Part shown: piece by piece, positions 1 to 64,000 of the stretch
Position numbering within the stretch: position 1 is the stretch's first letter
How the letters are laid out: each line of letters begins with the position of its first letter
Assembly: GCA_034670405.1 (NCBI GenBank)
Contig: JAXDDX010000016.1
Coordinates: 888,501 to 952,500 of the forward strand
Reading direction: 5' to 3'
Source of the DNA: Hoplostethus atlanticus
Lineage: Eukaryota; Chordata; Actinopteri; Trachichthyiformes; Trachichthyidae
Length of the DNA stretch: 64,000 nucleotides
Position numbers and translations under genes: made by a program
The notes under the pieces: model-generated
The model's database searches: none
Seen by the model: the letters and a program-made list of their open reading frames with translations, nothing else
What the model was told of the DNA's origin: nothing

Positions 1-3089
<3,089 letters not shown>

Positions 3090-3675
3090 TTTGCCTGGGT
3101 TGGTCTAGTCCTCTGGAAGGAAAAATGAGAGGAGGGAAGAGAGGAGAAAGTGGGAGGAGAGGGGGGGTAATTGTATTACCTATTAAACAAGTATTGATAA
3201 ACCACCATTTATGAGCACCATATATTGGCTTGCATTTGATGACAGAACGTTTCTCAGTCAATTTCCCGAGATAAGCACGAGAGAGATCAAAGGAACAGGC
3301 TTGATAAACTATCTATGACCACAGAATACAATCCCATGTAAACCCATGGAGTTTATTAGTCTTGCGAGCATTTAAGTGGTAAGATCACAACTTTGCTTGC
3401 AAGTTTAGAATCCATATGTACATTAAAAAGCATTGAAACAACTTCATAAGAAACTACAACTGGATCAAAATAAGTCAAAGTGAATTTCATTGCAACTGTC
3501 TCATTGACGTCACACCAAACCCATGCATGTTCCCAGGTGATCCAACGAGACAAGCGGCCTGTTGCTCAGGCCTCGCTGACTGAAATGATTTAACAGGTAA
3601 TTACCGTTTGTGAGATGCTTCAGTCTGTCTCGCGACTCCGGGTGTGAGTGGGGACGAGCAAACTTACGCTGCGTG

Positions 3676-3682
3676 TATTTAT
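3676..3682 (-). promoter_or_regulatory. gapdh: TATA-like box of gapdh
   Basis: The minus strand reads ATAAATA about 25-30 nt upstream of a GC-rich segment (3605-3655) that ends in a consensus-like donor (gtaatt) and would be the non-coding first exon. The acceptor before the coding start is at about 3115. The position fits a core promoter, but the transcription start is inferred, not seen. Confidence 0.45.
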
Positions 3683-3699
3683 GATTGACCAGAGGTTAG

Positions 3700-6600
3700 A
3701 CCACGCCCCTTAATGGACGCTGCTCCTCGCCACGCCCACTCTGAATGTCAAGGTCGTCTGTCAACAGTGACAGGCTGGTTTCTGGACTTCATGTGAGTGT
3801 AAGTCAAGTTAAATAACAGACTATTACTTCTCTGTAATCAAATCATCTTCCTCTTGCTACTAATTATCAGCTTACATTTTTGTTCAGCTGACATTCCCTG
3901 TTGTAAGGAGTGTGTTCACTGTGATTTCTGTAGCAATCAGACAGAGATTTATGCTATTTCAATAGAAGCATACTCAAAATGTTGCCTCTTTCTTGTGTTT
4001 CTGCCTTCCTTGTGTTTAAGTATGAGGTCTAGATATAGATGGGGGGACATACACAGACATAAAATGACCTTAGATAGTGGAATGAAAAAAGAGAGGGGTC
4101 TCTGACTGACCTTCTCAGTAAATAGAAAGAGCCACAGAGAGAGAGAGCAAATGGGGGATCAAATCTCTGTCTTCCCGACTGTGACATTTAATGTTGAAAG
4201 ACCATGACCCTTCACTTTCAACCACCCTCTCACGCTTCCTCTCCCTATGTCTCCCCTATCCCCTCACCAGTTCTCTCTCTGTCCAGGCTAGCAGAAGTCG
4301 ATGGCTGTGCCTTGGTTACTCAGCGTGAACACATGATCATTGCGCATGTGCAGTGTAGGCATCTTCAGATGTGTTGCTCAGTGTGATTGAGTCTGTCTAC
4401 TCAGTTGAGTAGTGGCTACATGCCAGCCAGGTTCTATGGAAATGTTTCCCCAAAGAGATGTAACTCTCACTTCATTCAGAATGCAAAGTGCCAAGTTATT
4501 GGCCACATATCAGACCGGTCTTGTATGCTGAAGTAAGATTTCTTCATGTTTCTTCATTGTACACAGAATGTGAGGAGGCTTTCTTCTCTCCATTTATTTT
4601 GACTCCCTTGTACAGTAACACTGTTGGCATTTGGAGTGAAAGAAAGAAACCATACCCCTTGGAACACAATAGAAAGTGCAGAGTTTTAATAATGAGGGTG
4701 TCATTTTAAACCATTTCATACTGAATCCTTGTGGAATCATCCCCCTAGCTGTATACTGGGCCTCTCCAGTCAATTGAAACCTTACCCATCTTGTCACCAC
4801 AGCAAACCACACGTGTGCAATACTTTATGTAACTAACTATACCCTGGACAGACATGCAGGCAGATGACATGCAGCAATCCATACTTTCTAACATAGCATA
4901 ACATGTAGTAAAGCACATTCTGCAGCATGCTGACAGTCATGCTACTCTGTACCAACAATACTCTGTACCACTCTGCCAGTGGCGATCTGTTCTGTGGCTG
5001 CCAGCCAATTGCCTGGGCATATCTGAACTACCACAACCCTGAGTGAATGCACACCAGCCTTGGCCCCTGCTTTGCAGCTTAAGGTCAAAGAGGCGAAGTA
5101 AAGGTCAAGGCTAAGATTAGATGCTAGCCATGCTGGCCATGGCATACACTCTGTACTGTATATGACCTGACTGTCCCTCATACAGATTACATGTACATTC
5201 TGTCATTTTAGATCACAACCATGCCAACGCTATTATTATTATTATTATTTATTTTGGTTCCTTTATGAAAGGGCAATTGTAATGGCCAACTAGAAAATTA
5301 TGTATTTAATACACATGCCACTGAAGTACAGCAAGATTAACTAATGTTATCAATATAAAGGTGAGTTTTAGTTTAGCCTACTTTCTCTGAAAGTGCACTA
5401 AAATACCATTTGACTCACTACATGCATGTTTGCATCTGAGAGGTGGGCCTTAAACTAGACTGATACTGCTTGTGTCCTGTAGTAGTCCAGTGCAAAGTCT
5501 GGAGGGCACTCGTGGTTGTGAGCGCTTGTAAATTAGATAAATAATGGAATGAGACTGACATCTAGTGTTGTGGTAGAAAACTGCATCCAAGTCTCTAACA
5601 TCTACCCAGAAACAAATACCAGATAATCATACTAAATAATATGAGCTTCTGTTACAAAATATTTTTCACTGACAAAGCAAGTAACAGAAATACAGAAGTT
5701 GAAATGGTTTCCTACATATGCTATTTATATTATTGAGTATAAATTCACCTTGGCCCCCCTCCCAGTGTCAAGTAGATGTGCAGAAAAGATCTCAACTTTA
5801 CTAGTTGAGGTCCAATTAGGATGACAAATTTAAGAGATTAGAGTGAAAACCTCATTTCATGGTTGCTCTCACATCTTTCACAAATCACCAGGATCTTGAA
5901 AAGTTCTCTACCGGCATTATTGGTGCTCACTTAACGAGCTCAAGAAATCTGCAAGAACTGTGGTAGTGTTTTTCCTCCCCGAGTTGCTGTCAAGTTAATT
6001 TTGGGTTGATCTACCTGTTGTCATATACACCCCACTCATTTTAACTTTATTCCCCATGGATTTGGCCACATACTTAGTCGACCCTTCTTCCTTTTTTCAG
6101 TGAGTCATAGTCATGCACCTTTGAGTTCGAAAGAAGCAGTCATTCTCAATTTGAGTGCTTTGTTGGTAAAAGGACTCACAGCATGACTGCTAAACATACA
6201 TTTGCATTATATATATATATATATATAAATACTGGAAAGAATATTCTGAGATTATATTACATGAGGATGCCAAATGTTTGTCCTATCCTTTAAGTATTTA
6301 ACGGTGGTAAATCAATTTGGATGCAGTAGTGGGGCTTTATTAGCGTATGACAGAGTGAGATCCAATTCCTAATAGGTTCAACCACCCATACTCCAATGTG
6401 ATGGAGTGCTTAATTCAGCTTGGCTATTGGCAGACTGAACTGAGGTAAAAATATCTGCCGTGAGAAATCGGAGCTCCACTCTGGGAGGAAACGCACAAAT
6501 TGAGATGATGCGCGTCAAAATAGAGCAAAGAACGTATAACGTATATTGGGACGTATAAGATAGAAGTGGTTGTTGGATCTCACAATCCAAATGTCTATGA

Positions 6601-7100
6601 GCATAAACCAGACCAGCACAAACGTCAAATACATTTATTCATGCAAAATATAAGTAAATATAAAAACAAACAAGCAACTGGAATTACAGGTGTCATAATG
6701 TTGTCAAATATCCATGTCCACTACACATGCTTTTCCAAACTATCCCTGGCCTAAAAAAAAATGTACATTTGTCCAAACACTTTTGTAGACAAAGTCGGAA
6801 ATACATAAAGTGCCACTTTACTTTAAACCCAAGTCAAACAATCAATAATTTTATGTAAACATAGCTCCCATGGTCTTAATATATAGTTTGATACTCACAC
6901 ATGGAAAAGAACTACAGCTGTCCCTGTCCCCAGAACAGTGTAAAGCATTTGATCTATGGTACCTATGCTAGATGAAACCACATTAGCAATAATACTGCAA
7001 GTATACACCATACTACATGTACTTTGTACTCATGTAAACATCCTTTAATTCACTGCATGTGAATGCCTTTTTATGTGTGGACGTCATCAGTCTTTTCTTC
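3700..7100. other. intergenic stretch without recognisable gene
   Basis: No spliced or single-exon coding segment with family similarity was found here on either strand. It holds an (ATT)n run at 5231-5253 and an (AT)n run at 6209-6227. A minus-strand AATAAA at 6634-6639 may end the natriuretic peptide transcript. Confidence 0.6.
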
Positions 7101-7112
7101 CATTTCTCTCCA

Positions 7113-7745
7113 CTAACAGCCCAGTCCGCTCATGGACCCAATCCGATCCAGTTTCAGGCCAAAGCATCCTCGGTTCCATCCCCTCCGTGACCGGTCTGGT
7201 TCCGCTCGCTTCTGATTGGCCAGGGCCCCCTTCAGCAGGCGGAGCCAGGGGGTCTCACCCTGTGCTTGTAGGTCAGCCCATTTGGGGTACTCGGCTACTT
7301 TGACCCCGGCACCGAACGCCGGGGGATCCTCTGGTTGACTGCTCAACAGGTTCTCCAGGTCATCCAGGGTCAGAAGGTCATTGTATCGCTCCAGAAACTG
7401 CTCCATAAACTACATAAGGAAAAGAACATGCAGTACAATTTAATTGACAGCCACAGTACCAGGGAGAATGCTAATTCAATCAATGATACATTTCATTACT
7501 TCCTCCTCTTATCCTTTCTTGCTCTCCGAACTCCCTCCCTCTCTCTGCCCTATTCTATTTTATTCCCTCATCTATCCACTGTGCCTTTTCCTCCATCCAC
7601 TTTTCTTCCTTTATTTTCCACCAGCCTATCCTCTCTTCCTCTGTACCTGCACAGCATCGGGAGAAGGGTGCAGAGCGCGAGCCTCTGTGTTGTCCAGCGG
7701 TGCCAGCAGGAGCAGAGTGGCACAGAGCAGCACAGGGCACAGCAT
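7113..7745 (-). CDS. nppc: C-type natriuretic peptide precursor
   Basis: Secreted peptide hormone precursor acting on guanylyl-cyclase natriuretic receptors. Two coding exons: 7647-7745 (33 codons) and 7113-7409 (98 codons plus stop), phase 0 junction, 131 residues in all, typical for a fish prepro-CNP. Residues 1 to about 22 form a leucine-rich signal peptide (MLCPVLLCATLLLL). The C terminus carries the 22-residue hormone GWNRGCFGLKLDRIGSMSGL plus GC, with the two ring cysteines 17 residues apart. There is no tail after the last Cys, which is the mark of the C type. A basic RSRR site precedes the hormone. An acceptor at 7772 in front of the ATG and a good donor at 8513 suggest an upstream non-coding exon. 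Teleosts carry several CNP paralogues and I cannot tell which this is. Confidence 0.93.
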
Positions 7746-8170
7746 GGCAGCAGAGTGGAGGGGCAGGACTGACTAGAGCACAAGGGCTGGACACACTGGC
7801 TGCACACAGATACAGGAAAATAGATGCAGATGAATGAAAGTTACTGATGCAACAGGACATGATGATTTTAAAACAATTTGGAGGAAACCTGATACAAATG
7901 TGGCCTTAATGACATCCACATTCTCTCATACTTTTTTTTAAATCAATACTTCATTTTTTTCACACCTGCCTGCTTTCTTTGTCTGTAACCTACGGTATAC
8001 TGTATCATGATATTGTGATTTATGAATAGAGATGCCATCTTGATATATATTAACTTACTTATAATACATTTTATTTTGGAGTTGGTGTGTAACTCCAAAA
8101 CTGCTACATGCTCGGTTTATGTTTAAAAAATAAATACAAATTTAAGGACATAGCAAATGATTTTACTAGT

Positions 8171-8250
8171 TTTCATTTTGTTTCATAATGTGGGCATTGT
8201 GAAGTCCCTTTGAGGCTGTAACGGTGATTAAGGGCTATATAAATAAACCT
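8171..8250 (+). mobile_element. LINE 3' tail, first copy
   Basis: The stretch around GTAACGGTGATTAAGGGC is nearly identical to the end of the LINE fragment at 12785-12835. It runs into an A/T-rich end (ctatataaataaac). It is an isolated 3' end, as left by strongly 5'-truncated target-primed insertion. Confidence 0.6.
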
Positions 8251-8513
8251 GACTCTCATTAAGAACAGAGAAATGACTACAAGAGCTTCAGATTGAGACT
8301 TTAACACTAAAATGAGGTTTCATTACATATAATGGCAACTGCACTTGGTTTTAGGTGTTAATGCAGTATGAAATGTGGAGAGAAGTTATTGTGTAATTAC
8401 ATAGACTGGATAAAATATAAATCTCAAACTGTACCACATGCCTTCTCTATTACCAATCTGAAAAAGTATCCTGCCATTTGAAACAAAAAAATAGTTAGAA
8501 AATTAATACTCAC

Positions 8514-8600
8514 CTTTTCTTGTTATTTTTCTGTCGCAGCTCTGGTTGCCTTTTGCTCTTACAAGCTCTGCTCCATCTCCCACTTTCAGTCTCCTCTCTC
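8514..8600 (-). other. possible non-coding first exon of the CNP gene
   Basis: On the minus strand a segment ending AACAAGAAAAG is followed by the strong donor gtgagt at 8513. A matching acceptor (tgctctag) lies 27 nt before the CNP start codon. The upstream border is unknown and the end given is arbitrary. No reading frame is implied. Confidence 0.3.
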
Positions 8601-9712
8601 AGCTACCTCTCAATAGTTGGCACCTGCTGAAAGCATCACTATCTCTCTCTCACTTGGCTCCTCCTACCCCCTCCCTCCCTCCCTGTGATGAAATTGAAAG
8701 GATGATTTTGCTTCTTGCATCTTTGTTCACTTGGCAGAGGTTGAATGTTGGGGTATCAGCTGGGATGCTGCAGATAACCCCCCCTCCCATCTCCTTTTCA
8801 CTGGAATGATGTCATAGCCTTGGAGAGTGTTTGTCATTGCCAAGGTGACTAGAGGAATCTGGAGAGTGTGTGTGTCTGTATCTCCTGTATGCCACTGGAC
8901 TCCATATACTAAGGTCAAAGGGCAACATCCAGCTGATGGCTTGTCAGTCTGGCCAGTGAGTTGTGAGGTGCACTGTCTGGAAAGGTTGCATAACTATGAT
9001 GCGAACACCCACTAAACCTCCATGACACTCCCCATCCACACAAATAATTCTCAGACTTCGTAGAGGTCACACTCACAGCAACCCCTCAAGTAATTCTTTA
9101 AGTAAAATAATGGATTTAATATGGCTACTACTTCACGTAGAGATTTCTGTCATGGATTTATCTGAATAACACTTGTGTGGTAACCATGATCCAGTCTTAA
9201 TGCAGGTTAGTCTCGCCATCTCCTCTTTGTCTATGTGGTCTTTCCAGTGTGTATTGACCTATCTTCTCGGTTGGGTAAGTTACAGTCTGTCAGTGCCATC
9301 TGCTCCATGTACCCCCTGCCGCCAAATTGCCACAACACTAGCACGGAACAGCACAATCCAACACAGAAACCTCAAAGTTCAGCAGAACCAGATTATTTTG
9401 ATGACATACACCCTTGTAATTCAAACTATACGTCACATACTCAACATGGATTAATATAATGAAAAATAGCTCAATGAATTCTGTCCAATGACCGCAAACA
9501 GGGCAACCTCAGTCACAAAACTTGTGTAATCACAAAATTGTACATTTCCACACCCAATATGGACAAATAGTTGAATTTATTTTTCTATATCACTGAAATA
9601 GTAGATAACTAAGGGTTATTAATCCAATTACAGAAAACAGGGCAATGTCAGTGAGCAAAATTAGTTTTGACAGTCAAACCAGCATTCAATATACAAGGCC
9701 ACACTCCCAACA

Positions 9713-10288
9713 TACACTATATGGCCAAAAGTCAGTGGACACCTGACCATCACACCTATATGAGCTTGCTGGACATCCCATTCTAAAACCATGGGCATTA
9801 ATATGGAGTTGAACCCTTTGCGACTAAACAGCCGCCACTCTTCTGGGAAGGCTTTCCACAAGCTTTTGGAGTGTGTCTGTGGGAATTTGTGCCCATTCAG
9901 CCAAAACAGCATTTGTGAGGTCAGGCAGTGATGTTGGATGAGAAGGCCTGGCTCGCAATCGGCGTTCTAATTCCTCCCAAAGGTGTTCAACGGGGTTGAG
10001 GTCAGGGCTCTGTGCAGGCCAGTAGAGTTCCTCCACACCAAACTCGTCTAACCATGTCTTTATGGACCTCGCTTTGTGCACAGGGGCACAGCCATGCTGG
10101 AGCAGCAAAGGGCCTTCCCCAAACTGTTGCCACAAAGTTGGAAGCGCCCAATTGGCTAAAATGTCTTCGTATCCTGTAGCATTCAGATTACCCTTCACTG
10201 GAACTAAGGGGCCAAGCCCAAACCCTGAAAAACACCTGAACTCAATAACTAGTAAGGGGTGTCCACTGACTTTTGGCCATATAGTGTA
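9713..10288 (-). mobile_element. Tc1/mariner-type transposon remnant
   Basis: The element runs from 9715 to 10286 with matching inverted ends (CACTATATGGCCAAAAGTCA, and its complement at the right) and a TA dinucleotide on both sides (9713-9714, 10287-10288). The minus strand codes for the C-terminal part of a Tc1 transposase, with the PAQSPDLNPVEHLW block of the DDE domain. The N-terminal DNA-binding part and first catalytic residues are missing, so it is an internally deleted, non-autonomous copy. Confidence 0.9.
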
Positions 10289-10299
10289 TGTACACATCA

Positions 10300-11080
10300 C
10301 TTGGCATTCACGGAGTACATTTAAACTTAAACAACAATTTGTCCTTGGATAAAGCCTAACTGGTGGTACAATCAAAATAATATTGTTCACCTATAGTTGG
10401 CAAGTGTCTTTACATAATATATCAATCACAAATACAGAAGTGCACTGCTCTTGTCTTTTAGGAGAGGAGAATGTGTGGGAGAGAGTGGGCGAAGGGAGAG
10501 AGATTAGCAATGAGGGGAGGGGGGTTAAACTACAATGCATGTGATGTCAGTGCAGAGGAACACTGTAGGAGGAAGGTAGGCAGCTGAGAAGAGGATGAGA
10601 GGGGGAACGGCACCAGGCAGAGACTGAGGGGACCTAGAAAAGGGATTGATTACAGAAGCGTAAGGCAACTATGAAATAGCAAATGTGTCAGACAGGACAA
10701 AAAAAAAAAGGAAAAAAAAGAAAAAAGAAAAAAGAAAAAGAGTGGTGAAGAACAACAAGTGAAAGCATTTGACATGCCTGATGAAGACTAAAATTCAATA
10801 TGACAACATGCAGTAAGGGAAAGAGGATCACAAAAGGGAAATGGAGAAGCGAGTGGGGTGGCAACACTGTCTAGGCAAGCTGTGACAGCCCATGAACCAC
10901 CACTGTCCAAACACATAATACGAGCGGACATTCAATGCTTCTAGTAATGACTGCATAAATCTACTTGAAATGACCTACCACACACCCAACCCCTCACACA
11001 TTTGTTAGTCAGCCTCTAGCAGATCCTTCAGTATGCAAAGGCCAGTGAGTGATGCACCTCAAATTGAGACAGACAGTTGC
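10300..11080. other. no gene seen; A-rich tract at 10698-10740
   Basis: Between the Tc1 remnant and the ncapd2 3' end I find only low-complexity purine-rich sequence and no conserved coding segment. Confidence 0.6.
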
Positions 11081-11285
11081 AGGGTTCCTATCAAACCAGA
11101 ACCAGGTTTATTAAAAGAAGTTTTGATTCTGTCATTTCAAACAATAAGTCATCAGACTACTTTTGTTGGTGCAGAGTAGCAACATCTTAAAAACAGTAAG
11201 TACAAGTAAAAACAATTAAAAACACAGAAGATTACAGGTGACATACAAAAATGAGCCAAAAAATAAAAATAAAAAGAGATCAGAG

Positions 11286-14200
11286 TCAGAGACGAGCTCG
11301 TCGGGATGTGCGGGCGATGGGTGTAGTCACTTTGGGAGTCTCACTCTCTGCCATTACAGCATCTGATTGAAAACAAAACATTATTACAACTTGAGATTTG
11401 AAGCCAAGCCTTGGACAGTCCATGGACTCCAGCGGTTCAAGGAATATTATATTCACACTAGTGTCAAAGGCCTGGGCGCTGTCCCACCGAGAAATTCATC
11501 CATGAATACTTTCATGCACACTTTGAACATTTTAAAGCAGACTTTCAGTGAATCATAATCTTGCTCACTTTGGCTAAAGTGTCAAAAATTAAGAGGAACA
11601 CGGACATACTTCGATGGAAAATTATTCAAGTGTGTAAATATAATTTACTTCCTGCTGTAAATACTGTTCAGCAAACCATATAATGGAATTCAATGAGACT
11701 GTCATTTACTGATTTGTCAGCCAGTATAATTTAATTTCTAGAGTAAATTTAGAAATGCAGATTTACCATTTGCCCGCATGCTTTCAAATAATTAATAATT
11801 TTGTATCCCTTCTGTTAGATATTCACAGATTTTAGATTACTGATGTTGCACTCCATAGCTGATGTTCACTTATTTGATTGGCGGGGTAGGACAGTCCTAC
11901 ATTTTCTATTACAGTTGCATAGACTTGGACTTGCAAAATTTGAGTGAGGGGTAAAGTCTGCCAGTCAAACATTGGGATTCAACTTTGGTCGATTTACCTT
12001 GTTCTGTTCACGTTAGCAATGGATCTACCATTGACCATTTTTGCACTCAAATGCAGACCTAATATCACTGACATGCATCACCACCATGTGTGGGCCCTGA
12101 TGCCATCCTTATTACGTGGCCAGCAGAACATGGTGGCTCTCTTATTGGGGCTAAGGACCAGTCTACATACATGTCCCTCTTCTTGCACTATAAAGGGTAA
12201 GAGGGTTTGTCTTGTATAAGTTTACGTACATTTATGTATAGGTTTGTGTGTCCATACGTTAAAAACCTTGGGGAAAAATTCGACCCTACCCTCTCATTCG
12301 AGTTCCATATAAGGAGACCACTAAAACAGCGTTTTATCATCTTCGCAATATTGCCAAGATTCAACCCGATGGTCCAGAATGCTGCTGCCAGAATCCTGAC
12401 CAAAACTAGGAAATTCAACCATATAACGCCCCATCCTATCCTCATTACACTGGCTACCAATTCACGCCAGGTGTGACTTCAAGGTGCTTTTACTTACATA
12501 TAAATCATTACATGGGATGGCACCATCCTACTTATCAGATCTGATTAAACCATATAAACCGTCGCACGCCCTCAGATCACAGGCTACCTGTCTATCCCAC
12601 CATAATAAACTTTTATGCATTGTGTATATGCTGCTTGCCCAACCGTCCTGGTAGGGGGATCCCTCTCGGAGTAGTCCCTCCCAAGGTTTCTTCCAATTTG
12701 TCCCTAATTATGAGTTTTCCCTTGTCCTCTGTTGAGGGTCTAAGGCTGGGGGATGTTGTGTACTAACCATTTACTGTTTCACATGTTGGGCACTGTGAAG
12801 ACCTTTGAGACTGTAACGGTGATTAAGGGCAATACAATTCCTGGTATTTTCAATGGAACTGTGTGTGTGTGTTGTGTGACCAACCTTGAGGAGCTCTCAA
12901 GGTTTGGAGCATATGAACCAAATCAGAATGTGTTCTTTTTCATGTTTATTATAGAAAATGACCCAAGAACATCAAGTTTCATGCTGGATAAATTATATTT
13001 AGCATCATTCCACTTTTGGTAAAACATATAAAAAACAGGTCATTTTGACCAGAACAGAACAGAACATGGGTTAAGAGGATATTTAAGGAAAATCAATTTC
13101 AAGTCCATTTAACAACTGATAATGGGAAAAAAACAATTTTATTTGATAAACACGAGAAAATTGCAAAAATGGAGAATAAATAAATTGGCTGCACTCACCA
13201 TCTTCATCTTCCTCTTCGTCACTGCTAAAAGTGATGACTGGTTTCTTAGATTTTCGGGATTTTTCGGGGGGTCACAAAGCTGTCATCACTGCGATTGGAA
13301 ACAGAGGGCTTTGCTTGACCTGCATGAGAGAAGAAAATGGGTTATTGTTTCCAACGTGCAGAAATCACAGAATAAAGCAAGACGTTTCTTTATGCATCTA
13401 CACACAGCAGTGCCTTTGAAAGTCAAAGGCGGATGTGTGCACTAACCTCTCTTGGCCCTAGTCCGGCCTCTGGTGGGCAGTGGTGTATGTAAGACTGTCT
13501 TCTCACTGGATCCTCCCTCCTTCTGGCTCTCCTCCATCTCAGGGCTTTCTACATTTTCCAGCCCCCGCGTGTGAACCGCTGTCAGCCGCTTTTCAAACTC
13601 ATCCACCTGGGCCTGAGGAGAAATGTACTGTCTATGAACTGAACCAAAGATTATGCCAAAACATTTAAACTAATGCCACATCTACTTTGAAATGTCATCC
13701 CTGCTTTCTCGCCCAATCTTTCCTGCCTCTCTCCAGTATTAACTCTCAAAATAAAGGCAATAATGCCAAAAAAAATAAAATAATTTAATAATCTGTAGTG
13801 CCTTGAGCTGGGGTTTGGCCCCACGGCGGAGCCTAGCGGTGATGGACAGCAGAGGCTGGTACACTCCAGGCTCCGTCAGCTTATCACTGTAACACTCCCA
13901 GCACTCCTGCAGCCTCTTCAGACCACGCTCACACATGGACAGCAAAGACAGAGACACAGCCAGGTCACACCACTGACGCTCCGTCCTGAGGAGAGGGGCA
14001 GAATGGAAGAGAGGGGTGGGATGGATGAGAGACCAAGAAAACCTGATTAGAAACCATGTGAAATGCATAGTAATTGAAGATCCAAGACAGAGCTCATCAT
14101 TCAGGTCAGCTTTGACCTGGAATTTGGCCCAAATCTCATTTTCCTGGACCCTGGTATGCCTGATTCACTTTGCCATTGTGTAATATAAAATGTCCTTCCT

Positions 14201-17200
14201 ATGAGGTCTTGGTAGGGACCGGTGAGTCAGAGGCAGACACATGCCTGGCCAGGCTGTTTGTACTGTCTGAATTCTGCAACTATATAGAACGACAGTCGCC
14301 ATGACAAGTAGTGAGAATAGGAAAACAGCAGTGGGTGTAGGCAATAGTTGCAGCACATCATTTTCTAGTGTCCACTTCTGAACTGAACTGACTTTAATGC
14401 TGAAGCACCATCCAGACTAAAATCACCCACTAATTACCCACACAGTCACACCCACATATCATACACAAATGAGATAGTGCAGGACAGAGTCATGTCACAG
14501 AGTCAGATGTAAGCAGGGACAACACTCTCAAGCAAAGCATAAGAGACAAAGGGAATACATGTGAAGATGAGAGAAAGAGAGATGTGCTCACCTGGCAGTC
14601 CTAAAGCGTTGACATAGTTTCTCCACCAGAGACTCTGTCTGCCTTTCTTTGGTGATGTAGGAGAACAGCTGCCTGAAAAACACAAATAAGACATCTACAC
14701 ACAACTCTCAAATTGCAAAGCAGTCAATTTTCCTAGTTCTTAACCAAAGTCACAATTTGTCCCAAGCTAGCCAAGTCCTCTGCAGGATGGATAAATCCTT
14801 TGTGGACAGAGACAGCAGTAGACAAACATACACACATGCAACTCACTTCATGATGGTATTGAAGTGTTCTGCACTCATGCCTCTCTCTGGATCTGACAGT
14901 CGACTGATGATGTCTGGGAGCAGGTTGTAGATTGCATTGTCCTGAAGAGTGACACACCATTCATAAAGAAAGACAGAATGAAAAACCACTTCCTAGGTAT
15001 TGGGTGTCCCTCTGCAGAGACATTATGTTCAGTGTCAAGGTGTGTGTACCTTAGTAGCCAGTTCATTGAAGAAGTTGAGAGCCAGGCTGGCTATGTGTGG
15101 TTGGGGGTCAATTAGCAGCACAGCCACTTCGCTGACCTGACCTTTAACCTTCAGCACATCCTTCAGCACCAATTGAGTAAGCACTGTAACCGCTGTCTGC
15201 CTCACTGATGGAACCTCGTCACTCAGCCTAGGAGAGAAGACGATGGTAAATTACGGGTGGCTACAAATTTTGGAAGACTTAGTTTACATTTTATGCCACC
15301 TGTTCATTTGTTATTATTCCGTCCTAAACCATCAACATTTCTGTTACTGAAATGAAACAGCTGCCACTGCCTCAACTGGAACACAATGGAATTGGACAGG
15401 GTGTGCTAAGACCAGCTGATGGCATTTTGAGACCAATTTAGAGATTTACACAAGCCCAAAACCACAGTATGAGAGAAACTCATTAACTGTTTATGTCGTA
15501 GAGCAGGACTCTTGGCAGGGGATCAGACACTTGGCTGCGGCCTGCACTTTATCTAAAACCATGGCTATATACTTCCACATACTGCATAATGCAGAGGCTT
15601 ACAACTACAATGAACAGGGCAATTAATTCTTAATGCGCTTATCAGGAGGCTCCAGGGTAGCAGGTTTGAGAAGAATGAACATGGTGGAGGTGTTCGCGTG
15701 TGGGAGACAATTAGAGACCATTATGAAATGCTTATCAGGTAGAAAACACTAGAAGGGTAATGACATACTATAAAAGAAAAGAATGTTTTAAACATCTGAA
15801 ACACCTCAATGTGAGAATAATCAACCATTATAATTAAAACACTTCTTAAAACAACGGAAAATAACTTATTTTTTATTCAACTTCATAAGTGGGCTGTATG
15901 GTGCCAATGTAACTGTGCAGGAGAAATAAACAGAAATTATTAACCATTCAATTCCCTACCTACAGTGAAGCCTTGTAGAACCTTTGACTTCACCCGAAAA
16001 TTATCCCTTTCTGCCCACTCAACCACCTGTATAATTACAACACACTACTCACTGGTTCTACTCACAATCCATAACATACTAGTAATTAAGCTGTTCTAGG
16101 TCTAAAACGGCCCCTGTTTGAGGCGGTCTAAGACTCCACCCCAGTTCAGGTTCAGGTTCAGCCACGATGAGCTGGCTGGCTTCCATGGTAACCACTGCAG
16201 AGGTCAGAATACAAGAGTGATATCAGAGTTTGCCAATACAGATCATCTCAAAGTTTGTTCCCCATTAAAAAGTCCTAATGGAAAGAGAACTTTTCCCATC
16301 ATGTGCTTCAGTGGAGCATTGTGACAGCAGCAACACTTCAGTGGAAGGAACAACATACTGAGACAGGTGGTAGGATCATGGATGAGGATGGTTGAAGTGT
16401 ACACGCACAGGGGAATGTTTGCTGAAATGAAACATTATTTACAATACACCCACTCAGCTGGGCCATCAGGCATAGCATGTTCCTTTAATCTTGGAAAAAA
16501 AACAAAGCTTTGCATATTATGGTAATGTAAACAGTGTATCTAATTGGAGTTAAGTGTCTTAGCCAGTCAGTTAGTTAGTGTTGCAATATATCAATCTCTG
16601 ACACCAGATATTACTATGCTTGAGAGGAAACAGCTACTTCACAGAAGTATTATTAGCCATGTGGTCACTAGTTATTGCCCAGCCATTGACTAACATGAAC
16701 AAAGTCCTTGTCTTGTCTGTGTTTGGGTGGGGGAAAATGTGCCTAAGTAGCTGATGTGACAAACTCTCTTCATATGCTAGGATGATCATGTTGAATGTGT
16801 GTCACTATGCAATACCTGGCATAGAGGTGCTGCGTCCAGGGCTCCAAGATGTTGGGGAAGCGGACGGTGAGGTCTCCAAGGGCTATGATGGCATTGGCCC
16901 TGACTATAGGTAGAGTAGAGCGCTCCAGCACAGTGAACAGCAAACGGATATGCTCTTCACACACAGACGGGCTGACATAGAGGATAGAAAGAACACAGTA
17001 ATAGACGTTACACCAATAAGTCAGGCCAGGCTGTATTAAGGGAGACTGCAAAATTAAGAGGCAATTATAGTGGACAATTAGGACCGTACCACTGAATAGG
17101 TAGGATGGGCCACCCCACCTAGGTGAACTGCCAGCCTTTATATGTGGGTTTACGAAGGGGAAAATGCTAATATGCATTATAAGAGAACAGAGAGTCTTTA

Positions 17201-20200
17201 CCTAATCATCATGTACTGAGAGAGTGCCAGACAGGCAGCAGTGGTGAGCTGTGGGTGGGAATAGCGTCGCGGGGAGCTGCAAACTTTCACCAGCAGGGGC
17301 AGGAACGCACACAGCAGGTTCTCCTCTAAACAGAGAGAGAAAACAGGACAGAGATATTTGAAGACTTTCAGTATTATGTAAAAAGTTCTTGACAATTGAA
17401 TGCAGTGGATGAGAAAGAGTAGTTTTCAGAAAAAGCTGAATGTAAGAGGGGAAGAAGTGAAAAAAAGATTAAGTATTACCAGCCAGTAATTCAGTTTCAC
17501 AGAGCTTTCTGATGAGCTCAGCCTCTGTATCTTCAGCAGAGGCGCCCATCAACCCAAGCTCCTCCTCCACAGCACTCTCATTGGCTGCTTGCTGTAGAGA
17601 TATCATGTTTAAAATCCAAAATTCACTCCCCTTAGCATATCCATGGAGAGCATTTCAGGAGCTTTGTGACTGATGGCACTCTCTACTGGAAAGTTAGTAG
17701 TAGAAGTTTCTAGAAACTAATTAAGGAGACATGAGTCCTCGTATTCAGTGATGGACAAAACAAATCAATCACCTGACTCATCCAAATAAATCTCATTAAG
17801 CCCTCCCACGAGTGAGTCAGTCAATCTGCTTGTCAAAATATTCTTAACCATTAGCATTAATTAAATCATTTACATAACTATCAATTAACCTATAAGGCTT
17901 AACAACCTCTACCACAGATAGAATTTATCTCAAGCAGAAACATATTTGCACAATCGATCCACCTCAGACAGTAACTCTGACTGAACTTAAATGATACCAA
18001 AGGTTCTCAGTATTGAAATGTGGTTTTCTCTATACATATCCTTATAGGAGAATTCACTTTATACTGGTTAACATTCCCTAGTGCACCCCATAACCAGAAA
18101 TGAGCAAAGAGTTTATTATGCCATAACAGATTAAGAAGCGGGACAATGTGCAAATCAAGAGAATGAATAGGAGAAAAATATGATCTGACAGCATGCAGAG
18201 TGATTTTCTGGGGCTAGAGGCTTCTGGTGCAAGACTCTGCTACTGTAGGGTACATGTGCAATCAGACCATTGTCAGTGAGGAAAATGGAGATATGAGGTA
18301 AATATGGGACTTTTGGACCCACTGTGCAATTGGTTTAAATACAAAACATGTGGATTATGCTGCACAAGCTGTTTGGAGAAATTTAAGGGACATTGTATGC
18401 TTTTTTCAAACTGTAAAAATAGTTTGTTGTTGGAGAAGACTGACGACAGGGGCCATCGCTGTTTGGTGTTCCTATGAACTTCAATGGAGTTTCAACTGAT
18501 GACGGGGGTGAGCAGATAGACCAAATTTTCACTTTGGGGTGAACTATTCCTTTAATATAAAAGTCTCCACTACCACATTAAAAATGTTAATAATTTTATA
18601 ATCCGTATCCTAAAGTTAGATTTTCCATTGTACCTTAGCTTTGTTGGAAGGGCCTTTCTCCTTCTCCTCCCTCTCCTCCGTTTCTCCTCTCCTCCTCCGG
18701 AGCTCAGTACTCACGCTGCGCTCCAGGTGGGACACCTGCCAGAAAGCCACGCAGCCACACAGAGCCAGCAGCTGGGCCAGACACACACAGTTCACTACAG
18801 GAGAGAAAGACATGTGATTAAGAGCACACCAATATACAGTCACAAAGAGGAAGCAAGTAGCATGGAAACACAGATCACAATACTCAAAATACACCAAAAC
18901 CAAGTTAGATAATACTCATGACCAGTGAGGTCTCCTTTAGAAAGACAACAGTGGCAATCTCACCTTGTTCACTCTGCTCATCGGAGTCCTGAGATCCACC
19001 CTGCAACTGGCTAGCATCCTTGTTGATTTCCCCACCTTCTGCAATCTGATCTAATAAGATGCGAGCACTGCGCTGGAGGAGGCGGGAGCAGAGCTGGTCA
19101 GGGGATTCGGCCAGGAAATAGAGGAGACGGACAGCCTGTTCCATGAAGCTCTGCCAATGAGGGTCCTCCATCACCACACCTGGAGCAATCAGTGGAAGAA
19201 ACCCAGAGTGAGCCAAAAGTGGTGTCTCCATTTCCCACCAGATATTAGAGAATATACACACACTGCAGAAACTAATTCACAGCAGTGAGTGTAAGCCTCT
19301 GAAAACGAATGTGCACATGTGTCTACATACCGTCAGCAATGGCCTGTGTGAGGCTGGTGAAGAGCTGATGGTCCTGGGGCAGTCTGAATGGAGCACCCTT
19401 TGATTGCTGGTGGGAATAGAGTAGAGATTGATATTGACATTGACATTGTGTATGTGCATTGTATTGTCGGTGTTGTTCTAGGTACCATATCAAATCAAAC
19501 TTTGATATAGCACATTTCGTACATTAAGATGCAATGCACATCAAATAAGTGCACATATTCAAAAAAAGATTTTAAAAATAAATTTAAATTAATAAATAAA
19601 ATAAAAAAGTGTTGTAAACCATCTTTAACAATTATTGGGATTGCAAGTATTTCTATTTCATTATATGTAGTATTTTGTATTGTAATTGCATGCATGCTTT
19701 TGATACTATGGGTCGATTTTCTTCTTTGTAGATTGTAACCACATGCACCTGGTTTTTGGCACCCATAGGTTACTTAGATATGTGATGTAACATCAATTTG
19801 CCACACCCTGATGAAGGCTTTGTGCTGAAACGTTTGAGGCAACTCTACACATTAAATCACTGCAAGGAGTGAATAGTGTGCGACTTTTGTTTTTTCCCCA
19901 TACCCGATTTTAACTCAAGGAAACCACAAACAAAAACAGCTTTTTCATTCCCGCTTTGTATTTTTTAGTACTCAACACCACTCTGCCTAGGGGTGGGCAG
20001 TATAAACGGTATAAACAGTACACTGGTAGAAAAATGCGCCACGGTATGGATTTGGCTATACCGTGTGTACTGGTAGACAATGGATTTTGACTAATACATA
20101 GAGCGCAGCGAGCGTCATTCCTTAGCATTGCCTGATGGACAGCATTCTTAGGCCAATAAAAATACGTAGGTGGGTGTACTCTTCCCCTTCTAATAATAAC

Positions 20201-23200
20201 CAACACAGGGTGTCATTCAAACTGAATATTTACTTGCCAATATGCTGCAGTTTTACAAACAAAGTAAACAAAAACGGACCTTTGCACACAACGTGTCGTA
20301 TTCATAACATCACTAAAACTAGTGACAAACACTGAACAGATTACTTCCTTGCACTTAAAAATAAAAGCACTTCCTGTCGACACTGTCCATAGTAATACTG
20401 AAACATTACCATTACTGTAAATAATGTAAATAGTATGTTTTAACATTTCTTCTATAAAATACTAAACTTCAGTTCAATGTGAAATTTGTCCTATTATACT
20501 AAAGGAATAACACATAAGCTAACTAATAGTTAATTAATAATAACATAACTCCAGGCAATACTTACTATCCCAGAGTATTGTACTCTTTTTAAAGCATGTA
20601 CTATTGAAATTATGAAAATGATTATATACCGTGATATACATAGTTACCATCCAAAATTCGAGCCATTTAGGCCATACCGCCGAGCCCTAACTCTGCCCAC
20701 TCTCTTCTGTTGTGCCTTGTTTAACCAATTGGAGTCTGACCTTGGGGCCATCAGGTAAGGCTTATTGATGTAGTTTACAATGTGTTCTTACCCTGACATG
20801 GTCAGTGATGCTGCAGATGGTGATAACAGTATCTCTGGCCAGGAGGAAGTCTTCAGTCACTTTCTCTCCCAGAGCCACCGAACAAAGAGTGTCCAGATTG
20901 CTGAGGACCACCTCCCTCTCTGCCCTGTTAAAAGGCACATATACATTGATGCACAAGCAATAGGTCTGTTGTAAAAATGTATATTCTTACTAGTGCCCAT
21001 ATGATTCATGCATACTCAAGTAATTTCTGAGCAACTCTGCCCTCCATCTCCATTTATCACCCCAACTACTGTGTGCTGGCCTTGCTAGTCCTAGCCTGCT
21101 GCCCAGATAATGTGTGTGGGTGGCTGGGTTAGGAGAAGCACATAAGATTTAATAGGTTATGAAGGCTGCTGGCTGGATGAAGAGAGGCAGCAGTGTGGGT
21201 GGACTGCAGATAGTCTCTCCCTACCCTCTCTTGCTCACTCTTCCCTACAGCAGTGGCAGTCTTTGAGGTACATTGAGTGATTTAAAGAAATATATTTTCA
21301 GTGAAATGCACTGGCAAGGGGCCTAGAGTTACATGGTCGTGACTTCCATGACAATGACGAGAAGCTGGAGCTGAGCTAATATTCTGAGTAATGAGGATAT
21401 GTTGAATGTCAGACAGCTGAGGCAAAGCCAAAAAGTAAAATATGTGCCATTAAACAAATTCAAATTGACTAAAAGTTTGTTCTGTGCAACTTGGCCCTAA
21501 AATAAGACCAATGTCCCTCAGATTATTTAAGAGCACATGACTGACTTTGACATGTCCCTGCCTTAAACACAGGATGACGAACACGCACATGCACCGTCAC
21601 GGCCCTTCCACTGACTTTCAGTTTTACTGCACAGGGGCTCAAAGTGGGTGGGGCTATGTCACTGTAGGCAGGCCCTTATAGCAGCAAACTTTTACTACAC
21701 TGCCAAGATTACCAGCTTCTTGCTAGTCAAGGCAAGAACCCCCTCATTCAGTAAAATTGCATAAGCTGTTTACTCATCACAGGGCAAAAAGTACATTTTT
21801 ATATGAAGACATTGAAAAGAATGTCATATTAAGAAATCATATTAAGACAAGGGCTTATGTTGCAATGACAGATAACCGTGTATGCATCTTACCGTGCAGC
21901 CATGCCCAGCAGTAGCACTGCAGCTCGCCTGGAGAGGAGAGATGTTTCTCGTTTGCCAGTGAACCTCTCCCACAGGACCTGCATCACGGTCGACTGGAGA
22001 CTGCTGCCACTGCCAAAGAACTCCTGCACCTACAGTCAAGGATAGGGGGTTAGAACCCGAACACGCTTTAGTGCCAAGTATGTACATAATACAAAAGGCA
22101 TACCAAATACATGGATTAAACGTATACGGTATGCCTTATGTCTTAGTCAACTACAGACCCATAACTTTCTCTAATATTCTTTCAGGTGCACATAGGCAGA
22201 CTTGAGAGCAAGAGTACTAAGACAGGTGTAACTTACTATCTCCTCTAGACATTGGATTGTTCCCAGGGATGCATCCACCATCAGCTCAGACAGACTGTCC
22301 ACAAGAGTCTGGGCTTTGACCCTGATTAAAAAGAGGATACAGTCATTGTTAGAGGAGTACAAAAATGCTTGAGATAGTGCCTCAGAGTGGAATAGAGTTG
22401 GCTATTAGAAGCTGGAAGAGTCTTATTGTAGATATGGTGGTAGGAGGGATAACAGAAACACACTGGCAGATTAAATCAAAAACTCCAAGCAGGAAATAAC
22501 CCACTGAAAGATCGTGCCAATTGGGTTTGGGGGGGTAAGGGGGTTATGATGTTCCAAGTTAGGAGTCCTAGAGACTAGTGGGACATTAAAGAAAGATAAA
22601 GAGAACATTAAATTGCTTGGCATAAGGTCACCACCTGTGTTGAGTTGTGGTTCTCAACTGTGTGCCATTGAGGCCCAAGAGTATATAGGCGTTCATTCAA
22701 ACCAAGCAGGTCATTTCACAGATTTCGAAAGTAGTGTATTATTGTAAGTTACATTTTAAATCTCCCACAATCCTCTTCATATGCAAGTGAGTTTGGATAA
22801 AGCACATTGTCGTACAAGTAGTGCTTCTATGCATTTATGTAATGTGCTTTGAGCAATCTTTGCCAGTGGTTGAAGGCAGCTGATTAAATCAATAAAATAA
22901 ATTGATACGTAGCTCTTTAGGTCATCGCAACAAATAGGCCATGGGACCGTACAGGATCATTACTTGTTTTATAAGTCAAGGCTCTTCATACTATCATGTA
23001 TGAGTGTGAAGCATTTTACTCACCTAGTGGTGTCTCCCTGGGGGTTAAGATAGAGGCGTCTGTAGGCCTGCACTACAGCATCTTTAATGGCAGCATCAGT
23101 TGACCAGACCAGAGGCAGCATCTTCCTCACCCCACTCAGAGAGTCGGCGACACTGAATTCACATACAGTCACACAAAACTGCACCGCTTCCTGGACCACT

Positions 23201-26200
23201 AAAAACAGAAAGCTTCTGCTGTAGAATGTTTCACATTACTGGATAAATTCACACAAAATGTTCAAGAGTTTGAATTGGTTTGGCGCTCTACCTGAAGTCG
23301 TTTTCCAGTACAGCATGGTATTTATGATAGAGATGGCCCTCTCCACTTGTAAGGCAAAGGTTTCTGTATCTCTCAGGTACTGCACCAACATCTCCTGCTT
23401 CTTTAGTTCACCATCCTCTCCTTCTTTCTGGGGTGTTGGGGGCAGGTTCTGGGTGAGCTCAGGGGTGTCCTCATCAGAGCCTGAGGGGAAAATAAGGAGT
23501 TATAAGTCATAATGGAGATCTGAAAGACATGGATTGAACCAATTACCCTTTTCCTCCCATTGCACCTTGAGTTAAAAAACAAAACAAACATATGCCAGAA
23601 GATGTTGGATAAACTAATACTATATATTAACCACACACACTTAATAGGGACCAGTAATAAATGAAGCTATCAATTTGGCCAATGCACTGACTATAAAGCA
23701 ACACTGACAGGAAAGATAATGAAAACTGAGTGTACCATTTAGAGGGATGTTCTGTATTTGAGAGGCTGATGTTTTTGGAATATATTATGATACAGAAGGC
23801 ATAGGGTTTGAGAGGTTCTGTCCTCTAAAATGTATCCTCTACTTACAGCATTGTAAAGTCTAGGCTAGGCTGGACTAATCAGCTTTAATGCTGCTACCCG
23901 AAAGATCATCTGAGATGAACTTACTCTAAATTGAAGGTCTTAAATGTATTAAATTATACTTCCATTAAGGCTTGTACTGGAGAGCACTTACAGTGGCCAT
24001 AAAAATGCATCAGGTGAACAGAAAGCAGGCTTTACCTTTGAAAAGCAGAGCCAGTGTGTCCATCAGGGTCTTGGTGGTGAGAGTGGACAGAGAAGAGAAG
24101 AGCTCGGACTCAGGGAAGCAGCTGTGGGCTCTTACACAAAGACGTACAGCATTCCTGTAAAGAAAAAAAAGACCATCACAATTAGTTTAGCTTGAGTTTC
24201 TTATAACACTTTCTTTTCGGGGTACTTGCTAAGTGCTGGGGAAAGAAAATAAACTGCATACAAAGAGCTCACTACACAAGACACAAACTTTGTATTTATT
24301 TAGCATCAGTTAATGGTCCCATAGATGAAAGAAGTTTGACAAGGACAATACTTGTGATTAACATCACCTGTATTTGTTGACACGGAGGAACTGAGCAATC
24401 TGTATTGCGGTGACCCTATCGTCTTCTGCCTCCTTTTCTTCCTCCACTCCACTCTCCTCCTCCTCCTGCTGTTCTTCCTCTGCCTCACTTGTGGGCTCCA
24501 ACTCTGTCCTGACAGTGACAAGCAGCTCAGGCTCCATGGCGGCCCACAGTTCCGATGCGGCAATCACTGCCACTGGCAGAAAGGAAGAGGAACAAACTAA
24601 AATTCAACCAGGATGACTCAGAGCTAGAGAATATTTTCAGGAGGAGTAGCTGACTGAGAAGGGGCTTCAGACGCAATTAGTTAATGGTAGGTCTGAACGG
24701 CAAGTATACTATTCACAGGGTAGGAAGAATGGAAGGCGGCCAAGAGAAACATTTAGTTATATTGGATAATGACTGGCAGGGTTACTTATGATTGGTTACG
24801 GTCCCTGGTTCAGGAGTGTGTGTGTTTGTACATGTGCCACCATGCCTATGCTTGACTTTCCTAGCTAGAGTAGACACCCATGTGGGGGCGGGGGGAGCCC
24901 ACACAAAAACTACTTTTATGACTTAGACCATATTTTAAAAAGAGCCATTTATAAAAGGAATGCAGGTAATACAAAAAAAGGTTCACAATCTTTTCCTTAC
25001 AACTGTATTACACTTGTGGCCCAAATGTAATAAGAGCAAAGTAGGAAACTGTTGCAGGTGAATAATAATGTTGGTGGCACCAGTGGTGCACAGATCTGTG
25101 ATAAGATTTCTGATTGTGGCCCTCAGATTACCAAAGAAGTAGCTCATGGCTCACTGAACAGCAAAGAGAGCTGAGTGAACTCCTTGCCTCCAACACCCTC
25201 TCACACATACATGCACACACACATACACACACTGTCAGCATCTTCCCAGTGATTACTCCACTACGACTTTAGAGGAATAATTTGGGTGATGCAAAATCAC
25301 TGTGGGCGGGCCCTTACAGCAGAGCAGAAAAACTCCTCTACGTTGCCAAGATTACCAGCCAGTCAAGGCAAGAAGAACCCAACTCTCTCATTCAGTGAGC
25401 TCGCATTCGCCTTGGTCTCATCACTGGGCAAAATATGAATTGAGCAGAAGAAAAATAAACAGGGTGGAGAAGACATTTTTGAAGGGTTACAGAGTTTGCG
25501 TTTACCAGGTTGTTTCCCCTCCAGTTTCTCTTTGATCTCTCTGAGTTTCGCAGTCTCCTTCTCCAGGGGTTTCTTCAGATCAGGCACTGCTCAACTGAGA
25601 GACACACAATCACATTTCATTCACATTGTGACGCCTGAAAAAGATGTGCTATTGTATTGTAGCTGGTTTCAGTTACCTTGCAGCTATAGGGGTTGTGTGC
25701 GATGAAGGCTGCCAACAGCTGGATGGCGCTCTTCACCACATTTATAGATTTGTCCATCAGCCGTCCCACAGCAATCTTCATGACCTCGCTGTACTTAAAG
25801 AGCGGCAATGCCTACACACATAGTTAAGAACAGTTAGTTTCTATGACCAGGAGGGACTTAATTCTCATACCTTTTCAGACACATTATAACTCAAGCAAAC
25901 TTACTTTGCTGTTGACAATACGCGCATAGACTTGCAACACACGTGTCCTGACGTGGGAGTGTGTGTCATGCAGATGTTCCTGCAGCGTGTCAAAGAAACG
26001 GTCGCGGTCAGCTTTACCGGACTCGTCCAGCCCATCTCCACACAGGACCCGCACCAGGATGTCTCCCAGCACCTCGCACACGGCAACGCGCATACTGTGG
26101 CTCTGGAAAACAGGGAATACATAGTGTCTTGCATCTAAGCATGTCCTTGTGTGTCAGTAAGCAAATATGTTTTGGTTTCTACAATGATCAGGTAGCCCAC

Positions 26201-29031
26201 ATTAAATCCAAACTATCCCTCACTATTCAATGAGTAGTAGTGGTGCCTTTCATGACTGGTATTACTACTTTGGCAGTTTTAACTCCTGATCAATATGGCT
26301 ACCAGTTTGTATTGCTTCCACAACCCTACTTTCCATTGAGTATAAATTCATTGAATGAGTGGTTGTTGGATGTACATGTACTGGTGTGAAGTACCTCTCC
26401 TTCCAGGTGTGTGATGAGCACACTAATGTTGGGGATCATAAATTCAGGGCACCAGGGCACTGAGCTCAGAGAGGAAAGAGGCAAAGGCTTTGACCCCTGA
26501 TCCCTCTCTGGCGAGCTCTTCATTTGACTTCTGACCAATCTCCCTGAAGGAATGGGGAAAGTTGTAGCTTAATGGGTAGAGCATGACACCAAGACTGTCA
26601 GTGTTAGCTGTGCCACAAATGTACAAGGGGTGGACAAAATAACAGGAAACACCACATTTATATAAAAAAGGACTGATGTAACTAAATCACAATTACAAAA
26701 GGCAACAGGCATACAAGTTATTAGTACTAACCTTATTACTTCCCCTATGATGGCTCTAACTCCATACTCTGTGCTCCACACATACACAGCCTGGGCAAAC
26801 ACAGATGACAACTGTTCAAAGTGTTGCAGCAACTGGATCACCTTTACACTTGCACCTGTGGGGAGAGATGAAGTGAGATGGGTGGGAGAAATTTTGATGG
26901 TTATTAGGACAGAGCTGTATGCCTATGTCACAAAGAATTGTCAAAAAATAAAAAAAGACTCAGTCTTCTCTGCCATAGATGAAATGCAAATAACATTTAT
27001 TCTTAAATTCAGCACATGTACCCAGGAGGTGATTGTATTTCTTGACCAGCACCCCCAGCAGGTGGATAATGCCATCTCTGGTGGGTTTGCTCTTCACGTG
27101 GCTGATGGTTGGGTTCTCAAGCAGTTTGTAGCAGCAGCAGGTCACACAGCTACGGGTAACAAACACACAGAAAAGAAACAAAGGAAAAAAAAACAGGATT
27201 AGAGGTTATTTGCTTGGGGGACGTGCTGGTGTTGGCTCTTGCTGCTAACTAACCATTCAAAACCTGTTTGAAGAGCAGTTCTTTTGGTTAAAATCTGACA
27301 ATTAACTTCTAGCATGCAACATCAAGTGCTAAAATAATAATCATCAGTAATGTCGGAAACACACAGCATGTTCTCTAACACTAAAAATAAAAGCCAGAGG
27401 TTTCTGGTGGACACATAACAAAGCAATTTTAACTTTTTTAACCTTTACCTTATGAAAGTCTATGGTTGTGTGACCAGCCCAGTGAGCAAAGATCAGTAAT
27501 CCTGTACAGAGGCAAAGATCAATTCCATGCCCGCTTCTATTAAGATCACAATGATCAAACTAATAGAGTTCAGTCAGCTATGCCAGATCCTGTACCACGG
27601 TCCAGGTCTCCCTAGTCAGTGGAGTACCTGATGAACTCTTCCTCCACCAGAGAGAGGCTCCAGAGGGAACGGATGTCCAGCTGGAGGAGCTGGATTAGGG
27701 CCTGCAACACCCTCTCCCTCTCAGAGTCCCACTGCAGCAGCCCTTCTCCACCAGCCTTGCCTTTTTTACCAGCCTGCACAAGACAGACAAAACCTGATCA
27801 ATTTCAACAGTTCAGGCTTCTCAGAGACTGTACTTTTGAGTCCTGAGCAACAAAACAACCAATTAATACAATGTATGAATGCCCTCAGATTACCAAAGAC
27901 CAGTTCATAGCTGTCAAAAGGCCCTCAACATAGAGGCTGTACCTTCTTGCCACCTGATACATATACATTCATACAAATCACACACACACAAAGACAAACA
28001 AACTCCCACACACTGTCTGAAGCCTCCCACCTGTCCTTTCCCATTTCTGTTGGGGGGGCAGAGGATAAGGAAGGCTACTAGTCAACTGTGGGTGGGCCCT
28101 TACAGCAGTGCAGCAAAACTCCGCCACACTGCCAAGACTACCCACCTACCAGGAGGCTTAAGAGTACAATCCCTTGGCCTGACGGGCTCATACTTGCCAT
28201 GATCTCATCACTGGGCATTTATACATATCAGTGGAACAAAGAACATCATATCATAGGATATCCAATGCAAAAATATCTTAGACGTGTCTTCTAACAAACA
28301 TACCTTGCCAGGTGCTGTGACAATGCTCTGTCTATAGCAGTTGCTCTCAAGGTTCTCCGTCAGTTTGCAGAGTAGGAACACGCTCATTTTAACTGCATTT
28401 AGTTGCTCTTTGCGGTCTGCAGCCGAGAGGGAGGTGGAGAGGAGGAGCGAGGGCAGGGAAACTGCCAGGCCACTGACCACTTAAGAGAAAATAATTCAGA
28501 TGATGATTGATTACCCCAAAACAGCTTTTTTTTAAAACCATGATTCAAACTTTACGATTAAAAAAAATAAAAACAAACCTTGTATAAGTAATTCCAGCGT
28601 ATCCTCTTTCACACTCAACTCCACTGTGTTGCAGTGCCTTTAAAAAGAAAAGAAACCGGTAACTATTTTGCACTTTTACAAACATTGATAACAGCAGGAG
28701 GAAATTGCAATCAACACTCACTGTAGCACACTGTAGCCTATATCAAAGTGCTCCAAGACACACAAAGGTCCCTGGCTTCTCAATGCTACCTTGAAACCTG
28801 TGTGTGTGAGAAGGAGAAAGCTGAAACACGCCAGCCCAACTTAAGATGTTACAGAAAATCCTGAACAAAATAACACTTACAAATACATAATCTGGTTAAC
28901 GTTAACTACGTACTGTTGAGATGAGACGGCAGTTGTTTCGGAGAGACCACATCCTGGACAACATACTGGTTGATCCCCCCGGTCTTCACCAGGTCACCCA
29001 CGCACACAGGTACAAAAAAGTCCCACGACAT
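11286..29031 (-). CDS. ncapd2: condensin I subunit D2 (CAP-D2); three +1 frame breaks
   Basis: HEAT-repeat subunit of condensin I, needed for mitotic chromosome compaction. Thirty-one coding exons (minus): 28914-29031, 28722-28797, 28579-28637, 28304-28479, 27628-27773, 27022-27149, 26732-26855, 26395-26543, 25905-26102, 25677-25811, 25506-25594, 24368-24572, 24036-24154, 23292-23480, 23024-23198, 22237-22321, 21893-22029, 20792-20924, 19331-19406, 18964-19179, 18634-18794, 17480-17591, 17202-17325, 16816-16971, 15050-15227, 14847-14941, 14592-14672, 13802-13985, 13447-13612, 13199-13319, 11286-11362. Discounting three extra bases (about 26447-26449, 25583-25584, 13266-13271) gives 1394 residues, close to the human protein (about 1400). 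The conserved cnd1 core (PIVRAN, LGDLTVRFPN) is in exons 23-25. The acidic tail SSDEEEDEDE ends in RRARL. The intron after 13802 has a GC donor. Poly(A) signal at 11107-11112; a non-coding first exon lies near 29395-29520. Confidence 0.96.
12207..12835 (+). mobile_element. 5'-truncated LINE (L2/Rex-like) 3' end
   Basis: The plus strand carries decayed reverse-transcriptase C-terminal coding: VQNAAARILTKTRKFNHITP, then after frame breaks a KSLHGMAPSYLSDLI-like block. A G/T-rich 3' UTR follows, ending in GTAACGGTGATTAAGGGC. Stops and shifts show it is dead. The exact clade (L2, CR1 or Rex) is inferred. It lies in the last ncapd2 intron, antisense to the gene. Confidence 0.75.
18381..18556. mobile_element. 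fragment of a TTAA-type DNA transposon
   Basis: The right edge (ggggtgaactattcctttaa) matches an end sequence that I know as very common in fish DNA elements inserting at TTAA. No matching left end was found, so this is a partial copy inside an ncapd2 intron. Confidence 0.35.
19980..20697. mobile_element. non-autonomous hAT-type element with 8-bp target duplication
   Basis: A 702-bp unit (19988-20689) is bounded by the direct repeat ACTCTGCC at 19980-19987 and 20690-20697. Its ends are imperfect inverted repeats (TAGGGGTGGGCAGTAT at left; complement of TAGGGCTCGGCGGTAT at right). Eight-base duplications are typical of hAT transposons. It has no transposase reading frame. It sits in the ncapd2 intron between exons 18 and 19. 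Confidence 0.8.
21660..21785 (-). ncRNA. candidate H/ACA-like intronic RNA, copy A
   Basis: One of three related elements in ncapd2 introns, in transcript orientation, starting 107 nt after the donor of exon 17. The 5' end reads GCCCTGTGATGAG. The 3' part has a stem GCAGUG/UGCUGC, then exactly 15 nt, then the terminal ACAGTG (ACA plus 3 nt). The 5' hairpin can close CCCU/AGGG where copy B has CCCA/UGGG. I see no clear hinge box (ANANNA), so the assignment rests on the 3' hairpin and on conservation between copies. It could instead be a dispersed repeat. Confidence 0.5.
25298..25429 (-). ncRNA. candidate H/ACA-like intronic RNA, copy B
   Basis: Related to copies A and C; begins 76 nt after the donor of exon 11. 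The 5' end is GCCCAGTGATGAG and can close with UGGGU to form a first hairpin. In the 3' half the lower stem GGCUGGU/GCCCGCC (one mismatch) and upper stem GUAGAG/CUCUGC enclose an internal loop. The ACA box (ACAGTG) follows the upper stem by exactly 15 nt. Size (132 nt) and order fit an H/ACA guide RNA. The hinge box is not evident and no target is claimed. Confidence 0.5.
28084..28216 (-). ncRNA. candidate H/ACA-like intronic RNA, copy C
   Basis: Related to copies A and B; begins 87 nt after the donor of exon 4. The 5' end is GCCCAGTGATGAG. The lower stem GGUGGGU/GCCCACC pairs without mismatch and differs from copy B by a paired C-G to U-A change. The upper stem GCAGUGUGGC/GCUGCACUGC is 10 bp. 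ACAGTT follows the upper stem by exactly 15 nt. The middle third is the most diverged of the three copies. Confidence 0.5.
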
Positions 29032-29511
29032 ACCTGTATTAGCAAAAGAGCAAAATTACCTTTCTAACAAACAAACTTAGCTTGTGTTTGGTTACATAAA
29101 TACACCACTAAAATTATGTTAGCTAACGTTAAGTTACATTAATTACGTCAGTTCGCAAACGTTAGACATAACAAACTTAGACATGGCAAACTTTAACCAG
29201 CGGTTTCGGTAACGAAACGTTACATTTTGGGTTGTGGATGAGACATGAGACAACAGCTAACGTTGGCTAAGTTAGCAAGCTATAGCGCAACTCGGTAGTT
29301 GTATTACTTCCACGCAACAATATCCAACAATCATGTGGCTGAGTATAACTAATTGTGCTCAGGTTAAATAAATAAATAAAAACATGCTCACCAGTAATCC
29401 TTGATGTGCTGCTAGCCGCAATTTCGACCTCTGAAGACAAAGTTGTAGGCTGCTCTATCCACTGGCTACAAACGGTTTGAAACCAAAGCTTTTGAAATTC
29501 GTTTAGACATC

Positions 29512-29536
29512 GCGCCAAACTGAAACGTTGACGTCA
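29512..29536 (-). promoter_or_regulatory. ncapd2: E2F-like and CRE-like sites at the ncapd2 promoter
   Basis: TTTGGCGC (minus strand, 29512-29519) fits an E2F site. The palindrome TGACGTCA (29529-29536) is a full CRE. Both lie just outside the inferred non-coding first exon. E2F control suits a mitotic gene; binding itself is inferred. Confidence 0.45.
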
Positions 29537-30405
29537 CATATATGCGTCCTGGTTGGCCCACTCCTTTACCCCCTCCTAGGGAAAGAGTGCCGCCTAGTGG
29601 AGGACTGTGAAGACTGCAGTATGAAGTTACAACACAGCTGGCAAGGCAGACATAAAACATATTCTCTTTTTAATTGTATGTAAGGCTAAACAGAGGCAAA
29701 GGACCACACAGGCAAAGTTTTTGAGGTAGTAGCTGTATTCAAATAATTGAAAACACAATCACCCCCTCTCCCTTGTACCAATGTTTCAGCTACAGAAATG
29801 GCACACACCACTCAATCAAATGTTAAAATGAAATGGTTCAACTCACTACCACAGATAACGAATACGGTCAGGATACAGCATTGGTCTTCATATTCTTTTA
29901 GTCTGCTTGTTATACTTTCATAATAAAGCTAGTGTTCTAAGACGAAGCACAAGAAACTAACTATCCAACAAAGCATACAATAATCCATGGCCAAATGCTT
30001 TCAGAGAAAATACTCTAATTTTGCAGACTTATACATGAATACAGTATCATGGAAACTAGAACTGTCAAACCACTGGGGGCAATTGTAGTGTTTATTGTTC
30101 ACGTGTAAAGCAAAATGTAAAAAAAAACAACAGAAAATATCACAATAAGAGCACCAAAAGTAACTACAAAATCAAATCAATGTCAACCATTTCAAAAATC
30201 AATATTTAAATACATTTGTAACCATGACTCTCCTTCACACACTGCATCAGACCAAGGCAATCAAATACGTAAACCAAAAAAGCACCAAAATGTTAAGGAA
30301 AATGAGAAAAAAAAATACTAATAATCAATGTAGAAAATACTACTCTTCCCATTTTCCATCTATCTGATTGGTGCCCATCTTTTGTTCCAGGATAACCAGG
30401 TGTTT

Positions 30406-31415
30406 TTATTTTCTCTTTCTGTCTTGAGAGCAGCGTGGACAATACCTGCATGGCAAGAAATAAAATGACAGCATACAAATTTTGTTAACTGACCTTAATC
30501 AGTAACAATTATTTTATTGCACACATTGAGGGTTTGCAGGTTATAGCCTCCATTCAGTTAGTGAGTTGCTTACCATTTTCCTCTTGGTTTGGTTGTCAAG
30601 CCCACGCATGCAAAATGGAACCACTCAATAGAACACTGGAAACAATCAAGACAATATCAGATATCAAGTAAATTCTCCTGCAAAGTGACAAGTTGAAATA
30701 GACAAACAATTGAAATCACATGATCAATGTGATCATCGTTTGGATGGCCCATTTACATTAACTGAGTGAAACTCAAAGGGGATCATGAATGAAACTCACA
30801 TCAGTGTTGTCACAGCCTATCATCTCGCCATAAGAGACCTGATGACACAGACAGTAGGTGGGTTCATTGGGGTCCACCGGCATGTCCAGCACATCAGATG
30901 GGTGCACATTCCCAAAGTTGGAAGTAGGGGTGTTGAATTCCCCTCTGATAATGGAAAGAAAGTGTGTGAGAATTAGATTAAGTATAACATATCAACTACA
31001 AACATGCACAGCAAATAGATACGAAACGTACGGTTGGAGGAGTTTCACTTTCTTCTGTGCAGTCTTGGGACTGCCATCTTCATCCGAACTCTTCACTTTA
31101 GACCTAGTTTTAGCCACCTTCTTTTCCTTCTGCCTGGAGTCACCTGAAATTACAAAAATAATTTATTCTAACACTCAATTTGTAGGTATCTATTGTAACA
31201 GCCCTCAGTGTAATAAAAACTTAGATAGAGTGGACACATACTTTTCTTTCCCTTACTGGAGGTGGAATCATAATCCGTGCTCTCAATCTGCTTTTCCTTC
31301 AAGTCAGCCTCAAACCGGGCCAGGTCTGTGTCCAGGCGTCTAATGTGCTTGTCGACCTGCAGAAAAATAATTCAAGCTCAGCAGACCCTAAGTGGTGCAT
31401 GTACCAATTCAGCAT

Positions 31416-31448
<33 letters not shown>

Positions 31449-33434
31449 ACATGAGGTAGAACCAGGATGTACAGCGGATGGATGGCATATTTACATATAT
31501 ACAAGTTTAACCAGGTATAAGGACTGGGAAGAGCAGCTTGTGAATGAATGCATGGTAAATATATACAGACGTAATAAATGTGAAAGGGAATGAGATTGAA
31601 TAAAGTGCAGGGCAATGAATAACTGTGAAAGGGAATGAATAAAGTGCAGTGCAGTGAAATGAATGTGAAAGCGAATGGATAAAGTGCAGGGTGATAGGTG
31701 ATAAGTGGTGAGGAGCAAAACAATCCTCAGTTGAGCTGTAGAGGGGGAGGGGGAGGCGTTAAAAAGTCTGATGGCGGCCAGCAGGAAAGACTTCCCGTAG
31801 CGCTCTCTTTCCCACCGTGGTGGGATCAGTCTATGGCTAAATAAGCTCCACTGCGCCATGACCATGGCATGGAGGGGGTGGGAGACATTATCCATGATGG
31901 CCAGCAGTTTGGCCAGCATCCTTCTCTCTGCCACCTCCTCCAGGGTGTCCAGGTTAATCCCCACGACAGAGCCAGCCTTCCTGATCAGTTTGTTCAGTCT
32001 GTTGGCATCCCTGGCTCTGGTGTTAGCACCCCAACACACCCTGGCTCTGGTGTTAGCACCCCAACACACCCTGGCTCTGGTGTTAGCACCCCAACACACC
32101 ACCACAAAGACGATGCAGAACTGCATATGTTGAAGTACCTATCTCATAATATTAGTTTTTTTCCAGTCATACTAACCATCTCATAGGTCTGCATGGCCAG
32201 TTGCACCTTATCATCTCCAAACTCCTTGCATTTACTGTATGATTGCTGAATCTGCCTCAGTATGGAGAGCTTCTGCTCAGAGGAAAGAGTCCTGGCATTG
32301 GATGTGTACTCTTTAGCCAGGGAGTCTATCTGTCCCTTTAAATCTATAGGAGAGACAAGAAGAGAAACCTCTGTAACACATGTGATGCAACTTCACTGTA
32401 TACATTCAATATTTATCAGGACAGACGTTCCCAAATGCTAAACTTTTTTATTGACAATATGCTGTAATACTAGTATCAAAGTGTTGATGTACATGGAAGG
32501 ATAATCATATGAATATGCCTACAAACAGCCTATGTTGAGTAACACCTTATACAGGACATAGCTATGGCCAGGAATATTTTGTGCATGGAAACACACTCAC
32601 TATTTTTGTGAGGCCCCATTGACAATGCTCATGAATTCCATACAATCAGAGTATCTCTAAGATCAAAATGACATGTTGACAAGTTATGTTCAGGTAGTAC
32701 TTATTTACTACTATTCTAATTTAGATGTTGTAATTTTATCCCCTAACCGTAAATAATATAAAAGTGGCACGATGTGCTTTAACAGGTACAACGATAGATG
32801 TAAAATGGAGTGAAGATGACGAATTCATATTATCCAGTGAGTTCAAATTCACATCCAGATTCCAGTCTCTTGTTCTCACCCTCTGTGCGTTGATCTAGAT
32901 CCCTCATCAAATTGAAGTTTCTCTGCAATTCGAAGGGCAGGTTTTCTATGCCTGGTGTAGAGGAGGGAAAGATTACAAAGAACTGAATCCTAGTTTCCTT
33001 GGGACCAACATGCAATGGTGCTAGACAAGCTGGCAAACCATGCTGTGCTGCTCATTTATAACGTTCGCTGTTAAAATTGCCCTTTTAAGGCATTGTAGTA
33101 TACACCAATGGGCAACGAAATAATCAACGCTGCTTAATAAGTGAAGTTAAGTAGTTTAGCAAGGCTGGTAGGTGTACTGTACGATCCCAAAATGCAACCC
33201 TTCTCCGCTACAGTGCGATGCGTTATTCCAGCAAATAGACTGTGCCTAGAAACCGTTGATCATTATTTAACATCAAGATTACTCTGTTCACAACGCGGCT
33301 CGACTATGAATTACACTACACAATGAAGAAACAAAGTGTCAAATAAAGGTAGGTTTAAATATTTCCCAACAATATGTTAAGACGATAAATAGCTCACTGT
33401 CTAAATAGTGCTCCAAGTACATCCCCGCCGCCAT
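30406..33434 (-). CDS. ing4: inhibitor of growth protein 4
   Basis: Chromatin reader of the HBO1 histone acetyltransferase complex; binds trimethylated H3K4 through its PHD finger. Eight coding exons (minus): 33398-33434, 32880-32951, 32177-32343, 31242-31356, 31032-31143, 30800-30944, 30574-30635, 30406-30445; 249 codons plus stop, the same length as human ING4. The ING N-terminal coiled-coil region ([20 protein letters not shown]) fills exons 1-4 and is followed by a lysine-rich nuclear localisation stretch ([14 protein letters not shown]). The C4HC3 PHD finger lies at about residues 196-245, with [29 protein letters not shown] and WYCPRC. The C terminus is the basic RKRK. Poly(A) signal at 30091-30096. 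A LINE fragment occupies the intron after exon 3. The paralogue ING5 is less likely given the fit to ING4 in the middle region. Confidence 0.96.
31416..31446. repeat. (TAGA)n microsatellite
   Basis: About eight TAGA units abut the 3' end of the minus-strand LINE fragment next to it. They may have arisen from that element's tail. Confidence 0.9.
31448..32120 (-). mobile_element. LINE 3' fragment in ing4 intron
   Basis: The minus strand codes for the C-terminal end of a non-LTR retrotransposon reverse transcriptase ([39 protein letters not shown] and [16 protein letters not shown] blocks). A low-complexity tail and (TCTA)n follow. Catalytic domains are absent (5' truncated). The clade is not settled. 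Confidence 0.8.
32009..32100. repeat. three tandem copies of a 30-bp unit
   Basis: The unit ccctggctctggtgttagca plus ccccaacaca is repeated three times without change at the upstream edge of the LINE fragment. The perfect identity points to recent expansion or an assembly effect. Confidence 0.9.
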
Positions 33435-34140
33435 CTTGGAAAATGTAAACAACACATCTTCCGGTCAAAAAGCAAGCGCTCTGATTGGCTGTTAACTGAT
33501 ACACATGGAGGGACGGAACTCGTGGTGAAAAAACTGTGAAGACGGGTTTTACATCAATCCCCTGCTCAGATCCCATCTAAACACATTTTGGCTTGTCGGA
33601 AAACTCGACCCTACAATGCTAGCAGCAATGAAGAGGTACCTGCAAGCGAGTTAACTGTACATTTCAAGTAACTGGATGACCTGGATTTATGCATCTAATA
33701 TACTGTATATATGATTTTTCTTATAATAAAACAATAGACAAAAGTGATTAGAAAAAATCTGAAAAGATTTTGTCTCACAGATTTTATTATAGTTATAACA
33801 TCCTATCATTTGAGACAATGGACAAACAAAATCAATACAGATTAATACAAATTAAAAAATAAGGAAGAGGTTCACAATAACAAATAGTGTGAGCTTTGTG
33901 GACCAGTCCAATCCATCTGTACAGCATCATCTCACAATCCTATCTGAATGAATATGTCTGGTCTGAAAAGACAGAAATGTACTCAAGAAACTTTAGGGTC
34001 TGGCCTAACTAGATTCAACCCAGAGCACACCAATCTGAAAACACCTCAGCTGAAGGGAAGGGGATCTGGGTACTTTTGAGGTAAGCATGCTCTAGAAAGC
34101 TCTTACATAATCTAGTACATTCTAACAAACTGTACACATT

Positions 34141-37100
34141 TTACTGTACAGCCTCTTGATTTTGCAGAATTTTCTTCAGCTTTTTGAATTTATTCTTCCC
34201 CATTCTGTTTTTTTGCTTCATGGGGGACTTTCTGTTTTTATCCTGCTTTTTCTCAAATCGACTCCCTTCCTTTTTTTCAGCTCCTGATGCTTTAGTCTCC
34301 GCAGCAGACTTCTTGCCCTCTGCTTTTTTCACAGTCTGTCCATCCATCTTGGCAATCTTTGCCTTTTTTGGTCCAGTGGGCAAGTCTTTTTTGCCCTTTG
34401 GCTGTTTGTTTGACATTTTCTTGGCTGCTGTTCCATTGGCTTGGGCTTTTTGCTGCGGGGCGCCTGCCTTGCCAGGGACAATCTTCTTGGTTTTGTCCCT
34501 TTTGGATGGTTTCTCATCAGAAGTGTCTGTAACTACCATCGCATCAGAAGTCTCCGCTTCCTCTTCTTCTTCTTCTTCTACTAAATAAGTGACAGACACA
34601 GACTGTTAGGATGAGGTCTTGTTCTCTAGCATGATGAAAGTTGCCATGTACTCACAATAGAAAATGTTACCTTTTCCTGTTGGTGCAGTTGGAATTGTGT
34701 TTGAGAACTTCTTCAGCTTGGCCACAAAGAAACCGTCCATGTTGTGAGAATGAGGATAAAATCGTCGAGAGAGGCGGAGAGTAGGATGGAATCTACGTTC
34801 CTTGAACCTGAATGGATGGAGAAATAAATGAGAGGTTGAGACTGACAGTACCTGCATTTCAATGCTTTCTAAAAACATGGTAGCTTATTTACCTGGTGAA
34901 ACCCTCGTTGCCAAAGTCAAGTCCAGCGGGAACTAATTTGACATTCCTTTTCTTTAGTGCGTAGTCCACCACCCACTCATTCTCCTCCACCTAGTGGGAC
35001 ACACTTTGGTTACTACTTAAGTCCTCCAGAACCCCCCCTCCACCATCTATAGCCCAATAGTTACAGAAAAGTGTTAACTTCTCACATATACATACCATGA
35101 TTGAGCATGTGCAGTAGACCAGATATCCCCCTGTAGAGGACTCAGCGTTCACAGAGTCGATAGCAGAAAGAATCAGCTCCTTCTGCAGGTGGGCAGAGCG
35201 CTGGATGTCTGCCTCATCCTACCAGGAGCCAGGAAGATAAGAGGCAATAGTATTAAGCTACTATTAACTAAACTTAGTGTTTCTATGGGTGTATATGCCA
35301 AGACAGTCAACAGTGCTGTACCTTACTGGTCTTCACAGCTGGATCTTTAGAGATGACTCCTGTGCCTGAACATGGGGCATCAAGCAGCACTCTATCAAAT
35401 CCACCCATTACCTGTAAGCAAAATATTCACCAAGTCAGCAGACTATACAGAGCTCTGTAATCTGTACCAGAGATATCTCTGCTCAATAGATGCATGCGTA
35501 TGACTATGCATATCACATTACCTTTGGGAACTGCCTGCCGTCGTAGTTGCAGACCACCGTGTTGGTGACCCCCAGACGGTGGATGTTTCCCACCACACTC
35601 TTCAGCCTAGCAGCGTTGGCGTCGTTAGCCACTACCATCCCTGTGTTTCTCATCAGCTGAGCTAAGGGCGACATTTTCCCATATGCAATTAAATACATTT
35701 TATTTCCATGTGATAAATCTTTGTATTTGCCGCACAGGGAAGGGATTACACAGTGCACAACTCTTCATAACAAGGGATTGTGACTAGTGGCTAGACAACA
35801 AGGTTCTGGAGACAGACATATGAGCTACATAACTACACAAACAAAGTGTCAACTTACCAATATAGGTGGTCTTGCCGCCTGGAGCTGAACTCATGTCCAA
35901 CACAGACTCGCCCTCCTGAGGAGAGAGCGCCATGACTGGGAGAAAACTGGAGGCTCCTTGCAGCATGTATTGACCAGCCAGGTACTCTGGGGTAGCACCT
36001 GGTAAAACACATGGCTGCGGTTACATTATGCTGTTTTTCAACCCCAGGAAGTCTGCGTTCACAAACAGTTGTATGCAAAAGTTTGGGCACCCCTGGTCAA
36101 ATTGCATGTTTTCTGAATCTCTAAGTGAAAAGAAACACAACCTCTGCACAGTACAAACTTAAACATGATATGTTTTTACACATTTTAATGCACAATTACT
36201 ATTTATTTTCTGAATTTAACAGATTTAAAAAAAGAAACAGTAAATGAGGCATGTGCAAAGTTTGGGCACCTCTCATCTTATTCAATGTGACTACCTCATC
36301 GTGCAATAGTCTAAAGCACTACTGGACTCTTACCTTACCTCCCCTACAGCTGCACCATACTGTATGTATATAATGAATGAGTATGTGTAGAGCAATGTGT
36401 GTAGTCTATTCTCAAATGTGTGTGCAGTCCTGTAGTCTTTGTACCATTTGTCAGTATTTACTCTGTATCTGCACCAATGTCACAATTTGTCAAGACTGCC
36501 TGTACATTTACTGGTACTGGCATTTATTTCTGATTAATATAAGGCTAGATAAACAGATACTTGTGCATTGATGCATAAAGTAAAACAATGCACATGTTGC
36601 AAGACACTACTTATGAACACTCACGATTTTACAGACACTCAAATGTTCATATATTCTCTCATTACTTAATGTGCATCGCTTGGTTTACACGAATGTACTG
36701 AAACTTACCAATGGGTACTGAAGAGTCGAAGATGACCAAACCCACTTTTGACCATTTCCCCAGTGGATCAAGGTTCACTCCTCTGTTGATCAAGGCCTAT
36801 GCAAGGAAACACATGGATCACTCAGTCTGACAGGTCAAGTTTCATTGTTAACCTTTTCGTTAGAGTTGAGCTGAGAGTGTAATGGTATTAAGTGTGGGGG
36901 CGACATGACAATGTGACATCACCAGTTCAATTTCTCTCAGATTGACCCCACAAAGAGACTGTGGACATTGTTACATTATATTAACCTACAATTTGCGTGT
37001 AATTTCCATTCATAACTTTCCATTCACTGCTTTCTGAAAATATTGTGATAGGATATTTCGTCCATATCGCCCACCCCTGGTGGTTACCTGCGCCAGGTCC

Positions 37101-39670
37101 CTCCTCCTGGTTTTCAGTGTGTTGGTCCGAATAGTGACAGGTCTCTGAATTTCATTGGCCTCAAGGAAATCAATCAGCTGTAACAAAAGGAAAAAAACAA
37201 AGCAAGCTATGATTTAAGATGTTCTACTTATACACGGAAAAAAAAAAAAGGTTCCAGTCAATCAAATCAACATGCCACCTAAACCATTTTTATCAGTAGT
37301 GGGCCTCACCAACAAGCCACCAGCTCCTCACCGGCCTAGATTTTTGTTTCATTTGTCTTTCCTAATTTCTTGTATGTTGATTCTTACTGTCAACACCAGC
37401 CACCAGGTTAAACTATTTTTTATATGTAAACCAATGTGATTCTAATTCTGGTAAAAGGATGATCATCACAATTTCAATGACAACAGCATGTGGTTCCTTT
37501 AGCACCACAAAACACAAACCTCTGAGAGTGGGAAGATGTCCATTAGTTTCTCAATGAGGAAGTTGTTGTAGCTGTAGTAGGTGCAGAGATCCTTCTTCAG
37601 AAGAGAGATATACTCTGCCCTCTCTTTCCCCTCCTCCCTTTTTGTGGCAAAATTAGAAAGGACATCAATGTTGTCCTTTATTCTTTGGTAGATTGTCTGC
37701 AGGTCTAGAGGCAATATACCTACAAATGAAGAGAATAAGAGAAAGACTTAGTCCACTCAGAACAATTAAATGTTAGTTTGCTCCTACAAATAACAGAAAT
37801 CTGATTTGACAATAAGTCACTCACCCTCTTTCTCCCTCTCCTCTGCCCCAGGCAGCCTGAATGTATCCATTTCATCTATATTGGTTTGTACTGTGTCCTC
37901 CTCATCCACGTCTGTGTCCGCATTCTTCCCCTCCTCTTCATCGTCGTCATCATCTTCATCACTCTCTTGAGCCATGGCGTCCTTTAGTCTTTTCTGTTTC
38001 TTGGCTGCACGCTCAATGGGAAGAAGCTGAACATGGAATAAAAACAAAAAGGTTAGTAGTCTCTTCTAGAAATAATTCAATTAAAGATGTTTTATAGAAA
38101 ATGTTGCTTAACCCTACTAATAACTGCACTTTTACTACATTAACATGCTTCAACTCTCATAAAAATGGCAAGAACCTGCAAAAGTAGTTTTGGTCACAAT
38201 AAAAAAGCCCAACAAAATTCTAGAGTGTTAGTGTATGGATCATAAAACATTACACAAAACACACTGAACCAAACTGCAAACTACAAATCTCCCTAGTTTC
38301 TAAAAGAAATAAAGGACCAACAACAGTAGAATCATCTCACATACTTCCTCTCCATCACTTCCTTCTTCTCCTGCTTCGTCATCACTGCTCTCATCAAGTG
38401 CACCATAGTCATCAACCATATCTTCATCACCGTCGCTTTCATCCACCTCTTCAGTTCCTAATTTTACTCCCTTCTTTCCTTGGTCATTTCCTTCCTCCTC
38501 CTGCTCCTGCTCCTCATCCTCCTCCTCCTCCCACTGACTCTCACTATCATCCTCGCTTCCCGGTTGTTCGATTTTGCGTTTCCTCGTTGCTGGTTTCAAC
38601 CAGTCACTGTTCTCATCGGTGAATCCTTTTGGGAAGAAAAAAGTTGGAACAATAAACACCACAAATGAATTCACTACAGTTTACATTTACACTACAAACT
38701 TACATTCACACAAATGTATTTTTAAGTGATACATCTGTATAATAACATATCAAGAGTGGAGCAAGTGGAGTTGGGAATCTTATCTTAATCTAGTAAAGAT
38801 GTTGTTAAAAGAGACTTCTCTTCTGGTTCATACTGTTTTTTCTTCCCCCTTGAGCTAAACACTCATTGGCTGTAGCCAGGATTGCTGTCAGATTTCAGTC
38901 TTGGACCTACATGAGTGTGAAAAGACTGGGCCCAACACAATTACACGTTTGAATCTTGTCAAGCTCCGACTGGTCTGGGATTGTCAGGATAGCCAAAGCC
39001 GTTCACACTACAGAATCATCTGCGCCGACTGTCAGGCCTGAGTGCCCCCAGCCCCAACTCACCCTCACAGGATGGTCCGGTTGCATTTACAATCCACGGG
39101 GAAAATAATGTAGTGTGACGTAGGCTTTAGTCTCAATGGCTAGCATTAGTAATGTAGAGAGAAAACAACACAACCAGAATGACTGAGACTGATGTGGTTA
39201 CCTTTTGCTGGCTGCGCCTCAGCAACAGCAACAGCTTTGGGCTTTTTATCTTGGACTCTCTTCACCGCTCTGGAAAATGACAACATCAGTGAGAGTGATT
39301 GGGTAATATATATACTACTGGAATATATATATACTATACTGGGGAACAGTGTTGCGTGTTATGTAATCAGGCAGCCTCTTACCTTTTCCTGGCTCTACTT
39401 GACAGGCGTTTTGGTCCAGTTTCCTCTGCAAATGGCAAAAAATTCAACACCTTTATAAAGAAGCCACATGTAGTCGGCGAGAGGTTGATATGGTTGATTT
39501 TACAGTTCAGATTCAAACAGTAACAACATGTCTGAAGATCTGACGGAAAGTGCACCATACTCACCATCTGTTATAAACTTGGCCAACTCGGTCTCTGCTC
39601 CCTTCTGCTTCCTGGCTTTTCTCCCTGGCCCTCGCTTCACCTGGTTGGTGGGATCCAACTTCCTACCCAT
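34141..39670 (-). CDS. nop2: NOP2 28S rRNA cytosine-C5 methyltransferase
   Basis: Nucleolar NSUN-family enzyme (NSUN1, p120) that methylates cytosine in 28S rRNA for 60S assembly. Fifteen coding exons (minus): 39565-39670, 39383-39425, 39202-39269, 38345-38625, 37825-38026, 37520-37719, 37088-37177, 36709-36796, 35858-35998, 35522-35661, 35322-35411, 35096-35218, 34893-34990, 34671-34807, 34141-34580; 748 residues, in frame throughout. The N terminus ([20 protein letters not shown]) is basic, then acidic in exons 4-5. The SAM site is [10 protein letters not shown] (about 394-403). Motif [10 protein letters not shown] has Cys467; motif VI YCTCSI has Cys521, the family's nucleophile position. 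Human has DMCC where this has DMSS. The lysine-rich C-terminal tail is shorter than in human. A non-coding exon ends at donor 40286. Poly(A) signal 33783-33788. Confidence 0.97.
36066..36290. mobile_element. Tc1/mariner-like short element in nop2 intron
   Basis: It starts with CAGTTGTATGCAAAAGTTTG followed by ggcacccctg, an end sequence I recognise from widespread short vertebrate DNA elements. A related motif (gcaaagtttgggcacctc) occurs in the same orientation about 190 bp on. No coding sequence. Family name is uncertain. Confidence 0.6.
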
Positions 39671-40286
39671 GACTTGCAGCTACACGGGTACCCTGAAGAG
39701 AGCTGAATGTACAAAATATCAACATCAGTGTGTATGACTAGAAGTCACTTTTATTCATCATGTTGTATTGCTTTGGCGCTCAACTGACTGGAGCTAGATT
39801 GGCATATTAGGAGGACTTAGCGAAACAAGACATCGTGATGGAGCACAGTGAGGGTACACACTTGAAGTTACAGCACTTTGTAAATTCAACGTCATCACTC
39901 TGATAGTTTTGTTTGGACATGAATGACTGAAATGAATTTAAGCAACCATTCGTCACAAAAATGTCATCCAATGTTAAACTGCCTCAATATGTCATTCACT
40001 AGTTTAACAGCATGGTGTGTCGACAAATCCAGGCAAAGTGACAGCGGCTTTTTGCAGTGGCAGAATAAGTATGACAGAATCAAACATGACACAACGTTTA
40101 CTGTTACAAATTGAATACTAGCTGAGGCAACTCTGCCACCTAACTTAACTAAACTCATGTTAATACAGCAAGCACGCATTGCGTGGTAACGTTACCGAAG
40201 CAAAGCTCCGACTTAGGTCAATAAAATGTACTGTCGTGGCTCCTTGGCCAGCAGTTAAACTAATCGATGTATCTTCCCATACTCAC

Positions 40287-40540
40287 CAATAAATCGATGC
40301 TTATTTGATCCGACTTCTGGCTGTACGGTACAGGACAAAAAATGTGCACGTGAATTACTCTCAACACGTTGCAGTAGTATATCCGGCGCTTCCAATCGAC
40401 GAAGTCGTTGTGGCGTTCATGCGCTTACCCACGCGCGCCCGCACACACTTAGAACTTAGGAGAAAACATGCACGGATGTGAGCACACGCACACTTTTTGA
40501 CGTGACGCAGACATTTTGCGACGGTCTTCAGACAGACAAC
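40287..40540. promoter_or_regulatory. shared nop2/emg1 upstream region
   Basis: The non-coding first exon of nop2 (donor 40281-40286, minus) and the emg1 start codon (40541, plus) face away from each other across about 250 bp. The region holds a canonical E-box CACGTG at 40347-40352 and a TGACG half-site close to emg1. Both genes act in rRNA modification, so a common Myc-type control is plausible, though not shown here. Confidence 0.55.
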
Positions 40541-41736
40541 ATGGAAGCTCGTGGTGGTCAAAAGCGTGGTCTTGAACATTTGGACGAATATGAACCGAAG
40601 CCAGCTAAACACCTCCGCAGCCTCCATGATCGCATGGCAGAAAGGCGGTTGGTTGTCATTCTGGAAGGGGCAACGTTAGAATCAGTGAAGGTAACACTTC
40701 TCCCGCTGTGGTGTGTTTGTATTGTAATGCAAGCTGTGCAGGCTACACTCTGAACCTCCACGGGAAGTGGAGTTGACAATAATATGTATACTATACGAAT
40801 TGACTAGTGTAATATTATAAATTAATCCGAGGTAATCAAGACATATTGCTTTGCTGTTTTGCATTTCCTAGGTCGGCAAAACCTTTGAACTACTAAATTG
40901 TGACCAACATAAAAATATGATCATCAAAAGTGGAAGGGATCCAGGGAAGATTAGGCCAGACATCACACATCAGGTATTTGCTTATTACTTAAACATTACA
41001 TTCTCCAATACTCTATCAGGATCTTAATTTAACCTTTTATCTTTTCTCTCCAGTGTCTGTTAATGTTGATGGACAGTCCACTGAACCGGGCAGGCCTGTT
41101 GCAGGTTTATATCCACACAGAGAAAAATGCCTTGATAGAAATCAACCCACAGACGCGCATTCCAAGAACCTTCAGTCGCTTCTGTGGCCTCATGGGTAAA
41201 TATGCGTCTCTCCCACTTCTGCTGTGTTTGCCATGTACATATGTTTGGTTGGTCTTTGAGAAAGTACACAAAACTGCAAGTTCAATTCCTATTCCATCTC
41301 TGATCTCTCCCCCTCCTTCTTCCCTTCTAGTTCAGCTGTTGCACAAGCTGAGTGTTAGGGCAGCTGATGGTCCACAGCGACTTCTAAAGATGATAAGGAA
41401 CCCAGTGTCTGACCACCTGCCTCCTGGCTGCCCCCGCATCTGCACCTCCTTCTCTGCAGGAGAGGCCGTCTGCCCTCGGTCTGTGGTGCCTGAGGAGGGA
41501 CCTGCAGCAGTGGTGGTCGGAGCATTCGCGCATGGAGCGGTGAGGACTGGCTCTAGATGGTGGCTGTTCACTCTCTTCAATGTCAGGCATCTGTTGTTAA
41601 TCTCTCTGTCTGTCTTTACTAGGTGAATGTGGACTACACAGAGAAGACGGTGTCCATCAGTAACTACCCCCTCTCTGGAGCACTGACCTGTGCCAAGATG
41701 TGCTCCGCCTTTGAGGAGGTCTGGGGTGTGTTGTGA
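40541..41736 (+). CDS. emg1: EMG1 18S rRNA N1-pseudouridine methyltransferase
   Basis: SPOUT-class (Nep1) enzyme that methylates N1 of a hypermodified pseudouridine in 18S rRNA and is needed for 40S assembly in the nucleolus. Five coding exons (plus): 40541-40690, 40872-40973, 41054-41195, 41331-41539, 41623-41736; 238 residues, close to the human length, all GT-AG and in frame. Visible family blocks are [17 protein letters not shown] (with the Asp mutated in human Bowen-Conradi syndrome, here intact at about 91), [26 protein letters not shown] and [17 protein letters not shown] in the knotted C-terminal SAM site. The N-terminal 35 residues are variable and charged. An ATTAAA at 42091-42096 may be the poly(A) signal. 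It converges with the H1 gene downstream. Confidence 0.97.
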
Positions 41737-42410
41737 CGAAGTGGGAATAAGCTACGGATGCTGATTCAGCAGAGAAAGCAGACCACATGGACATAGTTTT
41801 TTATATGAACTAAGAATGGATTGAATGGAATGACATTGCACAAAATGTCCAGTTCGCCAGTGATGGCATGAGGACAAAGGATATGTATCCTGTTCATCGT
41901 CGGTGTTAATATATACCGAGAGTGGCGATCTTTGGGCATACTGTCTACAGTGCTGTGACCTATCTGCCTTATTGCTCTGCACCATCTGGAATACATGTAG
42001 AATCTGTGCCTAGTATTTCCTTTCCCAATGCAGAGGCATGGTTTTTGTACCAATTACTGAACGTTGTAATATGGATCAATATACAGTTACATTAAATTGT
42101 ATGTTATGAGTAATGAGTGACTTTTTTTCTCTATACAGATTGAGTAGAGCTGACAAAAGGAAATGGCATTACAACACACTGGAGGAAAAGTCTTATCTTA
42201 ACATTACAAATATAATCGTACAAAATCGAGTAAAATACAGGCTAAATGAGAGATGGATTCAAATAAAAATGATACTATATTCAAGTTACCATAAGCAAAT
42301 GTATTTTCAACAACCTATTGCACGCTAAAAGACAATATTGCATTTGGGGTACATGTGGTTTGGCTCTATTACTACAGGCCTTTCACAAATCAGTCCATAC
42401 ACCAATTCTG

Positions 42411-44138
42411 TTAGTAAGCATTTGTCTTGGCAGCCCTAGGATGCTGTGTTCTTGTTCTCACTTTGGATGGTAGAATTTTAGGGCGCTTGGTCCCTTTGGG
42501 TTGTTGTCCTTTCTGGGGAGATTTCAGTACATGCAGGTTTTGTTTTGGTCCATCTCCCCTAGCCCTTTGAGCCTTCCCCACTGCCTTTCCATCCTGCGCC
42601 ACTCGTTTTGTTGCCTTCGTTGCAGGTTTGGGTTTCTTGCCTGCTGGCTTAGGTGCTCTACTTCTTGGTTTGGGTTTCTTGCCTGCTGGCTTAGGTGCTC
42701 TACTTCTTGGTTTGGGTGTCTTGCCTGCTGGCTTTGGTGATTTGCTTCCTGGTTTGGGAGACTTGCTGGCTTGGTTAGCTGACTTTCTAGCTGGTTTCGG
42801 GGACTTGCTGGCTGGTATTCCTGCTTTCCGACCTGCTCCTGTGGGCTTTGACGTTTTCATGGCTCTTGTCCTCACTCTCTTCCCTTCTGTCAGTTTCTTG
42901 TTTTATAGAAAATAAAGAATTAAAATGACATGGGGTACATGATAGACATGCTATTTCAAGCTAGTAGTGAACCTAACTGATGACAAATTTACAGGTGTAC
43001 ATGCAATATTGAGGCAAAGGCTCTCTACCTTCTTGTTGATTTTGAATGCTCCAGATGTCCCAGCTGTGGTTTGCAACAGTGTCTCTTTTTTAACCAGCCC
43101 TTTCATCACCACGTTCACCCTGCTGTTGTTCTTGGTGACATCGTAGCCTCCGGCAGCCAGGGCCTGCTTGAGCTCTGCCATGGAGATGCCACCGCGGTGT
43201 TTGCACTGTGAGACCACACGGAGTATGAGCTGGGAGACCCGAGCCACGGCTGGCTTTGCGCCATTAGTCTTGGGTGATTTTGCAGCCTCGGCCTGCGTCT
43301 GATACTTGAAGAGGCGAACTGGAGTCTCTGATGGATTAAGACAATAGGATGAGAATGGGATGCATCAATCCACTAATGCATAAAAATACAGAATCTTGCT
43401 CCCTTCATGATAGGCTATTAGAAGTTATTATTTTAGGTGTCAGTTATTGTTAAGTAATACCCATTTTCCACAATAAAGTTTTATTGAATAACATCTTAAG
43501 TGTATTCAAGATGGTTGTTTGTGAACATTGGCAACATCTCCCGTCAGTCTCCCACCAAAGTGCAGTAACAATGGATATTTTTCTTATTTATAACGTATAA
43601 CCCTACTAAAACATGAAACCAATGTATCCAGGTAAGCATTTTATGAATTCAACATGTTGGTAACAAACTCTGTGCTTCGGGTTTTAACATCAGTAAATTC
43701 AGGTTATGACAAGAGTAGTTTTCTAGTTTCTAGCTAGCTTAACTTTAGGAGATGTACGGAAAATACTGATTGGTTTGCCCTGAGCCATAAGAAAAATAAA
43801 ACGAAATAAAAAGTGGTTATCTCAGCTGCTTGGTTAATGTAAGACTACTCACTTGGTAAAGGGACTTTTCCGTTTCCTGTGACCGTTTTCTTGTCCTGAA
43901 TGGCGCGTTTCAGGAGCCGACCCAGCCGTTTCGCCCCTGCTTTCCCCAGGCCTTTTCCTCCCGAGGCTTTAGCAGCTCTGCCCACCCGTTTCACCGGCTT
44001 CACGGGTGTGCTTTTAAGCGATTTAACTTTGCTTTTGGCGTTTCCCTGTGCGCTCCTGGTTGTGGTTCTCTTTGGTCCGATATTGACTTTTTTCTTACCC
44101 TCTTCTCGGTTAATCGTTTTCTTGGCTTTTCTTGCCAT
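42411..44138 (-). CDS. linker histone H1 variant with introns
   Basis: Chromatin linker histone. Three coding exons (minus): 43853-44138, 43029-43327 and 42411-42896; phases agree and give 356 residues, much longer than somatic H1 (about 200). Exon 1 is a very basic N-terminal arm (MARKAKKTINREEGKKK). Exon 2 carries the winged-helix globular domain at about residues 120-195, with QLILRVVSQCKHRGGISMAE, GGYDVTKNNSRVN and GAFKINKK. Exon 3 is a lysine/proline-rich tail with many SPKP and APKP steps and a 14-residue repeat. Replication-dependent H1 genes lack introns, so this is a special variant, perhaps germ-line or oocyte type (H1M/H1-8-like), although the globular domain reads closer to canonical H1. 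I leave the symbol blank for that reason. Confidence 0.9.
42625..42737 (-). repeat. 42-bp coding tandem repeat in the H1 tail
   Basis: Two full copies (42625-42666, 42667-42708) and a partial third encode a 14-residue unit of the type KKPKPRSRAPKPAG. The repeat lengthens the basic tail in frame and is likely to vary in copy number. Confidence 0.9.
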
Positions 44139-44766
44139 TGTCTCGCTTTGTTTCTTTCTTTCTTCGCTGAGGCTTTTAGTTATATCTTTTAGTTATATCT
44201 CAAGAAGAAAGTTGAAGTATTGCGTGAAAAATTGGATAAACAAAAGTGACTTAGGTTAAGTATATCCGACGTTGTTGTTATTTTCTGAAAAATAACAATT
44301 CTGGAGATACTTTAAAAACTTGTTCCAGAACTACAATGTAACTGATGATTGGTGAGCAATATCTCCTGCCTGTTATCCATGAAAAACCTGAAAAAAAACA
44401 TTTTCTGCAGCTCAATTTATAGCTAAATGAACTATGTCCTCATCTAACTTCAGACATAAGAGGGTAAAAATAAAAAATAGGAAAAAAATACCTTTTTAAA
44501 TGTTCATTTTATTTATGGAAATACCAAACAGATAGTATAATTAGTAGGACAGTATGCACATCAGTGTTACTTATAATCCCTTTTATTTATCGGCTTGAAC
44601 ACTGAATAACATAATTTAACATAGCATAACAGATACACTGACCGTGTACATTGATATATTTGTAATATTACAGAACTTTCTTTGTAACAATAATCTGACA
44701 ACACTAACAACGTGTCCAAAAAAATTCATTGGCAAAAAATGCTGCTGGTCATTAAGAAGCTTATAT

Positions 44767-47700
44767 TCAGCATGTAGGTAATAAGTGCTGCTGGGTTTTA
44801 TTGGGGCACTCCAGGGTTGTAGGACACAGGTCAGATTTGGCACAGATGACCTTAACCAAGAAGGAAGGTTCCACGGGCATAAATTCGCGGTACGGGTCAG
44901 AGTCACAGTTAACCTGAAAGATAACACATTTATAGAAATGGAAGCAGTGGTTGAATGGAAGGGAGACGGAAATGCGATGAAAAGTGAGAACTACAGAGCA
45001 TACTTATTGTACTTTAGTACCTGAGAAAAAGAAGTTAGAAACAGACGAGTGTGAGAGAATCCTGAGAGGGAAGTGTCACCTGGATGTTTCTTTAGACTTT
45101 GGTGATAAGCCTGAGAAAGGGCAAGACAAACTGTGGATGAGTTTCACATTGCCATTAAGTACCAAAGGAAAAAAAACCTAAAGACAGCAGAGCAGCAAGT
45201 TCCTATTACTGACCTGTAATGCCATCTGCAGTGCAGAGTACTGCACCCACGTCTCCTGCTGCTGTGCTGCTGAGAGAGAGAGCGCTCTACCTCTCCCTGG
45301 TTTTTCTGTTACAGTGAGGTAATGAGCCCACACACATTCCCCCACAGCTTGCACCGTCTCACTCTGAGAGTGAACTACAACAAGAGAGAGCGCGATTGAT
45401 ATGGTATTGAAAAATACTGAAAATGTCTACAAAGAGTATATGGAGAAAAAAATATTCAGGCCTGTAAACCGGTATATAATTTAGATGATTATTTGTGTAA
45501 TAACGTCATTACCTCATCAAATACAGACAGACAATTTTAAACATTAGTGTGCTGCTGTCTTACTGTCTGGCAGAAGCAGATGGAGGATGTCTTTGGCAAG
45601 AAGGGAACCCAAAACACCGTAATTCATAGCCCTGTTTCAAAAACAAAACCAATGTTGATTTTCTATCCTATGCTTTGTAATGCACTATTAGTATACCATG
45701 AACCAGCAGTGCTCATGAATTCAGTATGCCATTTACCTGGGATAGGTAGGATGGAAGAAAGGAGGGACAAACATTCCCATGGGAAAGATGAGCTCCTTAC
45801 CCAAAATAAACGGTGTGACAGACAAACTAAAGGAAAGGAGCAAAGATTAAGATTAATTTATCCATAATCCACCAATCTTGACTAGAAGCAGCCACTTACA
45901 AGTCAACATCCTCAGTCTGGGTGAAGAGTTTGTTGCGTCTCTTTTGCTGCAGGGACAGTAGCTGGATGTAGTTGGAGAAATAGCTGTGTGTGCTGACTGT
46001 CACCTGAAATCACACAGGTCATCGTATCAGTGATGGGCCTTTGTTTCCAGCTAGTCAGTTTAAGGCCTGAGTTCACATTATTCAGTCCTCCTGGTCCATG
46101 ACGCAGCACAAAGCAGACCTACTGTTTCCAAACTCTCAAAACCGATGCTGACATTCAGAATGTATATAGTCTACCTTGGAAAAAAGCTGGTCAAGTTCAG
46201 CTTCCCCAGGGATCTCAGTTTTAGTCCAAAGTCTTGGAGTTAGAGACTGAACCTAGGGGAAGACAGGCCTTGAAAATCAAATTGTCAACACAGTGCAGTT
46301 TCAAAAAGAAGAGTACAGTAACAGCTTGTGTTTTACTTGTTACCTTATTCATAACAAACTGGCGGGACTCCTGATCACTCCACTTGAGATGAACTAATTT
46401 GGACTTGAAGGAGGAAAGAATATTCTGAATAATATCCTCTGCCTGTTGAACAACAAGAGTCACTTCACTTCACATCAGCGTTATAAATTTCAGTGTAATT
46501 TTCAGTCCACACACCCCCATGTGGTCCCCTCACCTCACTGTGTGCCGTCCTGTCATTGAAAAGGTGTGTGAGGATTGTGTCAAATCCTTTCTCAGTCTCC
46601 AACATGCACCTCTTCCAGCGAGGGGCTACCTGGTGAAAACCCCCAGAATGAACAGCAAACTCAATTTGAAATTGATCTGCTTCAAATAAACCATTTACAG
46701 GACTTCCTGGTCCTACAGAAAGCAGTTCATGATGGTCACTCACCCCATCAGTGTCACCAAGAGCCACAGAAAAAACCCTCTGTGTCTCAGAAAATCTGGA
46801 GTCCAGTGCAGGTATGAAGGTGCGCAGTAGATTGAGGATCATGAACGTATGAAGTGGACCACTGAGGAGAAAAGAATGGGACGTCACAAAGTCAGAGTCA
46901 AAAATGTTGAAACGCTCTATGGCTGTGTTTGATTGTGTGTTGTTTCAGGTCACTTACAGTACCTGCTACTCAATTCATGTTTGTTCAGCCATTTGCCAAT
47001 GATGTGGGACATTTGCACAATGTAGGGTACATTATGCAGAAGGACATGATCCTCTTGGCTGATTGGGTGTGGATGGAAAGCAGTCTGTAGACAGCTCAGC
47101 CAATCAATGGCGGGGGCCTGGTTCTGTGCGCACAATCACATAGAGAAGATTGTGACAGTGGATTCAGACACAGTATCTGCATGTGTGTGTGTGTGTAGTG
47201 CCACAGCCAGAGAGTGTACCTGTAGCTCTTTGATGGTCATGCGTTGGTAGAGCTGGCCCTTCAGCAGACGATAGGACAGCGGGGCAGTAGCCACAGCGAG
47301 CTCAGAGGACAGAGAGATGAACACGCCCACAGGGATGTGGCTGCTGCTGGACGGGGCCCCCAGCAGGGCCAGGTACCTCTGGCACGACGCCAAGAACGGA
47401 CGTAGGGTCTGAATGGAAAGAAACAGAAGGATGATGGGGGAATGCATGGGGAATGTGATGGATGGATATTATTGTGTGCACATAAAGATATCTCCTGAAT
47501 AAATGAGAGTTTGTGTTATACATGAACCTGAGTATTGGCATGAGACTTCTGTGTCCAGCTGTTCCATTCAATCGGGATCAGCAGATCTGGCTGATCAATC
47601 TGTTGACAAACACACCTGAGTTCAAACCATCATTGAGTCCTATTCTTGCCATTGCAGAGCTCCAACCAGCACTAGGACTTATGATTCTCCCTTATGGATA

Positions 47701-49689
47701 CTGGCCTGTATATATTTCCTGGTGGTTCCACGGGCAATTTCATTTGGGTCTTTGCCCACATAGAGGTTAAAGAATGGAAAGGTGGAGTAGTCTCTCATCA
47801 GCAGGCTCAGGGTGGAGTTGAAATCAGTCTGATTCCACTGGTCGGACACTGCCCAGCCCCCCAGCTATACATGGAGAGAGAGGCAGGGGGAAAATAGAGG
47901 CAGAAGAGCAAAAGAGTGGGGCACAGATACAAAAATAAACAAGGCAAAAGTAAACATGTCATCCCCCACGAATGATGCAGCCCCGTTCTTGGCCGATCAG
48001 TAATTGACTGACTGGTTATCAGAACTTGTGACTCGTAATTGTAGTGATAAAATCCCATCAGTGATGTCTGACATATCTCATGTGACAAATGACCAGATCC
48101 CGCCCTCCTGAGTAAATTGTGGGGGACAATACAAAGAACGAACAAATTGAGGAGAGGAGAAAAGGGAACATTGCATTGGAAATCAATGTTTTGGGGTGAT
48201 TTATTAGTCTGATTATCTCACTTTCTGGATGAGCGTGAGGAAGGGCTCTGCTCCAGCAGTCTCTATGGGTCTGGTGTCCAAACAGGAACGGTAGAATCCT
48301 TTGGCCTTCTGCACTGCTGAACTAGTCGACTCGTTGTTTGATTCTGACAGATATAGTATAGAATAAAACACCATTCGCTTTATATTGAGGTGATAGCATT
48401 ACGATTCATACTAAAAACATCATTCCACCCATTCACTAACGTGTATGTATTCCCTAAATACCCCTGGTTGATGTGATTGCAGGTTCATACCCAAAATCTC
48501 CCTGAGATACTGCAGCAGCGCAGTTTTTCTATCCATTATCTTCTCCTCTCTCAGACTTGTGTCCTCTCTCTCCTCATTTCCTCTCCTCTCTGCCCTTTTC
48601 CTCTGACTCTGTGGATGCCCATGGAGGCCCTTGCCTCTTTGTCTCCCCCAGGTGGCTGGTGAGGGTCTGACAGATCCACATGTGAACAAGAAGTAGTCAC
48701 AGGGCTGGGTGAAGGGGTCGACAGACATGGATAGGCGGACTGAGGCCCTCTGACAGGCTGGGGAGATACATGGAGTGACTGAAGGAAAGCGAGAGAAAGA
48801 TTAGATAGAAAGACAAATTCTGAATTCATTGTGTTATGCTGTGTTGCTTCTGTGTCTCTTGCTGTACCATTGCCCGCCTGTTTGATCCTTGTGTTTTCTG
48901 TTCGGAGATTCTGCTGGGTGAAGTAAACCAGGCCCAGAACGGCGGCACAGAGGGAGGACCCCAAGACGAGGAGAAGAAGTCTTCGATGGTTTATCCACAC
49001 AGGCCTGGCTTCCTCACCAGGCTGGGGTTGGGGCTGGAGCTGGGGGTAAGGCTCTGGCTGAGGTTGGGTCTGAGCCTCTAACTGGGATGACAAATAGGGA
49101 TGTTGGGAGAGGGGATGGAGCTGTAGCTGAGACTGGAGCTGGATGTGCTGCTGGGCCTGGCAGACAGCTTGAGGGAGGAGTGGAGGCTGAAGCCCTGTCT
49201 CAGGTTCTGGCTGTGATAATGGCTGGGCTGACGGCTGTGGCTGGAAGTGAGCAAACAAGAATGCAACTGGCTCAACCGAATGCTTTCTTATGTTGGTGTT
49301 GCATTAAAGTTTGTTTATATAGTAGAGATATGCATTATCTCTACTATAATGACAGTTCAATAGAAAAACACATGCTCTAATATCACTGCTTCACTGTGTA
49401 TGTTTTCTGTCTTGCTCTGACTTGACTAGAAAATACTTTTTGGCAACCAACCATGTATGCAGCATAATTTGAACATACTACAGACCTCATTCAATTACTT
49501 GCCAACCACATAATTGCAATAGTGTAATTTTTGTTTAAAGAAAATGCAATGCAATGACTAAAGACATTGCTTTCACTTCAGCCTTGTTGCCATGCAAACA
49601 TGGTCAACACTGCTTCATAACAACCCAGTTTCATAACATGGTCAACTTTCTGAAGATCCTACCTCAAGCTCTACTGGGGTTTCCCTCAT
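44767..49689 (-). CDS. kel: Kell-like M13 family protein, zinc site degenerate
   Basis: Type II membrane protein of the neprilysin (M13) family. Eighteen coding exons (minus): 49663-49689, 48868-49240, 48491-48778, 48222-48343, 47706-47864, 47528-47599, 47220-47408, 46963-47123, 46744-46861, 46534-46629, 46344-46442, 46175-46252, 45900-46003, 45737-45826, 45564-45631, 45214-45374, 45021-45110, 44767-44913; 813 residues, in frame. A Gln/Pro-rich cytoplasmic region (10-88), one membrane segment (97-116) and an M13 ectodomain follow in order. KEL identity rests on APAIDWLSCLQ, LGGW, FPFF, FIPALDSRF and VPPFFHPTYPRAMNYG. The zinc motif HExxH is replaced by KDILH (672-676). Glu722 remains at the third-ligand position but the ENxAD Asp is lost. 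A basic insert lies at about 172-212. The exon 5 donor is GC. Poly(A) signal 44582-44587. Confidence 0.92.
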
Positions 49690-49699
49690 ATTTTTCGTA

Positions 49700-50480
49700 G
49701 ATGGATGTCTTGCTCTGTCTCTCCAGCGTATTGCATCTTCTAACGTCTTTTCACTTTTGATGTTTCACACGTGCAGCCTCCTCCTCTGCCTCTATTCCTC
49801 CGTCAGCCAGCTGTCATCTCTATCTCTTTTCATCACTCACTTCTCTCTTCATCTGACATTCTGATAAAAAGGGGACTCTGCAGGCTACGTCTTGCTCTCC
49901 TCTTCAGACCCCAGATAACCAACCAAATACTATGGCTCTACTGTGGGACACGTATGCCGATTTATTTGTTGTTTGTGAGCAGGGGACACCACCTACATGA
50001 AGACTCAAGTATGTTCAATGTCTAGTCTGTCTCCATGCAGTGTCAGACATGAGTAAAGGAAGCTGGGATTTGTAAAATAAGACCAACAAATTACTTTTGC
50101 TTATACATTGTTACATTACATTGAATGAGGGCAACCATTTCCTGGGCAGTAAACACACAAACACATGAATCTGCTGTCGTCATTATCAGTGCAACACATG
50201 GCTGGTATGAACTGATAGAGCAGTAGGGCGTCCATAGGTCATTTAACAGTGTAACGCATCATTGAGAGCCTGGGAGTTGACATGTTTCATGGATGTCACA
50301 TGATGGCAGACCAGAGGGAGGGAAAATAATGGTGATACAAAACACGATAAGCTGTCCTCAATTTTGTGCAACTTTAAACACTCAGTGATTGCTTAAATAC
50401 TTATAGTAATTGTGCATCATGTGGGTCTATCACAATAAAAATGACAGTAAAGGAATTGGACACAAGACAATTGGCATGTA
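49700..50480. other. spacer between kel start and zyx 3' end
   Basis: No coding segment found. The kel promoter should lie here. A minus-strand AATAAA at 50493-50498 is the likely end of the zyx transcript, so 50493-52666 would be a long zyx 3' UTR; that extent is inferred. Confidence 0.45.
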
Positions 50481-52234
50481 GCAGTTTGTTTTTTTATTTT
50501 CTTTTTTTTTTAATACAGCCAAATGGGGGAGAGGGTGTTACTGATGCTGGCATGTTTAATCGTAAACATATACACATTCACACATATGAAATAGGAATTT
50601 ATAAAAAGAACTATAGGAAAAGACAAGACATCATCATGTAATACCGTAGGACAACGTAACATTAAATAAATGCAGCTGTGAAGGCATCATCATATATGAT
50701 CACACTGTGATGATAAAGGCAGGGCCACAAAGGTGGACTAGTTGGTGCAAAAAAAAGTGTGTTATAATACTAAAAAGGAAATATACCACCACCAACACAG
50801 CTAGCATGCAATGCTGAGTCACATTTTGCCATACGTTTTTGGGTGTTGTTATAGTCATTCTGAATGGTGTTTTGCTGTAACAGGCTTCAAGCACAAGTAG
50901 GAATAGTTTGAGGAATGAATTACTATAGATGCAAACCAGGAACAAGGAACAATGTAATACAAGAGCAGGTTAAATATTTAAACCAAAGAAACTAGTATTT
51001 ATCACTGAAATACAGTAAGAATATAATAAGAATAAAGAAGTATATAACCGACATCAACACACAAAAGTACAACAGATGAATACTGGAAAGAATAGTGGTA
51101 TTTACTGTAATAATATCAGAAGAAAAAAAACCCCCAATATAACTGGGTTCCAACACAAACAAAATTAGAAGTGATACAAAACATGTAAGAAGTGAATGCC
51201 ACAAAACAGGTTGTGAATTCTAGCTAAGTGTGTTTTACGAAGCTAAATCTTACCAACAGCTTTAAAGTATTTGGTCATTATATGCTAAACTCAATTGGAA
51301 ATTCTCTGCTAGAAAAATTCTTAAAGCTGCTGATTGTACTATTCTTTAATCCTGCTGTCAGGAGTGCTATTTCGTTTAGTTCTTGTACATGTGTTACCAC
51401 AATAGGTCCATACATGATATTATTTAGAGCTGTAGATGTAAAGAAAAAAACATTTCCAAAAGGTCTTACTACAGTATGTTTCTCGATGATGCACACGTGA
51501 ACAAAATGCATCTTGTGCTGTGGTTTTAGAGTCAAAGTGAGACTAAAAGAATATTTCTTTCCATAAGTCATTTCACTAAAAAGGTAACACCATGGAACTG
51601 TGCAATGATCACACATTAGGTCCTATTTCCAGCCATGCAGCTGATATTTATAACTACACTTATTTTACATGATGAGATCCCTGGAATGGAATCTGTGCTT
51701 AGCAAACCTCTCATCTTTGTTCATAATTTGCAACAACGTGCATCTAAAAATACTTAACAGGCTTAAATCAGCTTAAAACAGATTTTTTTTTAAACAAGAA
51801 AATGGTCATTTTGATCTGGGTTAGGGTTATTCCCCTTATTATGTGTATGATCTAATAAGGTAAGCAACTAGGAGTAATTTGTTCACAATGCATGCCTATA
51901 AATCAACAAATTCACGTCACAAAAAACCTAAGAGCAACATTCACTGTTTTTGTCTTTTTTGCAGTCAAGTTATAGCCCTAGATGAACTACAAATGCTATC
52001 AGAGTAGAACGGCTGATACAAAGCACTCTCTAGGCAGGAAATCAACATCAACAGTGCTTGCAGGCACTACAACTGCCAAAGTGCTAAAAGGTATATTCCG
52101 CCAACAGCCAACAAGAGAGCTGAGATCTGTGAAATGGTCAAGGAGGGGAGGTCTCCGATACTTGTCACACTACAGCTACAGTATGTCTCAATACCTTCGG
52201 TCACCATCATCTCATCTATCCCTTCCTTCTTAGA

Positions 52235-52261
52235 CCACACACACACACACACACACACACA
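52235..52261. repeat. (CA)n microsatellite
   Basis: A perfect CA run of about 13 units in the presumed zyx 3' UTR. Confidence 0.95.
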
Positions 52262-52666
52262 GGGCAGGAGACCAGTGAAAATCAGTGAAAAGGAAAGGAG
52301 GCAGTTTTAGACTGGTTGGGCTGTGCAAGTTATGCTGGGAGAAAAAACAAAGATTGGCTGTGAAATAGAAGCTCTGGCACACAAAGAAGGCTAGCAGAAG
52401 AGAACAGGAGTCTGGGCATAAAAGATGAGAGAAGTCTATATCAATGCAGTACATTACCTCTGCACTGGGGAGGACTCAACGAGCGATGGGGCAAACATTA
52501 CATTGTACCTGCATGCAAACATACTCTTTCACACAGCACATTCACACTCACTCACACCTGCGCACATATATTAAGCCCTGTTGCAAAGGCAAAAATGGCA
52601 GCTGAATGAATCCTGTGCTTTATGATTTGGTTCATAGTTTGACTGAGTGACAGGTGTTTTCACCGA

Positions 52667-58225
<5,559 letters not shown>

Positions 58226-59055
58226 TTTGGCTCTTTATCTGAGGATGAACACAGAAACATGATGGACAATTAGCCACTGGACAGGCCTATGCAGACTTTA
58301 ATATGAGTCAGTTGTTTAAAATACATAACAAAGATGTAACACAGGATAAGGCATTCAGTTCAAACAATAATGACTCCTTTTGAGAGGAGCCTTGCTCTCA
58401 CACCCCACATGATGAAACACTGAACATTAATCAGCTGACAAATGTGCTGGAACCGTGTGCCCGTCATGTCTCTTGTTGGTGCAATAGTGGTGCTGACGCA
58501 TCAACAAAACATCTTGAATCCTGCAGGCTTAGTAAAACTAATTAAAAGGGAGGCTTATTCTGGCTCATGGTGACTTTTAAATTGAGGCTTGGGCTTGGGC
58601 TATATCTGGCTTTAGTGCAATAGCAGTAAAAAAACAATAGAAAACAACATTTACGCATACTCACATGCAGTGCAACCAATCAAACACAAGCTTAGGTAAA
58701 TGTTCTATGGTGGACTTAGGGAGCGTGTGCTAGAATCTCTTCAGGCTACGAATAAGAGCAGACATACCATAGTGGCAGTAACAGATGCCAGAGATAATGT
58801 ACCGTATTAAACACAACTGTTTAAAATAACATAAAGCAACAGAGGGAGACCAGTTTGAGCCAGAGATGGTGACAACCATCCTAACATTTGCATGCCAGTT
58901 GCGTCAAGAAGAGGGTCATGTTAAAGGCGAGCTCAAATATTTACCTCACACATTTTGGCAGTTAAAAATGTTGATGTTACCCCAGTGTCTCTATCTCAGA
59001 TTCCTCACAAAGTCTGAATGCATTTCACTGAAGGCCACTGGCCCTGGACATGACC

Positions 59056-59615
59056 TTAAAGAGGTATTCCGGTATTTTTAAACCTGGGCTATTTGTACAT
59101 ATTAGTTGCAACGTAATCCGCAGGGGCAAGTGCGCACGATCAAAGTACGTCCACTAAAGGTGCTTGTTTTTGCCACTGACAGGCTCAGATTGCTCAGATC
59201 TAAGTGTCTGACAACATTAAGGAAAGGATCCCTACAGAGATAGACCTTTGTTTAACCAGAAACCTTTGTTTAACCTTCATGCAACAACTCACCTCATTTT
59301 TCAGATTCCAGAGCGAGACTTCTGTTTCTGGTTAAAAAAAGGGATCTCTGAAGGGATCCTTTCCATAATGTTGTCAGACACACGAATAACAATCTGAGCC
59401 TGTCAGTGGCAAAAACAAGCACTTTTAGTGGACGTACTGTGATCGCGCGCACTTGCCCCTGCGGATTACATTGCAGCCATTGCAGCCCGTTACGTGACTG
59501 CCGACTGAGGCGATCTACTGGAGCAATTCCAAAACTTTTTGTACCTATTTTGGGGTATAAATAATATAATGTACAAATAGAGCCCAGGTTTTAAAATCCC
59601 GGAATTACCCCTTAA
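59056..59615. mobile_element. TTAA-flanked foldback element
   Basis: A 552-bp unit (59060-59611) lies between TTAA copies (59056-59059 and 59612-59615). Its two halves are long inverted copies. The tips are AGAGGTATTCCGG and complement GGGGTAATTCCGG, and inner blocks such as CCGCAGGGGCAAGTGCG and TGCCACTGACAGGCTCAGAT recur in reverse complement. Arms reach about 200 bp with a roughly 100-bp extra block in the right arm. TTAA duplication suggests a piggyBac-type mover; there is no transposase. Confidence 0.8.
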
Positions 59616-60221
59616 GTCCACTCTACAGCTCTACAAGATCTTCTCTACTGAAGCTCCACAAATCCTCTCACAATAATGCTTCCTAAAAAGGTGGGTTTGC
59701 AACTAGTCAATCATTCAAACATTTGGGGAAGCAACCTTTACGAGCAGAGCTTGACTTTCATGCAGCCTTGATGCATGGCTGCACGGCCGATGGTTTCCTC
59801 ATTCTCCTTTGCTGGGAAGCAGAGCCACAGCTTCAAGTTCTGACAAGATAAAGTACTTCATGAAAGTATTTCTGACATGCTAGTGATATGACCTCAGCCT
59901 ATCTGATGAGAAAGCAGAATGCAACCTTTTCTCTTCTGCTTTTTGTCTGCGCCAACAGGTGGCAGTAGCCACAGCCGGCAACCAGCCCAAACAGTTTGTC
60001 TCCTTTAAAGCAAGTTCTAATGATCGTGTCCATTTTGAAAGGTGCATGTACCAGCCAGGGCCCCTGCTGCCTGTAGGCGTGAGGTGTTGCTTTGGGTTAC
60101 TAAACATACTAAAATGCTCCATAATGCATAACCTCCTTGGCCACACATCACTTTCAGTAGAAAGGGACATAATTTAATTTGTCAGAGTATTAATTAAGTG
60201 TGTATATGTATTATTGATCAA

Positions 60222-60275
60222 ATCCATCCATCCATCCATCATCCATCCATCCATCCATCCATCCATCCATCTATC
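60222..60275. repeat. (ATCC)n microsatellite
   Basis: About twelve ATCC units with one slipped unit, ending in a short (ATCT) run. Confidence 0.95.
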
Positions 60276-63200
60276 TATGTATACTTGCGTGTTTGTTTAA
60301 TCTACTAATCTAATCTACTCTAATGAGGTCTTTTTATCAATGGATATTTTTTATTAATGCAAATAGTTCAGACCATTTAAGTCTCATGTTATGTGTGGCA
60401 GGAAAGAAAAGTGAGATTATTTTGTGACTGTGGGCCAATGCTACTAGACAGCAGAGCATGACTGTACTACGCAGCCTATTGATCACATCAAATGGCCCTG
60501 GCACCACCAGGCACAACTGAGCCATCTGTCTCAACCCTGGTAAGTTAAACACTCAAAACCAGGATGAGTAAAAGGTACCAGGTTCACACTTAAATGCCAC
60601 TTCTAAGTGCAGTTGCAAAAAAACTCAAACTACAGAAATGTAGCTGTGTTTTACGAGCACTTAAATAATTCAGAAAATTGCTGAGATGAAACACTAAAGC
60701 AAGTAAAGCAAAAGGTGGCAAGGCTCCACATGGAGAAGAGAATTAATCTGGTTACCCACTTGCTGCAGACACACTAGCAGATCTTTCCTGGCTACATTTT
60801 GCACACATACAAAAACAAATAAAGTAAAGGCCAGAAAGAGAGACTGGTGCTATTCAGTTTCTTTCTAATAGCTGGCCTCTATTTAACCCAATATGTGGGG
60901 GAAAGATAAACCTTATGGCCTTTAATGAGGTTTGCGAATTGATTGTCAGCAGAGTACTCGAGATAGAACACTTTGATCTATAATGGCTTTCTAGAAAGCG
61001 TACTTGACAAGAGCTCTTGATCTACCATTTTCATTACAGCACTCTTTTAAACTTTTCATTATACAGAATATTGTACAAGCTACTTTGGGAACATGTATCC
61101 AAGACATGACATGCAATAGTCTTCTTAATAATTCAATAGTGATGATAACTTGTGGTCAGATTCCATCTGTTCCTTGATACGACCCTGGAGATTTAATACG
61201 GTGAGATCAGCTACAGGCAAAAGCCAGACCGTCCCCCTGCAAATCCATCTGAAACCTGATCCCCGAGATGAGAGACCCTCGGCTGAGGAGCATATTTGGC
61301 ACTACAGCCACAATGACATCACCTTGCTTTGCTTTTTTTTCTCTCCAATCAGTCTCTTTCTCTTTCATACTTTCCTCTGTCTTAGTGTTTCATTCCTTTA
61401 ACTGCCCCATTGCCTGTCTGAAGCTCTGGCTAACTTTCACAGTCTGAGGACCAGCAATTCTACTTTACTGCTATAATGCAGAGTGGCATCATGCAGCTTA
61501 TCGATGGGGACCCTGCATGAATCATATACTGTAAATACTTAATAGCTTTTTAACTTGGTCATGAATTCCACATGGTTGGGCAGCTAGTATACCCAATAAC
61601 ACTGGGAGGCTACTTGAACACTTCAGCTATATCCACTAAGTCCCATATAGGCTATGAGATAGTGGAAAGAACCTAAAGTAAAATACAGACCTTGTTGTGA
61701 TACACTCTCTCCTTATCTTTGTGTGTTTTGTCTGTGAGTGTTGACAGTTTCACACGAACACCCAGCCTCCTCCTCGCTGACAAAAACACCACAGACTACA
61801 TGGTGCAAAAAACTGTTAAGGAATAGCTTACCACACTTTCAGAAGGAAAACTGCTTAACAAACAGTGGCTTGTCAGTAAAGAGGAATCTCTTTTGGTAGA
61901 ACCGCTTTTTTAAAGGCCACATATCCATAGGAAAGGAAAATCCAAGAAGAGATCTCATATTTATACCTCACCTAGACACAAATCTCTTTTTAAGACTAAG
62001 ATGAGACTAAAGGCATTTTCTCCCATTTCTCAAATTCAACTCAAGAGAAACAACCACATAAAAGCTCATGTTGATCTCACTCTGACACAAGCTATCCAAA
62101 TGATCTGAAATACATGTAATTTAACTCTCCTGAATATAGAGACCATGAGATTAGAGAAAGAACCCAAAAGAGAACTCAATACTGCTGCATTTTCTACATA
62201 TTTTCTACATACATATACATATAGTAGGAGCTTATTATCATTATATATGTCACATGTTAGCATCTTCACATTTATCTCAAAGTCTCAAGAATCCTTTCTC
62301 TCTCTCTGTTATCTCCTCCTTGCTCCTAAGGGGGTTTTAGAAGAAACATGTCATATGGAGGCGATCAGAAAAAGAGAAAAAGAGAAAAAATTGAGCTCTC
62401 CCCTATTTCTTAAGAGATGAAGAAAAGAAGACACTGAGCTAGATTATTCCTCTGAGTAGTGTTCTTCTATGTCCAATTCCCCTCAAAAAGCAGTGAACAA
62501 ACAGGTAATTCTTCAATAGTGATGGTTCTTTAAAGCACCATTTTGCCCACAAAGAGCTTTTGAAGAACCATCTCTAGAGTGTATGTTTTACTGAAAAACA
62601 ACAGTGGTACATGATGCAAAGATGCATATTGGCCATAATAAGTATCAAGCAGCCTATTACATGTACAGCAGCTGCCTATAGTCTTGCCTAAATCAGCTAG
62701 CTACCTCTACTTGGCAATACAGATTAATTGATTGAACTAATTTCATATTAATAGTAGCCAATAGAGGAACAGATTTCCTCACAGTACTTACAGTAACTCC
62801 TGCCTTGCATGGTCATTTGTTAAATCAGTGAGTGACTAGCATGTTGTTGATCAGACTCTATTGTTACGATGTTAATGGCACACCCACTTTCTGGGAAAGC
62901 CCGCCTGTCTAGGCTGGGGGTTACTCATGCAGGGACAAATGGCCTAACTGAGTCCAATCTTACAGGTCACTGGCCATTTACTGAGCACTGGCCTTACATG
63001 CCCTTCTCCAAATGCAGTTGCACTGAATGACTGAACAGACGTTTCATAATTGGTAATAACTTCAGGCAATGAGTCCCCTGTCAGGCTCCCACCCAAATAG
63101 TCTTGCAAGCATATACTTGATGTTGGTATGACGTAAACCAAGCAAGGGGATAGACAGCACTGTTAAATATGCAGTGATATGAGACGGAAAGAGATCCACT

Positions 63201-64000
63201 AAAATAGTTGTGCTTGACTTGTGAAGACTACAATTATAGAGGACTCTCCATTCAGAGATCTTCATTCGCCTCCACAATTTATTGAGGCGTCAGTGAAGTT
63301 GAGGAACACAACCTCAGTCTTCTCAAATGAAGACACCACCCTAGTCCTATACTAACCCTTGCCAGCACCTTCTCACTAGACGTTATTCTTAAACATGGCT
63401 TATTATGGCCTTAGGACTCCCTCATATTTAGCTAGTGAAAGAACAGCCTGGCTAATGCTGATAATCACAGGATTTTCACATTCTCAAAGCGTTAGTAATT
63501 CTGTTCTGAAATGGCATATCTGTCTAGGCCTAAATCCTCAGTAATCTTCCAACTTTAATCATTATTGCACAGAACTGTGAAATGTGTGGTATCATCTTGT
63601 CGTACATGGAACCCAACTCTCTATAACGAGTATAGGATATTTCACAGTGGAGCATAGTCCCAGCAAAATAAACAAAATATCCCCACCCCCCCCCGATTGA
63701 CTCGATTATATCTAAGAGCATCTGATAACTAACATTTCTATTTACCTAACGTTAACAATGAGTGAAAAAGACCTCGGTGCCCCACCCACCTCTTAGCATA
63801 CCACTGATTAGATTATGTGGTGGTCGGTTAGCCAGCTGCAAACCAATGCTTTGACAGCTGACACTAAAGGGTAAGTGGTCACAAACACATAGCAGAAATA
63901 TTAAAAAAACAGTTAACATCTGCACTATCGGATCTAGGCGATATTTAAGTTGGCTGCCTAGCCTGCTGTAATACGAGGCTAACGATACGTTAAAGACCAG

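Follow-up and report, generated by a model that had tools for sequence, protein, structure and literature searches.

What are the three related RNA-like stretches that lie in introns of the ncapd2 gene within the 64-kb window (the whole stretch of Hoplostethus atlanticus DNA that was analysed)? The original prediction described a new intronic family of pseudouridylation guides of the H/ACA type, lacking a hinge box and multiplied within ncapd2. The family itself, its sense orientation and a true pocket hairpin stand, while the new H/ACA family has given way to U85 (RF01296). U85 is a mixed C/D-H/ACA Cajal-body RNA that guides the 2′-O-methylation of C45 and the pseudouridylation of U46 in U5 snRNA. 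Judging from the sequences, the probability is about 95% that the U85 scaRNA (SCARNA10, RF01296) is represented here by the three elements, as intragenic paralogs in three introns of the fish ncapd2 gene. This identification follows from full-length RF01296 matches above the gathering score in two of the three copies, from the pairing of the guides with an assumed U5 sequence, and from the match of the host gene to condensin.

A scan with covariance models had been proposed as a check in the original prediction. It was found that RF01296 (snoU85; model length 329, gathering score 41 bits) accounts for the only two matches of the 64-kb window to Rfam at the gathering threshold, both on the minus strand and of full length. 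Thus, copies B and C were matched end to end, while copy A failed: it is absent from the three Rfam matches at E up to 1 in the 64-kb window, and when searched alone it scored 10.4 bits in a partial match to the pocket hairpin only, below the gathering score. This exposes an annotation gap, as a diverged copy is missed by the Rfam model. Matches to rliH, JUMPstart and HOXA11-AS1_6 lay far under their own gathering scores and were taken as chance. The three elements, with the 3′ edge of copy A (about 21512) placed by eye using box D and the closing stem, are as follows.

27880..28216, minus strand: copy C, full-length U85-like scaRNA, 337 nt (60.2 bits, E 8.2e-13, model 1-329)
25118..25429, minus strand: copy B, full-length U85-like scaRNA, 312 nt (58.7 bits, E 2.3e-12, model 1-329)
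21512..21785, minus strand: copy A, diverged U85 paralog, about 274 nt (by alignment with copy B)

The coordinates, the orientation and the mutual similarity of the stretches hold as first described, with a mean column identity of 78% across the three stretches as first delimited. Their extent of about 130 bp was drawn too short; they are the 5′ portions, of about 130 nt, of RNAs of about 274-337 nt. Local alignment of the full elements scored 475 for A-B, 291 for A-C and 561 for B-C, and the best scores from 500 dinucleotide shuffles each were 224, 240 and 238, respectively. The A-C similarity by itself is only modestly above chance; copy A is related to copy B along the length of copy A. Three related intronic copies might also be seen if a SINE or MITE had been scattered here and had taken on an RNA-like structure by accident. 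I consider this extremely improbable, since all three copies have the sense orientation and the family has an Rfam identity (RF01296). Moreover, a BLAST search of the three copies against the whole 64-kb window (E up to 0.1) returned, besides the copies, only matches of their UG-rich stretch, and a scan of 29100-12500 for further U85 remnants, covering both strands, found nothing else that scored above 140, as against 182-318 among the three 5′ cores.

According to the Rfam model and inspection by eye, the order of parts is box C, the pocket hairpin, the H-box position, a second hairpin, the ACA box, the methylation guide and box D. The boxes other than box D, which is listed below with the guides, were located as follows.

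28205..28211, minus strand: box C of copy C, GUGAUGA
25418..25424, minus strand: box C of copy B, GUGAUGA
21774..21780, minus strand: box C of copy A, GUGAUGA
28084..28089, minus strand: H-box position of copy C, ACAGUU
25298..25303, minus strand: H-box position of copy B, ACAGUG
21660..21665, minus strand: H-box position of copy A, ACAGUG
28014..28016, minus strand: ACA box of copy C, 3′ of the second hairpin
25233..25235, minus strand: ACA box of copy B, 3′ of the second hairpin
21595..21597, minus strand: ACA-box position of copy A, reading ACG

Box C (GUGAUGA) and box D (CUGA) are found at the ends of all three copies. What had been regarded as the start of each element is box C; this had gone unrecognised, as had box D, which stands at the actual 3′ end. 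Likewise, the ACA that was thought to terminate the elements occupies the H-box position, and the ACA proper comes after the second hairpin; it is kept in copies B and C and lost in copy A (ACG). The H-box position departs from the strict ANANNA in all three copies, in that the place is right and the last base is not A. The Rfam consensus has ACAagA at this position, which I take to be the H box from my reading of the consensus line. By eye, the loop of the first hairpin contains AG in copies B and C, which makes it no more than a candidate Cajal-body (CAB) box.

Is an H/ACA-only guide RNA of about 130 nt, without a hinge box, still a reasonable description? The pocket hairpin would suit it, and the spacing on which it was built is exact: in all three copies the ACA begins 14 nt downstream of the base that opens the 3′ guide, so that it stands 15th when counted from the end of the upper stem. 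However, the domain is flanked by box C and box D in all three copies, whereas an H/ACA-only snoRNA would stop 3 nt past the ACA and lack C/D boxes, and the RF01296 match in copies B and C spans the whole model of 329 positions and reaches box D. A second hairpin and an ACA also follow in copies B and C, although that hairpin is more stable than shuffled sequences in copy B only. Such a family is thus very improbable.

The folds support the individual copies unequally. The whole of copy B is more stable than its shuffles (z -4.9, 0 of 100 as good), and the folds of copy C (z -1.2, 8 of 100 as good) and copy A (z -1.7, 12 of 200 as good) are not clearly better than theirs. Of the six sub-hairpins, just two are outstanding, namely hairpin 2 of copy B (z -4.5) and hairpin 1 of copy C (z -3.7). 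The other four are not, among them the second hairpins of copy C (z -0.3) and copy A (z -1.1). As for the compensatory changes described earlier, the exchange of C-G in copy B for U-A in copy C in the lower stem is present in the sequence. The 5′ hairpin, said to have CCCA/UGGG in copy B and CCCU/AGGG in copy A, did not survive inspection. Its proposed partners lie at different alignment columns (42-45 in copy A, 49-52 in copy B), and in copy C the CCCA faces AGGG at best, giving three pairs by eye. In the minimum-energy folds of all three copies, the CCC is paired instead with the GGG that follows box D close to the 3′ terminus, and the closing stem is GCCC/GGGC in copies B and C and CCCU/AGGG in copy A.

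The guides were compared with an assumed U5 snRNA sequence. Their positions are as follows.

28134..28139, minus strand: 5′ pseudouridylation guide of copy C, AGUCUU (assumed U5 48-53, one G-U)
28098..28103, minus strand: 3′ pseudouridylation guide of copy C, GUAAGG (assumed U5 40-45, two G-U)
25348..25353, minus strand: 5′ pseudouridylation guide of copy B, AAUCUU (assumed U5)
25312..25317, minus strand: 3′ pseudouridylation guide of copy B, GUAAGG (assumed U5)
21705..21710, minus strand: 5′ pseudouridylation guide of copy A, AAUCUU (assumed U5)
21674..21679, minus strand: 3′ pseudouridylation guide of copy A, AUAAGG (mismatch opposite assumed U5 C45)
27885..27899, minus strand: methylation guide and box D of copy C, UCUUUGGUAAU-CUGA
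25123..25137, minus strand: methylation guide and box D of copy B, UCUUUGGUAAU-CUGA
21518..21532, minus strand: guide position and box D of copy A, UCUUAAAUAAU-CUGA (three bases unlike copies B and C)

In copies B and C, all ten bases of the methylation guide (-2 to -11 before box D) pair with the assumed U5, including one G-U, and the fifth base falls opposite C45. The pseudouridylation pocket around U46 pairs at 12 of 12 positions in both copies, G-U included. Copies B and C thus keep both guides, for C45 and for U46 of U5, and they look functional as far as the sequence can tell. Each copy is presumably released from the spliced and debranched intron. In copies B and C, an H/ACA domain of two hairpins lies between the box C/D ends. 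The 2′-O-methylation of U5 C45 would be directed by the 10-nt antisense element before box D, and the pseudouridylation of the neighbouring U46 by the pocket in the first hairpin. Guiding would be expected to take place in Cajal bodies, by analogy with established knowledge of U85. I infer the expression and processing of the copies, their Cajal-body location and the actual modification.

Copy A pairs with the assumed U5 at eight of the ten methylation-guide positions, with mismatches opposite 45 and 47, and at 11 of the 12 pocket positions, failing in the 3′ guide at the base opposite 45. It shares its ancestral RNA with copies B and C, has lost its fit to U5 together with the ACA box, and is most probably a decaying paralog. 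Alternatively, copy A could be functional and retargeted, methylation and pseudouridylation having moved jointly to a U5 variant or to some other RNA. There is a small chance of this because both guides changed from G to A at the base opposite the same nucleotide, U5 C45; together, the changed guides would suit a target that has U in that place (for methylation, UUAUUUAAGA), and the 5′ guide, the pocket, the 14-nt spacing and boxes C and D are all kept. This is unlikely nonetheless, as the ACA box reads ACG, the whole fold is weak, and a lone H/ACA change among 12 guide bases would fall opposite C45 by chance about once in 12 (estimated by hand). If true, one duplicated scaRNA would have shifted both of its activities at once to a new target.

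UG-rich tracts are located just past the ACA box on the minus strand, at 25198-25241 in copy B and, more weakly, at 27965-28004 in copy C. No UG-rich stretch was seen in the Rfam RF01296 consensus. The best 24-nt stretch has 18 TG or GT steps out of 23 in copy B, 15 in copy C and 11 in copy A; regions with at least 14 such steps number six on the minus strand, two of which are in copies B and C, and seven on the plus strand. The tract is not easily dismissed as chance; copies B and C are paralogs and represent one event. According to two reports, UG-rich tracts direct other C/D scaRNAs (scaRNA2, 7, 9 and 28) to Cajal bodies; the likeness consists of a UG-rich tract within a Cajal-body RNA (PMC6412121, PMC4041459). 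In contrast, human U85 is described there as localised by CAB boxes and unmoved by TDP-43 knockdown (PMC6412121, PMC4041459). In the predicted folds, the tract forms a stem of eight pairs in copy B and nine in copy C, with four wobble pairs each. The tract, considered as a possible Cajal-body signal, does not show the run of consecutive wobble pairs described for C/D scaRNAs.

The joined reading frames of the host gene match four distinct condensin subunit 1 sequences in PDB (best E 3.5e-26). I take the host to be the D2 subunit gene, ncapd2, from an exon-by-exon match to an assumed stretch of the human NCAPD2 sequence. All three copies lie inside its introns in the sense orientation, and the distances from donor to element given earlier (107, 76 and 87 nt for A, B and C) are exact. 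An acceptor-like site precedes the block with the ATG, implying a 5′ untranslated exon. With the introns numbered by a hand count of reading-frame blocks, about intron 5 would hold copy C, about intron 12 copy B and about intron 18 copy A. In the BLAST search and the scan, the equivalent of intron 9 yielded no U85. In the exon encoding SALVP/EFMIPNISV, a run of CCC (around 26447, minus strand) coincides with a one-base shift of the ncapd2 frame, which is either a sequencing slip or a real change. Adjoining reading frames on the minus strand, at 30776-30991 and 34144-39679, may correspond to ING4 (PHD finger) and NOP2, which neighbour the gene at human 12p13. Near the ING4-like frame, a short tandem array has three identical 32-bp stretches with 30-bp spacing (32009-32100), and a long GT/CA microsatellite occupies 54517-54708.

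How do these copies compare with known U85 genes? They have in common with U85/SCARNA10 (RF01296) an H/ACA domain set between C/D ends, the two U5 guides, the NCAPD2 host and the sense orientation; they differ in the H-box position, ACAGU(G/U), and in the divergence of copy A. In the open-licence literature, U85 is named in Drosophila and human (PMC4053861) and SNOU85 among stickleback RNAs (PMC4041765). Human U85/SCARNA10 is listed in NCAPD2 with the targets U46 and C45 of U5 (PMC3766210), and a chicken list gives one copy of 342 nt in NCAPD2 intron 3 (PMC2653536), so that three copies here stand against one each in those lists. C/D copy numbers are stated to trend lower in placental mammals (PMC3349704). 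The closest parallel is pikeperch, for which one account gives three U85 transcripts of 315-325 nt with RNA-seq counts in Ncapd2 introns 5, 9 and 12 (LOC116049801, LOC116049802 and LOC116049806), the intron-5 copy being far scarcer than the other two (PMC11788885). By the hand exon count, introns 5 and 12 of pikeperch appear to match copies C and B. The lengths are 315, 325 and 321 nt in pikeperch versus 337, 312 and 274 nt here. Pikeperch has an intron-9 copy and, in that account, none is reported further down, whereas here the intron-9 equivalent has none and copy A lies in about intron 18 (PMC11788885).

Three U85 transcripts in Ncapd2 have already been published for pikeperch (PMC11788885). 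As U85 is a known RNA of this gene in human and chicken, the finding is real but largely ordinary. What it contributes is a further fish whose ncapd2 carries three copies of U85. The chicken study names intragenic duplication as the principal way in which snoRNAs expanded in chicken (PMC2653536), and the present locus suggests that copies of U85, too, come and go among the introns of a single host gene. Copy A is a small example by which to follow the decay, or the change of target, of a double guide RNA.
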